Below, one piece after another: positions 1 to 64,000 of a stretch of 64,000 bases of DNA (position 1 is its first letter; each line of letters starts with the position of its first letter). The stretch comes from Desulfosporosinus acidiphilus SJ4 (lineage in GTDB: Bacteria; Bacillota; Desulfitobacteriia; Desulfitobacteriales; Desulfitobacteriaceae). The notes beneath the pieces are model-generated. The model was not told the origin of the DNA, ran no database searches, and was given only the letters and a program-made list of their open reading frames with translations. Both the position numbers and the translations under genes were made by a program. Where the stretch lies: contig NC_018068.1 of NCBI RefSeq assembly GCF_000255115.2, positions 3,753,977 through 3,817,976 on the forward strand, written 5' to 3'.

Positions 1-840
1 CAATATCGCCAACTCGGCAAAAGGAGAACGGAAATTAATATGCCCCCAGCCTTTCGCCAGTTCACTGCCCGGCAAGGCGCCAATAAACACTGTTTGGAGC
101 AAAATGTAGAGGATAATACCCAAACCGATGGCTAAGCCAATCGCCAAGGGAACATCTCGCTGGGGATTTTTGGCTTCTCCGGCCATAACGACTGCTTGGC
201 GGAAGCCAAAATATGAGAAAATAATTCCCCCAGAAGAAATAGCAGCAAAGACACCAGGCACACCAAAAGGAGCGAAGCCACCTGTTGCCATATTTCCGCT
301 GTGAAACTGAGTCAAAAGAACAATCACTGTTAAAGCAGGTGTTAAAAATTTCAAAGCCGTAATAATTGTATTGCTCTTGGCAAAAGCCTTAGCACTGAGG
401 TAATTGAGAAAGAAGAAAATTACGATTAAGCAGACTGCCAGTAACCAGCCCCCCGCTGTCATAACACCGGCAGAATTATTATAGAGAGATGGGATATAGT
501 AACTAGCATACTGGACAACCGCTTCAGCCTCAATGGCGATGACCGTAGAATCGGCAAGTATAAGTGCAAAAGCCATCATGTAACTAACGAAACTTCCATG
601 GGAATATTGAGAAAAACGTACGAGTCCTCCGGATTCGGGAAGCATTGCGCCCAGCTCAGCATACACCAAGGCAATAAACATAACAGCAACACCGCCGCCC
701 AGCCAGGCAAAAATTGCTGCCGGACCGGCAAGATTACCTGCCTTTTGTGCCGCATAAAGCCACCCGGAACCGATGATGGCCCCTAAACCCATCATCGTCA
801 AATCAAGCAAACCAAGATCCCTTTTAAGTCCTTGCTTCAT
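1..840 (-). CDS. APC-family amino acid permease, 3-prime end cut by the window
   Basis: An integral membrane transporter of the amino acid-polyamine-organocation superfamily. The visible 280 residues begin with a short cytoplasmic stretch and the first-helix motif GAIIGSGW, which in this family binds the backbone of the substrate, and then run through about seven hydrophobic segments. The reading frame stays open to base 1, so the C-terminal part lies outside the window. The start is the ATG at 838-840; an in-frame TAG at 844-846 rules out anything further upstream. The Shine-Dalgarno sequence is 41 bases upstream and separated from the ATG by a hairpin (see the separate entry). The GSGW form resembles aspartate/glutamate-type APC carriers, but the substrate cannot be told from sequence. 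No metabolic partner gene is next to it. Confidence 0.88.
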   Translation of the reverse strand, partial: MKQGLKRDLGLLDLTMMGLGAIIGSGWLYAAQKAGNLAGPAAIFAWLGGGVAVMFIALVYAELGAMLPESGGLVRFSQYSHGSFVSYMMAFALILADSTVIAIEAEAVVQYASYYIPSLYNNSAGVMTAGGWLLAVCLIVIFFFLNYLSAKAFAKSNTIITALKFLTPALTVIVLLTQFHSGNMATGGFAPFGVPGVFAAISSGGIIFSYFGFRQAVVMAGEAKNPQRDVPLAIGLAIGLGIILYILLQTVFIGALPGSELAKGWGHINFRSPFAELAIL

Positions 841-890
841 GCTCTACTTTGTCCTAATGTTCATTAGAACAAAGTAATCCACCTCCTTCT
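841..890 (-). promoter_or_regulatory. Ribosome binding site bridged by a 14-bp hairpin
   Basis: Reading the minus strand, AAGGAGGT (881-888) is followed by GGAT, a hairpin with arms TACTTTGTTCTAAT (863-876) and ATTAGGACAAAGTA (845-858) around a GAAC loop, then GAGC and the ATG. All 14 positions pair, one as G-U. Without the hairpin the spacing is 40 bases, far too long; with it folded, the flanks leave about 8 bases, the normal distance. There is no other Shine-Dalgarno sequence before the ATG. The same dyad could also be bound by a repressor as DNA. Confidence 0.7.
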
Positions 891-1366
891 CTAGTTTGAA
901 GATTCTTGAAAATAATAATAGACTGATAAAATCAGGAATTATTATTATTTTACTAATATATAGAGTTTATTCACCGGCATCACTTATTATATGACATGCA
1001 TTGACAAAAGGAAATTTGTTCGCAATTTCATTTTTTTATTGTTATACAAAAGAATTATTGATGTTGTATATTATACATACATTTTGGATATTTGCATTTT
1101 TGCTTAAAACTCTTACTCAAATCATAGGGTTAGTCACCACTTAAGGTTCATTTATTTAGTGCAAGCGATAGATAATATCTCACTTGCAGGAAATACGGCT
1201 CAACCCGAAGAATTACAAGATACCATGATAAAATTGCTTAATAATAAAGTCTTATAATGAAAAATTGACTGTATCCTTAAAATAGGAAAAGAAGGAAAAA
1301 TAACGATGCAAAAAGACCGTTCCTTCTGAGCAATTAAAGAAAAAGTAATTGGAGGAGGTATCCCAA
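891..1366. other. Divergent intergenic region, AT-rich
   Basis: This stretch separates the minus-strand permease from the plus-strand kinase and should hold both promoters. It is strongly AT-rich with several T and A tracts and a small palindrome TGTATA-T-TATACA at 1065-1077. A TATAAT-like element on the minus strand near 980-990 may serve the permease, but I could not place a convincing -35 box. No RNA gene was recognised. Confidence 0.5.
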
Positions 1367-2845
1367 ATGCGGCTTAGCCGTAAAATAATTTATATGACAT
1401 CTGGTATCGTAGCAGTTATGGGTTTAGTAACGATTGTTGCCATCAATGGTGTTGTAAAAAATACCATACGCGGAAGTATTGAACAAAACGGAGTTGTTTT
1501 AGCGGAGACCACTGTCAGTAATGTTGCAAACCAATATCTAGATGGTAAACTATTAACGGTGAAAAGTGTTTTAGAAAATCAACTGAACAGCAATCATTAC
1601 CTGGTGTATGCCTATATTCTAAACCGAGACGATGCTACAGTCGTAGATACATTTCAGCAAGGCTTTCCAGCAGGGTTAGTGCAGGCTGATCCTCTTCCGA
1701 AGGGCAGTTCCTCCGTCACTAAACTGCTGAGTATGAATGGCAATCTAGTAAGAGATACGGGGGTACCCCTTGTCAGTGGGTTTGATGGTATTGAATTGCA
1801 TATCGGTTTAAGCGAGAGCGCCTTACTCCTTCCACTGTCAAAAATCTCCTGGGTAATTGCTTTAATGACAGTCTTGGGTATTATCATCGGCAGCCTTGCG
1901 GCTCTTATTTTAAGTCGTTTGATCACCGGCCCTTTGGAAACATTGACCTTGCAGGCAGTGCAGATCGGTGAAGGAAATCTGGATGGTGAAATTCTGCTGA
2001 ACAGCCGGGATGAGGTAGGAAACTTAGCTCGCAGCTTTAATAGGATGACCACTCATCTTAAGGAGAATATTCAAGCCCTGCAGCGACGCAATCAAGATCT
2101 GTCTCTCCTCTCGCAAAAACTGGGTGAGAGGGAAGAACTTTTAGGCAAACTCTGGCTTAAGGTTATTTCCGCTCAAGAAGAGGAGCGAAAACGGATTGCC
2201 AGAGAGCTGCACGATGAAACGACTCAGTCTCTGGCTGCCATCACCATTGGTTTAAAGACGGCGGAAGAAATCATACCTAAAGACCAAAATAAAGGCATAG
2301 ATTTTTTGGGGCAACTTCGCAATATGGCCGGACAAATTGTCAAAGAATTACACAATATAGTCTATGATTTGCGACCGACCATCCTTGATGATCTTGGCTT
2401 GGTCCCGGCCCTGCGCTGGTATGCAGAATCGCGCCTAGGAACCAGAGGGATAGGGTTCGATCTGCAGGCGGAGGGAATCACTCACCGCTTCTCAGCTGAA
2501 ATCGAAACGACCCTCTTTCGCATAGGTCAAGAAGCCATCAGCAATATCTTTAAGCATGCTCAAGCCTCTAAAGTTGTATTAATTTTAACCGAAAAAGACA
2601 ATTATTTAACGATGCAGGTCAAAGATGATGGGCGAGGATTTATTAGCAATGAACTATGGAATACGACGGATGAAGAGGTTCACCTTGGCCTTTTAGGCAT
2701 GCGCGAAAGGGCAGGTCTATTCGGTGGCATCATTGAAATCAGTTCACAGATAGGAAATGGAACTGTCGTGACTGTTACCATAGAATTGACTCAGACAGAA
2801 CATTCAAAGGAGGACAATAGCTTTGATTCAACTCCTCTTGGTTGA
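1367..2845 (+). CDS. Membrane sensor histidine kinase, NarX/LiaS type
   Basis: Senses an extracellular signal and phosphorylates the response regulator encoded next to it. 492 residues: transmembrane helix about 7-29, an extracellular sensor domain of some 130 residues, second helix about 162-183, HAMP linker 184-236, a coiled coil, then a HisKA_3 dimerisation domain with the phospho-accepting His282 in RELHDE, and a HATPase domain with the N box around 388-400, DDGRGF (420-425) and GLLGMRER (441-448). The ATG at 1367 follows GGAGGAGGT with 7-base spacing; an upstream in-frame TTG at 1349 would overlap that site and is rejected. Its end overlaps the regulator gene by 23 bases, so the two are translationally coupled. 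The ligand is unknown. Confidence 0.93.
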   Translation: MRLSRKIIYMTSGIVAVMGLVTIVAINGVVKNTIRGSIEQNGVVLAETTVSNVANQYLDGKLLTVKSVLENQLNSNHYLVYAYILNRDDATVVDTFQQGFPAGLVQADPLPKGSSSVTKLLSMNGNLVRDTGVPLVSGFDGIELHIGLSESALLLPLSKISWVIALMTVLGIIIGSLAALILSRLITGPLETLTLQAVQIGEGNLDGEILLNSRDEVGNLARSFNRMTTHLKENIQALQRRNQDLSLLSQKLGEREELLGKLWLKVISAQEEERKRIARELHDETTQSLAAITIGLKTAEEIIPKDQNKGIDFLGQLRNMAGQIVKELHNIVYDLRPTILDDLGLVPALRWYAESRLGTRGIGFDLQAEGITHRFSAEIETTLFRIGQEAISNIFKHAQASKVVLILTEKDNYLTMQVKDDGRGFISNELWNTTDEEVHLGLLGMRERAGLFGGIIEISSQIGNGTVVTVTIELTQTEHSKEDNSFDSTPLG

Positions 2846-3464
2846 TGATCATACAATTTTTCGGGCGGGTATCAAGGTTCTTTTGGAAATGCAACCAGAC
2901 TTCAAAGTGGTTGGAGAGGCCGAGGACGGAGCAAAAGCTCTGGCACTCGTCCGTGAACTTCAGCCGGAGGTAGTCCTGATGGATATTGCCATGCCGGGTG
3001 TTGATGGACTGAGCTCCGCCAGGCAAATTATTGAGACTGCACCCTCAACTAAAATCATCCTGCTTACACAACATGAAAATAAAGAATATATTCAGCCGGC
3101 TCTTAAAATTGGGGCTAAGGGATATGTTTTGAAGCGGGCCGCTGCAGATGAACTGGTTATGGCTATTCGTGCTGTCCATCAGGGGAAATCATTTCTTGAT
3201 TCCAACGTAACTTCAACGATTTTGGCAGATTATTGCCTGGATGGAAAGAAGAGTACGGAGACAAACTCTATACAGTTATCAGAGAGAGAACGCGAGATCC
3301 TTGTCATGTTGGCGCGTGGATACAGCAACCGGCAGATCGCCGAACTTCTGAAAATCAGCCCCAAAACGGTGGATTTTCACTGCGCCAGAATCATGAAGAA
3401 ATTAGGTATCAAGGGCAGGGTAGCTCTAGCTCAATATGCTTTACGGCATGGGTTTGTTGAGTGA
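2823..3464 (+). CDS. NarL/LuxR-family response regulator
   Basis: Cytoplasmic DNA-binding output protein of the pair. The receiver domain (about 1-120) shows DD at 8-9, the phosphoacceptor Asp54 in LMDIAMPG, the conserved Thr/Ser position in LLTQ and Lys in VLKR. The C-terminal LuxR-type helix-turn-helix starts at LSEREREIL and includes ISPKTVDFH and the dimerisation helix. 213 residues is normal for the family. Translation starts at a TTG (2823) preceded by AAAGGAGG at 9-base spacing, inside the kinase gene. Its targets are not evident; the neighbouring MFS/Usp operon and permease on the other strand are candidates by position only. Confidence 0.93.
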   Translation: MIQLLLVDDHTIFRAGIKVLLEMQPDFKVVGEAEDGAKALALVRELQPEVVLMDIAMPGVDGLSSARQIIETAPSTKIILLTQHENKEYIQPALKIGAKGYVLKRAAADELVMAIRAVHQGKSFLDSNVTSTILADYCLDGKKSTETNSIQLSEREREILVMLARGYSNRQIAELLKISPKTVDFHCARIMKKLGIKGRVALAQYALRHGFVE

Positions 3465-3609
3465 GCCATCTGCTTAAGCCGCTTGTAGTTCCTGGCAGCG
3501 TTGACAATAAAGATTCAAACTATCCATCTCTTACAATAACGATGGGCAGCACGAGATGTAATTGTCATCGTTTTTATTGCTTCCTAATAAATAGCTGGTT
3601 CGACGAATT

Positions 3610-3648
3610 AAAGTCAGTGAATATCTAAGAAATTATTCACTGACTTTT
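3610..3648. terminator. Bidirectional intrinsic terminator
   Basis: A perfect 13-bp stem, AAAGTCAGTGAAT paired with ATTCACTGACTTT, with a 12-base loop, followed on the plus strand by a short T run. It sits between the convergent regulator gene and the stress-protein gene. A weaker stem AACGATG/CATCGTT followed by TTTTT lies just before it around 3538-3576. Confidence 0.8.
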
Positions 3649-3704
3649 CAAAACTCCTCATATTTTAATGATAAGGTAACTATATCGAAACAAAAAATTA
3701 CTAA

Positions 3705-4238
3705 TTATAGATTATCAATAAACTCTTGAGGCAACTTTTTGATTAATAAGACAGGAATGGGCGAACGGTTGAGCATCGTATGGGCGAAACTGCCGAAGAC
3801 CAATCCTTTGATATCCGAAAGTCCACGGGTCCCCATAATAATTAACTTAAAGGAATTTTTGGCTGCATAATCGATAATGGCTTCAGCAACGTCGAGAATA
3901 TTGTTATGTGCTGCCAAAATTTCATGTTTAACATTTAGTCCCTTTTGAGAAAATATCTCATTGGTTCTATCTAAAATGTCCTGATACTCTTTTTGGGTTT
4001 CATGATCCGCTTCGTTTAAAATCTTCTTCATCCATACGGCATTAGGAGTGAGCGGCCAAATATCAGTCCATTGGTAGTTATCTGAACCCAACAAACCTTC
4101 CGTACTTTCTTGAACCTGTACCACGGTAAGATGAATATTAGGAAGGCGTTTTAAAAGTGTCGCTGCATATACAGCTGCTGAAAAGGAATGTTCAGATCCA
4201 CCAACATAAAGCAGCACATTAAATCTGTCATCTGTCAT
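3705..4238 (-). CDS. Universal stress protein, UspA family
   Basis: A small cytoplasmic ATP-binding protein of the UspA fold (177 residues). It opens with NVLLYVGGSEHS, the first strand and adenine-binding loop of the fold, and ends with GTRG followed nine residues later by GS, which fits the G-2x-G-9x-G(S/T) ATP-binding motif of MJ0577-type proteins. The ATG at 4238 is preceded by AAAGGGG. The gene lies 15 bases behind the MFS exporter and is probably co-transcribed with it. The second Usp at 6549-7208 is clearly its paralogue, sharing LPQEFID at the C-terminus. The physiological trigger is unknown. Confidence 0.92.
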   Translation of the reverse strand: MTDDRFNVLLYVGGSEHSFSAAVYAATLLKRLPNIHLTVVQVQESTEGLLGSDNYQWTDIWPLTPNAVWMKKILNEADHETQKEYQDILDRTNEIFSQKGLNVKHEILAAHNNILDVAEAIIDYAAKNSFKLIIMGTRGLSDIKGLVFGSFAHTMLNRSPIPVLLIKKLPQEFIDNL

Positions 4239-4253
4239 GTCCCATACCCCTTT

Positions 4254-5702
4254 CTAATGAAATGAGACGTATTCACTTGTATCAAGCTTATTGGGCATTG
4301 AACGATTATAGATGAAAACACATATCAAAGTGGCGGTTATTCCGAGCAGAGCCATACCCTCAAACCCTACATGAAAGGCAAGAATACGTGCCCCGTTAAG
4401 AGTATGTTTGATTAGATGAAAACTATTAAAATCACTATTATAAAGAGTACCTGCGATAGCCACTCCCAAGCTCATACCCAATGACCTGGACATGTTTAAT
4501 ATCCCCCCCGCGACGCCAATATGTTCCGGCGGTGCACTTCCCATCACCGAACTATTATTCGGAGGAGTAAACATTCCCATTCCTAATCCCACCATAGCCA
4601 ACCCAACTAGGTCAATAACGATTGAAGACCTTTGGGAAAGTGTAATTAATACTAATGAACCCAAAGTGGCAATCGCCATCCCACAGCTCGTTAATATTCT
4701 AGTACCAATTCGATCTGCAATAGCCCCGGACATTGGAGACATAACAAACATTGCTAACGAAACCACTGTCAGCATCAGCCCGGTATATAACGAGTTGAGC
4801 TTCATAATCCAATCCAAATAGAAAGGCATCAGAAAAAGAACTCCAAACATCAATGAATATGAAAGTAATCCTGAAATATTTCCACTGGTAAATGCCTTAA
4901 TTTTGAGTAATCTTAAATCAATCATAGGATTAGTACATTTCTTTTCACGCCAGACAAAGAGCGCTAAAAAGATAATTACTCCGATAAACTCGATAATAAT
5001 CTGAGAGGAAGTCCAGCCTATTTTGTAACCGTCTTTGAAAATGAGCACCAAGAGAATAAGAGAAGGGGTAAAAAGTATAGCCCCTAAATAGTCAAATCGA
5101 TTTGTATGAGGATTGGGCATATCCCTGGGCAAAATTAATGTAGCAAGGAGCGTACCGATTATTGCTACAGGAATATTAACATCAAAGATTAAGCGCCAGC
5201 CAAAATTAGCGATCAATAATCCGCCAACTGTTGGTCCGATAGACAATCCTATTGCTTGAGCAGAGCCTTGAATCCCAATTGCTTTGCCCCTGCTCGTTGC
5301 GGGAACCGCAGAAGTAATGATAGCAATAGAGTTAGCCTGAAGCATGGCAGCGCCTAAAGCTTGTAGTACTCTTGCACCTACCAGAATTGCTATGGTGGGT
5401 GCTATGCCGCATAGTCCTGAGCCTAACCCAAAAATTGCAAACCCCACAGTATAAAATAGTTTTCGCCCTATTCTGTCAGATAAACTACCTAGTAACGTTA
5501 ATAGTGAGGTTAAAGTAAGTAGATAGGCAATAGAAACCCATTCCACCGTATTCATTCCGACTGAAAAGCCTTTACTTAACGTAGGCATAGCAACATTGAT
5601 AATACTAGCATCAAGAGCCGCCATAAATGCACCTATGCAGACAGTACCTACCACAAACCAATGATATCCATTTCTCTTGTGAAACGGAATACTTTCTCCC
5701 AT
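4254..5702 (-). CDS. MFS drug/proton antiporter, DHA2 (EmrB/QacA) family
   Basis: A multi-spanning exporter of 482 residues, the usual size for the 14-helix DHA2 branch. Helix 1 carries LDASIINVAMPTL, the family motif with a membrane-embedded acidic residue; the loop 2-3 motif appears as GSLSDRIGRK, and helix 5 has GPTVGG, the antiporter signature of motif C. I chose the ATG at 5702 because GAGGAGG lies 6 bases upstream; an in-frame TTG at 5717 overlaps that site. The downstream gene is a universal stress protein, suggesting a stress- or toxin-responsive operon. The substrate cannot be predicted. Confidence 0.92.
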   Translation of the reverse strand: MGESIPFHKRNGYHWFVVGTVCIGAFMAALDASIINVAMPTLSKGFSVGMNTVEWVSIAYLLTLTSLLTLLGSLSDRIGRKLFYTVGFAIFGLGSGLCGIAPTIAILVGARVLQALGAAMLQANSIAIITSAVPATSRGKAIGIQGSAQAIGLSIGPTVGGLLIANFGWRLIFDVNIPVAIIGTLLATLILPRDMPNPHTNRFDYLGAILFTPSLILLVLIFKDGYKIGWTSSQIIIEFIGVIIFLALFVWREKKCTNPMIDLRLLKIKAFTSGNISGLLSYSLMFGVLFLMPFYLDWIMKLNSLYTGLMLTVVSLAMFVMSPMSGAIADRIGTRILTSCGMAIATLGSLVLITLSQRSSIVIDLVGLAMVGLGMGMFTPPNNSSVMGSAPPEHIGVAGGILNMSRSLGMSLGVAIAGTLYNSDFNSFHLIKHTLNGARILAFHVGFEGMALLGITATLICVFIYNRSMPNKLDTSEYVSFH

Positions 5703-6487
5703 ATAAATCCTCCTCAAAGTAAAGAATAATATTCATTTATCTAATATAACGGGATGTTCTATATATCAACCTCCTTCCCTTACAATAAAATCCTGATAAT
5801 CACTTGGTAAGGACACCCTCAAAAAAATAATTTAAATATTTTGGTTAAATCTTAGTGTTTAATTAGTGATTCCACTCACAATTCGAGATTAACATCGAGT
5901 TATAATTAAGTCAATATAGTCGCAATTACATTATTGAATAAACAGATCAATAATGTCAAATTTTATTATTTAATACTGTGTTTTACCTAGTGATTAAACA
6001 AGTATTTTACCTAGTTATTGTAATGCGGTATGCAAATAGTAATTTTATTAATTATAAAATGCCAACTATGAAAAAGTCCCAATTAAAATCTAAATTATTT
6101 GTAAATATTTTATCAATTATTTATATTTAAGGTAATATTAAATATCTATTCTACATTCGGTCTTCTCTCTGAAAATTAATATTTATACCTAGTTAACTAA
6201 TCCAAACAACAAAATTATACAGAGCAAATAGGTAATATCGCTTGTAAAACTAGGTTAATACCTAGGTAAAGAATTTCCTCTTTAACAATCTCGGTTATTT
6301 TTTGATCCTCTACGCAATCAGATTAGATTTTCCTTGGCTTATCGCATCACTCAAATAGGATTAAGACAAATCATTTAAAGGACTCCATCAGGAATCTGTT
6401 GATAATGATTTTTTATGGTTTCGACAAAGAATTTATATTTTTACTACAGAGGTAGTAGCTTATCAAGGGAATCTTCGATAACCATCA
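5703..6487. other. Long AT-rich intergenic region with ACCTAG repeats
   Basis: About 790 bases without a gene upstream of the MFS-usp operon. ACCTAG occurs at 5985-5990, 6009-6014, 6187-6192 and 6260-6265, and in reverse orientation at 6250-6255 and 6262-6267, mostly inside a longer TTTACCTAGT-like context. There is also a 10-bp inverted repeat, ACATTATTGA (5928-5937) with TCAATAATGT (5947-5956). This looks like a regulatory region or the remains of an eroded gene; no reading frame of note survives. Confidence 0.5.
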
Positions 6488-6516
6488 CAAAAAATTCCCC
6501 TCCTTTTGTGGAGGGG
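6488..6516 (-). terminator. Intrinsic terminator behind the second usp gene
   Basis: On the minus strand, CCCCTCC and GGAGGGG (6497-6516) form a 7-bp GC-rich stem with a 6-base loop, followed by AATTTTTT. It lies about 30 bases behind the stop codon at 6549. Confidence 0.85.
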
Positions 6517-6548
6517 AGGTTAATCTATTGGAGGCGTTTTAACTGTAA

Positions 6549-7208
6549 TCAACATTGTTTCACTAGTTGATCTTTATTCGAAATTAAAGGTTCAGTATCC
6601 GACAAATAACTATCGATAAATTCTTGAGGAAGTTTCTTAACTAATAAAACCGGAATAGTTGACTTGCTACGCACCATTTGTGCTAAACTACCGGAAACCA
6701 ATCCTTGAATTGTCGGTAATCCGCGTGTTCCCATTATCAATAATTGAAATGAATTTTTTGTTGCATAATCAATAATCATATTCGCAATATCTGATTTATC
6801 GGAAACGGATATATTAGCGTATAATGTTTGATGATTGGGATTAAGCCCCCTCCTGGAAAATATTTCATCAGTCTTGGCGAGTATTCTATCGTACTTGTTC
6901 CTGGTTTCCATATTTGCTTCTGAAAGCACAAGTTTCATCCAGTCTGGGTTAGGCCGGACCGGCCATATGTCTCTCCAGCAATATTCTTTCTCTTTAGAGC
7001 ATCCCCAATAACACTTTTTGTATTTGGGCCTTAATTCTCTCCAACTATATTCTATCCCCATAGAACCGCCAATACATTCCTCTATTTGTATAATGGTTAA
7101 ATGTATGTTGGAAATTTCCTTAAATAAAATGGCGGTATAAACGGCTGCGGAAAAAGACTGATTTGACCCATCGATATAAAGAAGCACCTTATACAAAGAA
7201 TGATTCAC
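6549..7208 (-). CDS. Universal stress protein with internal tandem duplication
   Basis: A second UspA-type protein (219 residues), paralogous to the one at 3705-4238. Start is the GTG at 7208, with AAGGGGG 7 bases upstream, giving VNHSLYKVLLYIDGS, which aligns with the first Usp; longer starts upstream lack a ribosome binding site. The ATP-binding pattern GTRG-9x-GS is kept. Compared with its paralogue it carries an insertion in which EYSWRELRP is repeated 22 residues later as EYCWRDIWP, separated by a stretch with CYWGC. It is transcribed alone, with its own terminator, and one ACCTAG motif (7408-7413) lies upstream. A short C-terminal tail ending in Cys is also extra. Confidence 0.9.
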   Translation of the reverse strand: MNHSLYKVLLYIDGSNQSFSAAVYTAILFKEISNIHLTIIQIEECIGGSMGIEYSWRELRPKYKKCYWGCSKEKEYCWRDIWPVRPNPDWMKLVLSEANMETRNKYDRILAKTDEIFSRRGLNPNHQTLYANISVSDKSDIANMIIDYATKNSFQLLIMGTRGLPTIQGLVSGSLAQMVRSKSTIPVLLVKKLPQEFIDSYLSDTEPLISNKDQLVKQC

Positions 7209-7443
7209 CTGAATTCCCCCTTTATGTGAACGTAATCCAGTCATATGCCTGACTGCGAGAGGAATTATGCAGCAGACAAAAGCAAATTTGCTTAGTTCCA
7301 TTCACCGGGTAAAAAGCCAATTTAATTATGTTGATATTATACGCGATAAAAGTTATGGGAGTAACTGTCAAATATATTAGTTATTTTTAGATATTACTTT
7401 GATTTTAACCTAGGGAAAATACGAGTACTGACCAAAAAGAAAC
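7209..7443. other. Upstream region of the second usp gene
   Basis: Non-coding and AT-rich. On the minus strand it contains TATAAT near 7335-7340 and a TTGACA about 24 bases before it, too far for a standard promoter; the ACCTAG motif at 7408-7413 lies upstream of both. No other structure was seen. Confidence 0.35.
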
Positions 7444-7466
7444 CGAGCGAACTATCAGTTCGCTCG
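7444..7466 (-). terminator. Intrinsic terminator behind the lipoprotein gene
   Basis: CGAGCGAACT and AGTTCGCTCG form a perfect 10-bp stem around a 3-base loop. On the minus strand it is followed by GTTTCTTTTTGG, a U-rich tract. The stop codon of the lipoprotein gene is 76 bases upstream. Confidence 0.85.
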
Positions 7467-7541
7467 ACCAAAAATAAAAACCTTTAAATACTATATCCTT
7501 TTTCGTCCTCAAAGTACTTTTTCGCTTTAGACAGATTATGA

Positions 7542-8468
7542 CTATTTTATAAGTCCAAATTCTTTAACCCATGGACGGTAGCTAGCATAAGGATCCCCAA
7601 TTACTGGGCCAAAACCCTTGGGCATTTCTGAATTATCCCATTTATATAGACCTTTGCTGTCTTTACCCTGCGGATCAAATCGCAGCAAAGCTTTCTGGAC
7701 CGCTGCTACAACTGCTGAATTGCATCCAGGAGACACTGCTATTCCACCGGAGGGATAATAATCAGAGATCGCTATAATCTTTACTAAACCTTGAGAGGCC
7801 AATTTTTCGGCCAAAGTATCGGGCAAAGCAGCCGCGTCATAAGCTCCGCCTAGAACAGCATTAGCCGCGTCGGCATAGGATTGAAATGATTCGAAGGAGG
7901 CCAAATCACTAAGACTTAGTTTGGCTTGAGCCAACATGATGCGTGGGATTAGATATCCTTGGGTCGAAGTCCTCGAGCCAAGGGCCAGCATCCGGCCTCG
8001 CAAATCTTGAATTGTTTTTATGGGACTCTTAGGTTGAGTGACAAACATGGTTCTGTAATTGGAGGTTCCGTTTCCTGTAACACCAATAACTAGGCTCTTA
8101 ACACCATATTTTTCAGCACGGAGTAGACTTAAAGGTCCAATAATGGCGAATTGAATCTGACCTGTAACCATCTCCTGAGCAATATCTGTATCATGCGGAA
8201 AAACTCTGAGCCTAAATTTATAGCCTGTTTGTCGATCCACATAATTTAATAATGGAATATACATTTTGACGTCCTCACTAGGCTCTAATCTCCAGTCGAA
8301 ACCGACATGATAATAATTAGAACTATCTTTAACCATTTCCTTCAATTGCCCAGCAGAAATGGTCTTCTTTAGGTCAATTTTAAGCGGAGCAGTAGTTTGG
8401 CATCCACCGACAAATAAAATTATTGTGATAAATACCACGATAGAAAGAAGCCACAATTTTCTCGGCAT
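7542..8468 (-). CDS. Phosphonate/phosphite-type substrate-binding lipoprotein (PhnD-like), orphan
   Basis: A periplasm-side binding protein of the PhnD/SsuA fold, 308 residues. The N-terminus MPRKLWLL plus a hydrophobic helix ends in VGGC at 20-23, a lipobox, so the mature protein is tethered to the membrane. The start ATG at 8468 has GGGAGG 6 bases upstream; longer in-frame starts lack one. Internal sequence such as FAIIGPLSLLRAEKYGV and LGSRTSTQGYLIPRIML is typical of PhnD proteins, where the latter segment holds the anion. No permease or ATPase gene is adjacent. It may serve a transporter encoded elsewhere or act as a sensory ligand-binding protein; the chemoreceptor genes behind it make the latter worth considering. 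Confidence 0.85.
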   Translation of the reverse strand: MPRKLWLLSIVVFITIILFVGGCQTTAPLKIDLKKTISAGQLKEMVKDSSNYYHVGFDWRLEPSEDVKMYIPLLNYVDRQTGYKFRLRVFPHDTDIAQEMVTGQIQFAIIGPLSLLRAEKYGVKSLVIGVTGNGTSNYRTMFVTQPKSPIKTIQDLRGRMLALGSRTSTQGYLIPRIMLAQAKLSLSDLASFESFQSYADAANAVLGGAYDAAALPDTLAEKLASQGLVKIIAISDYYPSGGIAVSPGCNSAVVAAVQKALLRFDPQGKDSKGLYKWDNSEMPKGFGPVIGDPYASYRPWVKEFGLIK

Positions 8469-8881
8469 TGCTATTCCTCCCTTAGTTAATTCAGTATAGC
8501 ATGTCTTAAGAATCATTAAAAACATTCCAACCTCGTAACTCCAGATCCGGTGTTCAAACCAACCGTTTCTCAAGTGTCCCAACCGCTTAGAATTCCTGTT
8601 AAAACTGTACCTTATGTTTTCAACTTACCCTTAATTAATAAAGTTGCTATATTTTCCAAAGATAAAACCTCCTTTTTCATAGTTCTTCATAAAAAGGAGG
8701 TTTTAACAAAGTAATGTTTCCTTATATACTTGTCCAGATTTGATAATTCAACATTTTACGAGTCCGTAGAAACCTAATTCAAATACTCTTCGTAATAGAA
8801 CCTCTCACTCCAAAGCAAGGTCAGCCATATTTAGGATAGCGCGTAAAAAGAAATAGATAGTGGAAACTTTTGCGGGGTAAA
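8469..8881. other. Intergenic region between chemoreceptor and lipoprotein genes
   Basis: Contains the chemoreceptor terminator (8664-8704) and, to its left, the promoter region of the lipoprotein gene. Nothing else recognisable. Confidence 0.5.
8664..8704. terminator. Intrinsic terminator behind the soluble chemoreceptor
   Basis: A perfect 14-bp stem, AAAACCTCCTTTTT with AAAAAGGAGGTTTT, 13-base loop. The stem ends in A/T runs on both sides, so it can work in either direction. It lies about 180 bases behind the chemoreceptor stop codon. Confidence 0.75.
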
Positions 8882-9697
8882 TTATAGTTTTTCTGATAAT
8901 GATGCTAACTCTATAGCGGATTGCGTTAAAGATTCGACAGTAGCACCAATTTCTTCAATAGCTGCCGAGACTTCCTGTGTATTTTCTCCGGACTTTTCCA
9001 GCTCCTTCGTCATTCTACCGACGACTTCTTGAATACCAACAATAATTTTGCGAATATCTTTGGCAGAAGTTGCACTCGATATCGCCATCGCTCGAATTTC
9101 AGAGGCCACGACAGCAAAACCACGTCCAACCTCCCCGGCTCTCGCAGCCTCTATAGAAGCATTAAGTCCAAGAAGCTTTGTGTCACTGGCAACGGAATTA
9201 ATATATTCAACGACTTCTTCCATTTGTAGTGCTTTCTCATTAACATTTTGAGAAGATACTGTAACAGATTGCCCCATATCAGCAAGCACTTGTGCCGAGG
9301 CGGCAATATTTTCTATGGCAGCGGATACTTGTTGGAGGGAAGATGAAAGATTTTGGGCTAAAGCTTGTAATTTCTCTTGTGCGTGTTCCTTCTCTGCTGA
9401 AGAGCCAATGGCAATTCCACCTATAACTTCACCGTTTAGTGTTAAGGGATAAGCTATTGAATAGTAAGGAAAGCCAAGTAATTCCGCTCCATTTTGCCTT
9501 GTCACCTTTTTACCAGTTATAACTGATTCATGAGTAGCAGAACCTGGAAGTAATTTATCACCCTCCTTAAGGGGAAATTTTACGACAGATCCCTCTTTTA
9601 TTACTATATATTTTTCAAGGTCATACAGTAAAACAGACGACTTACCAAAGTCAGCATCATATAACATTTGCATGATCTGAACAAAATCCTCTAACAT
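8882..9697 (-). CDS. Soluble methyl-accepting chemotaxis protein (YfmS-like)
   Basis: A cytoplasmic chemoreceptor of 271 residues with no membrane helix. Residues 1-100 form a small sensor domain resembling those of soluble receptors with an N-terminal Cache/GAF-like fold; after a helical linker comes the signalling hairpin with the tip LGLNASIEAARAGEVGRGF, which contacts CheA and CheW. The ATG at 9697 sits 6 bases behind AGGAGGT; a TTG two codons earlier overlaps the normal spacing and is less likely. It follows a cheW gene by 18 bases, so receptor and coupling protein are co-expressed. The ligand is unknown. YfmS of Bacillus subtilis is the closest known architecture. Confidence 0.88.
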   Translation of the reverse strand: MLEDFVQIMQMLYDADFGKSSVLLYDLEKYIVIKEGSVVKFPLKEGDKLLPGSATHESVITGKKVTRQNGAELLGFPYYSIAYPLTLNGEVIGGIAIGSSAEKEHAQEKLQALAQNLSSSLQQVSAAIENIAASAQVLADMGQSVTVSSQNVNEKALQMEEVVEYINSVASDTKLLGLNASIEAARAGEVGRGFAVVASEIRAMAISSATSAKDIRKIIVGIQEVVGRMTKELEKSGENTQEVSAAIEEIGATVESLTQSAIELASLSEKL

Positions 9698-9715
9698 TTC
9701 CAAACCTCCTAATCA

Positions 9716-10183
9716 TTAATCCTTTTCATTTGTTATTTCGTTATCATTGGAACCTAACCAGGTCAGAACGTCATTCGAAAATAGCTTGTTTATATCTAAT
9801 ACAGGTATAATCGCTTCATCCGTTTTAATGATTTCTTGAATTGTTCCCTGAAAAATAATATGAGGCACTTGCTCGATGGAGTTGCTTTCAAGAATTTCAA
9901 CGACATCGTCAACCCATAATCCGATTTGTTCAGTGTCTTTATCGGAATCAAATATAATAATTCTCGGTTCTCCTTCGTCAAAAGGAGTCAGGGCATATTT
10001 CTTTCTAATATCGACAATCGTTACCACACCATCTCGTACTTTAGCAATTCCTTGTATAAATTCAGGGGCACCTAAAAGCGGTTTAACTTTGACGGGTTTA
10101 ATGATTTCACGAACTAAACCCATTTCCACTGCATAGTCGTCAGAACCCAATTTAAATTGGATAAATTGCTTCAGTTCATTCAT
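9716..10183 (-). CDS. cheW: Chemotaxis coupling protein CheW
   Basis: Couples chemoreceptors to the kinase CheA. 155 residues covering the two five-stranded barrel subdomains of CheW; FIQFKLGSDDYAVEMGLVREII is the usual first half and GLWVDDVVEIL the usual second half. The ATG at 10183 lies 8 bases behind AGGAGG. It forms an operon with the soluble receptor. No cheA or cheY is in the window, so this is an accessory coupling protein joining an array encoded elsewhere. Confidence 0.92.
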   Translation of the reverse strand: MNELKQFIQFKLGSDDYAVEMGLVREIIKPVKVKPLLGAPEFIQGIAKVRDGVVTIVDIRKKYALTPFDEGEPRIIIFDSDKDTEQIGLWVDDVVEILESNSIEQVPHIIFQGTIQEIIKTDEAIIPVLDINKLFSNDVLTWLGSNDNEITNEKD

Positions 10184-10254
10184 TGATGATCCTCCTTTCT
10201 TGTTCTGCTACCAATAGTCGATCCTCAGTTTCAGGACTCCTCTTTCTAAATCCG

Positions 10255-10281
10255 TTTGGTTTAGTATCCGACTAAACCAAA
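10255..10281. other. Perfect hairpin upstream of cheW
   Basis: TTTGGTTTAGT and ACTAAACCAAA pair over 11 bp with a 5-base loop, 74-98 bases upstream of the cheW start. It could be an operator or leader structure for cheW; there is no T run in the cheW direction. Confidence 0.5.
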
Positions 10282-10353
10282 GTCGTCCGTCCAAAATAGT
10301 TCGATCACAAAGTAGTTCACTCGCCGAGAGCGTTGGGGGAGGAACTATTACAA

Positions 10354-10389
10354 TTTGCCCGCAATTCAAAGCCATGCATTGCGGGCAAA
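10354..10389. terminator. Hairpin behind gctB, probable terminator
   Basis: TTTGCCCGCAAT and ATTGCGGGCAAA form a 12-bp stem with a 12-base loop 63 bases behind gctB. The minus-strand tail is AAATTGTAATAG, so the U tract is weak. Position at the end of the beta-oxidation operon supports a terminator. Confidence 0.6.
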
Positions 10390-10451
10390 AAGTGTTTGGT
10401 TAAATTTTAATCAGGTTAACTAATCCCACTTGAGAAGAATCATTTAGAATT

Positions 10452-11261
10452 CTACTTCATAATAATGCCTTCCGGATCAATAACCTTATAAAGCAGATCC
10501 AACTCTACATACGTCGGAGTCAAAGTTTCTCCCTTACAACGAGAAATGTTAAGATCAAAACTGCAGTTTTCCCGGCAATCTTCCGGAGCAAACCCAGGAT
10601 GAACGGTATCAAGATACATTTCTCCGTTTTCATCAAAGCGATAAACTCCCATGTCGGAAATCACAGCAGCCGGTCCACCATTAAATGCAGGACCGTATAC
10701 CTGCTGTTTAGGAACCCATTCTTTACTGGGCCAGTGAGGGATCTTCCAGCCTGGCGAGGTAATATAGCTGACTCTCTCCACAAAACGACGTTTTTGACCC
10801 AATTGCGGCATGATCAAAACGCTTCTCTTGGCAAGGGAATGAATATCGGAATTACCGCCGCTGCCGGTGAGTCTTTTACCCGCTGGGCCGCCCATGAAGG
10901 TGCAATTCACATTTCCATAGCGATCAACTTCGGCTCCCCCGAGATAGGCCAAATCCACCTTACCGGCTTGAAGCTGCCCAAACACGTCGGTCAAGCCATC
11001 GGCAACTGATGCCTGGTAGCTGCAGCGAGCATCCGCTACCGAGGTTGGCAGATCAATCGGTCTTCCGTCGATTGAACCCGATTCATAGATACAGACGGCC
11101 GTAGGGGCTTGGGTATGCTGAGCCACCATAATCGCGAGCATCGGTAAACCCGTTCCTGCAAAGACAATTTCACCATCTCTTACTTCCCGAGCAGCTGCGC
11201 AGGCCAAGAGATCCAAAGGCTTAAATTCACCGGGTTTTGAATATCCTTTTTGGCTCTCCAT
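10452..11261 (-). CDS. gctB: CoA-transferase beta subunit, glutaconate CoA-transferase family
   Basis: Catalytic subunit of a two-subunit family I CoA-transferase that moves CoA between acyl-CoA and a free acid. 269 residues. Glu60 in CIYESGS matches the glutamate that forms the glutamyl-CoA thioester in the Acidaminococcus enzyme; GGAEVDRYGNVN is the family signature. It overlaps the alpha-subunit stop by one base (TAATG), so the two are translated together. Being the last gene of the beta-oxidation operon, it most likely activates or releases butyrate, acetoacetate or a related short acid with acetyl-CoA; the true substrate cannot be read from sequence. Confidence 0.88.
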   Translation of the reverse strand: MESQKGYSKPGEFKPLDLLACAAAREVRDGEIVFAGTGLPMLAIMVAQHTQAPTAVCIYESGSIDGRPIDLPTSVADARCSYQASVADGLTDVFGQLQAGKVDLAYLGGAEVDRYGNVNCTFMGGPAGKRLTGSGGNSDIHSLAKRSVLIMPQLGQKRRFVERVSYITSPGWKIPHWPSKEWVPKQQVYGPAFNGGPAAVISDMGVYRFDENGEMYLDTVHPGFAPEDCRENCSFDLNISRCKGETLTPTYVELDLLYKVIDPEGIIMK

Positions 11262-12235
11262 TATCTTGACCCCCTTTTCATTGTCGAGGAATAACCTAGA
11301 GCAGGATTGGCTTTAAGAGATTCTAAACGGTTGATGCCCAATTTATTGAGATATTCTTGGAAGTCTTTAACACCAAAAATCCATTCTTCAGCCCATTGAT
11401 CAAATCCCTCTTGAGTACGGGTGGCTTTAAAGAAGTTCGAGATAAACTCCCCATCAGGTTCATGTACCCCAAACAAACCTGTCGGATGTGCACCCCAAGG
11501 CAATTCCACAATGTAATCCACCAGATAGCCCGGCAACATATTGCGGGTTGGTTCTCGGCGTAAGTATTCTTCAGGAACAACCTGTTCCGCGATAATAATA
11601 TTATGTTTTGACGCCTTTATAACTTCCAGATCACTAAATTTTAATCCTTCAACCCTTACTGTTCCTTCTTCACCGACCATTTGCACGTGTGTAATGCACC
11701 AATCCGGATTAGCTGCCGGAATTAAGATAATTTCGGAATCCGTAAAAGGCTCTTGATACATAACATATTTGTGCTTACCGATATGCGGATTGGAACCATC
11801 ACGAAGACCGGCTTTACCCAGGTTATCATTCTCTGGATTTAACATATCGCATCCCATAGCAGCATAAGTGGGTAAAAACGGCAGTCCCTTGGACCCAGCG
11901 GTTAACCGATTTAAAACATGGATATGAGCCCAATCCTCATAAAGAATTTCACCCTTTTCAATTTTACGGGCTAAATTACTGCCAAATTTTCCATAGAGTT
12001 CATGTCCACACCAACTGGATTCCCAAATTCCAACACAACCGGCGCCAACAAGCATATCATCATGAGTGCCGCCGTTGACCTCAACAAGGTGGAGATTGCG
12101 TTTTTTCTGCCGAATCAGTTCATAAATAGCTGCCATGGGACGGCGCCAGACTGTAAAACCTCCGAATGTCAGCATATCGCCATCCTTAATCTGCTCTATT
12201 GCTTTCGTGAGACTAACTTTTTTAGGCCTGGCCAT
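11261..12235 (-). CDS. gctA: CoA-transferase alpha subunit, glutaconate CoA-transferase family
   Basis: Non-catalytic partner of the CoA-transferase, 324 residues, with GGFTVWRRPMAAIYELIR near the N-terminus in place of the CoA-binding loop of the family and an oxyanion-hole region around 75-110. The GctA-like size and the neighbour make a heterotetramer likely. The start ATG at 12235 follows AAGGGGG. An 86-base gap separates it from the acyl-CoA dehydrogenase gene; I see no terminator there, so it is taken as part of the same transcript. Confidence 0.88.
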   Translation of the reverse strand: MARPKKVSLTKAIEQIKDGDMLTFGGFTVWRRPMAAIYELIRQKKRNLHLVEVNGGTHDDMLVGAGCVGIWESSWCGHELYGKFGSNLARKIEKGEILYEDWAHIHVLNRLTAGSKGLPFLPTYAAMGCDMLNPENDNLGKAGLRDGSNPHIGKHKYVMYQEPFTDSEIILIPAANPDWCITHVQMVGEEGTVRVEGLKFSDLEVIKASKHNIIIAEQVVPEEYLRREPTRNMLPGYLVDYIVELPWGAHPTGLFGVHEPDGEFISNFFKATRTQEGFDQWAEEWIFGVKDFQEYLNKLGINRLESLKANPALGYSSTMKRGSR

Positions 12236-12321
12236 TATTCAACCCCCTTATAAAAGTTACATATATTATCAGTGTTTTTATTTTGATGTTGGTTCAGTTT
12301 CATAGATTCCAAAATTCTGTC

Positions 12322-13470
12322 TTAAAAGCGACCAATAACTTCGCGCCCAATGATCATTCGCTGAATCTGGTTAGAGCCTTCATAGATTTGTGTAATTTTA
12401 GCATCTCTCATCATTCGTTCGACTGGGAATTCAGAACAGTAACCATATCCGCCCATTAACTGCACGCAATTAGTAGTCACCTCCATGGCTGTATCCGTTG
12501 CGAAAAACTTAGCCATGGATGCTTCTTTGTTATGAGGCATTTTATTGTCTTTCAGCCAGGCAGTCCTATAAATCAATAACTGAGCAGCATCTATCTTGGT
12601 AGCCATTTCAGCGATCATAAACTGTACGCCCTGATTAGCTGCCAGTGCTTTTCCAAATTGTTTTCTTTCCTTAATATAATTAGTGGTATATTCCAAGGCC
12701 CCCTCAGCAATTCCTAACCCTTGAGCGCCAATGGTGATGCGCCCCCCGGCGAGAAGCCCCATAGCGACGGCAAAACCATTATTAACTTCTCCTAACACAT
12801 TTTCCTTAGGAACTTTCACATTATCAAAATTCAGTTCCACGGTTGGTGATCCATGCATACCCATTTTTTCAACAGGTTTGCTCATTGTAAATCCGGGAGT
12901 GTCCTTTTCTATGATTAAACAAGTAATCCCTTTCCCATTTGGTTGCGTTGAGTCTGTTTTAACAAAGGTGCAATAGGTGGTTGCCTGTCCGCCATTGGTG
13001 ATAAATATTTTGCTGCCATTGACAAGGAAATAATCTCCCATGTCTTCTGCCCGGCATTTCAAAGATCCGGCATCTGACCCGGCGTTGGGTTCAGTCAAAG
13101 CATAAGCACCAATTATCTCTCCGGTGGCTAAACTTCTAAGATATTTTTCTTTTAATCTTTGGCTTCCATATAGGTAAATACTCATACAGCCTAAACCCGT
13201 ATGGACGCTTGTAATAACTGCGGTTGATGCGCAGGCCTTAGCTAATTCCTCAACGATAATAGCGAAATCCAAATAGGAACCTCCGCCTCCGCCCCACTCT
13301 TCAGGAATAGGAAAACCCGTCAGTCCTAATTCCCTCATTTTTTTCCATGTTTCCGTAGGAAACACATGTTCTTTGTCAAGCTTTTCTGCTAAAGGAGCAA
13401 CTTCAGTTCTAGCGAACTTTCTTACCATATCTCTTACCATTATAGTTTCATCACTTAGTCTAAATTCCAT
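12322..13470 (-). CDS. bcd: Short-chain (butyryl-type) acyl-CoA dehydrogenase
   Basis: FAD enzyme that converts acyl-CoA to trans-2-enoyl-CoA, or the reverse in butyrate formation; 382 residues. The FAD motif YALTEPNAGSDAGS, the KIFITNGG strand and the C-terminal QIYEGSNQIQ with the catalytic glutamate of short-chain dehydrogenases are all present. The start is the ATG at 13470, with GGAG 10 bases upstream; an upstream TTG at 13503 lacks a ribosome binding site. No etfAB genes are in the operon, so its electron carrier is encoded elsewhere. Chain length is inferred from the neighbours crt and hbd. Confidence 0.92.
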   Translation of the reverse strand: MEFRLSDETIMVRDMVRKFARTEVAPLAEKLDKEHVFPTETWKKMRELGLTGFPIPEEWGGGGGSYLDFAIIVEELAKACASTAVITSVHTGLGCMSIYLYGSQRLKEKYLRSLATGEIIGAYALTEPNAGSDAGSLKCRAEDMGDYFLVNGSKIFITNGGQATTYCTFVKTDSTQPNGKGITCLIIEKDTPGFTMSKPVEKMGMHGSPTVELNFDNVKVPKENVLGEVNNGFAVAMGLLAGGRITIGAQGLGIAEGALEYTTNYIKERKQFGKALAANQGVQFMIAEMATKIDAAQLLIYRTAWLKDNKMPHNKEASMAKFFATDTAMEVTTNCVQLMGGYGYCSEFPVERMMRDAKITQIYEGSNQIQRMIIGREVIGRF

Positions 13471-13517
13471 CTCAAATCCACTCCATTCTTTTATCTTTAG
13501 CAAAACTTAGAGAATCA

Positions 13518-14876
13518 CTAATCAGCATCGACACGAATCAGCATCGCGTCACCCTGGGCATGACCGGCACAAATTCCGCAAACACCGTATCCCCCGCCGC
13601 GGCGTTTAAGTTCGTAAGCTAATGTCATGACAATCCTGGCTCCCGTTGCTCCGATAGGATGCCCATAAGCGATAGCTCCACCGTTGACATTAACCTTTTC
13701 AAACATTTGTTCCTTAGTCATTCCTAAAATGCTTCGGGCACTGACAAGAGCCACTGCTGCGAACGCTTCATTAATTTCTATCAGTTTTACATCATTCAAT
13801 GTCATATTGTTTTGTTCCAAGACCTTTTTGATGGAAAGGCCGGGAACAGTTGCAATGTCTTTGGTGGGTTGAGAAACTTCCGCATAATCCACGATCGTAA
13901 AGAGAGGTTTTATACCGAGCTCGTCAGCCTTGGCACGGCTCATTAATAAACAGACATCTCCGCCATCGTTCGTACCTGGGGCATTACCGGCAGTCACACT
14001 TCCAGGCTTTCCGGTAACATCACTTACATGATTGAATACCGGTCCAAGCTTAGCTAGACCTTCCATCGTTGAGTTTGCCCGAGGACCTTCATCCTTTTCC
14101 AGGACTTCCTTGCCTTTTTTAACAGCAATCGGGAAGATTTCAGCATCAAGTTTTCCTGCGGCCATAGCCTCGGAAGCAGCCAGCTGAGAATGCAGTGCCC
14201 ATTCATCCTGTTCTTCACGACTAAACCCAAATTCATCAGCCACTTCCGAGCCATGAATAGCCATATGCCGGTCGTAGATAGAGTCCCAGAGCCCATCTTT
14301 GACCATTAAATCTTCACAATCAGCATTCAGGAATCCCATTTTCTTCCCGCGCCTCATATCAGGAAGGGCAAAAGGAATGTTACTCATGCTCTCCTGACCA
14401 CCGGCAATCACGATCTCGGCCCTTCCCAGAGCAATCATTTGGGCAGCTAAATCAATGGTTTTCACACCTGAGGAGCAGACTTTATTAACCGTAATCGAGG
14501 GTACATGTTCAGGAAGTCCGGCCAGCAAAGTCGCTTGTCGGCTGGGAACCTGCCCGCTGCCGGCCTGAACCACGTGGCCCATAATAACATAATCAACATC
14601 TCCGGGTTCAACCTTGCCCTCGGTTCTGCGGATAACTTCCTTAATAGCCAGAGCCCCTAATTGGGCAGCATCATATTCAACCAAGGCGCCAAGAGACTTA
14701 CCATAAGGGGTTCTGCAAGCCTCTACACAAACAACTTCACGTTGTTGGGCATAGGTATTGGCAATTTTCCGGCCCATAGTTGAATAATCGGGTTTTCTTT
14801 CGCCGTAGGCGCTTATTTTAGCATCCTTATAGTAGGTTTTTCTGGTAAGTTCAAGCTTTTGAATTACTTTAGACAT
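13518..14876 (-). CDS. thl: Thiolase (acetyl-CoA acetyltransferase) with N-terminal extension
   Basis: Joins two acetyl-CoA or cleaves acetoacetyl-CoA in the cytoplasm. 452 residues, roughly 50 more than usual: the standard start, here REVVCVEACRTPYG, begins at about residue 46. The nucleophilic cysteine is in VNKVCSSG and the catalytic histidine in GHPIGATGA. The last motif, normally CIGGGQG, reads CAGHAQG: the second cysteine is there but two of the three glycines are replaced. The ATG at 14876 has AAGGAGA 8 bases upstream. Part of the hbd-crt-thl-bcd-gctAB operon. Confidence 0.9.
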   Translation of the reverse strand: MSKVIQKLELTRKTYYKDAKISAYGERKPDYSTMGRKIANTYAQQREVVCVEACRTPYGKSLGALVEYDAAQLGALAIKEVIRRTEGKVEPGDVDYVIMGHVVQAGSGQVPSRQATLLAGLPEHVPSITVNKVCSSGVKTIDLAAQMIALGRAEIVIAGGQESMSNIPFALPDMRRGKKMGFLNADCEDLMVKDGLWDSIYDRHMAIHGSEVADEFGFSREEQDEWALHSQLAASEAMAAGKLDAEIFPIAVKKGKEVLEKDEGPRANSTMEGLAKLGPVFNHVSDVTGKPGSVTAGNAPGTNDGGDVCLLMSRAKADELGIKPLFTIVDYAEVSQPTKDIATVPGLSIKKVLEQNNMTLNDVKLIEINEAFAAVALVSARSILGMTKEQMFEKVNVNGGAIAYGHPIGATGARIVMTLAYELKRRGGGYGVCGICAGHAQGDAMLIRVDAD

Positions 14877-15000
14877 CAATTATTTCTCCTTCTCACTTGT
14901 TTTAATTTTCTAAGAGAACTAACGAAGATCCATTTCTCAAGACCACAAACGCCAAGTTCCTTTTTACAAGATTTAAAACGCCATAGGAAATTAGCGAATG

Positions 15001-15783
15001 CTATAGTCCTTTAAAAATAGGTTTGCGTTTTTCCATAAAGGCTGTACAACCTTCTGTTTGGTCCTGAGTACTAAACGTTAAACCAAAAACTTCCGACTCA
15101 TAGGCTTGAGCGCTGTCTAAGTCTAAATTCATGCCACGTTGGATGGCAGTTTTACTTAGTTGAACAGCTACAGGAGCTCGTCCGGCAATTTTCCGAGCAA
15201 GTTTTTGAGCTTCTTCCATAAGGTTTTCGCGCGAATATATATGATTTACTAACCCGATACGATAAGCTTCTTGGGCATCGATAATATCACCGGTAAAGAG
15301 GATCTCGCTGGCAATTCCAGTGCCCACTATGCGGGGCAAACGCTGTGTACCTCCGAATCCTGCTGTAAGACCGAGTCCTACTTCCGGTTGTCCAAATTTG
15401 GAATTTTCGCTGGCAAGCCGAATATCACAGGACATGGCTAACTCGCAGCCTCCACCTAAAGCGAAGCCGTTGATGACAGCAATCACGGGCTGGGGGAGAA
15501 GCTCGATCTTTCTGAAGACTGCTTGACCCAATTGAGCAAATCGCCGCCCTTCTAAGGGAGAAAGTTCTTTCATCTGCGAGATATCTGCACCGGCGACAAA
15601 TGCTTTCTCACCACTGCCCGTCAGTATAACGGCTTTAACACTGGAATCACCCCTGAGCTCATCGAGTGCCGTGGACAGTTCTGTTAACGTGTCACTATTT
15701 AGAGCATTTAAAGCTTTAGGGCGATTGATGGTCAGAACGGCAATTGGGCCGTTCCTTTCAAGTAAGAGATTTTGGTACTCCAC
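15001..15783 (-). CDS. crt: Enoyl-CoA hydratase (crotonase)
   Basis: Hydrates crotonyl-CoA to 3-hydroxybutyryl-CoA or the reverse. 260 residues, standard for the family. The oxyanion-hole segments AGADISQM and GGGCELAMSCD, the first catalytic glutamate in CELAM and the second in QPEVGLGL are present. Translation begins at a GTG (15783) 7 bases behind AAGGGGGGG, and the gene is 15 bases behind hbd. A 124-base gap without obvious terminator follows before thl. Confidence 0.93.
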   Translation of the reverse strand: MEYQNLLLERNGPIAVLTINRPKALNALNSDTLTELSTALDELRGDSSVKAVILTGSGEKAFVAGADISQMKELSPLEGRRFAQLGQAVFRKIELLPQPVIAVINGFALGGGCELAMSCDIRLASENSKFGQPEVGLGLTAGFGGTQRLPRIVGTGIASEILFTGDIIDAQEAYRIGLVNHIYSRENLMEEAQKLARKIAGRAPVAVQLSKTAIQRGMNLDLDSAQAYESEVFGLTFSTQDQTEGCTAFMEKRKPIFKGL

Positions 15784-15798
15784 TCGTTATTCCCCCCC

Positions 15799-16644
15799 TT
15801 ATGAATTGTAATTATAGAAGCCGCGACCGGATTTCTTGCCATACCAACCCGCTTTAACATACTTACGCAGTAATGGGCAGGGACGATATTTGTCGCCTAA
15901 TCCTTCATGAAGGACTTCACAAATAGAGAGAACAGTGTCCAATCCGATTAAATCAGCTAGTGCTAACGGTCCCATAGGATGATTCATACCCAATTTCATA
16001 ACATTGTCTATGGCTTCGACCGTAGCGATCCCTTCATAAAGGGTATAGATTGCTTCGTTAATCATAGGAATTAGGACCCGATTGGATATAAATCCCGGTG
16101 CATCATTGACTTCCACAGGGATCTTTCCCATTTCCAAGCTGAGCTCTTCAATTGTTTTATAGACTTCGTCACTAGTTGCTAACCCGCGTATAATTTCTAC
16201 AAGCTTCATCACCGGGACGGGATTCATAAAGTGCATTCCTATGACTTTCTCCGGCCGTTTGGTACTGGCAGCAATCTCGGTAATGGGTAAGGAAGAGGTA
16301 TTGGTCGAAAGAATGGTATGTTCCGGACAAATAACATCGAGCTGCGAGAAAATTTGGGCCTTAACTTTCATATTTTCCACAGCAGCCTCAATTACTAGGT
16401 CGGCTAAAGCGGCGTCTTGCAGAGAGACAGATTTGGTAATACGTCCTAAAATAATTTCCATATCCGGCCCATTAAGCTTCCCTTTTTCCACATTTCGCCG
16501 AAGATTTTTTTCAATGATACTAAGACCTCGATTTACAAATTCTTCTTTAATGTCATTAAGGATCACCGAGTAGCCCGCTTGTGCAGCAACCTGAGCAATT
16601 CCACCACCCATTTGTCCTGAGCCAATAACCATGATTGTCTTCAT
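15799..16644 (-). CDS. hbd: 3-hydroxybutyryl-CoA dehydrogenase
   Basis: NAD(P)-dependent interconversion of acetoacetyl-CoA and 3-hydroxybutyryl-CoA. 281 residues: Rossmann motif [11 protein letters not shown] at the N-terminus, catalytic histidine in [20 protein letters not shown] at the start of the dimerisation domain. I place the start at the ATG 16644, 6 bases behind GGAGGAG; the ATG at 16659 lies inside that ribosome binding site. It is the first gene of the operon and stands 70 bases behind the -24/-12 promoter. Confidence 0.94.
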
Positions 16645-16725
16645 AATTAACTCCTCCATTTCTTGTCGTGATAACTAAATTCATTACATATTGTCGTGAG
16701 ATTTGCTGAAACACATCAGATTATG

Positions 16726-16743
16726 TTGCAATTGGCATGCCAA
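16726..16743 (-). promoter_or_regulatory. Sigma-54 (-24/-12) promoter of the beta-oxidation operon
   Basis: Minus strand reads TTGGCATG-CCAA-TTGCAA: GG at 16741-16740 and GC at 16729-16728 are exactly 10 bases apart, as RpoN polymerase requires, and the surrounding bases fit TGGCACG-N4-TTGCA except one. The start of transcription should be near 16716, giving a 72-base leader to hbd. Confidence 0.88.
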
Positions 16744-16902
16744 GAACTGATTGCATTATATAAACTTTTTGTGTAAGCATTAGTTCACTATTAATGGAGC
16801 TCAAGCTTCAAGAGGTGGGTGCAAAAATCGGAATTGGTCAAAAATTTTAAGATATGTGATTTTTAAGAAAACTAACTCGACCCTTCTTTTAATGGAACAA
16901 AA

Positions 16903-16951
16903 ATGTCCGAAAGCGGACACACTTCAAGCAAATGTGTCCGCTTTCGGACAT
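16903..16951. promoter_or_regulatory. Paired activator sites forming a hairpin: UAS and probable terminator
   Basis: TGTCCGAAAGCGGACA at 16904-16919 and TGTCCGCTTTCGGACA at 16935-16950 are two 16-base dyads with centres 31 bases apart, three helical turns. They lie about 190-225 bases upstream of the predicted operon start, a normal place for enhancer sites of a sigma-54 activator. Being mirror copies, they also form one perfect 19-bp stem with an 11-base loop, and on the minus strand it is followed by ATTTTTG, just 33 bases behind the activator stop codon. It can thus also end the activator transcript. Confidence 0.8.
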
Positions 16952-16983
16952 AACAAATTGATTAAATTATAACTTAAGGAAAA

Positions 16984-19074
16984 TTAGGTCTTTATATCAT
17001 ACTTTACTAGTTTGTCATAAAGTCTGGACCTAGTGAGATTCAAGAGCTTTGCGGCTTTTGATTTGTTACCCCCAGCCTTTTCCATAGCATCAATAATCAT
17101 TTTTCGCTCTATATTGCCAATTTTATCTTGGTGTCGAATCATTCCCATGGTTGTTTTGTCTTTAGAAGAATTGTCGGAAAGGATTTCTTTGGGGAAGTGA
17201 GTTAGCTGGATCATACCACTGCGCGTATAATTGACAGCTCTCTCGACAACGTTTTCCAGTTCTCGAATATTCCCTGGCCATGAATAGTTTAGTAAGGTCC
17301 GTATGGCTTTATCATCTATACCTGAAACGTTAGCCTTAAGGATATGATTAAATTTAGCTATGAAAAAATGGGTTAAAGGTTCTATATCCTCGGAACGCTC
17401 CCGTAACGGCGGCAAATGAATATTAATAACGTTTAACCTGTAATAAAGATCTGCTCGAAACTCCCCTTCGGAAATAGCTTTATTAAGGTTTTTATTGGTT
17501 GCTGCGATAATCCGAACATTAACTTTAATACTTTTTGTACCGCCTAATCGTTCAAATTCACGGTCTTGTAATACACGCAGAAGCTTAGACTGAAGAGATA
17601 GGGGCATATCCCCGATTTCATCCAAAAAGATAGTTCCGCCATTAGCCATCTCCAGTCGTCCTGGTTTTCCCGATTTTGCCGCTCCCGTAAATGCGCCCCC
17701 AACATAACCGAACATTTCAGCTTCCATTAGGTTTTCGGGAATAGCTGCACAATTCACTTTAACAAAAGGTCCTTTGTTCCGATCACTACAGAGATGAATG
17801 GCATGGGCGACACCTTCTTTTCCGGTGCCGCTATCTCCGGTAATTAAAACAGTAGAACTGCTTGAGGCAACAATTGTTATCTCTTCTTTTACTTTTTTCA
17901 TTTCGGTACTTTCGGCAATTATATCTTTCATAATATCCTGGGCAGTTTTATTTTTTTGCAATTCTTCTTGGAAGAACGTTACTTTATTCTCTAATAGTGT
18001 TATTTTTTCAGCAAGCTGCCTAACTTCGGCAAGCTGGGGAAATACGGCTTTCCCCACTGCGCCAACAACCTTCCCGTCTCGAATTATTGGCAGCCGGGAA
18101 ACAATATACGGCTTGCCCTCAATAGTCTGGACATCGCTTGTTTCGGGAATGCCTGTGTTTGCTACAATGTGTAATCTGCTTGACTCCATGACATCCATAA
18201 TATTGTGTCCGATAATGTCCTCCTGATTTATCCCTAAAAAGTCCACCATCGCTTGATTAACGAGCGTCGTCTTTCCTTTGTCATCCACTACTATAATGCC
18301 ATCATGAATAATGTTAAGAACTGTATCGAAAGTCCTGTTTAAAGCTTTAACTGTTTCCAATTCTCTGGCGGCGTTTTCTAGTTCTGTTAGATCTTGAAAT
18401 ATAATAGTTCCTCCGGCAATGTTCCCACTGATATTTAAAGGAGTAATATTTACGATCATAGTAACGTTATCGTGTTTGTACCTAAGACCTACTGTAATCT
18501 CACCGTGAAGGAGTGCTGCTTGGCAATCCAGATCAGGCAACAATTCTTCCAAAGATAACCCAAGAGAGGAATCCGTTTCTAAACCCAATATTCGAATTGC
18601 CCCATTATTAACATGAGTTACCACCCCCCGGCTGTCAACAACAATTACCCCATTATGCATAGAATCCAGAATCGCTTTCAGTTGTACATTAAGTAGTTCC
18701 GAATGTCTAAACAAAGTCATGACCATATTTGTTTTGCATAAGAGGCCAAGAACTTTCCCCTCTCTATTTACAACGGGAACCGATCCAACGGAGCTGGTTT
18801 TCACGAAATCAGCCACCTGATCATCTGGAGTTTCCTCGGAAATACTAATCACTTCTTTTATTAGGTAGGGATCAATTATATCCTTTTGGGTCGCACCGTC
18901 TAAGATTGCCCTATAAAGACTGCTCCTGCTAAATATACTCAAAAGCCCGCCTCTCTCATCTAACACCGGAATAATAGCAATCTTTAGATCCAAAAAAATA
19001 TTAACAGCTTTAGCGATTGTATCTCCAAGCCTTAAATAAGAAATTTTAGAATTCGTTCCTTCCTGAAGGAGCAC
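16984..19074 (-). CDS. Sigma-54-dependent activator with CBS and PAS sensor domains
   Basis: Transcription activator of 696 residues. Two CBS repeats (about 1-125) probably bind an adenine nucleotide or CoA derivative; two PAS domains follow (about 130-235 and 245-350), then a short coiled coil and the AAA+ domain with Walker A GDSGTGKE (413-420), GAFTGA (460-465), the loop that touches sigma-54, and Walker B TIFLDE. The C-terminal Fis-type helix-turn-helix is GNKSKAAKLLNLTRSRLYDKL. There is no receiver domain, so it answers ligands rather than a kinase. GTG start at 19074, 9 bases behind AAAGGAG. Its position next to the paired sites and promoter makes the hbd operon its likely target. Confidence 0.92.
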   Translation of the reverse strand: MLLQEGTNSKISYLRLGDTIAKAVNIFLDLKIAIIPVLDERGGLLSIFSRSSLYRAILDGATQKDIIDPYLIKEVISISEETPDDQVADFVKTSSVGSVPVVNREGKVLGLLCKTNMVMTLFRHSELLNVQLKAILDSMHNGVIVVDSRGVVTHVNNGAIRILGLETDSSLGLSLEELLPDLDCQAALLHGEITVGLRYKHDNVTMIVNITPLNISGNIAGGTIIFQDLTELENAARELETVKALNRTFDTVLNIIHDGIIVVDDKGKTTLVNQAMVDFLGINQEDIIGHNIMDVMESSRLHIVANTGIPETSDVQTIEGKPYIVSRLPIIRDGKVVGAVGKAVFPQLAEVRQLAEKITLLENKVTFFQEELQKNKTAQDIMKDIIAESTEMKKVKEEITIVASSSSTVLITGDSGTGKEGVAHAIHLCSDRNKGPFVKVNCAAIPENLMEAEMFGYVGGAFTGAAKSGKPGRLEMANGGTIFLDEIGDMPLSLQSKLLRVLQDREFERLGGTKSIKVNVRIIAATNKNLNKAISEGEFRADLYYRLNVINIHLPPLRERSEDIEPLTHFFIAKFNHILKANVSGIDDKAIRTLLNYSWPGNIRELENVVERAVNYTRSGMIQLTHFPKEILSDNSSKDKTTMGMIRHQDKIGNIERKMIIDAMEKAGGNKSKAAKLLNLTRSRLYDKLVKYDIKT

Positions 19075-19280
19075 AGTTATTCACTCCTTTGTAAATACGG
19101 ATTCAACCCGTCGGATAATTTTCATTTGAGTCGTTACTTAAAAAGACTAAGTCCCCCTAGATATTTATTCTACCATACTATAACCTACCGATTTAATAAA
19201 GATTTTTAAATTACTAACTCATCCCCATATAACCCCCTTTCAGACTCATGGCTAGGCTTTATAAGTGGCGGCTATTTCTT

Positions 19281-19442
19281 CTAGAGGTTAGTGAGGTGCA
19301 GGGTGTGCAGGAATTGGTCACTACTTGCTATATTTCTTGCCGCTTCTGCTGTGAGGATCGAATGATTGACCCAAGGGCCAGGATTAAGCGTGGCAGCTTC
19401 AGACAATAATAGCTTAGCCCCTTCAATAGAAGGTATATTCAT
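19281..19442 (-). pseudogene. Truncated HD-domain protein
   Basis: A 53-codon frame beginning MNIPSIEGAKLLLSEA and containing NPGPWVNHSILTAEAARNIAS, which is the N-terminal helix pair of small HD-domain phosphohydrolases including the first metal-binding histidine. The family continues with the HD dipeptide (LLHDIGR), but here the frame diverges after IASSDQ and stops at a TAG. No HD motif is found downstream in any frame I checked, so this is a 3-prime deleted gene. There is only a weak ribosome binding site. Confidence 0.6.
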
Positions 19443-19469
19443 GATGCTCTTTTTCCCTTCGGTATAATG

Positions 19470-20030
19470 CTATACATCTTTCTCAAGACCGATTGAGGCA
19501 AATGTTCTTTCACTATACACCTTATCTCCTATTATACCTACGAGCTGGCGGAATCCATTTCTATACCAAAATCTGAGGGCGGGCCAATTCTTTAAGCCTA
19601 CTCCAACTCTAATTTTCTTAAAGTTAGCCTTTTTTGCCTCCGAAAATAAATATTCTACCGTTTCTTGGGCATATCCTCTTCTTTGAAAACTTGAGTGTAT
19701 AAACAACCATCCAATCCAAAGTACTTCTTCTTGAGGATACCCATGATATAGTTCAAGAACTCCTATCAACTTAGATGTCTGTTTTAGGTATAGGGATTTA
19801 GCTCTAAAACGATCCCTTGTACCGCCAGGCGGCAGGTTTCCCTCGGTTAATGTTTTGCTTGCGTAATCTTCTGGAGTTTTCCATCCAACCCAATTTTGAA
19901 GGTAATCCGAAGCCTCGTTCATCCTCTGTAATTCTTCGCATTCTAAAAAGACAGAATCTCTTATTAGCAAATGTTCCGTTTCACCGGCTACCGCAATCAG
20001 ACCCTGTTTCATCGATTTGTCTCTTTCCAT
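19470..20030 (-). CDS. GNAT-family N-acetyltransferase
   Basis: A cytoplasmic acyl-CoA dependent acetyltransferase of 186 residues. The acetyl-CoA pyrophosphate loop is HSSFQRRGYAQETV (the Q/R-x-x-G-x-A pattern), preceded by the strand VLWIGWLFI and followed by IRVGVGLKNWPALRFWYRNGF, the usual motif B. I prefer the ATG at 20030, behind GAAGG, to a longer frame from 20063. The substrate cannot be predicted. It is followed 27 bases later by the truncated HD gene. Confidence 0.85.
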   Translation of the reverse strand: MERDKSMKQGLIAVAGETEHLLIRDSVFLECEELQRMNEASDYLQNWVGWKTPEDYASKTLTEGNLPPGGTRDRFRAKSLYLKQTSKLIGVLELYHGYPQEEVLWIGWLFIHSSFQRRGYAQETVEYLFSEAKKANFKKIRVGVGLKNWPALRFWYRNGFRQLVGIIGDKVYSERTFASIGLEKDV

Positions 20031-20303
20031 AAAACGCCTTCTTCCAGGAAAGATGGGAATCAAGTTTCATACAACCTTCATTTTTGGCTTTCGGCACCCC
20101 AACACTACCGCCAGCTATCCTTATTTCATCGCGGCTGTTTCTTCTTTAGGTTAGCGGGGACTCGAAAGACAACCTCATCTTCTCGCAAGATTCCCGAGAA
20201 AAGGGGAACTCCCCCATACACACTCCACGATTTTGATTAGTATAGCATCCTACGGCCAGGTTTAATCCGGTAAACTATCTAATTGTATCTGACAGTTCCC
20301 GGC

Positions 20304-21602
20304 CTATTTGTCAACTACGAGAACTCCTTTCCGCCATACCTGTGCTACATTCAGCTCCCGTGTCAGGCGTACAAAAGTCGCCTCTTTATTCACCTCCAGG
20401 CTTCCCAGACGTTCATCGGCTCCCAATATTCTTGCCGGAATCAGACTGGCAGCCTTCACGGCCAGATGAAGCGGAAAATGGGCAGCCCTAACCAGAGTTT
20501 TAACTCCCTGAAGCAGTGGGAAGGCACTGCCTGCAATGGTCCCATCCGCCAAGCGGGCCACACCCTGATGGACAAATGTCTGTTGACCGCCCAGTTCATA
20601 TTCCCCGTCTGCCATTCCCACGGACCGAGACCCGTCAGAAACCAGACAGACGCCGTTTTCAGGCTTCAACCGCAACACAATTTCTAAAACTGAAGGATGG
20701 ATATGAACGCCGTCGGCAATGAGTTCGAGGGACACCCGGTTGTCCGCCAAAGCCGCCGCAAGCAATCCAGGCTTACGGTGGTGGATGCCTGGCTTGGCAT
20801 TAAAAGCATGAGTAACCCGTTTGAGCCCCCAGGATACGGCTTCCAGCATCCTCTCATAAGAGGCCGCCGAATGTCCCGCCGAAGGAATCACCCCCTGCCC
20901 AGAACAGCAGGCAATTAATTCCCTGGCATCCGCCCGTTCAGGAGCCAGCGTCAGAATACGCACCAAGCCGGGATATTCCTTGAATATTCCAAGCAAGAAA
21001 TCCTCTGATGCCATCCCATCATCTGCCCAAATCCCATCCGTGGCCTGAGCTCCTTTATACTCCTGTGATAGAAACGGACCTTCCATATGTACACCAAGAA
21101 TTTCCGCTCCTCCCGCCGGGGAATTCACTTGGCCGGCCAGAACATTTCCTTTCACTATTCTTGTATTCTCCGATCTGATTTGAGCTGCATTATGAATTGC
21201 TTGCATAATAAAATCCTTGGAGGCTGACATTGTTGTGCCTAGAAAGGCTGTAGTGCCCTGCTCAAGCAAAGCTGCCTGAACGGATCTAATGGCCTCAGGG
21301 GTCCCATCCATCACATCAAAACCGCCTGCCCCATGCACGTGGGTGTCAATCAGACCTGGGATCAGATAATCTCCTTGCAGATCCCATTCCAAACAGTTCT
21401 CCAATGTCCCGCGATGTTCATCCGAATATTGGTCTCCAACTACATTTCCGCTCGGCTCGTATAATTCCAACCTAGGCTCTTCAACGGATGGTGGTGACTT
21501 AAAGATTTTCTCGATTTTCCCTTCGTTAAAACGGAGTTCGCCGTCTTGAAGCAACCCTTCCAACAAAACCAAAGTTGCATTCTTAATCCGTCCTCCAGCC
21601 AT
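20304..21602 (-). CDS. nagA: N-acetylglucosamine-6-phosphate deacetylase
   Basis: Removes acetate from GlcNAc-6-phosphate in cell-wall sugar recycling. 432 residues, some 40 more than usual. DTHVHGAGG carries the metal HxH, GVHMEGPFLS the metal-binding glutamate, VTHAFNA the substrate histidine and LVSDGS the catalytic aspartate. The extra length is a segment around residues 45-75 before the PGLIDTH strand. The ATG at 21602 lies 10 bases behind AAGGAGG. nagB is not adjacent; the gene stands alone between two unrelated units. Confidence 0.92.
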   Translation of the reverse strand: MAGGRIKNATLVLLEGLLQDGELRFNEGKIEKIFKSPPSVEEPRLELYEPSGNVVGDQYSDEHRGTLENCLEWDLQGDYLIPGLIDTHVHGAGGFDVMDGTPEAIRSVQAALLEQGTTAFLGTTMSASKDFIMQAIHNAAQIRSENTRIVKGNVLAGQVNSPAGGAEILGVHMEGPFLSQEYKGAQATDGIWADDGMASEDFLLGIFKEYPGLVRILTLAPERADARELIACCSGQGVIPSAGHSAASYERMLEAVSWGLKRVTHAFNAKPGIHHRKPGLLAAALADNRVSLELIADGVHIHPSVLEIVLRLKPENGVCLVSDGSRSVGMADGEYELGGQQTFVHQGVARLADGTIAGSAFPLLQGVKTLVRAAHFPLHLAVKAASLIPARILGADERLGSLEVNKEATFVRLTRELNVAQVWRKGVLVVDK

Positions 21603-21670
21603 TATCTTCCCGCCTCCTTTCTCAGAATCTATATGCGTATGCATCTATTAGGACAATAGAACCTACTGGC

Positions 21671-21787
21671 GTCCTTCACTTTAAGTGAACTCTTTCAGCT
21701 AAAGCTGAACATCTGGGCCTCGGTGGGGGACTCTACCCTCACCTTAAGCAGAAAACGAGGACCACTCCCACTTGTAGAAATGGGAGT
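21671..21787. repeat. Interspersed multi-hairpin repeat, copy A
   Basis: A chain of small hairpins between nagA and the comM-like gene: TTCACTT/AAGTGAA, TTCAGCT/AGCTGAA (21694-21709), GGTGGGG with CCCTCACC, and ACTCCCA/TGGGAGT (21764-21787). The block CAGCTAAAGCTGAAC followed by a GGGCCTCGGTGGGG stretch recurs at 40540-40590. Small-hairpin chains of this kind occur at ends of IS200/IS605-type elements and REP sequences; no transposase is present. Confidence 0.5.
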
Positions 21788-21794
21788 CTCACGA

Positions 21795-23357
21795 TTAGAT
21801 CAGTCGTTTGTCCAAGGCTCGAAACTGTATTGCCTCAGCCAAATGCTCAGGAAGAATATCTGAAGAACCACTTAAATCCGCAATCGTACGAGCTACTCTT
21901 AAGATTCGGTCATGCCCGCGGGCACTTAAGTTTTGGGCATCAAATACCCTTTGCAAAAGAGCCTCTCCACTGGGTGTTAACCTGCTATATTCTTTACTTT
22001 CCTTCGAGGTCATCTCCGCATTAGTTTTCGCTGACCCAAACCTAGCCCATTGTCTCTCCCGGGCTGCTAGGACCCGTTCCCGGACGGTTTCAGAGGATTC
22101 GTTATTACCTCTTCTCTCCTTCAATTCAGCATAGTTCAGCCTCGGTACTTCCACGTGCATGTCAAAGCGATCTAAGAGGGGCCCGGAAATTCTCCCCCGG
22201 TAATTTTGGATTTGCAGAGGAGTGCAGTGGCACTCTCTTCCAGGATCTGTAAAAAATCCACAAGGACAAGGGTTCATACTGGCAATAACACTAACATGAG
22301 CAGGATACGTAATACTGCCTAATTGACGAGTAATTGTCAGTTCCCGGTCTTCCAGGGGCTGACGGAGGCATTCTAAAACTTCTCTTGAGAACTCCGGCAG
22401 CTCATCTAAAAATAAAACACCATAATTAGCGAAACTTAGTTCCCCAGGCCGCATGTCTCGCCCTCCGCCAATCATGCCAACCTTGGTAACAGTGTGGTGT
22501 GGACTGCGAAAAGGGCGATGGCGAACTAATGAGCCATTGCAAGGTTGTAACCCACAAACACTGTACAGTTGAGTTACTTCAAGGCTCTCCCTTTCACTCA
22601 AGGGAGGAAGTATCCCCGAATAGGCCTTAGCGAGCAGGGTCTTGCCTGAACCCGGCGGTCCGGCCAAGATAACGTTATGCCCGCCCGCCGCCGCAATTTC
22701 CAAAGCACGTTTTACATGCTGCTGACCGCATATATCTTGCCAATCAACGCGGTGTTCCAATGAAGCATTTTCGGCTTGAGATGGCTGAGTTATCATTTCG
22801 TCTTCAAAAACATTCTCGCCCTCCAGAGAAGTTATCAGTCGCTGTAAGGCAGAGGTGCTGTGGGTTTTTAAACCCGCCACAAGGCGGGCTTCCGCCAGGT
22901 TTTCGGGAGGTACTATCAAGGACAAGGTTTGGGATTCCCTTTTTGTTTGTGTTCCAGACTGTTTATCCCGATAAAGGGCAATAGCCATGGTTAATACACC
23001 TGGGACAGACCTCAGCGAGCCTTCCAAGGATAATTCACCCGTAAATACATAACGATCCAGGTCAGAGCAACGACATTGCTGCGTGGCGGCAAGGATACCT
23101 ATAGCAATCGGCAGATCCAGCCCTGAGCCTTGTTTGCGCAAATCCGCCGGTGCCAGATTTACTGTCACCCGCTGAAGAGGAAACTGGTAACCGGAGTTTC
23201 GAATTGCAGAACGTACTCGGTCACGAGCCTCCCGGACCGCAGTGGTCGGAAGCCCGACAATCTCAAACCCAGGCAACCCGTTTGAGACGTCAACTTCTAC
23301 TCGAACTAAGTGAGCCTGTAAACCCAAAACCGTCATTCCATAAACCGAAGCGAACAT
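21795..23357 (-). CDS. comM: ComM/YifB-family AAA+ ATPase (Mg-chelatase-like)
   Basis: A hexameric AAA+ protein; the family member ComM drives branch migration during integration of transforming DNA. 520 residues: an N-terminal Lon-protease-like fold (about 1-180), Walker A GPPGSGKTLLAKA near 224, Walker B VLFLDELPEF, SPHH motif PFRSPHHT, a cysteine group in NPCPCGF and the C-terminal Mg-chelatase domain. The ATG at 23357 follows GGGGGAGAG; an upstream in-frame start at 23414 lacks a site. In many Firmicutes it sits near yraN and rnhB, as here, though the nuo operon and a two-component pair have come between. Confidence 0.9.
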   Translation of the reverse strand: MFASVYGMTVLGLQAHLVRVEVDVSNGLPGFEIVGLPTTAVREARDRVRSAIRNSGYQFPLQRVTVNLAPADLRKQGSGLDLPIAIGILAATQQCRCSDLDRYVFTGELSLEGSLRSVPGVLTMAIALYRDKQSGTQTKRESQTLSLIVPPENLAEARLVAGLKTHSTSALQRLITSLEGENVFEDEMITQPSQAENASLEHRVDWQDICGQQHVKRALEIAAAGGHNVILAGPPGSGKTLLAKAYSGILPPLSERESLEVTQLYSVCGLQPCNGSLVRHRPFRSPHHTVTKVGMIGGGRDMRPGELSFANYGVLFLDELPEFSREVLECLRQPLEDRELTITRQLGSITYPAHVSVIASMNPCPCGFFTDPGRECHCTPLQIQNYRGRISGPLLDRFDMHVEVPRLNYAELKERRGNNESSETVRERVLAARERQWARFGSAKTNAEMTSKESKEYSRLTPSGEALLQRVFDAQNLSARGHDRILRVARTIADLSGSSDILPEHLAEAIQFRALDKRLI

Positions 23358-23466
23358 CTCTCTCTCCCCCAATAAAGAAAACTTGGTTGGCGCCCGAAGA
23401 CACTGTCTTCGCACGAATTAACCTCCTTGCAGGCCCAGCGCAGGCAACTGTCTAGTTGCACGTATG

Positions 23467-23507
23467 CTAGAAGCAAGTATACAACCGAAGGTTATACTTG
23501 CTTCTAG
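23467..23507. other. Perfect 15-bp hairpin between the sensor kinase and comM-like genes
   Basis: CTAGAAGCAAGTATA (23467-23481) and its exact complement (23493-23507) flank an 11-base loop. Neither side has a T run, so it is not a classic intrinsic terminator. It lies 98 bases behind the kinase stop and 110 bases before the comM-like start, so it may be an operator, an RNA-processing stem or a Rho-independent terminator without tail. Confidence 0.6.
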
Positions 23508-23604
23508 TTTAAGAAAACTTGACCTGCTGCAGATTTCCGGCCTTCAAATCTAGAGAGTATAGGTAGATGTTCGCCTTATTTCTTATTATTCCTTCCAGAA
23601 AATA

Positions 23605-25455
23605 CTAATAACTCTTATATTCTAACAATGCATAATTCGCTTCTTTAGGTAAGGTTATCACAAAGGTTGTGCCGCTTCCCATATCGCTTTCTACTTTGAT
23701 CTGTCCTCCGTGAGCTTCTACGATCTGACGGACAATTGCTAAACCTAAGCCCATGCCTCCGTCTTTCCTAGTGCGGGCTTTATTAACTCTAAAGAATCGA
23801 TCAAAGATATAGGGCAAGGCTTCGCGCGGGATTCCCTCCCCTTCATCTTGGATAGAAAATCGGACTTGTTTTTCATCCTCGGCAAACAGAACACGTACTG
23901 CCTTGCCTCTGGGAGTGTGGCGCATGGCATTATCTAAGAGATTTATAAAAACCTGCAAAAGACGATCCGGATCAGCGGTAATTGCGCCCGAACCTTTGGC
24001 AACCTCTAAAGTGAGACCCAAATCTTGAGCTCTGCCCTGAAAACGCTGGTATACTTCGTTAAGAAAATTCTCCAAATCCAGGGGAACAGGCTGGATACTC
24101 TGCCCCCGCTCCAGCCAATTAATATCTTGCAAATCCTTGACCAAGCGAGCTAAGCGTTTAGCTTCTTCTAAAACTAAGTCGATATATTCCCCGCGCTGAT
24201 TCTTAGGCACAACATCATCCTGGATTGCCTCCAGATAGCCTTGAATGAGATGCAAAGGAGTTCTGAGTTCATGTGTGACACTGGCTAAAAATTCCCGGCG
24301 TGACTTTTCCGCCCGTAGTGATGCCGTAATATCCCGAAGGACTGCCACATGCCCGCGAAAACCTTCGGTCTCTGTCATCGGTGCCATAATAACCTGCAGT
24401 ACCTGAAGCCCCAAAGTTAAGGTTGAGTTGTTTTCAATTTGATCTGTCTCTTGCCGCATCTTCTGTAAATAGTTTACAATTTGAGTCTTACGATCTTGCA
24501 GTTCGACATCATTTTCTTGCCATAATAATCGAGCAGTGTCATTGGCATAAAGAATAGATCCATCACAGCCTAGCATGACCACTGCATCGCTGATGCTTTC
24601 AATAATTCCTTGTAATAGATTCTTCTGCTGGGAAAGCCATTCCATATGATTTTTTAAGCTTTCTCCCATGAAATTAAGGGCTTCGGCTAATTCTCCGATT
24701 TCGTCCTGACTCGTTACTCCTTGGATTGGAAGAAAATCGCCTTTTGCCATTCTCGAGGCACTGCGCTGCATTAAGGCAAGAGGTCGTGTAACCTGCCGGG
24801 CAAAAAAGAGACTGACTATTGTGGCTAAGAATACGGCAATTAACGAGGCGTAAACAATTAAGCGCCGAAAAGTTGCAATACTCTCTTGTATGGGTATAGG
24901 CGAGCTGCCCAACAGTACAACGGCCTTCACCGGTTTAATCCCGACAGGAGCCGCTGCTATCAGCATGGCCTGCCCTCCTCCGTTAACCGGCAGGGCCTTG
25001 ATGGAGATGGTATTGCCCGCAAGTACTTGAGCCAAATAATCATCGGTAAAAAAGTCTGACGGTAGCAAGGGGCGTGACCACTCTCCAAGCAATCCGCCAA
25101 TCTCTCCGATGGGTCCGGTTAGCCCTAATCCTTGATTTTTACTCGTGGATGACCCGGCAATTACCAGGATATTTCCTTGTGGATCCAGCAAAACCAACTG
25201 CGTTCCGGAGGTAAGCTTAAACGTTTCCAATAAGCTCAATTTTTCACTCCAACTAGGAATCGCCGCTAATTGCGCTGAAACTTCCGTTGCTTCTGTTCGC
25301 AGGGAATCAAGTTTTTGTTGCAAATAAAAGTCTCCGAACAGCCACGTAATCGTCAGGCCCAGGCCGCCCAAAACCACAAGTATCAGAAGTGTCATTGCCA
25401 TCCATAGTTTAATGGAAATGGTCCAAGACCGCCAGCGCCTCTTTTGCCCTTCCAT
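23605..25455 (-). CDS. Membrane sensor histidine kinase with PAS domain (WalK/PhoR/ResE type)
   Basis: 616 residues. Helix 1 about 15-40, an extracellular sensor domain of some 150 residues, helix 2 about 195-218, HAMP linker, a PAS domain (YANDTARLLW region), then the HisKA domain with the phospho-accepting His in SVTHELRTPLH and the HATPase domain with N box NLLDNAMRHT, DEGEGIP and GMGLGLAIV. It overlaps the regulator stop by one base (TGATG), so the pair is coupled. The architecture is that of WalK, PhoR and ResE; neighbours do not decide which. No yycH or phosphate genes lie nearby. Confidence 0.92.
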   Translation of the reverse strand: MEGQKRRWRSWTISIKLWMAMTLLILVVLGGLGLTITWLFGDFYLQQKLDSLRTEATEVSAQLAAIPSWSEKLSLLETFKLTSGTQLVLLDPQGNILVIAGSSTSKNQGLGLTGPIGEIGGLLGEWSRPLLPSDFFTDDYLAQVLAGNTISIKALPVNGGGQAMLIAAAPVGIKPVKAVVLLGSSPIPIQESIATFRRLIVYASLIAVFLATIVSLFFARQVTRPLALMQRSASRMAKGDFLPIQGVTSQDEIGELAEALNFMGESLKNHMEWLSQQKNLLQGIIESISDAVVMLGCDGSILYANDTARLLWQENDVELQDRKTQIVNYLQKMRQETDQIENNSTLTLGLQVLQVIMAPMTETEGFRGHVAVLRDITASLRAEKSRREFLASVTHELRTPLHLIQGYLEAIQDDVVPKNQRGEYIDLVLEEAKRLARLVKDLQDINWLERGQSIQPVPLDLENFLNEVYQRFQGRAQDLGLTLEVAKGSGAITADPDRLLQVFINLLDNAMRHTPRGKAVRVLFAEDEKQVRFSIQDEGEGIPREALPYIFDRFFRVNKARTRKDGGMGLGLAIVRQIVEAHGGQIKVESDMGSGTTFVITLPKEANYALLEYKSY

Positions 25456-26144
25456 CAGGACACCATATCCGGATCGAATTTATAACCCACTCCCCAAACG
25501 GTAACAAGCATCTTTTTAATGCTGGGGTTAGCTAATTTTTCCCGCAGTTTTTTCACATGAGTATCGACAGTTCGAGCATCGCCGTAAAAATCGTATCCCC
25601 AGACTGTTTCCATAAGCTGCTCCCGCGAAAAAACTCTTCCCCGATTTTTAGCTAGAAAATAGAGCAAATCAAATTCCAGTGGGGTTAAGTTGATCGCCTC
25701 GTCGCCTATCGTCACACGGTGTTTTTCTTTATCGATACTAAGCGGGCCCACCGAAATTTCCGAAGAAACGGTATGCAATTGACCGCTTGACCGGCGCAGC
25801 AGTGCTTTGACTCTGGCGACTAATTCCTTAGTACTGAAGGGTTTCACTAAGTAATCATCGGCGCCCAGTTCCAGGCCTAAGACACGATCAAATTCTTCCC
25901 CCCGGGCTGTCAACATAATGATTGGGATTCCTGAGCTTTCGCGTATTTCCCGGCAAACCCTCCAGCCATCGATTTCAGGCATCATGAGATCAACAATTAA
26001 TAAGGAAAACCGGCCCGCTTTAAACTTCGCTAAGGCGACGCTGCCATCTTCCGCTTCTTCGACCGCAAATCCTTCCCGCTCAAGATATAATCTGACCAAA
26101 CTGCGAATTCTTTCTTCATCATCGACAATTAGAATTGGATCCAT
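25455..26144 (-). CDS. OmpR-family response regulator
   Basis: Receiver plus winged-helix DNA-binding protein, 229 residues. Acidic pair DD at 8-9, phosphoacceptor Asp52 in LIVDLMMP, conserved Lys in LVKPFS; the C-terminal wing contains TPLEFDLLYFLAKN and DTHVKKLREKL. ATG at 26144 with AAGGGGAG 7 bases upstream; the frame could extend to 26174 but without a ribosome binding site. Partner of the kinase at 23605-25455. It is closest in general shape to ResD/PhoP/WalR. Target genes are unknown. Confidence 0.92.
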   Translation of the reverse strand: MDPILIVDDEERIRSLVRLYLEREGFAVEEAEDGSVALAKFKAGRFSLLIVDLMMPEIDGWRVCREIRESSGIPIIMLTARGEEFDRVLGLELGADDYLVKPFSTKELVARVKALLRRSSGQLHTVSSEISVGPLSIDKEKHRVTIGDEAINLTPLEFDLLYFLAKNRGRVFSREQLMETVWGYDFYGDARTVDTHVKKLREKLANPSIKKMLVTVWGVGYKFDPDMVS

Positions 26145-26285
26145 GTTCAACTCCCCTTTGAGAACTTGATGCAAAGTTATCTATCATAGTGCATTAAATT
26201 CAGTTTTAGAATTTATTTAATTCTTGTGTTCAGCTTTAGTTTACCACGATATAATGATTATTTTGTGAAAATTAAATGAAGAATA

Positions 26286-26645
26286 TTATAAAGCGGCTTT
26301 AATCCACATTAAATCCTGATTATCGTCCAGCCAACGTATGGCAATGACATCAAATCTTAACTCTGGCCAGCTTGCATACCCCTGTTGAAGCACGTAATAA
26401 GCTGCTATCGACCTTAGGCGCAGTGCCTTCTGATAAGTGATACTCTCTTCCCCCCAGCCCCTATACGACGAGCTGCGAGTCCGCACCTCGATAAACACTA
26501 ACGTTTCATGATCAAGAGCAATAATATCCATTTCACCTTTTGGACACCGATAATTCCGTGCCAGGATTTTTAATCCTGATGCTGTCACAAAGCGAACAGC
26601 AAGTTCTTCACCGGATTTCCCTAAGAGATTTCTCTTCACTCCCAT
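26286..26645 (-). CDS. yraN: UPF0102 family protein YraN
   Basis: A small protein of 119 residues with an endonuclease-like (restriction-endonuclease) fold. GEMDIIALD, FIEVRTRSS and YQKALRLR match the conserved acidic and lysine core E-x-D...E-V-K of the family, although the usual VKtR strand reads VRTR. ATG at 26645 behind AAAAGGAGTG. Its role is still unclear; the genomic link to rnhB and comM is widely conserved. Confidence 0.9.
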   Translation of the reverse strand: MGVKRNLLGKSGEELAVRFVTASGLKILARNYRCPKGEMDIIALDHETLVFIEVRTRSSSYRGWGEESITYQKALRLRSIAAYYVLQQGYASWPELRFDVIAIRWLDDNQDLMWIKAAL

Positions 26646-26900
26646 GCCAATCCACTCCTTTTGAGGGCCTAGACATCTAATTCTTTACTGCTGTATAAAA
26701 TTCCTTTTCTTAAGGAATTTGTATCCATTTCATTAACTGGTGAACACGTGGCCTGTGAGCGAGCCGCGGGTTACCGAGCGAACGATGTGGGCGGCACAAC
26801 CCAATCTGAAGACATGACCTGCTTTCGCCATCTACTGATGCTGCGCAGAGACATTGGGGGCACCTAGGCTAAATTAATTTTCATTGATCAAAGTCTGATA
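26646..26900. other. Intergenic segment with GC-rich structured island
   Basis: No gene. Bases about 26745-26870 are clearly richer in G and C than the flanks and contain pairing stretches such as GGGTT/AACCC and CCCAAT/ATTGGG. I could not match it to a known RNA; it may be another interspersed repeat. Confidence 0.35.
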
Positions 26901-26950
26901 ATATATAAAAAGAGGTCCTCAGAACGAACTGAGAACCTCTTTTTATATAT
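26901..26950. terminator. Strong bidirectional terminator at the end of the nuo operon
   Basis: ATATATAAAAAGAGGT and ACCTCTTTTTATATAT pair over 16 bp, extended by CTCAG/CTGAG after a one-base bulge on each side, with a 6-base loop. Runs of A and T on either side make it work in both directions. nuoN stops 31 bases before it. Confidence 0.92.
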
Positions 26951-26980
26951 TATAGCGTTAATAGTAAAACTTAAAGAACG

Positions 26981-28426
26981 TTATTGAACTAAACTTTGGG
27001 CAGCTTTAATAGCCATTTGTGCCAGAGGAGTGGGATAAATTCCAATAGCCACGGTGATAATCATTGAAAACAACATCGTAAATTTAACCGCACCATGCAC
27101 TGGAATATCAGGTAATCCTTCGCCCTCTCCCAGGAACATGACCTTAACCACGGAGAGATAGTAGTAAACGGACACCATGCTCATGACAAAGCCAATGTAG
27201 GCAATGCCTGTATAGCCGCTGCCCATCACAGCGGAGAAGAGATAAAATTTCCCTACAAACCCTGCCAATGGAGGAATTCCTGCTAAGGACAACAAGGAAG
27301 CTGTCATTACAACGGCTGCAAGAGGCGACCTGCGTGCCAAACCCGCAAAATCCTGAATTTCGTCGCTTCCTTGCTGCTCGGAAACATGAGTAGCCACTGC
27401 AAAAGCCCCCATGTTGGCAAAGACATAAATCATAGCATAAAACAGAACGCCTTTCACCCCGGAAATGGATTCAGCAATGATGCCGACCATCAGATATCCG
27501 GCTTGGGCAACACTGGAATAAGCCAAAAGCCGCTTGATATTCGTCTGAGGAATAGCAACTAAATTACCTATGATCATCGTCAGAGCCGCCAAAACTAAGA
27601 GCAGGGTCTGACCTGTTGTGGAAAACGATTGGCTGTTCATAGTGATGAGATAAACCCTTATCAGCGCAGCAAAGGCTGCAGCCTTGGAGGCAATTGCCAA
27701 AAAGGCAGTAACGGGTGTCGGTGCCCCTTCATAAATGTCCGGTGCCCATAGATGGAAGGGAACCAAAGAGATCTTAAAGCCCAGTCCTGCGAGGATAAAG
27801 ACCGTAGCCAAAAACGAGACGGGCGTTAAAGTAGCTCCGAGACCGCTGGCGACCTCTGAAAGCATAGTCGATCCCGTCAAGCCATAGATAAGGCTGATGC
27901 CATAAAGTAAAATGGCTGAGGACGTGGCACCCAAAACCAGATACTTAATTCCAGCTTCTGAGGAACGGGCATCGTCGGACAAATAAGCAACGAGAATATA
28001 AAAGGAAATCGTCATTAATTCTAAGCCAACATACATGGTAATGAGCTCACCGGCTCCGGCCATGAGCATCATGCCCAACGTTGCCGTCAGAATTAAAGAA
28101 TAAAATTCACCGCGATATTTAGGAAACTTCTGGACATATCCCCCTGAAGAGAGAACGACCAGAAGTGCGGCCGCTAAGAAAAGCACTTTGAAATATACGG
28201 CGAACTGATCATGCCAGTATAGGCCATTTAAGAAGGATGTTTTAGGGCCGTAGAAAAAATCATAAAGTGTGTAGCTTAGGACCCCGATTAGGGAGAACGC
28301 TGTGAGCGGCATCATGCCTTTTCTAGCACTTGGCGGAATCAGAAGTCCGATGGCCAAGAGAATCAAGGCCAGTGCGGCAAGCGCAACTTCGGGCGTGAGT
28401 ACTGCAGCGATATTGAAATCAACCAT
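26981..28426 (-). CDS. nuoN: NADH-quinone oxidoreductase-type complex, subunit N
   Basis: One of the three antiporter-like proton-pumping membrane subunits of complex I, 481 residues and about 14 helices. Helix 5 region VGLELMTISFYILVAYL carries the conserved glutamate, and LVPFHLWAPDIYEGAPTPVTAF the conserved lysine/histidine channel segment. Last gene of the nuo operon; its ATG overlaps the nuoM stop as TAATG. Confidence 0.95.
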   Translation of the reverse strand: MVDFNIAAVLTPEVALAALALILLAIGLLIPPSARKGMMPLTAFSLIGVLSYTLYDFFYGPKTSFLNGLYWHDQFAVYFKVLFLAAALLVVLSSGGYVQKFPKYRGEFYSLILTATLGMMLMAGAGELITMYVGLELMTISFYILVAYLSDDARSSEAGIKYLVLGATSSAILLYGISLIYGLTGSTMLSEVASGLGATLTPVSFLATVFILAGLGFKISLVPFHLWAPDIYEGAPTPVTAFLAIASKAAAFAALIRVYLITMNSQSFSTTGQTLLLVLAALTMIIGNLVAIPQTNIKRLLAYSSVAQAGYLMVGIIAESISGVKGVLFYAMIYVFANMGAFAVATHVSEQQGSDEIQDFAGLARRSPLAAVVMTASLLSLAGIPPLAGFVGKFYLFSAVMGSGYTGIAYIGFVMSMVSVYYYLSVVKVMFLGEGEGLPDIPVHGAVKFTMLFSMIITVAIGIYPTPLAQMAIKAAQSLVQ

Positions 28427-29970
28427 TAGAACAGCCCTCCCATCTTCGCCTGACTCACCGTCTCAAGGACCTTCGCAAGGCCTGAGGAGGTAACACCAGT
28501 ATTTACCAGACCGAATAAGATGTTAGGGAACATCCCTGTCGCGAAAATCACCAATCCCAGGACAACTAAGGGAACTAGTTCAGGACCCCGGATATCCTTT
28601 AGGTGATCCCACTCCGACCGACGAGGTCCGAACATAACGTTGGCAATCACCCTCAAAGTATAAACCGCCGTAAAGATAATCCCTGCAATGCCAAGAATTG
28701 CTTGAACAGGAAGAACCTTAATCGTGCCCATGAAAATGGTGAATTCTGAAATGAAGTTAACGGTACTGGGTAGACCCAGAGAAGCCATGCCTGCGATAAT
28801 AAAGCCAATAGCCAAACGCGGCATCTGATGAGCTAAACCACCCAAATCCGGAATGTTGCGTGTGTGGGTTTTTTCGTAGATAAACCCAATCATAGAGAAG
28901 AACAAAGCGGACATAACACCGTGAGCAAACATCATCGCCACCGCACCTCCAATGGCCGTGGGATTTAAGGCAGCAATAGCAATGAGAACGTAACCCATAT
29001 GGCTCACTGAAGAGTAACCGATGACATATTTAAGATCTTTCTGAGCCAAAGCAATGAATGCTGCGTAGAGAACATTGGCAATTGCCAAAACTGCAATGAC
29101 CGGAGCCCAATACTTAGCCCCGATAGGTAGAACATAAATACCAAGGCGAATTAATCCATAGCCGCCGATTTTCTTTAAGACGCCGGCGTGAATCATACTG
29201 ACTGCTGTAGGAGCTCCGGCGTAACCATCCGGAGACCAAGAGTGGAAAGGAAACATGGATATTAAGGAACCAAAGCCAAAGAGCATTAAACCGAAAGCAA
29301 TCTTTTGAAAAGGTGCACTGTAAAGGTTCTGCCTTGCGGCTAATTGGTCAAACATAAAGGTAGGTTGTTGTCCCTGTGAAGAAGCTGCCAGGTAGAGAGC
29401 CACCAAAGCGACGAGCAGGAATGCCGACCCGATCAAGAGATAAATCGTCAGTTTCATACCGGCATATTCCTTGGTTACCCGTTTGGTACTTCCCCAAATG
29501 ATAACCATGATGTAAATTGGGATAACCACGATTTCGTAGAAGAGGAAGAAAATGAATAGGTCACGTGCGATAAAGGTTCCCATGACACCGGTGATTAAAA
29601 TGAGCAAGAGTACAAAGAATTCTTTCGCACGTTTTTCCATATTCCAAGAGGCATAAATAGAAGAAAAACCAATTAAATTCGTCAGAAGAAGCATGGGCAA
29701 ACTGATACCGTCAACTCCAAAGGCCAAGTTAACTCCTAGGTCAGGAACCCAAGGAATTGTAAGGGTGAATTGCATTCCGCCGGTGGAACGGTTATAGGCA
29801 AAGAACGCATAAACCGAGAGAACCATAGCGGCAAACGTACCCATAGCGGCAATAATTTTGATCGTTTTCGTTTCTTCTTTCGGCAGGAAAACAATGATAA
29901 ACATGGCCAGTAACGGTGCTAACAAGATAAATGGAAGCAGGTAAGAACCCCCTGTTGGCAGTGCTGACAT
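28426..29970 (-). CDS. nuoM: Complex I subunit M
   Basis: Second antiporter-like subunit, 514 residues. FLFYEIVVIPIYIMVIIWG holds the conserved glutamate, MFPFHSWSPDGYAGAPTAVSM the channel histidine segment and KDLKYVIGYSSVSHMGY the family signature. One-base TAATG overlaps at both ends tie its translation to nuoL and nuoN. Confidence 0.95.
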   Translation of the reverse strand: MSALPTGGSYLLPFILLAPLLAMFIIVFLPKEETKTIKIIAAMGTFAAMVLSVYAFFAYNRSTGGMQFTLTIPWVPDLGVNLAFGVDGISLPMLLLTNLIGFSSIYASWNMEKRAKEFFVLLLILITGVMGTFIARDLFIFFLFYEIVVIPIYIMVIIWGSTKRVTKEYAGMKLTIYLLIGSAFLLVALVALYLAASSQGQQPTFMFDQLAARQNLYSAPFQKIAFGLMLFGFGSLISMFPFHSWSPDGYAGAPTAVSMIHAGVLKKIGGYGLIRLGIYVLPIGAKYWAPVIAVLAIANVLYAAFIALAQKDLKYVIGYSSVSHMGYVLIAIAALNPTAIGGAVAMMFAHGVMSALFFSMIGFIYEKTHTRNIPDLGGLAHQMPRLAIGFIIAGMASLGLPSTVNFISEFTIFMGTIKVLPVQAILGIAGIIFTAVYTLRVIANVMFGPRRSEWDHLKDIRGPELVPLVVLGLVIFATGMFPNILFGLVNTGVTSSGLAKVLETVSQAKMGGLF

Positions 29971-31913
29971 TATTTCACACCTCCCAGCATCGCTAAGGGG
30001 TTAAGGGATGAAAGCTGTCCTTCCCCAAAGGCGAAGACCATGAAAATGACAACAACTGCGAAGAAAAATACCATAGCATAGGTTTGAAGTTGTCCCGTGC
30101 TCATTCTGCGCAGTCCTTTTGCACTCCCACGTGTCAATAAAGCGATTCCATTGATGATTCCGTCCACAATATAGATGTCAAAGAAATAGAGAATCTTAGC
30201 TAATCCATCCATAATGTTGTGAATAATCCAGAGGTACAGCTCATCAATGTAGTATTTGTTCTTAAGGATTTTGTAGGGAACAGGGAAACGAGCAACGATG
30301 CTCTCTGCGCTAATCGCCTCTTTAATATAGATATAATACGCAAGCCCTATACCTAATAAGCCGGCAATTACAGAGATTCCAGCCAAGCCCCAGTTCATAG
30401 CTTCTGCCTCATATTCTCCAAAGTGAACGAAAAAGTTGAAGTTATGCTCCGGTAAGGCTGCAAAACCACCGAAAACACTGAAGAAAGCAAGAATAACTAA
30501 GGGAATGGTCATTGTCAACGGAGATTCATGGGGATGATTTTCCGGTTTTTCAGGCCCCATAAAGGCTACGAAGAACAAGCGGCTCATATAAAAGGCCGTC
30601 AGGAATGCCGTGAATAAGCCAACTGCATAAATAATGGGGTGACCGTTTTGCAAGGCGTTGGCTAATATTTCATCCTTCGACCAAAACCCGGCAAAAGGCG
30701 GGATCCCCGAGATTGCCAATACCCCAATAAAGAACGTAGTTCCCGTGATGGGCATTTTCTTCCACAAACCACCCATGTCCCAGATGTTCTGTTTTTCATG
30801 CATGGCATGGATTACAGAACCTGCACCTAAGAACATCAAGGCCTTAAAGAAAGCATGGGTCATAAGATGGAACATTGAGCCCGAATAGGAACCAACCCCC
30901 AGAGCAAAGATCATATAGCCCAGCTGACTTAACGTTGAATAAGCTAAAATTCTCTTAATATCATCTTGAGCTATGGCAATGGATGCCGCAAAAATTGCAG
31001 TGAAGGCACCGATTCCGGCAACAAACTGCAATGCCGTCGGGGAAGCTTGAAAGAGAAAATACATTTTAGCGACGAGATAAACCCCGGCAACAACCATGGT
31101 TGCAGCATGGATCAAGGCACTGACAGGTGTAGGACCTTCCATAGCGTCTGGAAGCCAGACATGCAAAGGAAACTGACCCGACTTGCCCATGGGTCCCATG
31201 AAGATCAGGAATGCCATCACCGTTACATAGCCGGCAGTCCCAACCACCGCAACATTTTGCAGGCTTGTGCTAAGAGCTGCGGAAAGCGCGGTAAAATCCA
31301 AAGTGCCGAATTTATTATATAAGAAGAGAATCCCCAGTAATAGACCGAAATCACCAACGCGCGTTGTAATAAATGCTTTCTTGGCAGCTTCACGCGCTGA
31401 GACTTTAAAGTACCAGAAGCCAATCAAGAGATAGGAACAAAGACCGACAAGTTCCCAGAAAATAAAGAGCTGCAACAAGTTAGTTGCTAATACCATACCC
31501 AGCATGGAAGAAGCAAACAAAGATTGATATGCATAGTAACGTGACCATCCTTTATCTCCATGCATGTAGCCCAGTGAGTAAATCTGCACCATCGAGGCTA
31601 CCAGGGTCACGACAAACAACATCATACCGCTCAAGGGATCTACGATTGTTCCAAAATCAATCTTTAACCCCCCAATAGTCAGCCAGTTTGCACTAACAAC
31701 CACCGGATGTTCCACAATTTCAGCCCCAGACTGAATAATGCCTAAACCGATTGCGATAGCTAAACCCAATGCAGTTAGAATCGCAAGGATTGACACCGTG
31801 GAAGACAGTCCTTTGGATCGTTTCGTGACAAAGGCGATGAGTAGAAACGACAGGAAGGGCAAAGCAGGGATTAACCATGCCCATCGAAAGAGATCATGCA
31901 TTTCCTTGAACAC
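29970..31913 (-). CDS. nuoL: Complex I subunit L
   Basis: Distal antiporter-like subunit, 647 residues, with the long amphipathic lateral helix near the C-terminus characteristic of NuoL. FWELVGLCSYLLIGFW, FPLHVWLPDAMEGPTPVSALIHAATM and LAYSTLSQLGYM are the signature segments. Start is either the GTG at 31913 or the in-frame ATG at 31901; both are close to AGAAGG and I cannot decide, so the longer frame is given. Confidence 0.94.
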   Translation of the reverse strand: MFKEMHDLFRWAWLIPALPFLSFLLIAFVTKRSKGLSSTVSILAILTALGLAIAIGLGIIQSGAEIVEHPVVVSANWLTIGGLKIDFGTIVDPLSGMMLFVVTLVASMVQIYSLGYMHGDKGWSRYYAYQSLFASSMLGMVLATNLLQLFIFWELVGLCSYLLIGFWYFKVSAREAAKKAFITTRVGDFGLLLGILFLYNKFGTLDFTALSAALSTSLQNVAVVGTAGYVTVMAFLIFMGPMGKSGQFPLHVWLPDAMEGPTPVSALIHAATMVVAGVYLVAKMYFLFQASPTALQFVAGIGAFTAIFAASIAIAQDDIKRILAYSTLSQLGYMIFALGVGSYSGSMFHLMTHAFFKALMFLGAGSVIHAMHEKQNIWDMGGLWKKMPITGTTFFIGVLAISGIPPFAGFWSKDEILANALQNGHPIIYAVGLFTAFLTAFYMSRLFFVAFMGPEKPENHPHESPLTMTIPLVILAFFSVFGGFAALPEHNFNFFVHFGEYEAEAMNWGLAGISVIAGLLGIGLAYYIYIKEAISAESIVARFPVPYKILKNKYYIDELYLWIIHNIMDGLAKILYFFDIYIVDGIINGIALLTRGSAKGLRRMSTGQLQTYAMVFFFAVVVIFMVFAFGEGQLSSLNPLAMLGGVK

Positions 31914-31934
31914 CTACCTTCTCCATAGTCTCTC

Positions 31935-32279
31935 TTACCACTTCAACCAATTAAATTCATCGACATTTGTTGAATGACGATTACGATAAATAGTAATCAC
32001 AAGAGCCAGTCCCACAGCAATTTCCGCCGCAGCTACGACAATTACGAAAAGTGCCGCCACATGTCCGGTGAGAATATAGTGGATGTCGACTTTTTGGTTC
32101 CAGACAAAGCGATTAAAGGCAACAAAGTTAATATTGACTGCATTGAGCATTAACTCAATGGACATGAGTACAGCAATGATATTCCTTTTCGAAAACACGC
32201 CATACAGCCCAAGACAAAAGAGCATTGCTCCCACTAAAAGATAGGTTGTAAGTCCAACACTCAGATTCGTAAAATTCAT
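31935..32279 (-). CDS. nuoK: Complex I subunit K
   Basis: Small three-helix membrane subunit of 114 residues. The two buried glutamates of the E-channel are in [10 protein letters not shown] and in [11 protein letters not shown]. Its ATG overlaps the nuoJ stop in the form ATGA. Confidence 0.95.
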
Positions 32280-32779
32280 TTGTTTCCTTTCACTCCCTTC
32301 GCCAAAATAACAGCTCCGGCTAAGGCCACAGTCAGCAATACGGCAGCTGCTTCAAAGGGAATCATGTACTGGGTGAGCATCAGCAAGGAAAGATCTTGCG
32401 CAGTGCCGCCACTCGTCCAGGGCGAAGCCAAAACTCGCCAGTCCGGATTTGTATAAATGACGAGGGCAATCACCACAAACACCAATGCCGAAATAAGGGC
32501 TCCCCATCCAGCCTTACGATTTTCAGGATTACTGTCACAAACGTCTCCGCGCAGGGTCAGCATCACGGCAAAGACAACCATGATCGACACCGCACCGGTA
32601 TAAACAAGCAATTGGACAGCAGCAAGGAAGTCAGCATTCATAAGGACGTAAAGTACTGCAACTCCTGAAAAGGAAAGTGCCAGATAAAACGCGCTGTGCA
32701 CAATATTTTTTGAAGTGACAACGCCCCATGCTGCGGCAATTGCCAAAATAGCAAAGATAAAGAAAACGATAGTGCCCAC
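32276..32779 (-). CDS. nuoJ: Complex I subunit J
   Basis: Membrane subunit of 167 residues with five helices; [18 protein letters not shown] is the conserved third-helix region with the pi-bulge in complex I. I place the start at the GTG 32779, 8 bases behind AAGGAGGG and 2 bases after nuoI; a longer frame from 32827 would run into nuoI and lacks a ribosome binding site. Confidence 0.92.
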
Positions 32780-32781
32780 GC

Positions 32782-33183
32782 TTATCCCTCCTTTCCTTTC
32801 CGCTGAGCCCGTGCAATCATATCCCATTTCATATCACTAGGCTCATATACCGCATTTTCATATTCCTGAGTAACTGTCAAAGCTTTTGTCGGACAGGCTT
32901 CGGTGCAGAGACCACAGAACAGACAGCGGCCTACATCCATATGATAAGTTTTAAGAACCCGTTTGTTGTTTTCATCTTTTTCGCTGGTTAATTTAATAAC
33001 CCCGTTCGGACAAGCCATCGCGCACATATTGCAAGAAATACACTTTTCCCGTTCTAAACCCATTGAGCTTCGCACTCTGGTCGGAAGCACGGGTTTCTGC
33101 TCAGGATAAAACTCTGTGACATTGGGACCGACCATGCGTTTGAACGTGATGCCTAATCCTTGAAACAGACCTTTACCAAACAC
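32782..33183 (-). CDS. nuoI: Complex I subunit I, 8Fe ferredoxin type
   Basis: Carries the two tetranuclear iron-sulphur clusters (N6a, N6b) that pass electrons toward NuoB. 133 residues. Ligands are in CISCNMCAMACP and CLFCGLCTEACP, the two C-x2-C-x2-C-x3-C sets. GTG start at 33183 with GGGAGGT 8 bases upstream. As NuoEFG are missing, this subunit may be where the electron donor docks. Confidence 0.95.
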   Translation of the reverse strand: MFGKGLFQGLGITFKRMVGPNVTEFYPEQKPVLPTRVRSSMGLEREKCISCNMCAMACPNGVIKLTSEKDENNKRVLKTYHMDVGRCLFCGLCTEACPTKALTVTQEYENAVYEPSDMKWDMIARAQRKGKEG

Positions 33184-33187
33184 TGCG

Positions 33188-34231
33188 TCAACCTCCCATC
33201 ACGAGTCGGTAAATAAAGATTCCCAGACCCGTTAAGAAAATGTTCAAAATCGAAAGCGGCAGCAATACCTTCCAGGCCAAATGCATCAAATGATCCACCC
33301 GGATTCTGGGGAACGTCCAACGAACCCACATCATAAAGAAGATAATAACGCCGACTTTTGTCCAAAACCAAATCCAGCCAGGTAAGAAAGGACCTTGCCA
33401 TCCCCCGAGGAATACTGTAGCGGCAAGTGCTGAGACTGCTGTCATATTGCCATACTCTCCTAAGAAGAACAGACCCCAGCGCAAACCTGTATACTCGGTA
33501 AAGGGTCCGGCTACAACCTCTTGATCCGCTTCAACCAAGTCAAAGGGAGCGCGGTTGACTTCGGCAATCCCCGCAATAATATAAATAACAAAGGCCAAAG
33601 GTTGAAGAACGATAAAGGGAACGGTATGCTGAGCCTTAACGATATCGCCGAGATTAAAAGACTGAGTAATCATGATTACTCCCAAAAGAGAAAATAACAA
33701 TGGAATTTCGTAGCTTATCATTTGCGCAACGGCACGCATGCCGCCCAACAAAGAGTATTTATTGTTGGAGCTCCAACCAGCCATTAAAAAAGCCAAGGTG
33801 GAGATTGCCGAAATCGCTAGGAAATAAAAGATACCTAAATCCAGATTGATGGGTGCCATTTGATTGCCATAAGGAATTACGGCTAAGGTCAGCATCGGCA
33901 GTGAAAATACAATCATGGGTGCAATTTTAAAGAGAATTTTATCTGCACCTGCCGGAGTAACATCCTCTTTCCCCATTAATTTCAACGCATCAGCAATAGT
34001 CTGGAACCATCCGCGCGGACCGAGACGATTGGGCCCTGTTCTCATTGAAGTCCAACCCGCTACTTTACGCTCGAGTAAGATAAGTATTAATGCGGCGAGG
34101 ACAATGATGACAACCACGATGATGAAATTAATGACATCCATGGTTAAATTAGCCCAAACCGATTGGGGATCCGCAAAGAGACTACGGATGAAATGCGCGA
34201 TAATCAAAAACAGATTATTTAAAGTCTGCAT
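33188..34231 (-). CDS. nuoH: Complex I subunit H
   Basis: Membrane subunit of 347 residues that forms much of the quinone channel. [23 protein letters not shown] is the conserved first cytoplasmic loop (given here only by its ends, LLERKVAGW and GPNRLGP), and [19 protein letters not shown] (ERAPFDL-type) the glutamate-rich loop near the quinone. ATG at 34231 behind GGGGAG. Between nuoD and nuoI, as usual. Confidence 0.95.
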
Positions 34232-34255
34232 CTTATTCTCCCCTCATAGGATTTT

Positions 34256-35359
34256 CTACTTGTCCACTTCACCCAAGACTGCATCCAAAGTTGCAAATAT
34301 CGCCACAACGTCTTGTATTTTCCACCCCTTGGCAACGATGGGAAGCATTTGCAAATTAATGAATGTGCCTGGACGAATGCGAACACGTGCCGGTTTCGTC
34401 GTTCCATCACTGACAATGTAGAATCCCAATTCCCCTTTGGGGTTCTCCACGCGGTGATAAACTTCGCCAACCGGAGGCTTAATGACTTTCGGGACCTTGG
34501 CCATAATCGGCCCTTCAGGGATATCGCGGATAGCCTGCCTAATAATCTTAACGCTTTCCTTAATTTCATCCATCCGTATTATAGTGCGGTCATAGCTGTC
34601 ACATCCGTAACGAACAGGGACATCGAAATCAAAGCGGTCATAGATACTGTACGGATATGCTTTGCGCACATCATACTGAACCCCGGATGCCCGTAAAACC
34701 GGACCGGTAATTGATAGATTTTCTGCCAGTTCTTTAGGCATAATCCCCACACTTTTCAAACGGCCTTGAGCAATTTCATTCCCGAAAAAGATGCCGTAGT
34801 ATTCTTCGAGCATCTCGGGGATATCATCCAAGAACGATTGTAAGGCGGGCCAAAATTCAGCCGGAGGTTCGGCACTCATACCGCCAATACGCATGCAGTT
34901 TACAGTCAAGCGGCTTCCTGCAGTCATTTCATACATATCCAGGATGCGTTCCCGGTCCCGGAAGGCATAGCCCCAAGCCGTCCAGCCCGCAATATCCAGG
35001 GCCGTACTGGCAATCATGACCTGATGGCTGGCAATACGAGCAAGTTCCCCAAAAATTACCCGGAGATATTCAGCCCGCTCAGGAATTTCAACACCCATCA
35101 ACTTTTCAACTGCCTGTACGTAGGCCCAGTTATTATGCGGAGAAGCTAAGTAATCTAAGCGATCTGTATAAGGAATAAACTGCGTATACGTTCGGCTTTC
35201 TGCTAGTTTCTCTATTCCTCGATGTAAATATCCAATTTTAGGCTCAATTTCTGTTACTGTTTCCCCTTCTAAATGAACAATCATCCGAAATAAGCCGTGC
35301 ATACTCGGGTGTTGGGGACCCATGTTAAGAACAAGTTCTTCCGTTTTATCAATACTCAT
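34256..35359 (-). CDS. nuoD: Complex I subunit D
   Basis: 49-kDa-type subunit lining the quinone pocket, 367 residues. [12 protein letters not shown] at the N-terminus contains the histidine that hydrogen-bonds the quinone, and [15 protein letters not shown] matches the tyrosine/aspartate segment. The cysteine ligands of the related hydrogenases are absent, as expected for a complex I subunit. ATG at 35359 behind AGGGGGGA. Confidence 0.95.
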
Positions 35360-35370
35360 GGTTTTCCCCC

Positions 35371-35862
35371 CTATTCCCCTTCTATACGCTGACGGACAAG
35401 ATTGCGAATCTCAATAGGTTCGGTCACATAGTCCTTGCGTAATGGATAGCCTTCAAAATCATCCCACAAATAAATCCTCTTCAGGTTAGGATGACCTTTA
35501 AATTGAATTCCAAACATGTCGTAAGCTTCACGCTCTAAATAGTCTGCGCCTTGCCAGATTCTTGTGACCGAATCAACCACTGGGTTTTCCCGATCAACAA
35601 TGGCTTTTACGCGCAGGTGCTGGGGGCCGTTCAAACTTGTCAACTGGTACACGACCTCAAGATGATCCACAAGGTCCATCCCGGCCAGATCGTGGAGAAA
35701 GTCACATGGAACATCATCGAAGCTTTTCGCCGCTGTAAGGGTTTCTGTCACATAAGGCGACTGAACTTTAAGAATAAGTGCTCCTAAGATCTCTTCAACC
35801 TCGCCGTTAACCCTGCCGGCCAGCTCTTCCACTCGTTGTTTTAACAGTTCTTTATTTTCCAT
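35371..35862 (-). CDS. nuoC: Complex I subunit C
   Basis: Peripheral-arm scaffold, 30-kDa-type, 163 residues. The family signature [11 protein letters not shown] is seen as [21 protein letters not shown] (positions about 110-130) followed by [11 protein letters not shown]. It is separate from nuoD, not fused. The start overlaps the end of nuoB by 11 bases. Confidence 0.95.
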
Positions 35863-36373
35863 GTCTCATTAACCTCACCTTAGCGGGATTTGAAACTTTA
35901 TATTGAAGTTGCAAAAGCCCATAGATTAAGGATTCCGGCCGCGGAGGACACCCGGGAATATAGACATCAACCGGGACAATCTTATCAACGCCTGCCATCA
36001 TTGAATAGGAATCAACAAAAGGTCCTCCGGCGTTGGCACAACTTCCCATGGCGATAACCCATTTGGGTTCGGGCATTTGGTCATAAATTCTTCTTAAAAG
36101 CGGTGCCATCTTACGTGTACAGGTTCCCGCCACAATCATAACATCAGCCTGGCGCGGTGACGCACGGAATACCTCATAGCCAAAGCGGGAAATATCATAG
36201 CGTGGTCCGCCTGTAGCCATCATCTCAATGGCGCAGCAGGCCAAACCAAAGGTAACCGGCCAAAAGGAGTGCCCGCGTGCCCAGTTAAGAAGCTTATCAA
36301 TATTCGTCGTTAAAATGTTCTTTTCCAGCAGCGTCTCATCTTCACGCAGCTGTCTTTCCAACGTTACATCCAC
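35852..36373 (-). CDS. nuoB: Complex I subunit B
   Basis: Carries cluster N2, the last iron-sulphur centre before quinone. 173 residues. The four cysteine ligands are the adjacent pair in LACCAIEMM, one in VAGTCTRKM and one in PGCPPRPE. I choose the GTG at 36373, 8 bases behind AAGAAGG and overlapping the nuoA stop, because a frame extending to 36484 would lie inside nuoA. Confidence 0.94.
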
Positions 36374-36720
36374 TCTAAAGCACCTTCTTTCCAAGCATAC
36401 CAGAAACCAACCAAAAGAATGACGATAAAGATGAACATTTCCACGAAGGCGAATGTCCCCAGTTTTTGGAATGTGAGCGCCCAAGGATATAAGAAGACAG
36501 TCTCAACATCAAACGCTGTAAATACAAGAGCATACATAAAATAATTGCTCTTGAATCCGAGCCAGGTACGACCAATCGTTTCGTTCCCGCACTCATACGT
36601 TGTCAGTTTTTCCTTATGCGGCTTATTGGGAGCCAACAACTTGGGCATAAGCATCATAATAATCGAAACAGCGATGGCACCAACAAGAAACACTCCGACA
36701 GCAGCAAAATTGTTGTCCAA
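36364..36720 (-). CDS. nuoA: Complex I subunit A
   Basis: Three-helix membrane subunit of 118 residues and first gene of the nuo operon. [13 protein letters not shown] holds the loop with the conserved cysteine near the quinone site, and [13 protein letters not shown] the conserved acidic helix. TTG start at 36720 with GGAGGT 8 bases upstream. A weak dyad, TTGACcgatGTCAA, lies at about 36818-36831; a clear promoter was not found. Confidence 0.94.
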
Positions 36721-36831
36721 CTTCCTTACCTCCTTCCCGAAAATTATTTTTTTATCCGCCGGGTATAATCATCTTGCCCCTTAGGAGGGCAGTTAATCCG
36801 GCATAAAGCGGCGCCATTGACATCGGTCAAA

Positions 36832-37614
36832 TTAAAGAGCCGAGGACTCCTGTTTGACCGGGGCAAAACTCCTTCGATGAAGAGGACATGGCCCTAAACG
36901 CCGCAAAACTTTCATATGGTCGCTTGTACCATACCCTTTATTCTTCGCAAACGTATACTCAGGATAGAGGGTATCGAGTTCAGTCATCAGTCGATCGCGA
37001 GTTACTTTCGCTAAAATCGAAGCAGCCGCAATCGAGGCACTTAGCTGATCTCCCCTAACGAGGGGGAATTGCGGCAAGTTAACCGCAGGTAAGGTAAGTG
37101 CATCTATCAATAAGTAGTGAGGGCGAACAGTTAATCCTTCAACCGCTCTTTTCATCGCTAATTTTGTCGCTTGTAAGATATTTAAGGCATCAATCTCAGC
37201 TGGTTCTGCACTGCCGATAGCATAGTCTATAGCTTGAGTTTGAATTTTAGTAAATAGTTTTTCCCGTCTGCTTTCCGTTAAAGCCTTTGAGTCATTGAGC
37301 CCCGGCAAATTAAACCTTGTCGGCAGAATACAGGCTGCAGCAACTACCGGCCCGGCCAGGGGGCCGCGGCCCGCTTCATCAATACCGGCTATCAGTAAAA
37401 AACCGTTTTGCCATAATTTCTTTTCTTCCACGAGCAATTGCTGGATACGTGCATCTTCTTGAGAAAGTGCTTGCTTTTGCTTAATTAAGCGCTCTGCCAG
37501 CCGCCGGACACCTTGCCGGGGGTCATTTTGGCAGGCATCAAGCATTTGCGGGGAAGGGTCCTTATATAAGGCAATTTCTATTTCTTTAACATTCATCTGG
37601 GATAATGGTTCCAC
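36832..37614 (-). CDS. rnhB: Ribonuclease HII
   Basis: Cuts RNA in DNA-RNA hybrids and single ribonucleotides in DNA. 260 residues. The catalytic acidic set is in GIDEAGRGP, LIDAL and VTRDRLM; YGTSDHMKVLRRLGPCPLHR is the usual tail (YGTSDH...LGPCP). About 70 residues precede the catalytic core, as in many clostridial RnhB. GTG start at 37614 behind GAGGG. In line with rbgA and lepB. Confidence 0.94.
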   Translation of the reverse strand: MEPLSQMNVKEIEIALYKDPSPQMLDACQNDPRQGVRRLAERLIKQKQALSQEDARIQQLLVEEKKLWQNGFLLIAGIDEAGRGPLAGPVVAAACILPTRFNLPGLNDSKALTESRREKLFTKIQTQAIDYAIGSAEPAEIDALNILQATKLAMKRAVEGLTVRPHYLLIDALTLPAVNLPQFPLVRGDQLSASIAAASILAKVTRDRLMTELDTLYPEYTFAKNKGYGTSDHMKVLRRLGPCPLHRRSFAPVKQESSAL

Positions 37615-37699
37615 CTATTTGCCCTCTTTCTCAGTTCGACATAGATAGTCTATTTCCTGTTGAGATAGCCCTTAATTCATACCAAATACTGGAGAAAGC

Positions 37700-38530
37700 T
37701 CAGTCGAAATTAATATCCATGGTAATAGGACCAAGTTGCCCTGTCCTAAGTTCACGTAAGAATATTTGAGCCGATTTTAAGGTATCTACCTGTCCGCCCC
37801 GAATCAAACATCCTCGTTTACGACCTATGGTTTCGAGATTTATATCCGGGACGGGTTCCTGATAACGGTTTAAAGACTGGGGAGAATTCGCTTTAAGCCA
37901 ATCCATAATCCAAATCGATAATTCCTCAACATCGAAAACTTCGTCTTTAATAGCTCCTAAAGCTGCGAGTTTACGGCCGATTTCCTGATCTTCAAATTTT
38001 GGCCACAGCATACCGGGCGTATCTAGAAGTTCAACTCGATCATGAATCCGAACCCATTGGTTTCCCCTTGTCACTCCTGGCTTATTGCCAACCTTGGCTT
38101 GAGATCCGCCAGTCAGTTGATTGATTAAAGATGATTTGCCGATATTAGGAATCCCCACAATCATAACCTTAATCAGTTGGGGACGAACCCCTTTTTCGGC
38201 AAGCTTAGCCTGTTTGGAGCGCACTAGGGATTCTAAAGCTGGTACAATCTGTTTAACTCCGTTTCCGGTAGCAGCGCTCAGCGCATAGGCCGGACTTTTA
38301 GTTCTTAATTTTTCAAGCCATTTTTGGGTCCAGGCGGGATCTGCCAAATCAGCCTTATTAAGCAATAATAATTTTTGCTTCTTACCAAGCATCTCATGCA
38401 ATAACGGATTGCGGCTGCTGGCCGGAATTCTGGCATCGGCAAGTTCAATGACGACATCAACCCATTTCAGCTGATCTGTCAGCAACCGTCTTGCTTTAGC
38501 CATATGGCCGGGAAACCACTGAATACTCAT
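37700..38530 (-). CDS. rbgA: Ribosome biogenesis GTPase RbgA (YlqF)
   Basis: Circularly permuted GTPase needed for late assembly of the 50S subunit. 276 residues. G-motif order is permuted: NKAD first, then GIPNIGKSSL (G1) and DTPG (G3), followed by the RNA-binding ANTAR-like C-terminus. WFPGHMAKA at the N-terminus is the RbgA signature. Start at the ATG 38530, 8 bases behind AGAAGGA; the ATG 9 bases earlier lies within that site. Confidence 0.95.
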   Translation of the reverse strand: MSIQWFPGHMAKARRLLTDQLKWVDVVIELADARIPASSRNPLLHEMLGKKQKLLLLNKADLADPAWTQKWLEKLRTKSPAYALSAATGNGVKQIVPALESLVRSKQAKLAEKGVRPQLIKVMIVGIPNIGKSSLINQLTGGSQAKVGNKPGVTRGNQWVRIHDRVELLDTPGMLWPKFEDQEIGRKLAALGAIKDEVFDVEELSIWIMDWLKANSPQSLNRYQEPVPDINLETIGRKRGCLIRGGQVDTLKSAQIFLRELRTGQLGPITMDINFD

Positions 38531-38572
38531 GAAAACCATCCTTCTAGTTTAAACCAACATCAAATAATTTAT

Positions 38573-39085
38573 TTAAAGAAATCTTATTCGCCGAAATGGA
38601 TAATAGACTAGCCATGCTTTTCCTAAGAGATAGCTTTTCGGAAGAAGTCCCCATTCTCGAGAATCTTCGCTTTGACGCCGGTTATCTCCTAATACAAAGA
38701 CTTTATCTACCGGTACTACTTGAGGGCCAAAGGGCGGATAATCCCCAGGTTTAACATAAGGTTCTTGAATTGACACACCATTGACAAATACCTGGTTATC
38801 GCGCAGTTCTACTTTCTCACCTTCCACCGCGATAACACGTTTGACAAAGGTACGTTTTGTGTCTTTGGGAAAAGCAAAGACAATAATATCCCCCCGGGTA
38901 GGAGCCCAAAGACGATAAGCTAATCGATTGACAAGAATTCGATCCCCCGGAGCGATCCCTGGTTCCATCGATGGTGAAGGGATAAGATAAGGCTGTAATA
39001 CTCCCCAACGAAGCAAACCGCCGCTCACCAAGACGATAGCAAACAAAATTACGACCCATTTTCTTTTCGATTTTGATTGTTCCAT
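38573..39085 (-). CDS. lepB: Type I signal peptidase
   Basis: Removes signal peptides from secreted proteins at the outer face of the membrane. 170 residues with one N-terminal transmembrane helix (about 10-28). The catalytic serine is in PSPSMEP and the lysine in TFVKRVIAVEG; GDNRRQSEDSREWG is box E. ATG at 39085 behind GAGGGGAG. Typical position between rplS and rbgA. Confidence 0.95.
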   Translation of the reverse strand: MEQSKSKRKWVVILFAIVLVSGGLLRWGVLQPYLIPSPSMEPGIAPGDRILVNRLAYRLWAPTRGDIIVFAFPKDTKRTFVKRVIAVEGEKVELRDNQVFVNGVSIQEPYVKPGDYPPFGPQVVPVDKVFVLGDNRRQSEDSREWGLLPKSYLLGKAWLVYYPFRRIRFL

Positions 39086-39221
39086 TCCATAGCTCCCCTC
39101 TTGAACTACTCATAGTATGAACAAGATTCTGCGGAGCATACGTAAAAGATAACTAAAGTCTTGGCTATCAATTAAGTTAAATCTGACAACTCAAAATTGT
39201 TGCACGGATCGCATTAAAGAA

Positions 39222-39241
39222 GGCTCGGCTTGCGCCGAGCC
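39222..39241. other. GC-rich hairpin between rplS and lepB
   Basis: GGCTCGGC and GCCGAGCC pair over 8 bp with a 4-base loop; on the minus strand TTCTTT follows. It may be a second terminator behind rplS. The remaining stretch between lepB and rplS (39086-39392) shows only this and the next terminator. Confidence 0.6.
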
Positions 39242-39354
39242 TCGCTAGGGCGGAAGCCGTCAGTTTTTCTACATCATCGTCACAAAATGACCAAGCGTCT
39301 CTCCAATGATTAGCCTATGTAAGAGATCGCCTGAATTTGCTTTCGCTTGTATGC

Positions 39355-39382
39355 AAAAAAAAGGGCTAGATCGCTCCAGCCC
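39355..39382 (-). terminator. rplS: Intrinsic terminator behind rplS
   Basis: On the minus strand GGGCT and AGCCC pair around a 10-base loop and are followed by eight T residues. It is 10 bases behind the rplS stop codon. Confidence 0.85.
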
Positions 39383-39392
39383 ATTTTTAACA

Positions 39393-39740
39393 TTAGATCG
39401 AACGACGATCGCGAATCCGCGCCGCCTTTCCGGATAAAGAACGTAAATAGTAGAGCTTAGCCCGACGCACAATACCTCGGCGAACCACCTCAATTTTATC
39501 CAAACGAGGGGAATGCAAGGGAAATGTACGTTCTACCCCTACTCCGGCAAATACACGACGAACCGTAAAGGTCTCTCTGATACCGCCGCCTTTCATGGCG
39601 ATAACAAGTCCTTCAAACACCTGAATACGTTCACGAGTTCCTTCAACAATACGCACATGCACACGTACTGTATCACCCGGACGGAAGTGAGGAAGATCTT
39701 TCTTCATTTGCTCTTCTTCGATCATGCGAATATAATCCAT
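39393..39740 (-). CDS. rplS: 50S ribosomal protein L19
   Basis: Ribosomal protein at the subunit interface, 115 residues. [25 protein letters not shown] and [22 protein letters not shown] are the conserved L19 blocks (the last listed from about 55 to 78). ATG at 39740 behind AAGGGGGG. Separated from trmD by a second RNA methyltransferase gene. Confidence 0.97.
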
Positions 39741-39815
39741 TATTAAATTACCCCCCTTCCTTGCCTAGATGTTCATGCACTGTGTTTACAGCGAGCGGAC
39801 CATCCCTTATAGACA
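39741..39815 (-). ncRNA. Possible ribosomal protein L19 leader
   Basis: Directly upstream of rplS the minus strand reads CCGCTCGCTGT-aaac-ACAGTGC, a small hairpin, then ATGAACATCTAGGC and the ribosome binding site. This resembles, from memory, the L19 autoregulatory leader described for low-GC Gram-positives. A covariance-model search with the L19_leader family would settle it. Confidence 0.45.
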
Positions 39816-39892
39816 ATTTATCTTATCATAACCTGGATAGTTATGCAACTTCCATTATAAAATGTAATAATTCTATCGTTATTTATAATAAA

Positions 39893-40450
39893 TCAATGAC
39901 CCCTTAAGCGGTCCAGAATAATTGCCACAGCTGAACGAACCGATAAATGATTATATTCCGTAGGCCCATAAATAGGTTCAAGAATTTGATCCATAGCTTC
40001 CATGTCTTCCTTTAATAATCCCCAGCCCGTTCCAAACAGCAAGAGAATGGGGGTGTCCGAGGTTTCAATGTCCTTGCGCAGTTGGGCATAAGAAACTGTA
40101 TTGGCATATTTTCGAGCATCAGTAGCTACCCTCAAAGGAGCCACGCCCTGTTCGGCCTCAATCTCAGCGTAAACTTCAGCTAAATCTGCAGCGATTTTCA
40201 CTCGTGAAAAGGCCTCTTGGCGGTCAGGATTATATTCAGCTCCATAACCATCTTGCCAAAACCCCATAATCCGCTTTGCCAACTCACGTTGAGCTTCAGC
40301 AGGATGTACGACATAGTAGCGTTTAATTCCATAAGTCGTCGAACTGCGAGCAATATCATGTAAATCTAAATTCGTAATTGATGTTGCAACCGTTTCCATA
40401 TTTTTATTGTAGACTGGTGCATGGATTAAAGCCAGATATATATCCGCCAC
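39893..40450 (-). CDS. SPOUT-type RNA methyltransferase (TM1570-like)
   Basis: A SAM-dependent RNA methyltransferase of the family often found next to trmD in thermophiles and clostridia. 185 residues, beginning VADIYLALIHAPVYNK. The trefoil-knot cofactor loop is LLLFGTGWGL followed by YNHLSVRSAVAIILDRL, as in SPOUT enzymes. GTG at 40450 is chosen because GGAGG lies 7 bases upstream; the longer frame from 40492 has none. The modified RNA site is not known for this family. Confidence 0.88.
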   Translation of the reverse strand: MADIYLALIHAPVYNKNMETVATSITNLDLHDIARSSTTYGIKRYYVVHPAEAQRELAKRIMGFWQDGYGAEYNPDRQEAFSRVKIAADLAEVYAEIEAEQGVAPLRVATDARKYANTVSYAQLRKDIETSDTPILLLFGTGWGLLKEDMEAMDQILEPIYGPTEYNHLSVRSAVAIILDRLRGH

Positions 40451-40539
40451 GACATTTCCTCCTGATCTTCCATTGGAACTTATCATTGCCAAAATCTTAT
40501 CGATGTATATGTAGGCGATTTCAGAACATTGAGATCGTC

Positions 40540-40592
40540 CAGCTAAAGCTGAACCTCGGGGCTTCGTGGGGATACATGTTATCCCTGCCAGG
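40540..40592. repeat. Interspersed multi-hairpin repeat, copy B
   Basis: CAGCTAAAGCTGAAC followed by TCGGGGCTTCGTGGGG corresponds to copy A at 21694-21730; here the distal hairpin is GGGGATA with TATCCC instead of GGTGGGG with CCCTCACC. It stands between trmD and the SPOUT gene, downstream of a stop codon as copy A does. Confidence 0.5.
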
Positions 40593-40633
40593 CCGGATAA
40601 ACCCTAATAACTCCTCTGTATTCCAGAGTGAAA

Positions 40634-41449
40634 TTATTTCAGACCCTTTATACTTCTCCGCCTTCTTTTAGGCAAAGGTCTGAAAGGTTCCCATTTTTCC
40701 CGCCACTCTGCCATTTCCGGGTATTCGAGAACAAGTTCTTCCAAAATAGAATAGTCCTCAGCCTCAAAATTAATACCCTTAAATAAATCGGGGCGCCTCA
40801 AAAAAGTGCGCCGAAGGGATTCTTTTCGCCGCCAACGTTTAATCAGCGCGTGATGACCGGAGAGCAAAACCTCAGGAACCAGTCGCCCCTCAAAATCAGC
40901 CGGTCTGGTATATTGGGGGTATTCTAAAAGGGCAGTGCTATGGGATTCTTCCTCAATAGAAGTCTCCTCTCCCAATACGCCGGGCACCAAGCGGGCTACG
41001 GCATCCATCATAACCATAGCAGCCAGTTCTCCCCCCGTTAGGACATAATCCCCTAAAGAAGCTTCCTCATCAGCCAACTCACGTATCCGTTCATCAAACC
41101 CTTCATAATGTCCGCAGATAAAGACTAATTCTTCATATTCCGACCAACGTTTTGCCGTCGTTTGGTGAAAAACCTGCCCTTGAGGAGACATCAGAATTGT
41201 CCGCCGACGGCCATGTGCCGGAGGCAAATCCCGCATGGCTGCATAGATTGGTTCAGGCTTCAAGACCATCCCAACCCCACCGCCATAAGGAACATCATCG
41301 ACGTTTCGATGTTTACCGGCAGCATAGTTTCGAAAATCCACAAACTCAAATTCCAAATACCCTGCCGCCTGGGCACGTTTAAGAATGCTTTCGCGAACCG
41401 GCGCAAACATCTCCGGAAATAAGGTTAAAACAGTCATTTTCATTGACAT
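40634..41449 (-). CDS. trmD: tRNA (guanine-37-N1)-methyltransferase
   Basis: Methylates G37 next to the anticodon to prevent frameshifting. 271 residues. TLFPEMF at the N-terminus, [29 protein letters not shown] and the knot segment [14 protein letters not shown] are the TrmD signatures. The C-terminal tail is rich in arginine and lysine. ATG at 41449; its Shine-Dalgarno sequence lies within the last codons of rimM. Confidence 0.97.
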
Positions 41450-41452
41450 CAG

Positions 41453-41953
41453 CTAGTCCTCCAACAAACCTGGAGGAAGGGCAACATCCATACGCCGACC
41501 TTTGACATCCACTTCTTTTACGACACTTTTTAAAGCTGGGATGCATAGTTCTCCCTGCTTTCCTTTGACAATATAAACATCATTGGCGCCGGTTTCTAGG
41601 ACTTGAGATAAAACTCCTAAATAAGTATCCCCTTCATAGACCTTCATTCCCTCAAGCTCGAAATAATACCATCCTTCTTGCAGAGGAGGAACTTCCGAAC
41701 GGTCTATTCGCACTTCCCAGCCGCGAAACTTCTCCGCATCTTCAATACTCTCAATTCCCTCAACCAAGAGCAGAACTTGATCCCCCTGAACGCGGGCAGA
41801 GATAACTTTAAAGCGCTGATTTAATTCGCCCTTACACAGGATCACTTCCTGAAGCTGAGAAAACCGTGACCGGTTCGACGTAATCGGATAGACTTTCATC
41901 GCCCCATTAACCCCATGAGGACGCAAAACTTCTCCAACCAACACTTCATCCAT
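41453..41953 (-). CDS. rimM: 16S rRNA processing protein RimM
   Basis: Assists maturation of the 30S head together with S19. 166 residues: N-terminal beta barrel starting VGEVLRPHGVNGAMKVYPIT and a C-terminal PRC barrel with GANDVYIVKG and IPALKSVVKEVD. ATG at 41953 behind AAAGGGGGT. Three bases before trmD. Confidence 0.96.
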   Translation of the reverse strand: MDEVLVGEVLRPHGVNGAMKVYPITSNRSRFSQLQEVILCKGELNQRFKVISARVQGDQVLLLVEGIESIEDAEKFRGWEVRIDRSEVPPLQEGWYYFELEGMKVYEGDTYLGVLSQVLETGANDVYIVKGKQGELCIPALKSVVKEVDVKGRRMDVALPPGLLED

Positions 41954-41988
41954 TCCCCATACCCCCTTTCATTTTTCAATCTAAAACA

Positions 41989-42015
41989 TTAAGAAGGGCC
42001 CAAAGCCCTTCTTAA
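41989..42015. terminator. Attenuator or terminator between khpA and rimM
   Basis: TTAAGAAGGGC and GCCCTTCTTAA form a perfect 11-bp stem with a 5-base loop, starting two bases behind the khpA stop codon. On the minus strand it is followed by TGTTTTAG. It may lower rimM-trmD expression relative to rpsP. Confidence 0.7.
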
Positions 42016-42017
42016 CA

Positions 42018-42248
42018 TCATTGATCAATGTCCATATGAACTCGGCGACCATCTTTAACGGCAGCGGCTTTCACCAGCGTACGAATTGCGTTCGCGATCT
42101 TCCCTTGTTTTCCAATAACTTTACCCATGTCTTCAGGAGCAACAGTAAGCTGCAGATGAACGGTCTTATCTGTCTCAGACTGTGCAACAAGAACCTGGTC
42201 AGAATGATCGACCAACGCCTTCGCGAGGATTTCAACAAGTTCCTTCAC
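42018..42248 (-). CDS. khpA: KH-domain RNA-binding protein KhpA
   Basis: A 76-residue single KH domain, normally paired with KhpB (Jag) in regulation of cell division and RNA. The GxxG loop is IGKQGK. The GTG at 42248, with GGGGGGTGG just upstream, gives the normal family length; earlier in-frame GTG codons overlap the ribosome binding site. Usual position between rpsP and rimM. Confidence 0.94.
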   Translation of the reverse strand: MKELVEILAKALVDHSDQVLVAQSETDKTVHLQLTVAPEDMGKVIGKQGKIANAIRTLVKAAAVKDGRRVHMDIDQ

Positions 42249-42271
42249 AGGAACCACCCCCCACACTACTC

Positions 42272-42538
42272 TTAGTTCTTGGACTCATGGAATTTTGTTA
42301 AGATACCAGCTTGACTTAACAAAGACTTAGCAGTATTTGAAGGCTGAGCTCCCGTAGAAAGCCATTTTAAAGCCTTTTCCTCGTCGATATTTAAAACGAC
42401 AGGGCTCTTTGTCGGATCATAATAACCGATTTGCTCAATAAAGCGTCCATCACGCGGAGCTGAAGACTCGGCAATTACCATGCGATAAAAAGGATTCTTT
42501 TTCGCGCCGATACGGCACAAACGAATTTTCGTAGCCAT
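42272..42538 (-). CDS. rpsP: 30S ribosomal protein S16
   Basis: Ribosomal protein of 88 residues. [21 protein letters not shown] and [12 protein letters not shown] are the S16 signatures (positions 5-25 and 31-42). ATG at 42538 with AAAGGAGGTG 6 bases upstream. Normally it follows ffh closely; here a 280-base fold-back repeat stands between. Confidence 0.97.
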
Positions 42539-42680
42539 CTTTTCACCTCCTTTACAGAATACCCAAACTTATAGGACCGTAGTCCCCGGCTCGAACAAAC
42601 TCATATTGCGACTCAGACGCAGGCCGGAGTACTTCTTCGAAGCAGACGGTGCACATTTTTGTGCTGTCACCCATAAAACT
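42539..42680. other. rpsP leader region
   Basis: Non-coding stretch between rpsP and the repeat. It is GC-richer than the general intergenic sequence and holds a short stem TACTTC/GAAG around 42630; no known leader was recognised. Confidence 0.3.
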
Positions 42681-42960
42681 TCGTCGTTCCCCGTCCCAAG
42701 CTCAGGACGCAGTATGACACGAGCGCGAAGTCTTTACGTAAGCAGCTCAGCAAACTCCGTGAAAGCGACTCCAGACCGGGGCGGTGCACAGGGATGTGCA
42801 CCGCCGCCATAGCGCCATGGTCGCCTCCCGCCATCCTTGGCTTCGGCGACACTAGGCCATCCATGGCCGTCGGACGGCGCTTATGGCGGGAACCCCGCAC
42901 CCCAAAGACAAGAGCTTGAACGGTACGTATGACGGAGCGCTGTGTCATACAAGTCCTCAG
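42681..42960. repeat. Fold-back repeat element, copy 1 (behind ffh)
   Basis: A structured non-coding element shared with 49480-49780. The outer arms are CTCAGGACGCAGTATGACAC (42701-42720) and the complement of GTATGACAC at 42942-42950 plus AAGTCCTCAG. Inside are a stem GCGGTGCAC/GTGCACCGC (42781-42804) and a stem CCATAGCGCC/GGCGCTTATGG (42807-42886) whose 59-base loop is much longer than in copy 2. The right end touches the ffh stop codon. Reading frames inside are not genes. It has no transposase and resembles a non-autonomous element or a structured RNA. Confidence 0.8.
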
Positions 42961-44315
42961 AAGCCCCTGAAGCCTGCTTTCTTGCCGCCCTTTTTGCCCT
43001 TCTTACCCATTCCGAGCATTCCCATAGCGCCGGAACCCGTCAGCTGCTTCATCATCTTTTGCATCTGTTCAAATTGCTTTAAGAGCCGCCCAACTTCCTG
43101 AACGCTTGTTCCGCTCCCTTTAGCAATTCTCTTTTTCCGGGAATCTTTGATAAGGGCAGGCTTCCTGCGCTCTTCAAGAGTCATTGAGCGTATAATCGCT
43201 TCAATATGAGCGGTATCTTTCTCATCAATTTTTACATCTTTTAATTGTTTTCCAACCCCCGGAATCATTTCCAAGAGGGAAGACAAGGGACCCATTTTCT
43301 TCATTTGCTGCATCTGGTCAAGAAAATCATCAAGGGTGAATTCCTGCTTGCGCAGCTTCTGTTCCATTTCCTTGGCTTTTTTCTGGTCAAAAGACTCTTG
43401 AGCCTTTTCGATCAGGGTCAGAACATCTCCCATCCCCAAGATCCGAGATGCCATACGATCCGGATGGAAGGGTTCAAGTGCATCCATTTTTTCCCCGGTG
43501 CCGGCGAACTTAATCGTGCACCCGGTAACCGCTTTAATAGAAAGTGCCGCTCCACCGCGAGTGTCCCCGTCTAACTTCGTGAGAATAACTCCGTCAAGAC
43601 CAATCTCTTTATGGAACGATTCAGCAACGTTCACCGCATCCTGACCGGTCATAGCATCAACCACTAAGAGGATCTCGTGCGGTTTGACAGTGGTTTTAAT
43701 GGCTCTCAGTTCATCCATCAATTCTTCATTGATGTGCAATCGCCCCGCCGTATCGATAATCACAACATCTTGCCCATTTTGATAAGCATGTTTAAGACTG
43801 GCAAGTGCAATATCAGCAGGAGGTTCCTGTCCCATAGAGAATACAGGTACCTTTATCTGTTCGCCTAAAACCTCCAATTGCTTGATGGCAGCAGGGCGAT
43901 AAATATCACAAGCCACCAGCAAAGGATGCTTTCCCTGCTTCTTGAGCATATTAGCAAGTTTTGCCGCATGAGTTGTTTTCCCGGCACCTTGCAATCCTAA
44001 AAGTAAAATCACAGTAGGCGGTTTCGGTGCAACGAGGATTTTTCCTGTTGCCCCTCCCATCAGATCAATCATTTCTTCGTGGACAATTTTAATGACTTGC
44101 TGTGCAGGTGAAAGTGATTCTAAAACATCTTGACCAATGCAGCGTTCTTTAACCTTAGCAACGAAGTCCTTAACTACTTTAAAGTTAACATCCGCCTCAA
44201 GTAAAGCAACTCGAACTTCTCTCATTGCTTCGTTAACATCGGCTTCCTTTAAAATACCCTTTCCCTTGAGTTTCTTAAATGTTTCTTGGAGTTTGTCGCT
44301 TAATCCTTGAAACAT
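42957..44315 (-). CDS. ffh: Signal recognition particle protein Ffh (SRP54)
   Basis: GTPase that binds signal sequences and 4.5S/6S-type SRP RNA and delivers ribosomes to FtsY. 452 residues: N domain, G domain with GLQGAGKTTHAAKL, DTAGRLHI and TKLDGDTRGG, and a methionine-rich M domain ending in MGKKGKKGGKK. Its partner ftsY lies 3.7 kb upstream. The ATG at 44315 is 12 bases behind AGGAGGT, a slightly long spacing. Co-transcribed with ylxM. Confidence 0.97.
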   Translation of the reverse strand: MFQGLSDKLQETFKKLKGKGILKEADVNEAMREVRVALLEADVNFKVVKDFVAKVKERCIGQDVLESLSPAQQVIKIVHEEMIDLMGGATGKILVAPKPPTVILLLGLQGAGKTTHAAKLANMLKKQGKHPLLVACDIYRPAAIKQLEVLGEQIKVPVFSMGQEPPADIALASLKHAYQNGQDVVIIDTAGRLHINEELMDELRAIKTTVKPHEILLVVDAMTGQDAVNVAESFHKEIGLDGVILTKLDGDTRGGAALSIKAVTGCTIKFAGTGEKMDALEPFHPDRMASRILGMGDVLTLIEKAQESFDQKKAKEMEQKLRKQEFTLDDFLDQMQQMKKMGPLSSLLEMIPGVGKQLKDVKIDEKDTAHIEAIIRSMTLEERRKPALIKDSRKKRIAKGSGTSVQEVGRLLKQFEQMQKMMKQLTGSGAMGMLGMGKKGKKGGKKAGFRGF

Positions 44316-44376
44316 GCTCTGTGTGACACCTCCTGTGCCGTCGCCTCGTAAACCTCAGTTCAAGAGCAACTTACTC

Positions 44377-44733
44377 TCAAATATCAAATATATCCTCAAT
44401 CCTGACACCGATTTGGCAGTGACGTTCCCAAGCTTCATGACTGGAAAAGTCCTTCTCAGTTAACCCCCGCATTAAGCTTCGCACCTCTGCGAGCTTCTCG
44501 CGTTCCTTCCAAAATCTGTGTACAAGTCCTAGCTTCTGTTCGTATTCTTCAAGTATTCTCTCCGTACGCTTGAGTAAATCGTGAATAGCTTGGCGGCTGA
44601 TATGTTCCAACTCAGCGATTTCCGCAAGCGAAAGATCCTGTTGGTAATGCAGATCCCAAACATTTCGCTGCTTTTCTGTAAGCAACGGTCCGTAGAAATC
44701 GGCGAAAAGAGCCATAGTGGCTAGTTTCTCCAT
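44377..44733 (-). CDS. ylxM: YlxM, putative SRP-associated HTH protein
   Basis: 118-residue helix-turn-helix protein of the UPF0122 family, nearly always next to ffh. LTEKQRNVWDLHYQQDLSLAEIAE and ISRQAIHDLLKR form a sigma-70 region 4-like HTH (positions about 18-60). In streptococci it stimulates SRP GTPase activity. ATG at 44733 behind AGGAGG. A strong promoter with a palindrome at its start site lies directly upstream. Confidence 0.94.
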   Translation of the reverse strand: MEKLATMALFADFYGPLLTEKQRNVWDLHYQQDLSLAEIAELEHISRQAIHDLLKRTERILEEYEQKLGLVHRFWKEREKLAEVRSLMRGLTEKDFSSHEAWERHCQIGVRIEDIFDI

Positions 44734-44745
44734 ATCAAATCCTCC

Positions 44746-44767
44746 TGTAAAGTATTTTTACTTTACA
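44746..44767. promoter_or_regulatory. Palindromic operator at the ylxM-ffh start site
   Basis: TGTAAAGTA and TACTTTACA form perfect 9-base arms around TTTT. The palindrome covers the predicted transcription start and reaches to the ribosome binding site of ylxM, so it could work as a repressor site or as a 5-prime stem in the mRNA. Confidence 0.65.
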
Positions 44768-44772
44768 ATGGA

Positions 44773-44801
44773 ATAGTAGACTAAAACCAACGATTTGTCA
44801 A
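44773..44801 (-). promoter_or_regulatory. Sigma-A promoter of ylxM-ffh
   Basis: On the minus strand TTGACA (44796-44801) and TACTAT (44773-44778) are 17 bases apart. Transcription would start near 44766. Confidence 0.8.
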
Positions 44802-44810
44802 GAACCTAGA

Positions 44811-46112
44811 TTATCCATTCAATTCCTGTGCGATTCTCTTGGCTCGTATTTCCGCTTCCTGACAAACCTTATTAACATCTAGGGTTAGGATTTTCCGTTC
44901 TTCCATGATTACCTTTCCGTCCACCATCACCGTTCGAACGTCGCCTGCATGAGCAACGTAAACTAAATGAGCAGGAATAGAAAAACGGGGATAAAAATGA
45001 GGCTGATCCATATCGACAGTGATAAGATCTGCCTTAAAACCGGGAGCCAACATACCAACGTCTTCAAGACCTAATGTTCGAGCACCCTTGACAGTGGCCA
45101 TCTCAAGCACCTTATAAGCTGGAAGGGCAGTAGAATTCACTTGAAGTTTTTGCTGAAATGCAGCTGTGCGCATCTCTCCAAAAAGATCAAGATTGTTATT
45201 GCTTGACGCCCCATCGGTCCCTAGCCCCACGACGATTTCTCGGTCAAGCAGTTCGGTAATGGGAGCAGTTCCACTATTTAACTTCATATTGCTTTCGGGA
45301 TTGTGGGCTATACAAACATGATTGCGAGCCAAAATATCCATATCCTTTGCAGTTAAATGCACACAGTGAGCTGCCACCACATGACCTCCAAACAAGCCTA
45401 ACTCATCCAGCCATTCCACGGGAGTCTTCCCATATTGCTCCTGAATCATCTTAATTTCGTCAAGGGTTTCTGCCACATGGATGTGAATTCCCACACCCAG
45501 GCTATCTGCCTGAGCTTTAACTCTCTGCAAGTATTCTCCGGAACAAGTATACGGGGCATGGGGTCCAAACATGACCTTCAGGCGTCCTCCGCCGGCCCCT
45601 TGATATTGATGAAACAAATCACCGGCTTCTTGCAGGGCCCGTTCACCATTGGGGCCATTGCCAATAAGTCCGCGGGACAAGACCGCACGAGTCCCTGCCT
45701 GCAGCACTGCTTCAGCGACTTTCTCCATCGAGGCATACATATCAAGCATGGTGGTGGTTCCGGATCGTATCATTTCACAAATTGCTAAGGCGGTTCCCCA
45801 ATAGATATCCTGCTCCGTCATCTTATCCTCAAAGGGCCACACTTTTTCGTTTAACCAGGGCATAAGAGGAAGGTCATCGGCATAACTCCTAAGCAAGGTC
45901 ATGGCTGCATGGGTATGAGTATTAATTAAGCCGGGCATTACAACATCATTCGGCAAATTAAAAACCCGATCAGTTTTAAAGTTCTCAGAAACCGATCCCT
46001 CTGCGCCGACAGCAACAATACGATCGTTTTCAATACAAATTTCCCCGTGGGGATAAAAGACATCAGGGCCAGTCATAGGCAAGACCATGGCCCTAATTAG
46101 AATTCTTGACAA
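44811..46112 (-). CDS. mtaD: 5-methylthioadenosine / S-adenosylhomocysteine deaminase
   Basis: Zinc amidohydrolase that deaminates MTA, SAH or 5-deoxyadenosine. 433 residues. Metal ligands: NTHTHAAM (HxH), HIHVAET, AAHCVH and the aspartate in GTDGASSNNN. TTG start at 46112 with AAGGAGTGAT upstream. It forms an operon with mtnA and mtnP, which together process MTA: one part of the pool is deaminated, another phosphorolysed. Confidence 0.93.
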   Translation of the reverse strand: MSRILIRAMVLPMTGPDVFYPHGEICIENDRIVAVGAEGSVSENFKTDRVFNLPNDVVMPGLINTHTHAAMTLLRSYADDLPLMPWLNEKVWPFEDKMTEQDIYWGTALAICEMIRSGTTTMLDMYASMEKVAEAVLQAGTRAVLSRGLIGNGPNGERALQEAGDLFHQYQGAGGGRLKVMFGPHAPYTCSGEYLQRVKAQADSLGVGIHIHVAETLDEIKMIQEQYGKTPVEWLDELGLFGGHVVAAHCVHLTAKDMDILARNHVCIAHNPESNMKLNSGTAPITELLDREIVVGLGTDGASSNNNLDLFGEMRTAAFQQKLQVNSTALPAYKVLEMATVKGARTLGLEDVGMLAPGFKADLITVDMDQPHFYPRFSIPAHLVYVAHAGDVRTVMVDGKVIMEERKILTLDVNKVCQEAEIRAKRIAQELNG

Positions 46113-46144
46113 GATCTATCACTCCTTACCTTGCGCCTATCGCC

Positions 46145-47185
46145 CTATGAACGCACCATCAATTTAAGGAGGTTGACCGAATATGGTGCCGTAACAATCC
46201 CTTTCTCGGTGATGATGCCTGTGATATATTTTGCCGGAGTGACGTCAAAGGCAGGATTATAAACACTGACTTCATCTGGAGCCATAGGAACGCCAAAACA
46301 TTCTCTCATTTCTTTAGCCGCTCTTTCTTCAATGGGAATCTCTTGACCGGTTGCTACTTTTAAATCAATGGTTGAGGTCGGAGCAGCAACATAAAAAGGA
46401 ACTTCATGGGCTTGAGCCAAGACGGCTAATGAATAGGTCCCAATCTTATTGGCCGTATCTCCATTGGCGGCAATACGATCCGCACCAACAATCACCAAGT
46501 CAACCTTACCTTGCTGCATCAGAAAGCCCGCCATATTATCAGCGATTAAGGTCACAGGAATTTTATCATTCATGAGTTCTAAAGCCGTAAGCCTGGCTCC
46601 CTGCAGCAAAGGCCTTGTTTCATCAGCATAAACGCGAATCGCTTTGCCGGATGAATGGGCTATGCGAATGACACTTAGAGCCGTTCCATATTCCACCGTT
46701 GCTAAAGCTCCGGCGTTGCAATGGGTCAAAATATTACTTTTCTCCGGAACGATCTCATTTCCAAGTTCACCAATCAATCGGTTCATACGGCGATCATCTT
46801 CCGCAATATTATCCGCTTCCTCGATCAGTGCCTTACGAACGTCATCTAAATCTTCTATTTCCCGGCTTTCACGCAAACGATCTTCCATACGGCGCAAGGC
46901 CCAAAACAAGTTGACAGCTGTAGGGCGAGTTTGAGCCAGACGTGTCTGGACAACCTCCATAAAGTCTTTTAATCCCTCTCTGTCTCCTTTGTACTCAAGT
47001 GCTCCCAGTACATATCCATAAGCCGCTGCCGCACCTATGGCCGGCGCTCCACGCACTTCCATAGTTTCAATAGCTTCGGCAACTTCCTCATAGGATACAG
47101 CATCCCGGTAGGCTGTTTCTCTAGGTAGCTTGGTCTGATCTAATATTCTCAAGACATTTCCCAGCCATTCGATTGATTTCATCAT
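46145..47185 (-). CDS. mtnA: Methylthioribose-1-phosphate isomerase
   Basis: Converts MTR-1-phosphate to MTRu-1-phosphate in methionine salvage. 346 residues; VRGAPAIGAAAAYG at the N-terminus, catalytic cysteine in THCNAGALAT and aspartate in VGADRIAANGDTANKIGTY (cited from GADRI). Start is one of two adjacent ATG codons (47185 or 47182) behind AAAGGGCGG. 13 bases behind mtnP. No later enzymes of the classic salvage pathway (mtnB etc.) follow. Confidence 0.93.
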   Translation of the reverse strand: MMKSIEWLGNVLRILDQTKLPRETAYRDAVSYEEVAEAIETMEVRGAPAIGAAAAYGYVLGALEYKGDREGLKDFMEVVQTRLAQTRPTAVNLFWALRRMEDRLRESREIEDLDDVRKALIEEADNIAEDDRRMNRLIGELGNEIVPEKSNILTHCNAGALATVEYGTALSVIRIAHSSGKAIRVYADETRPLLQGARLTALELMNDKIPVTLIADNMAGFLMQQGKVDLVIVGADRIAANGDTANKIGTYSLAVLAQAHEVPFYVAAPTSTIDLKVATGQEIPIEERAAKEMRECFGVPMAPDEVSVYNPAFDVTPAKYITGIITEKGIVTAPYSVNLLKLMVRS

Positions 47186-47198
47186 CCCACCGCCCTTT

Positions 47199-47984
47199 CT
47201 AAAACTTACCAACTTCCTGATTTGCCGCAGGACACCAACAATTCTGTTCAGGGGACAAAACCTCAAAGGTTGCCTGAAGAAGTCGCGCGGCCTTCTCTCC
47301 CAAAGTTTTTAAACTTTCCGTCACTTCTGCGTGACTAAGTCGATGATCAGAGATTCCAGCGGCTTCATTCGTGACCATTCCGATAGAAGCATAACACATC
47401 CCAAGTTCTCGGGCCAAAACCACTTCCGGGACGCTCGTCATGCCAACGACGTCCGCCCCAAGTTGTTGAAACATCCGTATTTCCGCAGGTGTTTCAAATC
47501 TTGGCCCTTCCGTACAAACATAACATGCCCCATCCTTAACTACAATCCCGGTTTTTTCTGAAGCAGCCAAAACATCCTGCTTCAAAGAAGAACAATAGGG
47601 TTCAGTCATGTCGACATGAAGGACTCCCTGATCTCCACCTTCATAATATGTTTGGGGACGACTTTTGGTAAAATCTAAAAACTGACTTAAGAGAACCAAT
47701 TCACCTAAATGATAATTCCGAGACAGAGATCCAACTGCCGCCGTCGCCAATATCTTGCGTACCCCTAAAGAATGCAGGGCCCAAATATTGGCTCTGTAGT
47801 TTACTAAGTGAGGAGGGGCAGCATGTCCACGACCATGACGACTTAAAAATACAATTTCAAGTCCCGAAAGTTTCCCGACCATTAGCTGAACCGTTCCATA
47901 GGGAGTTTCCACCGCAAGCAAACGTTGGTCGCTTAGGATGAAATTATCAACCCCCGTACCCCCAATTAAGGCAAACCAACTCAG
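47199..47984 (-). CDS. mtnP: Methylthioadenosine / purine nucleoside phosphorylase with CTG start
   Basis: Phosphorolysis of MTA to adenine and MTR-1-phosphate. The phosphate-binding N-terminus FALIGGTGVDNF lies upstream of every ATG, GTG or TTG in frame; only ATA, ATT and CTG are available before an in-frame stop at 47997-47999. The CTG at 47984 is 6 bases behind GAGGAGGG and gives 261 residues, a normal length. Other motifs: SRHGRGHAAPPHLVNYRANIWAL region, CTEGPRFETPAEI, GMTSVPEVVLAREL and NEAAG. Start lies two bases behind the ftsY stop, so translation is probably coupled. Starting at the first TTG (47921) would remove the phosphate loop. Confidence 0.88.
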   Translation of the reverse strand: MSWFALIGGTGVDNFILSDQRLLAVETPYGTVQLMVGKLSGLEIVFLSRHGRGHAAPPHLVNYRANIWALHSLGVRKILATAAVGSLSRNYHLGELVLLSQFLDFTKSRPQTYYEGGDQGVLHVDMTEPYCSSLKQDVLAASEKTGIVVKDGACYVCTEGPRFETPAEIRMFQQLGADVVGMTSVPEVVLARELGMCYASIGMVTNEAAGISDHRLSHAEVTESLKTLGEKAARLLQATFEVLSPEQNCWCPAANQEVGKF

Positions 47985-47986
47985 AA

Positions 47987-48913
47987 TTATCCCTCCTCAG
48001 AGCTGCCAAAAAGAGCCTCGGCAAAGTCTTTAGGAACAAAGGGACGCAAATCTTCCATACCTTCGCCGATACCAATCCATTTCACCGGAATTCGTGTTTC
48101 CCCCTGAATTCCTAAGACAACGCCGCCTTTGGCCGTCCCATCGAGTTTGGTCAATACTATACCGGTAACCCCAGCAACTTCCTGGAATAACTTAGCCTGC
48201 TGTAAAGCATTTTGGCCTGTTGTGGCATCTAAAACAAGAAGTACTTCATGAGGCGCTCCCGGGATTTCCCGCTCAATGACACGTTTAACCTTACGAAGTT
48301 CCTCCATAAGATTCACCTTATTATGGAGCCGGCCTGCTGTATCCACAAGCACCACATCCATCTCGCGAGACTTGGCAGCCTGAACCGCATCATAAGCAAC
48401 AGCTGCCGGATCAGCCCCTTCACGCTGTTTAATTACCTCAACCCCGGAACGTTCTCCCCAAACCTCCAATTGATCAATAGCCGCCGCCCTGAATGTATCC
48501 CCGGCAGCCAAAACAACACGTTTCCCATCCAGTTTAAAGCGGTTCGCCAGTTTCCCAATGGTCGTTGTTTTACCAACCCCATTAACCCCAACCACCAAAA
48601 TAACACTCGGGCCACGCTCGGCGAACGCAATAGTTTCTTCTTTCCCTAATAATTCTACGATTAACTCTTGCAGAACCTTAGTTAACTCTTGAGGGTCAGA
48701 AATCTTACGCTGCTTCACCTCTTTACGCAAACGTTCAACTAACTCCATAGAAGTGTTTACTCCGACATCCGAACGAATTAAAACTTCTTCCAATTCCTCA
48801 TATAACTCTTCATCAATTTTTTTATAGCCAGTAAATATTTGTTCAACCTTTTCAACAAAATTTTGACGTGTTTTCGTAAGACCAGCTTTAAGCTGAGAGA
48901 AAAAACCTGCCAA
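47987..48913 (-). CDS. ftsY: Signal recognition particle receptor FtsY
   Basis: Membrane-associated GTPase partner of Ffh. 308 residues: short N-terminal amphipathic helix, NG domain with GVNGVGKTTTIGKL, DTAGRLHNK and TKLDGTAKGG. No long acidic A domain, as usual in Firmicutes. I choose the TTG at 48913, 8 bases behind GGGAGGG, giving MAGFFSQLKAG; a longer frame to 48991 has no ribosome binding site. The smc-ftsY neighbourhood is kept but a repeat and 570 bases lie between. Confidence 0.93.
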   Translation of the reverse strand: MAGFFSQLKAGLTKTRQNFVEKVEQIFTGYKKIDEELYEELEEVLIRSDVGVNTSMELVERLRKEVKQRKISDPQELTKVLQELIVELLGKEETIAFAERGPSVILVVGVNGVGKTTTIGKLANRFKLDGKRVVLAAGDTFRAAAIDQLEVWGERSGVEVIKQREGADPAAVAYDAVQAAKSREMDVVLVDTAGRLHNKVNLMEELRKVKRVIEREIPGAPHEVLLVLDATTGQNALQQAKLFQEVAGVTGIVLTKLDGTAKGGVVLGIQGETRIPVKWIGIGEGMEDLRPFVPKDFAEALFGSSEEG

Positions 48914-49479
48914 ACAATACCACCCTCCCATGTTGTGGTTCGAATTCACAATTCCCAGATAAGAATATAAAAAATGAACGGTATTACTCATCTTGTATGT
49001 CGCTTTTGCTCAATTCATGCCAAAACAAAAATACAAATGAAGTGTTTACCATATATACCATATCTTTACGTAATCAAAATAGCAAGTACAAAAGTTGACA
49101 GAAGGAATCAATCAAGGTGAACTGAGGACAACAGACAGTGGGGCAATCCCTTAAACGCTTTCTTCTGAAAACGGTACAACATTAAACCAATTCCTATAAG
49201 ATAACTCAAAAAGCTCCCTTATATTCAAATACTCAAGCAAGAACTGCTCTCCATCTTCCTTATCCTATATTCATCTTGTTGATGATCCACATTTATGCAC
49301 CATCTTCTATACTTAAAGTCTTCCCCACTTTTTCACTCCGATGCTCCATGGCATGGATACTCTGCCACAATACGAATTCTTTATCTACATACGAAGAACT
49401 CTTTCTTTTGATGTCTTCCACATATCGACAGCGGAACCTCAACCCATGACTCGAAGTTCTCCTCATTCATCTCCTGCTT
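48914..49479. other. Gene-free stretch between smc repeat and ftsY
   Basis: About 570 bases, AT-rich, no gene. It presumably contains the ftsY-mtnPA-mtaD promoter. A short TTGACA at 49096-49101 points the other way. No RNA gene or strong hairpin was recognised. Confidence 0.4.
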
Positions 49480-49780
49480 TCGTCGTCCTCCGACCCAAGA
49501 CAGGAACGCAGCGTGACACAAGGGCGAGGTCTTTACAAGAGCAGCTCAGCAAACTCCGTGAAAGCGACCCCAGACACGGGGCGGTGCACCGGATGTGCAC
49601 CGCCGCCATAGCGCCATGGATGGCGCTTATGGCACGATAGTCTCCAGTGGAGACTATCGCCGAAGGCGGGTTCTTCAAAAAATACTATCGCCGTAGGATG
49701 AACCCCGCTCCCCAAAGAAAGAGCTTGAACGGTAGTTTGCTCTGCGAGCGTATGACCGAGCCCGGTGTCACGCAAGTCCC
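49480..49780. repeat. Fold-back repeat element, copy 2 (behind smc)
   Basis: Second copy of the element at 42681-42960, in the same orientation relative to the gene it follows. Outer arms pair through GCGTGACAC (49511-49519) and GTGTCACGC (49765-49773), where copy 1 has GTATGACAC and GTGTCATAC. Inner stems: GCGGTGCAC/GTGCACCGC (49581-49603), CCATAGCGCC/GGCGCTTATGG (49606-49632) with a 6-base loop, and an additional stem GATAGTCTCC/GGAGACTATC. The block AACCCCGC..CCCAAAGA..AGAGCTTGAACGGTA is shared. The smc stop codon lies inside the right arm. Confidence 0.8.
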
Positions 49781-52700
49781 TCTTCCTTCTCATGCAGCCG
49801 CACCGAAAGCAGCTTGGATACCCCGCTCTCTTCCATGGTAATCCCATATAAGATATCGGCCGATTCCATCGTCCCTTTGCGGTGGGAAATAACCACAAAC
49901 TGAGTTGAATCTGAAAAGCGGTGAAGATACTCCGCGAACCTCTGTACATTAGCATCGTCCAGGGATGCTTCTATCTCATCTAGAATGCAGAACGGCGTTG
50001 GTTTTACGCGTAAGAGAGCGAACAAAAGAGCTATGGCCGTCAGGGCTCTTTCTCCCCCGGAAAGCAACGAAAGCAGCTGGGGCTTTTTCCCCGGCGGCTG
50101 AGCCACAATCTCAACACCAGTTTCCAAGAGTTCCTCAGGTTCCACCAGCGACAGTTCGGCATTTCCGCCATTGAAGAGTTCCTTGAACACTTCCTGAAAG
50201 GCGGCATTGACTGCATTAAAGCTTTCCAGGAATCGTTCACTCATTGTCTCATCAAGTTCACTGATTAACTGGCGCAAGGTCTGATCTGCTTCGATCAGAT
50301 CCCTCTGCTGGGAGAGCATAAATTCATGTCGTTCCCGCAGTTTCGGGTATTCTTCGATAGCCGCTTGGTTAATAGGGCCGAATTCTTCAATCTGTCGTTT
50401 TAACTCTTGAACTCTTTTCCCGATCACAGCCCTCTCTTCTTGAGAAAGATACGTTACTGCTTCCTCCCACTGAAGTGAAAACTCCTCTTCCAAGCGGGCC
50501 AGTCCTGTATGGCATTCAGTTTCCCAGCGGACGATCCTAAGATCATTAGCGTGCAAACGTTGTTCATAGTCGTGGACTTTTTGACTCCGGCTGTGCATCT
50601 CTTGTTCAAGGGATTGGGCTTGGGCCAAGAGACCTTCTCTCTCCTGCCTCCGCTTCATTAAATCGTATTGCAAAGACTCTTGGACCTGGGCATGCTCCTC
50701 AAGGGTTTCATTTAACTCTGACTGTTCCTGGTCAACCTTCTGAAGATTATTTTGGAGTGATACTTGGTTAAGTTTTTTCTGTTTAAGACTTTGCTCGCTT
50801 TCCTGGAAAACAACTTTTTCCTGCTCAATTTGCTCTAAACACTGGGCTAGTTCTTGCTCCCACTTGGCTAAGCTTACTTTCTCCTGAGTCAAGTGTTCTC
50901 TGCTAAGATCGAGCTCCTCGGCAGCAGTTTGTGCTTCTTGCTCCCTTAGGTTAAACTCTTCGCGCAAATGGCGGGCATTTGCTTCCGCCTTCTCTAACTG
51001 TTCCGAACTGTCCTTTAACCTCAAAGTAATCTCGTCTATTTCAGCCAAAGTTCCCTGTTTACGCTGGTTTAACCCCCGCAGCTCGTTTTCAACCCGGCGT
51101 ACCTGGTTCGAGACATTATCAAAAGCTGTTTTCAGCATGACCTCTCGTTCTTTTGCCTGGCGCTGTTTCTGACTTATGGCTTCAAGGTTCCCTTGCAGTT
51201 CGCTTTCTTGACCTTCTAAGTTTTTAAATTCCTGCTCTTTATCCCTATAAACTGTTTCCAGTTTAATTAATTCTAAACGCAGGGTTTCAATTTCACGGGA
51301 ACGCCCCAGCAAATTTCCGCCTTTGCGCTGAATGCTTCCTCCAGTTAAAGAGCCCCCAGGGTTTACCTGGTCGCCTTCTAAGGTGACAATTCGCAGCTTA
51401 TACCCCGAGGCCCGTGCAATCCGGGTTGCAGCATCCATATCGCTGACAACCACAATACGTCCCAACAAAAACTCCATGGCTGCCCGATACTTGGGATCAT
51501 ATTCGACTAAATTAACGGCTATTCCAATAAATCCCGGATCACTTTCCACAGCTTTGGCAAGGCTTAATCTATTTCCCTGAATCACATCCAAGGGAAGAAA
51601 CGTAACTCTGCCCAACTGATGTGCTTTTAAATAAGCAATCGCTGTCTTAGCTGCCTGCTCATTTTCAGCGACAATATTTTGTAAACCTGCCCCCAGAGCA
51701 GTTTCAATAGCAATTTCATGGCTTTCGCGAACGGAAATCAGGTCAGCCACTGTCCCGCAGAGTCCCGATCCCTCTCGAATCCCTTTTTTCTTGGCGAGCA
51801 TAATTTCTCGCACCCCGCGCTGATATCCCTCGAGGGAATCTTCCAAGGTCTGCAGCGCTTGCAGCCGGGCACGAGTTTGATCGATTCTGGTTCGCTGTCT
51901 TTGCAGTTCCGTGACTTTCTCTTGGCGAGACCTCTTTAGGCTTTCCAAATCCGCCTGAAGCCGAACTCTCTCGTGCTGAAAAACTTGAGCTTGCTCCTGC
52001 AGCTGCAGAAGTTCCTGATTTTGGGCTTCAGATTCCTTTGTCAGAGATTCCAGCTCTTGCTCCTTTTTAGCTTGCTCATTCTGAATCTGCAAAAGCTGCT
52101 GCTCCAAAGAAGCTAAGGAATGGCGCATGCCGGTGAGAGCATTGGAACAGTTCGCTTGTTCGGTCATTGCTTCAAAAAGATCAGCCTTTAAACGGTCAAT
52201 CTCTTCCTTCAATTTATGATCCCGGCCGTCCGCTAATTTCAGTTCTTGTTCAGCAACCTTATGCCGGGATTCCTCTATGGTTAAGCCTAAAACCGCCTGT
52301 TTAGCCGCCAAGGTTTTTCGACGCTGCTCCAGTTGACGAAGTTTATCTTCACCTTCACTAACCTCTTGAGATAAACGTTCGATCTGCTCCTTAAAATTCT
52401 TAGCCCGTTCTAAGCGCAGGCTTTGCTCATGTTTTATCGTATTATAGGCCTGTTCAGCCCTAAAAGCTTCTCCCTGTTTCGCCTGAATTTCTTCATCAAT
52501 GGTTTTTAAATGAACTTTTTGCTGCAAATCTTGACTTTCAATTTGACTCAGAAGGGTTTGTGACTCAATTAAGCTTTGTTTCATTGTTTCAGAATCCTGG
52601 GTTGCCTGTGTCAACTTCTTTTTGACATCCGCAACATCTAAAACGACAGCCTGAATCTCAAGTGACTTTTGTTCAGCCATGAGAGCAAGACTTTGTTCGG

Positions 52701-53355
52701 CCACTTGGGCTTGGGCAGCCAGAGGAATCAGTTGTACTTCAATCTCCTGAATAATATCTTCAAGACGCTGAAGATTCGCAGTAGTGGCATCAAGGCGCTT
52801 TAAAGCCTCTTTCTTCCGATAGCGGAACTTTGTAATCCCAGCCGTTTCTTCAATCAATGATCGACGTTCTTCCGACTTAAGATTTAAAATTTCCTCAACC
52901 CGCCCCTGCCCAATGATCGAAAATCCTTCCTTACCGGCACCGGTATCCATAAATAACTCTTGAATATCCTTCAGGCGGCATGAAGCTTTGTTAATTAAAT
53001 ATTGTCCTTCCCCATCGCGATAGACACGCCTAGTTATCGTGACTTCGCGAAAATCCAAGGGGAAAATTCCTGTTTCATTATCAAAAATCAGAGAGACTTC
53101 TGCCACTCCAACGGGTTTGCGCTGAGTACTTCCTGCAAAAATCACGTCTTCCATTTTTGAGCCTCTAAGACTTTTAGCGCTCTGCTCCCCCAAGACCCAG
53201 CGAACCGCATCAGCTACGTTACTTTTTCCGCTGCCGTTGGGGCCCACAATGACACTTAGTCCATGACCCAGTTCTAATTTAACGCGATCAGCAAACGATT
53301 TAAATCCTTGAATGTGAATTTCCTTCAAGAATACAGGGAAATTCTCAGGACTCAT
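49768..53355 (-). CDS. smc: Chromosome segregation protein SMC
   Basis: Condensin ATPase of 1195 residues. Walker A GPNGSGKSN near the N-terminus, long coiled coils (about 170-500 and 680-1020), a hinge domain between (GYQRGVREIM to LEGDQVNPGGSLTGG), and the C-terminal ABC half with LLSGGERALTAIALLFALL and Walker B CILDEIEASLDD. ATG at 53355 overlaps the rnc end by 11 bases and has GGGGGA upstream. The last codons before the stop, GLA, are encoded by the arm of the repeat element. Confidence 0.96.
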   Translation of the reverse strand: MSPENFPVFLKEIHIQGFKSFADRVKLELGHGLSVIVGPNGSGKSNVADAVRWVLGEQSAKSLRGSKMEDVIFAGSTQRKPVGVAEVSLIFDNETGIFPLDFREVTITRRVYRDGEGQYLINKASCRLKDIQELFMDTGAGKEGFSIIGQGRVEEILNLKSEERRSLIEETAGITKFRYRKKEALKRLDATTANLQRLEDIIQEIEVQLIPLAAQAQVAEQSLALMAEQKSLEIQAVVLDVADVKKKLTQATQDSETMKQSLIESQTLLSQIESQDLQQKVHLKTIDEEIQAKQGEAFRAEQAYNTIKHEQSLRLERAKNFKEQIERLSQEVSEGEDKLRQLEQRRKTLAAKQAVLGLTIEESRHKVAEQELKLADGRDHKLKEEIDRLKADLFEAMTEQANCSNALTGMRHSLASLEQQLLQIQNEQAKKEQELESLTKESEAQNQELLQLQEQAQVFQHERVRLQADLESLKRSRQEKVTELQRQRTRIDQTRARLQALQTLEDSLEGYQRGVREIMLAKKKGIREGSGLCGTVADLISVRESHEIAIETALGAGLQNIVAENEQAAKTAIAYLKAHQLGRVTFLPLDVIQGNRLSLAKAVESDPGFIGIAVNLVEYDPKYRAAMEFLLGRIVVVSDMDAATRIARASGYKLRIVTLEGDQVNPGGSLTGGSIQRKGGNLLGRSREIETLRLELIKLETVYRDKEQEFKNLEGQESELQGNLEAISQKQRQAKEREVMLKTAFDNVSNQVRRVENELRGLNQRKQGTLAEIDEITLRLKDSSEQLEKAEANARHLREEFNLREQEAQTAAEELDLSREHLTQEKVSLAKWEQELAQCLEQIEQEKVVFQESEQSLKQKKLNQVSLQNNLQKVDQEQSELNETLEEHAQVQESLQYDLMKRRQEREGLLAQAQSLEQEMHSRSQKVHDYEQRLHANDLRIVRWETECHTGLARLEEEFSLQWEEAVTYLSQEERAVIGKRVQELKRQIEEFGPINQAAIEEYPKLRERHEFMLSQQRDLIEADQTLRQLISELDETMSERFLESFNAVNAAFQEVFKELFNGGNAELSLVEPEELLETGVEIVAQPPGKKPQLLSLLSGGERALTAIALLFALLRVKPTPFCILDEIEASLDDANVQRFAEYLHRFSDSTQFVVISHRKGTMESADILYGITMEESGVSKLLSVRLHEKEEGLA

Positions 53356-54133
53356 CGTTTTCTTTCCCCCAATTCTCTAAGACCTGTTGGGCAGCATGCT
53401 GCTCCGCCTCTTTTTTAGTACGCCCTATTCCTTTTCCCATCAAATTCCCTTGAAGAAAAACGCCTGCCGTGAAGGACTTATTGTGATCCGGACCTTCCTC
53501 TACCAAGATTTGGTATCCTACTTCAATCTCCTGTCGCTGTGCTTTTTCTTGCAGCATCGTTTTGTAGTCACCATAATTTCCTTTGGCAACTTCTTCAATG
53601 GGGGGTTTGAGCATTTCTAAAATAACACGCCGTGCTTCTTGAAATCCATATTGTAAATAAATCGCGCCAATGACGGCCTCCCAGGCATCGGCTAAAATTG
53701 AGGGTCTTTCCCGACCCCCGGAAACCTGTTCTCCCTTCCCCAGCAAGAGCTCTTGACCCAAACTAATGTCACGAGCCTTGTGGGCCAAGGTCGTCTCATT
53801 GACGACAGCAGCTCTCATCTTGGTGAGTTCCCCTTCCGGGCGGTCAGGGTAATTCAGGTATAAATACTCGGCAATCACAAAATCTAAAATGGCATCTCCC
53901 AGAAACTCCAGACGTTGATTATTCTCCCTGCCGAACTGCGGATTTTCAAAGACATAGGATGGATGAGTCAGAGCCGTAATAAAGAGTCGATTGGGAGGAG
54001 TATCCAATCCCAATCGTTTCGCTAAATTAAGTCCTAGTTCTTTTTTGCCGGGAGCAAATCCATATCGTTTCCGCCCCGCTTTTCCCTCCGGCTGAGAAGA
54101 GGTATTCGTCGAGTTGTGGTTCTTTTGTCCCAT
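53345..54133 (-). CDS. rnc: Ribonuclease III
   Basis: Double-strand-specific RNase for rRNA and mRNA processing. 262 residues: a basic N-terminal extension of about 25, catalytic domain with NQRLEFLGDAILDFVI and ADAWEAVIGAIYLQYG, and a C-terminal dsRNA-binding domain (KTMLQEKAQ ... GRTKKEAEQHAAQQVL). I choose the ATG at 54133, 10 bases behind AAGGAG; a longer frame would overlap fabF. Order fabF-rnc-smc is the Firmicute arrangement. Confidence 0.95.
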   Translation of the reverse strand: MGQKNHNSTNTSSQPEGKAGRKRYGFAPGKKELGLNLAKRLGLDTPPNRLFITALTHPSYVFENPQFGRENNQRLEFLGDAILDFVIAEYLYLNYPDRPEGELTKMRAAVVNETTLAHKARDISLGQELLLGKGEQVSGGRERPSILADAWEAVIGAIYLQYGFQEARRVILEMLKPPIEEVAKGNYGDYKTMLQEKAQRQEIEVGYQILVEEGPDHNKSFTAGVFLQGNLMGKGIGRTKKEAEQHAAQQVLENWGKENDES

Positions 54134-54155
54134 AGATCGAGATCTCCTTACCAAG

Positions 54156-55397
54156 TTATTCGGCAAATCTTTTCAAGACAACCGTTGCGTTATGCCCCCC
54201 AAACCCTAAGGAATTAGACATTGAAACCTTGACCTCCTGGTGACGAGCTTGATTAGGAACATAATCCAAGTCACATTCCGGATCAGGCTCTCCGTAATTT
54301 GCCGTAGGCGGAATTGCACCGCGATCTATGGCCAAGGCACAAATAATAGCCTCAATGGCTCCGGCAGCTCCCATTAAATGTCCCGTCATAGACTTCGTTG
54401 AACTGATGGCTAATTTTGCAGCAGCGTCGCCAAAGACGGTTTTGATAGCCGCAGTTTCAGTAGAATCATTAGGCCCGGTACCCGTTCCATGAGCATTGAT
54501 GTAATCCACTTCACTGGGACTCAAGCAGGCATCATCTATCGCCATTTTCATAGCCCGTGCTGCGCCGTCACCACCGGGAACCGGAGTCGTTATATGATAC
54601 GCATCAGAAGTACTGCCATAACCTGCAAGTTCGGCATAAATCCGTGCCCCGCGAGCCTTGGCATGTTCTAAGGATTCCAAAACCAGAACACCGGCACCTT
54701 CGCCCATAACAAAACCGCTGCGCCGCTTGTCAAAAGGCCGGCAGGCTTGCTCCGGGTTTTCCTTTTCCGTGGACATCGCTTTCATGGAACAAAAACCGGC
54801 AAAGGCCAGAGCAGTTAAGGGAGCTTCAGTACCCCCGCATAAAACAACATCTGCCTCTCCGCGCTGAATCTGGCGCAGGGCCTCTCCTACCGCATTGGTT
54901 GCTGAAGCACAAGCTGTAACAATGGTCATACTTGAACCTTGCAGCCCAAACTCAATGGATAAATGTCCTGCTGCCATATTGCCGATTAACATAGGAACAA
55001 AAAAGGGACTTACTCTGCCGGTGCCCCGGTTCATCAGAACCTCCTTTTGTTCTTCAAAGGTAATGACTCCGCCGATTCCGCACCCCATCACGGCCCCGGC
55101 ACGTTCCTTATTGACCTTTTCAAAATCAAGTCCGGAATCCTGAACAGCGAGTTTTGCGGCAGCGATGGCAAATTGGGAAAAACGGTCCATATGGCGGCTT
55201 TCTTTTTTATCAATCCACTCCGTAGGTTCAAAGTTTTTAACTTCTCCCGCAACTTTCGTCGACAGCGTAGAAGTATCAAAACGAGTTAACAACCCGATTC
55301 CTGAGTTGCCTGAAATTAAATTATTCCAAAATTCGTTAAGTTGATTGCCAACGGGAGTGATAACGCCCATTCCCGTGATTACTGCACGATGTTTCAA
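54156..55397 (-). CDS. fabF: 3-oxoacyl-ACP synthase II
   Basis: Elongating condensing enzyme of fatty-acid synthesis, 413 residues. Active-site Cys163 in TACASATNA; catalytic histidines in NAHGTGTGPND and STKSMTGHLMGAAG. TTG start at 55397 with GGAGG 7 bases upstream. Follows the FabK-like gene by 12 bases. Confidence 0.96.
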   Translation of the reverse strand: MKHRAVITGMGVITPVGNQLNEFWNNLISGNSGIGLLTRFDTSTLSTKVAGEVKNFEPTEWIDKKESRHMDRFSQFAIAAAKLAVQDSGLDFEKVNKERAGAVMGCGIGGVITFEEQKEVLMNRGTGRVSPFFVPMLIGNMAAGHLSIEFGLQGSSMTIVTACASATNAVGEALRQIQRGEADVVLCGGTEAPLTALAFAGFCSMKAMSTEKENPEQACRPFDKRRSGFVMGEGAGVLVLESLEHAKARGARIYAELAGYGSTSDAYHITTPVPGGDGAARAMKMAIDDACLSPSEVDYINAHGTGTGPNDSTETAAIKTVFGDAAAKLAISSTKSMTGHLMGAAGAIEAIICALAIDRGAIPPTANYGEPDPECDLDYVPNQARHQEVKVSMSNSLGFGGHNATVVLKRFAE

Positions 55398-55409
55398 CTC
55401 TCTTCCTCC

Positions 55410-56354
55410 TTAAGCCTCTTCTATACCGGCTTTGATGTTTTCAAAGATTTCATGAACTGACTGAACTTCATTAATTTTGTGGACTTTGGCACCGGAAAAA
55501 ATCAATCCCTCTTGGACATCGCCTTGTTGTGCCTTTATCAAACGGCGCATAATGCAGAAGTTCCCCTCACAATGTTTGAGGCAGAGACTGCATCCATTAG
55601 GCTTGACATCACTATGATCCTCCAGAGCTTTCGTGAATGGATTTCTAATCCCCCTGCCCGGTAAACCTACCGGACTATGAATAATTACAATATCCTCTTC
55701 CTTGGCCTTGATCATTTCGTTTTTCCATTCTGCAGCAGCACTGCTCTCTTTACTAACAGCGAAACGGGTTCCCATTTGCACGCCGTCTGCTCCGGACTTC
55801 AGCATTTCTGCCACACCATGCCCGTCTGTAACCCCTCCTGCACCAATGACAGGAATATTCACAGCAGTAATAACTTCCGGAAGGATTTCGTGGATTGAAC
55901 GATCCGTTCCAAGATGGCCGCCGGCTTCTGTTCCTTCAACAATAACAGCGGCTGCCCCCAATTTCTCGGATAACTTAGCCAATTTGGCGGTAGAGACTAT
56001 CGGTACCACCGGAATGCCCTTTTCCTTACCCCATGTAAACATATCTCTTGAGAATCCCGCCCCTGACACTAAAAGGTCAATTTTTTCCTCAAAGGCGGCA
56101 TGAACTAACTGAGCAAATTCACGCACGGCAAACATTATATTGACTCCAATAATCCCTTTCGTACGCCGGCGAGCTTCACGAATTTCAGCGATTAATTCTT
56201 CCACAGACAAACCGCTGCCAGCAATGAGGCCAATTCCACCTTCCTCAGCCACAGCGGCTGCCAGGGGGGCCATAGATATGCGAACAGCCATTCCTCCTTG
56301 AATGATTGGTATTTTTGCAACTAAATCTGCGATATGAAGTTCGGGTATTTTCAC
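55410..56354 (-). CDS. FabK/nitronate monooxygenase-type flavoenzyme with Cys cluster
   Basis: A TIM-barrel FMN oxidoreductase of 314 residues, paralogous to the FabK gene at 58462. The substrate/flavin motif EGTEAGGHLG holds the catalytic histidine, GAGGVTDG and GVQMGTRF bind FMN phosphate. Unlike FabK, it has four cysteines in GCSLCLKHCEGNFC (255, 258, 262, 267), suggesting a metal or iron-sulphur site. GTG start at 56354 behind GGGAGG. Lying between acpP and fabF suggests a role tied to acyl-ACP metabolism; it could be a second enoyl-ACP reductase or a redox protein with another substrate. Confidence 0.85.
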   Translation of the reverse strand: MKIPELHIADLVAKIPIIQGGMAVRISMAPLAAAVAEEGGIGLIAGSGLSVEELIAEIREARRRTKGIIGVNIMFAVREFAQLVHAAFEEKIDLLVSGAGFSRDMFTWGKEKGIPVVPIVSTAKLAKLSEKLGAAAVIVEGTEAGGHLGTDRSIHEILPEVITAVNIPVIGAGGVTDGHGVAEMLKSGADGVQMGTRFAVSKESSAAAEWKNEMIKAKEEDIVIIHSPVGLPGRGIRNPFTKALEDHSDVKPNGCSLCLKHCEGNFCIMRRLIKAQQGDVQEGLIFSGAKVHKINEVQSVHEIFENIKAGIEEA

Positions 56355-56464
56355 AATGCTTCCTCCCGTCAGTTATACCCCTTTGCCTGGTATAATGAAA
56401 CTGAATCTATCTGATCTCTCTCCGAAGTTATTACGATCTGCGGAAAAAGCAAACTCTCTAAGAG

Positions 56465-56494
56465 AAAGCCCCGCAACTTTGTACGGGACTTTTC
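56465..56494 (-). terminator. Hairpin behind acpP, possible attenuator
   Basis: AAGTCCCG and CGGGGCTT pair over 8 bp (one G-U) around a 10-base loop and are followed by TTCTCTT. It starts a few bases behind the acpP stop, so part of the transcripts may end here before the FabK-like gene. Confidence 0.6.
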
Positions 56495-56498
56495 GTTA

Positions 56499-56726
56499 TT
56501 ATTTGTTTTCTTTGATGTAATTGACTGCATCCCCGACTGTCCGGATTTTTTCTGCTTCTTCGTCCGGAATATCCATATCGAAGGCCTCTTCCAGAGCCAT
56601 AATCAATTCAACGATGTCCAAAGAATCGGCATTCAGCTCTTCAAAGGAGGTCTCCTGGGTAACCGTTGCTTCGTCGACCCCAAGTTGTTCGACGACGATG
56701 GCTTTCACTTGTTCGAAAACTCCCAT
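56499..56726 (-). CDS. acpP: Acyl carrier protein
   Basis: 75-residue acidic carrier; Ser35 in [12 protein letters not shown] is the phosphopantetheine attachment site. ATG at 56726 behind GAGGAGGTG. The extra expression demanded of ACP may be met by the hairpin behind it. Confidence 0.97.
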
Positions 56727-56772
56727 GGTGTTTCTTCACCTCCTCTCACAGACTAAATTTACGCACTTGCAC

Positions 56773-57516
56773 TTACATTTCCATACCACCATCAACGCAT
56801 AAGACTTGACCCGTTATGTAAGATGATTCCGGTGATACTAAAAATCGAACAACTTTGGCAATATCCTCCGGCTTTCCTATGCGGCCTAAGGGGATTCCCT
56901 GCAAAATCTCCTGCTGCACCCCTTCAGGTAATGTTTCCGTCATATCCGTACTAATATACCCCGGGGCAACAACATTGACTCGTATTCCGCGAGAGGCAAA
57001 CTCTTTAGCCGTCGCTTTGGACAAACCGATGATTCCAGCCTTGGCTGCCGCATAATTTGCTTGACCGGCATTTCCCGATATACCCACAACTGAAGAAATG
57101 TTAACAATAACACCGGACCGTTGTTTAAGCATTCCTTTACTGACAGCTTTTGTACAGAGAAAAACCCCTTTGAGATTCGTTGCCAAGACTGCATCCCAAT
57201 CCGCTTCTTTCATGCGAAGCAGTAATCCATCACGGGTAATCCCTGCATTGTTGACCAGGATATCAATTTTTCCGAAATGTTCAAGAGAGGTTTGCACTAA
57301 GCGATCAACATCTGCCGCTTGACTTACATCCGCCTGTACGGCGATGCTTTCTCCTCCTGCCTGGCGAATTAAGGCGACGGTTTCCTCCGCCTTTTCAGAC
57401 CGTCCTGCATAATTTACAACAACTTTGCTACCTGCAGCTGCTAATTCAAGGGCGATAGCTCGTCCGATTCCCCGACCGCCCCCTGTAACGATAGCTACGC
57501 TTTCATTCAGCACCAT
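56773..57516 (-). CDS. fabG: 3-oxoacyl-ACP reductase
   Basis: NADPH-dependent short-chain dehydrogenase, 247 residues. TGGGRGIGRAIA binds the cofactor, NNAGITRDGLLLRM and NISSVVG carry the Asn and Ser, NYAAAKAG the Tyr and Lys. ATG at 57516, one base behind the fabD stop, with GGAGAG upstream. Confidence 0.96.
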   Translation of the reverse strand: MVLNESVAIVTGGGRGIGRAIALELAAAGSKVVVNYAGRSEKAEETVALIRQAGGESIAVQADVSQAADVDRLVQTSLEHFGKIDILVNNAGITRDGLLLRMKEADWDAVLATNLKGVFLCTKAVSKGMLKQRSGVIVNISSVVGISGNAGQANYAAAKAGIIGLSKATAKEFASRGIRVNVVAPGYISTDMTETLPEGVQQEILQGIPLGRIGKPEDIAKVVRFLVSPESSYITGQVLCVDGGMEM

Positions 57517-57517
57517 T

Positions 57518-58453
57518 TTAACGACTCTCCTTCAAATATGCAAGTGACTTTTCCAAGCTCTCCTTATTCTCAACACGAAGAAGATTGACCTCGGGAGCTA
57601 TTTTCTTGACGAGCCCGCTCAATACCTTGCCCGGACCACACTCAATAAACGTATCAACGCCTGAGTCTACAAGATAGCGCACCGATTGTTCCCAGCGGAC
57701 AGGTCCGCTCACTTGATCAACTAAGGACTGTACGGTGCGTTCGGCGGAAACAACCTCCCCGGCGTCAATATTGGCAATGACCGGGCAGATAGGAGGAGCC
57801 CACTGAACCTGCCTTAAAACCGAGAGCAGTTCTTCTCCCGCTTTCCTCATCAGAGCGGAATGAAACGGCCCGCTGACCGCCAGAGGCATGGCCCTTTTGG
57901 CTCCCAGCTCCTTAGCAACTTCAATGGCACGCGTTACCGCCGTTAATTCACCAGAGATAACCACTTGCCCAGGACAATTAAAATTTGCCGGAGCAACGAC
58001 TCCTAAGTCTGATGCCCGCTGACAAGCCTCTTCTACTTTTTCAGCAGAAAGCCCCAAAACAGCTGCCATACCTCCTCCCGCAGGAACTGCTCTTTGCATC
58101 AGTTCTCCCCGGCGTCTCACAACTCTGAGCGCCTCTGCCAGTGTTAAACTGCCTGCAGCGACATGAGCCGAATATTCGCCCAGGCTATGACCCGCTGCAT
58201 AATCGGGCTTAACCCCAGCTTCCTGAAGCTGCAGCCAAGCCGCAACGCTGACAAGGAGAATCGCCGGCTGAGTATTCGCCGTCTGCTGCAATTCCTCTTC
58301 AGGGCCATTTTCCAAAAGTTCCAGGAATTGATCGCCAAGAACCTCTCGGGCCGTTTCCAGAGCCTTTTTCCCGCTTGAGGTTTGAAATAATTCCTTGCCC
58401 ATCCCCACGTATTGAGAACCCTGGCCTGGGAAAATTACTGCTAATTTGGCCAA
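57518..58453 (-). CDS. fabD: Malonyl-CoA:ACP transacylase
   Basis: Loads malonate onto ACP. 311 residues. FPGQGSQ at the N-terminus, catalytic serine in AGHSLGEYSA, histidine in SGPFHSALM. TTG start at 58453 behind GAGGTG; a nearby ATG is out of frame. Eight bases behind fabK. Confidence 0.96.
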   Translation of the reverse strand: MAKLAVIFPGQGSQYVGMGKELFQTSSGKKALETAREVLGDQFLELLENGPEEELQQTANTQPAILLVSVAAWLQLQEAGVKPDYAAGHSLGEYSAHVAAGSLTLAEALRVVRRRGELMQRAVPAGGGMAAVLGLSAEKVEEACQRASDLGVVAPANFNCPGQVVISGELTAVTRAIEVAKELGAKRAMPLAVSGPFHSALMRKAGEELLSVLRQVQWAPPICPVIANIDAGEVVSAERTVQSLVDQVSGPVRWEQSVRYLVDSGVDTFIECGPGKVLSGLVKKIAPEVNLLRVENKESLEKSLAYLKESR

Positions 58454-58461
58454 AACTCATT

Positions 58462-59412
58462 TCACCTCTTCCCGAACAACGCTGTAAGACGTGAGAATTC
58501 CTTTTCTGCCGATTGCATGATATCTTTAATAATCATGGCAGCAGGTTCAATCTTTTCAACGGCTCCCGCAATCTGGCCTGCCATGATTGAGCCGTTCTCT
58601 ATATCTCCTTCAACCATAGCTAAACGAAGCTTGCCTTGGCCAATCCTTTCCAGCTCAGAAACAGGCATCCCTGCCTTTTCATATTGTGCCAAGTCTCGCG
58701 TAAACCGATTATCCAAGCAGCGAACAGGATGACCTGTTGATCTCCCGGTTATCACCGTGGAACGATCCTTCGCCTTGATTATTTTGTCCTTAACTAGTGG
58801 AGAGATGGTGCATTCCTCAGCGCACATAAAGCGGGTCCCCATTTGAACCCCTTCCGCACCGAGAGCCATAGCAGCAACCAGTCCTCGGCCGTCAAAAATC
58901 CCGCCTGCCGCTATTACAGGAATATTTACCGCGTCCACAACTTGGGGAATCAACGGAAAGGTAGCAATTTCTCCGATATGTCCGCCGGATTCCATACCCT
59001 CAGCAATCAACGCATCCGCTCCAGCCTTCTCAAGGCGCTTAGCTAAAGCTACAGAAGCGACCACCGGAATTACCTTCGTCCCCACTTCTTTAAGTTCCGG
59101 AACATATTTTCCAGGATTCCCAGCTCCGGTGGTAATAACAGGAACCCTCTCCTCAAGAATCACCTGCATAATGTCCTCTAAAAACGGAGACATCAGCATC
59201 ACATTAACGCCAAAGGGCTTACGCGTAATCGCTTTTATTTTGCTGATTTCCTGACGGAGCCAGTCAGCGGGGGCCTGCCCCGAACCAATAATTCCCAAAC
59301 CGCCTGCTTCGGAAACGGCAGCGGCTAACTCTCCGGTGGCGGTCCAAGCCATGCCCCCCTGAAAGATCGGATATTCAATTCCAACTAAATCGCAAATTCT
59401 CGTTTTAAACAT
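58462..59412 (-). CDS. fabK: Enoyl-ACP reductase II
   Basis: FMN-dependent enoyl-ACP reductase, 316 residues, and the only obvious enoyl reductase of the cluster besides its paralogue. FQGGMAW, EGMESGGHIG with the catalytic His, AAGGIFDGRG and GVQMGTRF are the family motifs. ATG at 59412, next to the fabH stop. Use of FabK instead of FabI implies resistance to triclosan-type inhibitors (family knowledge). Confidence 0.94.
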   Translation of the reverse strand: MFKTRICDLVGIEYPIFQGGMAWTATGELAAAVSEAGGLGIIGSGQAPADWLRQEISKIKAITRKPFGVNVMLMSPFLEDIMQVILEERVPVITTGAGNPGKYVPELKEVGTKVIPVVASVALAKRLEKAGADALIAEGMESGGHIGEIATFPLIPQVVDAVNIPVIAAGGIFDGRGLVAAMALGAEGVQMGTRFMCAEECTISPLVKDKIIKAKDRSTVITGRSTGHPVRCLDNRFTRDLAQYEKAGMPVSELERIGQGKLRLAMVEGDIENGSIMAGQIAGAVEKIEPAAMIIKDIMQSAEKEFSRLTALFGKR

Positions 59413-59413
59413 A

Positions 59414-60409
59414 CTATTTTCCCACTTTCGTCCATTTCAAAACACAGGCTCCCCAAGTCAATCCGGCCCCAAAACCAACCATGACGACAACATCGCCTTC
59501 ATGCAGCCGTCCGGCTTTCACCGCTTCATCCAGGGCTACGGGAATGGAAGCAGCCGACATATTCCCATATTTATCGAGATTGATGACCACTTTTTCAGGT
59601 GAAATCCCCAAGCGCTTAACCGATGCCTCGACAATTCGTATATTGGCCTGATGGGGAACAAGCAAATCTACATCTTCTTTAACTAACCCTGCTTTTTCTA
59701 AAACACTGACTGATACGTCCCCCATGATGCGTACGGCAAATTTATAAACTTCCTTACCTTCCATCTGAATGGTATGGAGATTATTCTCCACCGTTTCCCT
59801 GCTTGCCGGATGCATAGAACCGCCGGCGGTTTGGGTCAGCAGTTTGCCCCCTGAGCCGTCAGACCCTAACTCAAAGCTAAGGAATCCATAGCCCTCCTCT
59901 ACAGGCCTGAGCACCGCAGCTCCTGCGCCATCACCAAAAAGAACACAGGTACTGCGGTCATTCCAATTAAGAATTTTGCTCAAAGTTTCGCCGCCGATAA
60001 CAAGTACAGTTTTATACAGGCCCGCAGCAATATACTGAGAGGCCGTTGTTACTCCATAAATAAAACCGGTGCAGCCGGCTTGCAAATCAAAAGCCGCTGC
60101 ATTTTTTGCTCCTAAGCGGTCCGCCACTAAGCAAGAAGTTGAGGGAAAAGCATAGTCACCCGTCACGGTTGCTACAATCACGAGGTCAACCTCATCAGGA
60201 CTTATCTTAGCATCCTCTAAGGCTCTTAACCCCGCCTGATAGCATAATTCGGATACCGGCATATCCTCGGGAGCAATATGCCGTTCCTTGATCCCCGTGC
60301 GAGTCACAATCCATTCATCATTGGTTTCAACGAGTTTCTCCATGTCTGCATTTGTTAAAATCTTATCCGGAACAAATGACCCTGTTCCCACAATTCCTAC
60401 ATTTCTCAT
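59414..60409 (-). CDS. fabH: 3-oxoacyl-ACP synthase III
   Basis: Starts fatty-acid synthesis from acyl-CoA and malonyl-ACP. 331 residues. Catalytic Cys113 in AGCTGFIYG, His in VPHQANIRI, Asn in DKYGNMSAAS. ATG at 60409 with AGAGAGGATA upstream. Between plsX and fabK, the standard Firmicute order. Confidence 0.97.
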   Translation of the reverse strand: MRNVGIVGTGSFVPDKILTNADMEKLVETNDEWIVTRTGIKERHIAPEDMPVSELCYQAGLRALEDAKISPDEVDLVIVATVTGDYAFPSTSCLVADRLGAKNAAAFDLQAGCTGFIYGVTTASQYIAAGLYKTVLVIGGETLSKILNWNDRSTCVLFGDGAGAAVLRPVEEGYGFLSFELGSDGSGGKLLTQTAGGSMHPASRETVENNLHTIQMEGKEVYKFAVRIMGDVSVSVLEKAGLVKEDVDLLVPHQANIRIVEASVKRLGISPEKVVINLDKYGNMSAASIPVALDEAVKAGRLHEGDVVVMVGFGAGLTWGACVLKWTKVGK

Positions 60410-60444
60410 GGCAAAATATCCTCTCTGTTCATTATTTAAACACC

Positions 60445-61428
60445 TTACTTGGGGAGATTGTTTTGTATTTGTTCAAGAAGTCGTATTTTTACACATTCTT
60501 GAGCGACGCGGATCGCATTATAAATCGCCTTGTTTTTGGAACTTCCATGACAGATAATGCTGATTCCGTTAACTCCCAACAGTGGAGCCCCGCCATATTC
60601 GGCATAATCCATCATTTGAGCTATTTCCTTCAGTCCTGGCTTAACGGCAAGGGCTCCTAATTTTCGCAGCATCGTTGAAGTGATTTTCTCCTTAATCTGC
60701 TCAAACAAAACCCCTGCAAGGCCTTCTGCCGTTTTCAGCAGCACATTGCCTACAAAACCATCGCAAACAACCACGTCAGCCCGGCCATAAGGAACATCCC
60801 GGCCCTCAACATTCCCCGTAAAATTGATGGGAGCATTTTTTAGAAGTTCATAGGCCTTCTGGACTAGATCGTTCCCTTTCCCTTCTTCGCCGCCGATATT
60901 CAGCAATCCGACCCGCGGATTGGAGATCCCTAAGATTTTTTCGGCATAGACGCTTCCCATAAGCCCATACTGGCAAAGTTGTTCCGGCGATGCATCTAAA
61001 TTAGCACCCACATCAAGAATTAATTTTCCCCCCTGTGCTGTGGGCAGGACAGTAGCAATCGCAGGACGTTCAATTCCCTTAATTCTACCCAAGCCCAACA
61101 AAGAGGCAGCCATTTGTGCCCCGGTGCTCCCTGCACTGACAAGAGCATCGGCTTCGCCTTGCTTTACCATACGGGTCGCTACTACAATGGACGAATCTTT
61201 CTTTTTTCGCACAGCGTTCGCAGGATGTTCATCCATTTCCACGACTTCAGAAGCCTCAACCAATGATAGGTTAGCTGGACATGAGTCGGGCAAGAATGGT
61301 TGGATGCGAACTTTTTGCCCAACCAGCAAAAGATGTAACTCGGGATTTGCTTCTGCCGCCCTCAAGACCCCTTTAACGATCTCTTCGGGAGCATAGTCAC
61401 CGCCCATAGCATCTACAGCAATTCTCAT
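60445..61428 (-). CDS. plsX: Phosphate acyltransferase PlsX
   Basis: Makes acyl-phosphate from acyl-ACP, the first step of phospholipid assembly with PlsY. 327 residues. MRIAVDAMGGDYAPEEIVKG, SAGSTGAQMAASLLGLGRI and CDGFVGNV are the signature blocks. ATG directly abuts the fapR stop, so the two are coupled. Confidence 0.97.
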   Translation of the reverse strand: MRIAVDAMGGDYAPEEIVKGVLRAAEANPELHLLLVGQKVRIQPFLPDSCPANLSLVEASEVVEMDEHPANAVRKKKDSSIVVATRMVKQGEADALVSAGSTGAQMAASLLGLGRIKGIERPAIATVLPTAQGGKLILDVGANLDASPEQLCQYGLMGSVYAEKILGISNPRVGLLNIGGEEGKGNDLVQKAYELLKNAPINFTGNVEGRDVPYGRADVVVCDGFVGNVLLKTAEGLAGVLFEQIKEKITSTMLRKLGALAVKPGLKEIAQMMDYAEYGGAPLLGVNGISIICHGSSKNKAIYNAIRVAQECVKIRLLEQIQNNLPK

Positions 61429-62013
61429 CTATTCCATCTCCATTTCCCGTACTTCCTCTTTCTCTTTGGCAAATAAAATCCATTGTCCTCGAAGCACAAC
61501 CTCTGTGTTAACCAGTAACAAGACTTCCACCCAGTATTTGTCACCTTTTCGTTGAGAAACCTTACCCTCTGCAACGACCAATTCTCCTAATTGAACAGGA
61601 CGAATAAACTTAAGTTCCACACTCCCAGTCAAAGCTACCGGTGCATCCACCAAGGCAATGGCTAACGAATTGGCTTGGGCAAACAGATAATGCCCCCTGG
61701 CAACTCTCGCTTTGGCCAAGACCATGCTTTCCTCAATCGTCATTGCAGAACGAGCTCTTTCCCCGATAACCAACTCCTGAAGTTCACCAATCACTTCTTG
61801 ATCATCCAGAGATTTTAACGTTGAATAGGCTTCCTGCGCAACTACTCTGGTTCGTTCTCTTACTTCGGGTATCCCCAGGACACCCCGATCCAATCGAATG
61901 GTTGAAACACTTACTCGAAAGCGTCGGGCAAGTTCTTCATCTGTAAAAAAAGGATGTTTGGTTAATTCCGCTTCAAGAACTTTGCGGCGTTCTTCTTTAC
62001 CATATCGAACCAT
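61429..62013 (-). CDS. fapR: Fatty acid and phospholipid synthesis repressor FapR
   Basis: Represses fatty-acid synthesis genes and is released by malonyl-CoA. 194 residues: N-terminal winged helix (FFTDEELARRFRVSVSTIRLDR) and a hot-dog-fold ligand domain (GHYLFAQANSLAIALVDAP, then VELKFIRPVQLGELV). The ATG at 62013 has GGTGAT just upstream; a TTG four codons earlier overlaps it. It heads the fap operon and a matching operator lies upstream. Confidence 0.95.
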   Translation of the reverse strand: MVRYGKEERRKVLEAELTKHPFFTDEELARRFRVSVSTIRLDRGVLGIPEVRERTRVVAQEAYSTLKSLDDQEVIGELQELVIGERARSAMTIEESMVLAKARVARGHYLFAQANSLAIALVDAPVALTGSVELKFIRPVQLGELVVAEGKVSQRKGDKYWVEVLLLVNTEVVLRGQWILFAKEKEEVREMEME

Positions 62014-62105
62014 CGCTATCACCAAATCTTACTCTATATTTCCTACCGCGTTAACCATCCGCGAATTAACTAAAAGGTAAATCAATTTCGAAGTTCGATC
62101 ATCGC

Positions 62106-62152
62106 AATTGTGACCTGGTCACAATTATAAACTATCTCAAACGTTATTACAA
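62106..62152 (-). promoter_or_regulatory. fapR: fapR promoter with overlapping FapR-type operator
   Basis: On the minus strand TTGTAA (62147-62152) and TATAAT (62124-62129) are 17 bases apart. A perfect palindrome with arms AATTGTGACC and GGTCACAATT around one T (62106-62126) covers the -10 box and start. Its centre ACCTGGT equals the FapR consensus; the flanks differ at six positions of the 17-base core. Autoregulation of the whole fap-fab operon is the natural reading. Confidence 0.75.
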
Positions 62153-62199
62153 GAAATTAGCCTGTCGAAATAGGAGGGGAAGAAAGCAATAAAGAAAAT

Positions 62200-62236
62200 A
62201 AAAAAACAAAGAACCCTAAATATAGAATTCTTTGTT
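62200..62236 (-). terminator. Intrinsic terminator behind rpmF
   Basis: AACAAAGAA and TTCTTTGTT form a 9-bp stem with a 14-base loop; the minus strand continues with seven T residues. It separates yceD-rpmF from the fapR promoter. Confidence 0.88.
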
Positions 62237-62256
62237 CTCTCAAAACCTTATAAACC

Positions 62257-62436
62257 TTAAGCTTCCTTGGAAATAACTACTTTGGAATTATAGTACCCAC
62301 AGTTTGGGCATATATAGTGCGGCAGTTTCGGTTTATGGCATTGGGGGCATTCAATGTGGTTTGGTGCAGTGATTTTCCACATAGCCCGGCGTTTACGTAC
62401 TCTTGATTTTGATTGGCGATGTTGCGGAACACCCAT
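62257..62436 (-). CDS. rpmF: 50S ribosomal protein L32
   Basis: Ribosomal protein of 59 residues. GVPQHRQSKSRVRKRRA is the basic N-terminus, and CPQC with CPNC (C-x2-C-x10-C-x2-C) the zinc ribbon, so this is the zinc-binding form. ATG at 62436 with AAGGGGGTG upstream. Directly behind yceD, the common bacterial pairing. Confidence 0.97.
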   Translation of the reverse strand: MGVPQHRQSKSRVRKRRAMWKITAPNHIECPQCHKPKLPHYICPNCGYYNSKVVISKEA

Positions 62437-62468
62437 AATTACACCCCCTTTAAATTCTCGAAAATTGA

Positions 62469-62978
62469 TTAGTCATTGGCTTGCCACTTGGCCAGTGCTG
62501 CAAATCGAGGATCTATAACTTCCTCTTTACACGAACATTTAGTCTGGTTTAGATTCGCACCACAGGTCAAACATAAACCTTGACATTCCTCTGAACAAAC
62601 AAACTTCATAGGTAAAGCCAACACAAGTTGTTCAAAAATTCGTTGACTAATGTCAACCTCATCCTTTTCTAAAAGAAGTGCCGACTCCAGCAATTCTTCC
62701 GTCGCCTGCGCCGGGAAAGCCCATTCATCTTGGTAGGGTAAATTAAGAGGGTAATCGAAAGGTTCCAGACATCGTCCGCAGATTACTTTCAGTTCCGTCT
62801 CAATTGTTCCGCTAACCAGCACTGCTTTATTTGTGTTGATTACCTGAAGTTGTACGTGTACAGGCGCTGAGAAGGAGAATGATTCTGTACCTAATTCAAA
62901 TGGCGAAAAATTTTCCACTACATCAAAATGGATGCTTTCTCCAGATGTGCGACGAACTTGAGCAACATTCACTTTCAC
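62469..62978 (-). CDS. yceD: YceD / DUF177 family protein
   Basis: Protein of 169 residues conserved next to rpmF and linked to 23S rRNA accumulation in plants and bacteria. The core CGRCLEPFDYPL and, near the end, CSEECQGLCLTCGANLNQTKCSC are the typical cysteine blocks (second from about 133 to 155). GTG at 62978 follows GGGGTGAT; a second in-frame GTG two codons on is possible. Operon with rpmF. Confidence 0.92.
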   Translation of the reverse strand: MKVNVAQVRRTSGESIHFDVVENFSPFELGTESFSFSAPVHVQLQVINTNKAVLVSGTIETELKVICGRCLEPFDYPLNLPYQDEWAFPAQATEELLESALLLEKDEVDISQRIFEQLVLALPMKFVCSEECQGLCLTCGANLNQTKCSCKEEVIDPRFAALAKWQAND

Positions 62979-63050
62979 CTTAAATCACCCCAATACACAT
63001 ACACCATTATAGTTGGCACATTTTTCTTTGTCAAGGAAAACTCTTTACAC

Positions 63051-64000
63051 CTATTTTGCCGTCAATTCCTGTGCGTCGAGAGCAATCATCAATTCCTCGT
63101 TGGTCGGAATCACAAGAACCCGGCAACGGGCATTCGCTTTAGAAACGTCAACTTCTTCACCGCGTACCTTATTTTTCTCCAAATCAAGTTCAATGCCGAA
63201 GAATTCCATGTTGGCACAGATTGAAGCACGGGTACTCGCCGAATTTTCCCCAACCCCTGCTGTAAAGATAATGGCATCGACACCGCCTAATTCGGCAACA
63301 TAGGCTCCAATATACTCCCTGACATCATGAGCAAAAATATCCAGAGCTAACTGAGCACGAAAATTACCATGCGAGGCTGCCACTTCTATATCTCTAAAGT
63401 CACTGCTAACTCCAGAAACGCCAAGGGCACCGCATTTGGTATTCAAAAAATCATTCATTTGATCTACATTAAATTTTTCTTTGTTCATAATATAAGTTAC
63501 AATTGCCGGGTCTAAAGCTCCGGAGCGTGTACCCATAAGCAATCCGTCCAGAGGCGTAAATCCCATAGAAGTTTCCATAGACTTGCCGCCTTTGATGGCG
63601 GAGATAGAAGCACCATTTCCTAAATGACAACTGATCAGTTTTAAGTCTTTAAGAGGCTTTTGCAGAAGTACTGACGCCCTTTGGCTGACATATTTATGCG
63701 ATGTGCCATGAAAGCCATATTTCCGAATGCCATATTTTTGATAAAATTCATAAGGTAAACCGTAAATGTAACTATCCGGTTTCATGGATTGATGGAAGGC
63801 GGTATCGAAGACTGCTACTTGAGGCACATTGGGCATGATGGCCTGGCAAGCTTTGATCCCGGCAATATTTGGCGGATTATGCAGCGGTGCCAATTCTATA
63901 CATTCATCAAGAGCTTTCATCACATCATCATTAATAACCACAGAATTTGCAAATTTTTCTCCGCCATGAACAACCCGATGACCCACAGCAGCAATTTCAC
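63051..64000 (-). CDS. ackA: Acetate kinase, 5-prime end outside the window
   Basis: Interconverts acetyl phosphate/ADP and acetate/ATP. The visible 316 residues cover most of the protein: [27 protein letters not shown] with the catalytic aspartate, [27 protein letters not shown]-type [13 protein letters not shown] and [11 protein letters not shown] at the end. The frame is open to base 64000, so the N-terminal motif (NCGSSSLK-type) and the start are missing. It presumably forms ATP from acetyl-CoA made by the beta-oxidation genes. pta is not in the window. Confidence 0.96.

Follow-up and report, generated by a model that had tools for sequence, protein, structure and literature searches.

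How could a ribosome reach the start codon of a gene whose Shine-Dalgarno (SD) sequence lies some 40 nt upstream, with a long hairpin filling the space between the two? The leader of an amino acid permease gene at the start of the 64-kb stretch of Desulfosporosinus acidiphilus DNA analysed here (the window) poses this question. Programs that predict start sites and expression levels assume that the spacer between SD and start codon is single-stranded and 5-10 nt long. An initial annotation proposed that the hairpin stays folded and brings the two elements together, forming a bridged, or split, ribosome binding site as in bacteriophage T4 gene 38, in this case on a bacterial chromosome. From the leader sequences and their predicted folds, we consider this the probable reading and give it a probability of roughly 0.7.

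Anatomy of the permease leader

The features of the leader and the related leaders used for comparison are collected in Table 1. All letters and distances originally reported for the SD, the stem, its loop, the two flanks and the ATG hold on the minus strand. The stem is made of 14 consecutive pairs including one U-G, and a 15th pair, also U-G, is possible at its base. Measured from GAGG, the linear distance to the ATG is 41 nt; across the folded hairpin it is 7 nt if the basal U-G pair forms and 8-9 nt otherwise. The bridging hairpin was the dominant predicted fold (pair probabilities of 1.0, -15.1 kcal/mol). The folding model left the SD about half unpaired in the window leader and mostly paired in the leader of the paralogous permease gene of the same genome (L038).

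Table 1 Features of the permease leader in the window and leaders of related genes
Feature	Position	Strand	Basis or remark
APC-superfamily amino acid permease gene, 526 aa	1..840, continues outside the window to G000:C3:3753236	-	PF13520 match
Permease start codon ATG	838..840	-	sequence
3' flank GAGC	841..844	-	sequence
TAG stop in frame with the ATG, two codons upstream	844..846	-	translation reads MNIRTK*SM
Hairpin 3' arm ATTAGGACAAAGTA	845..858	-	predicted fold and leader alignment
Hairpin loop GAAC	859..862	-	sequence and predicted fold
Hairpin 5' arm TACTTTGTTCTAAT	863..876	-	predicted fold and leader alignment
5' flank GGAT, between SD and stem	877..880	-	sequence; GRATT in 6/6 leaders
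Shine-Dalgarno AAGGAGGT	881..888	-	sequence; GAGG to ATG 41 nt
Candidate -10 box TATAAT (tentative)	986..991	-	aligns with TATAATA upstream of three homologous leaders; poor -35
L038, own-genome permease paralog	C3:4732689; gene start C3:4733528	-	
L003, Desulfosporosinus acididurans			
L004, Desulfosporosinus sp. FKB			
L005, Peptococcaceae bacterium CEB3			
L006, Acididesulfobacillus acetoxydans			

The candidate -10 box lies about 145 nt before the ATG and would put the 5' end of the transcript some 135 nt upstream of the start codon, clear of the hairpin. Because this box aligns between four leaders, the transcript probably, if tentatively, includes both the SD and the stem. A strict promoter and terminator scan of the minus strand returned nothing convincing and did not pick up the candidate box.

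Other potential structures were seen around the bridging hairpin. An AU-rich second hairpin (window 910-950, minus strand; about 11 outer and 5 inner pairs) precedes the SD in this 5' leader. The L005 and L006 leaders carry an upstream inverted repeat, AATACAA...TTGTATT, which is not obviously homologous to it. A further hairpin was predicted within the first codons of the permease gene (window 806-834, minus strand; GCAAG...CUUGGUUUGC), so that the AUG is located between two hairpins. Since the hairpin at 806-834 is weakened in L005 and L006, it is probably a by-product of the coding sequence.

The permease gene and its start codon

The assignment of the start codon was supported from two sides. 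Translation of the window gene confirmed the in-frame TAG that had been taken to exclude an earlier start, and no in-frame start was found upstream in this gene. The ATG had also been described as the only usable one; in agreement with this, homologs whose SD is of the ordinary kind begin at the corresponding codon. In these homologs, which are about 50% identical (L039/L070, L046/L066, L044/L045 and L057), the SD precedes that codon by 6-12 nt. Such normally spaced SDs in the stem-less homologs also confirm that the protein begins at MKQ or MRQ.

Comparison of the window gene with every relative gave dN/dS values of 0.035-0.07 with dS above 1.5, synonymous sites being saturated. Low dN/dS combined with saturated dS indicated that the permease in the window is functional and that the leaders compared are far diverged.

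The hairpin is conserved in six diverged leaders

The comparison covered six leaders, drawn from five genomes that are closely related: the window gene, L038, L003, L004, L005 and L006. All six share the layout GAGGTGRATT, stem, ATG, and the GAGGTG core of the SD is invariant. The linear spacing from GAGG to ATG ranges from 39 to 41 nt, and the folded spacing is 7, 8, 8, 8, 10 and 10 nt. Within the D. acidiphilus genome, spacing between GGAGG and ATG peaks at 7 nt and is enriched at 6-11 nt, with no enrichment near 40 nt. The folded distance is therefore the one that fits, the linear distance falling where the genome shows background only. Stem pair probabilities were near 1 in the six leaders, except that the inner bases of the stem in L005 and L006 pair in a shifted register.

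The sequence of the stem is constrained as well as its pairing. Between 17 and 22 of the 22 arm letters are kept, compared with a fourfold-site identity of 0.28-0.50 in the diverged pairs (p 1e-3 to 1e-11). In pairs whose fourfold-site identity has dropped to 28-44%, the arms are still 77-95% identical. The loop is less conserved than the arms, and the conserved half-sites are separated by a stretch of variable length (9, 10 or 12). Paired cells made up 97% of the stem alignment versus 41-51% in slid controls, and 7 of 11 stem pairs were invariant. One full compensatory pair was found, the window having A-U where the other leaders have G-C; three further stem pairs showed a one-sided change, via U-G or U-A. 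Formal covariation of the stem is thin, as the measure depends on one double change and was reached by 74 of 500 shuffles. Of the compensatory changes between constant flanks suggested earlier as a check on the stem, one pair was seen, and the flanks vary in part: the 5' flank is GRATT, and the 3' flank, GAGC in the window, is GACTGC, GGCTGT or GCGCGC elsewhere. For the bridging proposal itself, the retention of the stem in five relatives, the folded spacing within the preferred range of the genome and the variable loop length all count in its favour; its suggestion of a temperature switch was not supported (see below).

Outside this group the hairpin was not found. It is absent from the permease homologs of about 50% identity. 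A protein search of 398 genomes of the phylum and plasmids recovered, outside the clade, only homologs at most 55% identical, and the upstream DNA inspected within the phylum contained no hairpin. Relatives that lack the stem and keep the 40-base distance, which would have spoken against bridging, were not found; the stem-less homologs are normally spaced.

Position, not length, makes the hairpin unusual

Several hairpins of at least 14 pairs were detected within the 64-kb window. Such long stems are therefore no rarity, and the hairpin by itself is weak evidence; its position is the rare feature. We scanned 1.26 Mb, about one quarter of the chromosome, for an SD followed first by a short-flanked hairpin of 9 or more pairs and then by a start codon opening an ORF of 100 or more codons. 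Two sites passed, the window leader (15 pairs) and the leader of the paralogous permease gene (12 pairs). In 106 dinucleotide shuffles of the same 1.26 Mb, analysed with no ORF filter, at least 15 pairs were obtained in one case and at least 12 pairs about 0.6 times per repeat.

Searches for the motif in 83 genomes of the class and with a covariance model in 46 genomes of the family recovered only the six permease leaders. Weak extra matches to the covariance model (E 0.03-0.9) were listed, none of which represents an SD-hairpin-start arrangement for a gene. An Rfam scan of the region gave sub-threshold chance matches only, none near the gathering score.

Three further sites were noted. One weak match to the covariance model (L082 1501-1551, G024:C31:188422-188472; E 0.77) resembles the permease leader in that a stem comes after a strong SD, AAAGGAGGTGTATTACTAGATTC-loop-GAATCTAATAAGC, with no start codon seen behind it. 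Within the window, a perfect 19-bp inverted repeat (ATGTCCGAAAGCGGACACA...) at 16903-16951 contains a shorter repeat, and an inverted repeat of 15-16 bp, CTAGAAGCAAGTATA...TATACTTGCTTCTAG, is located at 23466-23508.

A probable bridged ribosome binding site and its alternatives

In the proposed mechanism, the 30S subunit would pair with AAGGAGGT while the 14-bp hairpin directly behind the SD stays folded and protrudes as a looped-out element. The ATG, 41 nt away in the linear sequence, would then land 7-9 nt from the SD, in the P site, and the permease would be translated from the ATG at 840-838. By analogy with T4 genes 38 and 25 and with thrS, we infer that the ribosome can accommodate the folded stem. 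The computed cost of exposing both the SD and the AUG was 7-12 kcal/mol when the hairpin was kept, versus 24-31 kcal/mol when it was opened.

The letters of the stem are more constrained than bridging needs, and this is the main unexplained observation. Their near invariance suggests, without amounting to proof, that something else reads them. One extension of bridging would account for this: a protein, an RNA or a small molecule could bind the conserved stem sequence CUUUGU(C/U)C/GGACAAAG, with bridging as the default state, and unfolding or remodelling of the stem would move the SD out of reach, turning the permease off by opening. The 7 invariant pairs out of 11 despite saturated synonymous sites are consistent with such a factor, as is the fact that the leader accompanies the gene through differing neighbourhoods. 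However, no ligand, alternative pairing, Rfam family or other gene with the motif came to light in our searches, and the identity could partly reflect common descent. We regard this extension as unlikely.

The five relatives all carry a TTG in frame with the ATG inside their hairpin, which makes sequestration of a start codon the strongest rival to bridging. According to this explanation, a TTG located within the stem or at its base serves as the start in the relatives, the hairpin hides this codon, opening it switches translation on, and the window copy is a derived exception. No stops separate the TTG from the ATG in L038, L003 and L004 (4 nt after GAGG) or in L005 and L006 (9 nt after GAGG), and a spacing of 9 is normal for the genome. 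A spacing of 4, on the other hand, shows no enrichment of TTG in the genome, and the two groups of relatives would need different TTGs. The would-be N-terminal extensions LLCPQKSGQSDC, LLCSQITGQSGC and LSAKAGQSAR differ at many residues, whereas the arms are fixed at the nucleotide level. Reaching the in-frame TTG by opening the stem would cost 10-20 kcal/mol compared with 7-12 kcal/mol for bridging, and the cost is the higher one within each of the five leaders. Finally, the TAG makes the scheme impossible in the window gene, yet this gene is intact, under purifying selection and equipped with the longest stem. Sequestration therefore appears quite improbable.

The palindrome could also act as DNA, as an operator bound by a dimeric transcription factor, its place between SD and ATG being incidental. 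The near-perfect, sequence-conserved inverted repeat CTTTGTYC-n-GGACAAAG is what such a site would look like, but the distance between the half-sites varies (9, 10 or 12), the U-G pairs keep RNA pairing while breaking DNA symmetry, and the SD and the stem stand in a fixed register. Moreover, the pair of half-sites occurs nowhere else in the five leader genomes, other matches across the family (15) equalled those of a reversed-pattern control (15), and the loci have no regulator neighbour in common. We consider an operator very doubtful.

Coupling to a leader peptide, in which a short ORF would be translated through the hairpin with reinitiation at the ATG, had some appeal for the window gene: its loop contains an ATG that opens the reading frame MNIRTK-stop, which ends 3 nt short of the permease ATG, and the sequence TTG-TTC-TAA begins 9 nt after GAGG. 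Neither ORF is present in the relatives, where frames, starts and stops vary while the stem is kept. As the frames are not conserved among the leaders, this highly improbable explanation was rejected.

An RNA thermosensor whose stem melts with temperature and thereby alters translation was suggested by the initial annotation, and a stable hairpin does adjoin the start codon. It is scarcely credible, given that both the SD and the AUG lie outside the stem in the window gene and that the stem is predicted to remain stable beyond 70 C, with over 90% of it still formed at 75 C in each of the six leaders.

Comparison with known systems

Bridging has its closest precedents in phage T4. As summarised in a review (PMC3014915, covering the primary work of Nivinskas 1999 and of Malys and Nivinskas 2009), the distance is shortened from 22 nt to 5 in gene 38 and from 27 nt to 11 in gene 25, and translation drops when the structure is destabilised. 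On that account, the permease leader shares with both genes an SD too far from the AUG and an intervening hairpin that shortens the distance; it further resembles gene 25 in that the nearest relatives keep the structure and more distant ones lack it. Unlike these phage mRNAs, the permease leader belongs to a bacterial chromosome and would reduce 39-41 nt to 7-10, with a stem of 10-15 bp that is longer than the T4 structures described there and has conserved letters. The T4 sites were proven by mutation and probing, whereas the permease leader is known here from its sequence and predicted fold.

A second precedent concerns the tolerance of the ribosome for structure. PMC3936740, citing Sacerdot et al., reports that in E. 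coli thrS the ribosome takes a long folded hairpin in its binding site without unfolding it. In contrast to the permease leader, the thrS hairpin (-14 to -48) is described there as lying between a single-stranded site further upstream and the SD/AUG region, and the thrS SD is normally spaced. Hairpins of the E. coli rpsA leader were likewise proposed to unite separated SD-like parts, but this was later attributed to recognition of GGA motifs by S1 and not to SD pairing (PMC1805508). Hairpins that sequester ribosome binding sites, and RNA thermometers, resemble the permease leader in placing a stable hairpin at the translation start; they differ in that the SD or the AUG is within the stem, whereas here both are outside. 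Our search of openly accessible literature returned the T4 and thrS precedents; a chromosomal gene in which a hairpin separates the SD from the AUG did not turn up there, which is a weak absence given this scope.

If the bridged reading is true, bridging would be a stable cellular strategy, beyond a phage curiosity, in a conserved chromosomal gene family with its SD 40 nt away. The leaders would also offer a natural test of the size of structure that a 30S subunit can take between SD and AUG, and possibly a switch that is turned off by unfolding.

Neighbourhood of the paralog

The surroundings of the paralogous permease gene were inspected by eye (L143, G000:C3:4720001-4740000). On its upstream side lies a gene that reads like a CoA-transferase, and on its downstream side are genes that look like those of a PAS/sigma-54-type regulator and of an amino acid dehydrogenase. 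This neighbourhood suggests a role in amino acid uptake for fermentation.
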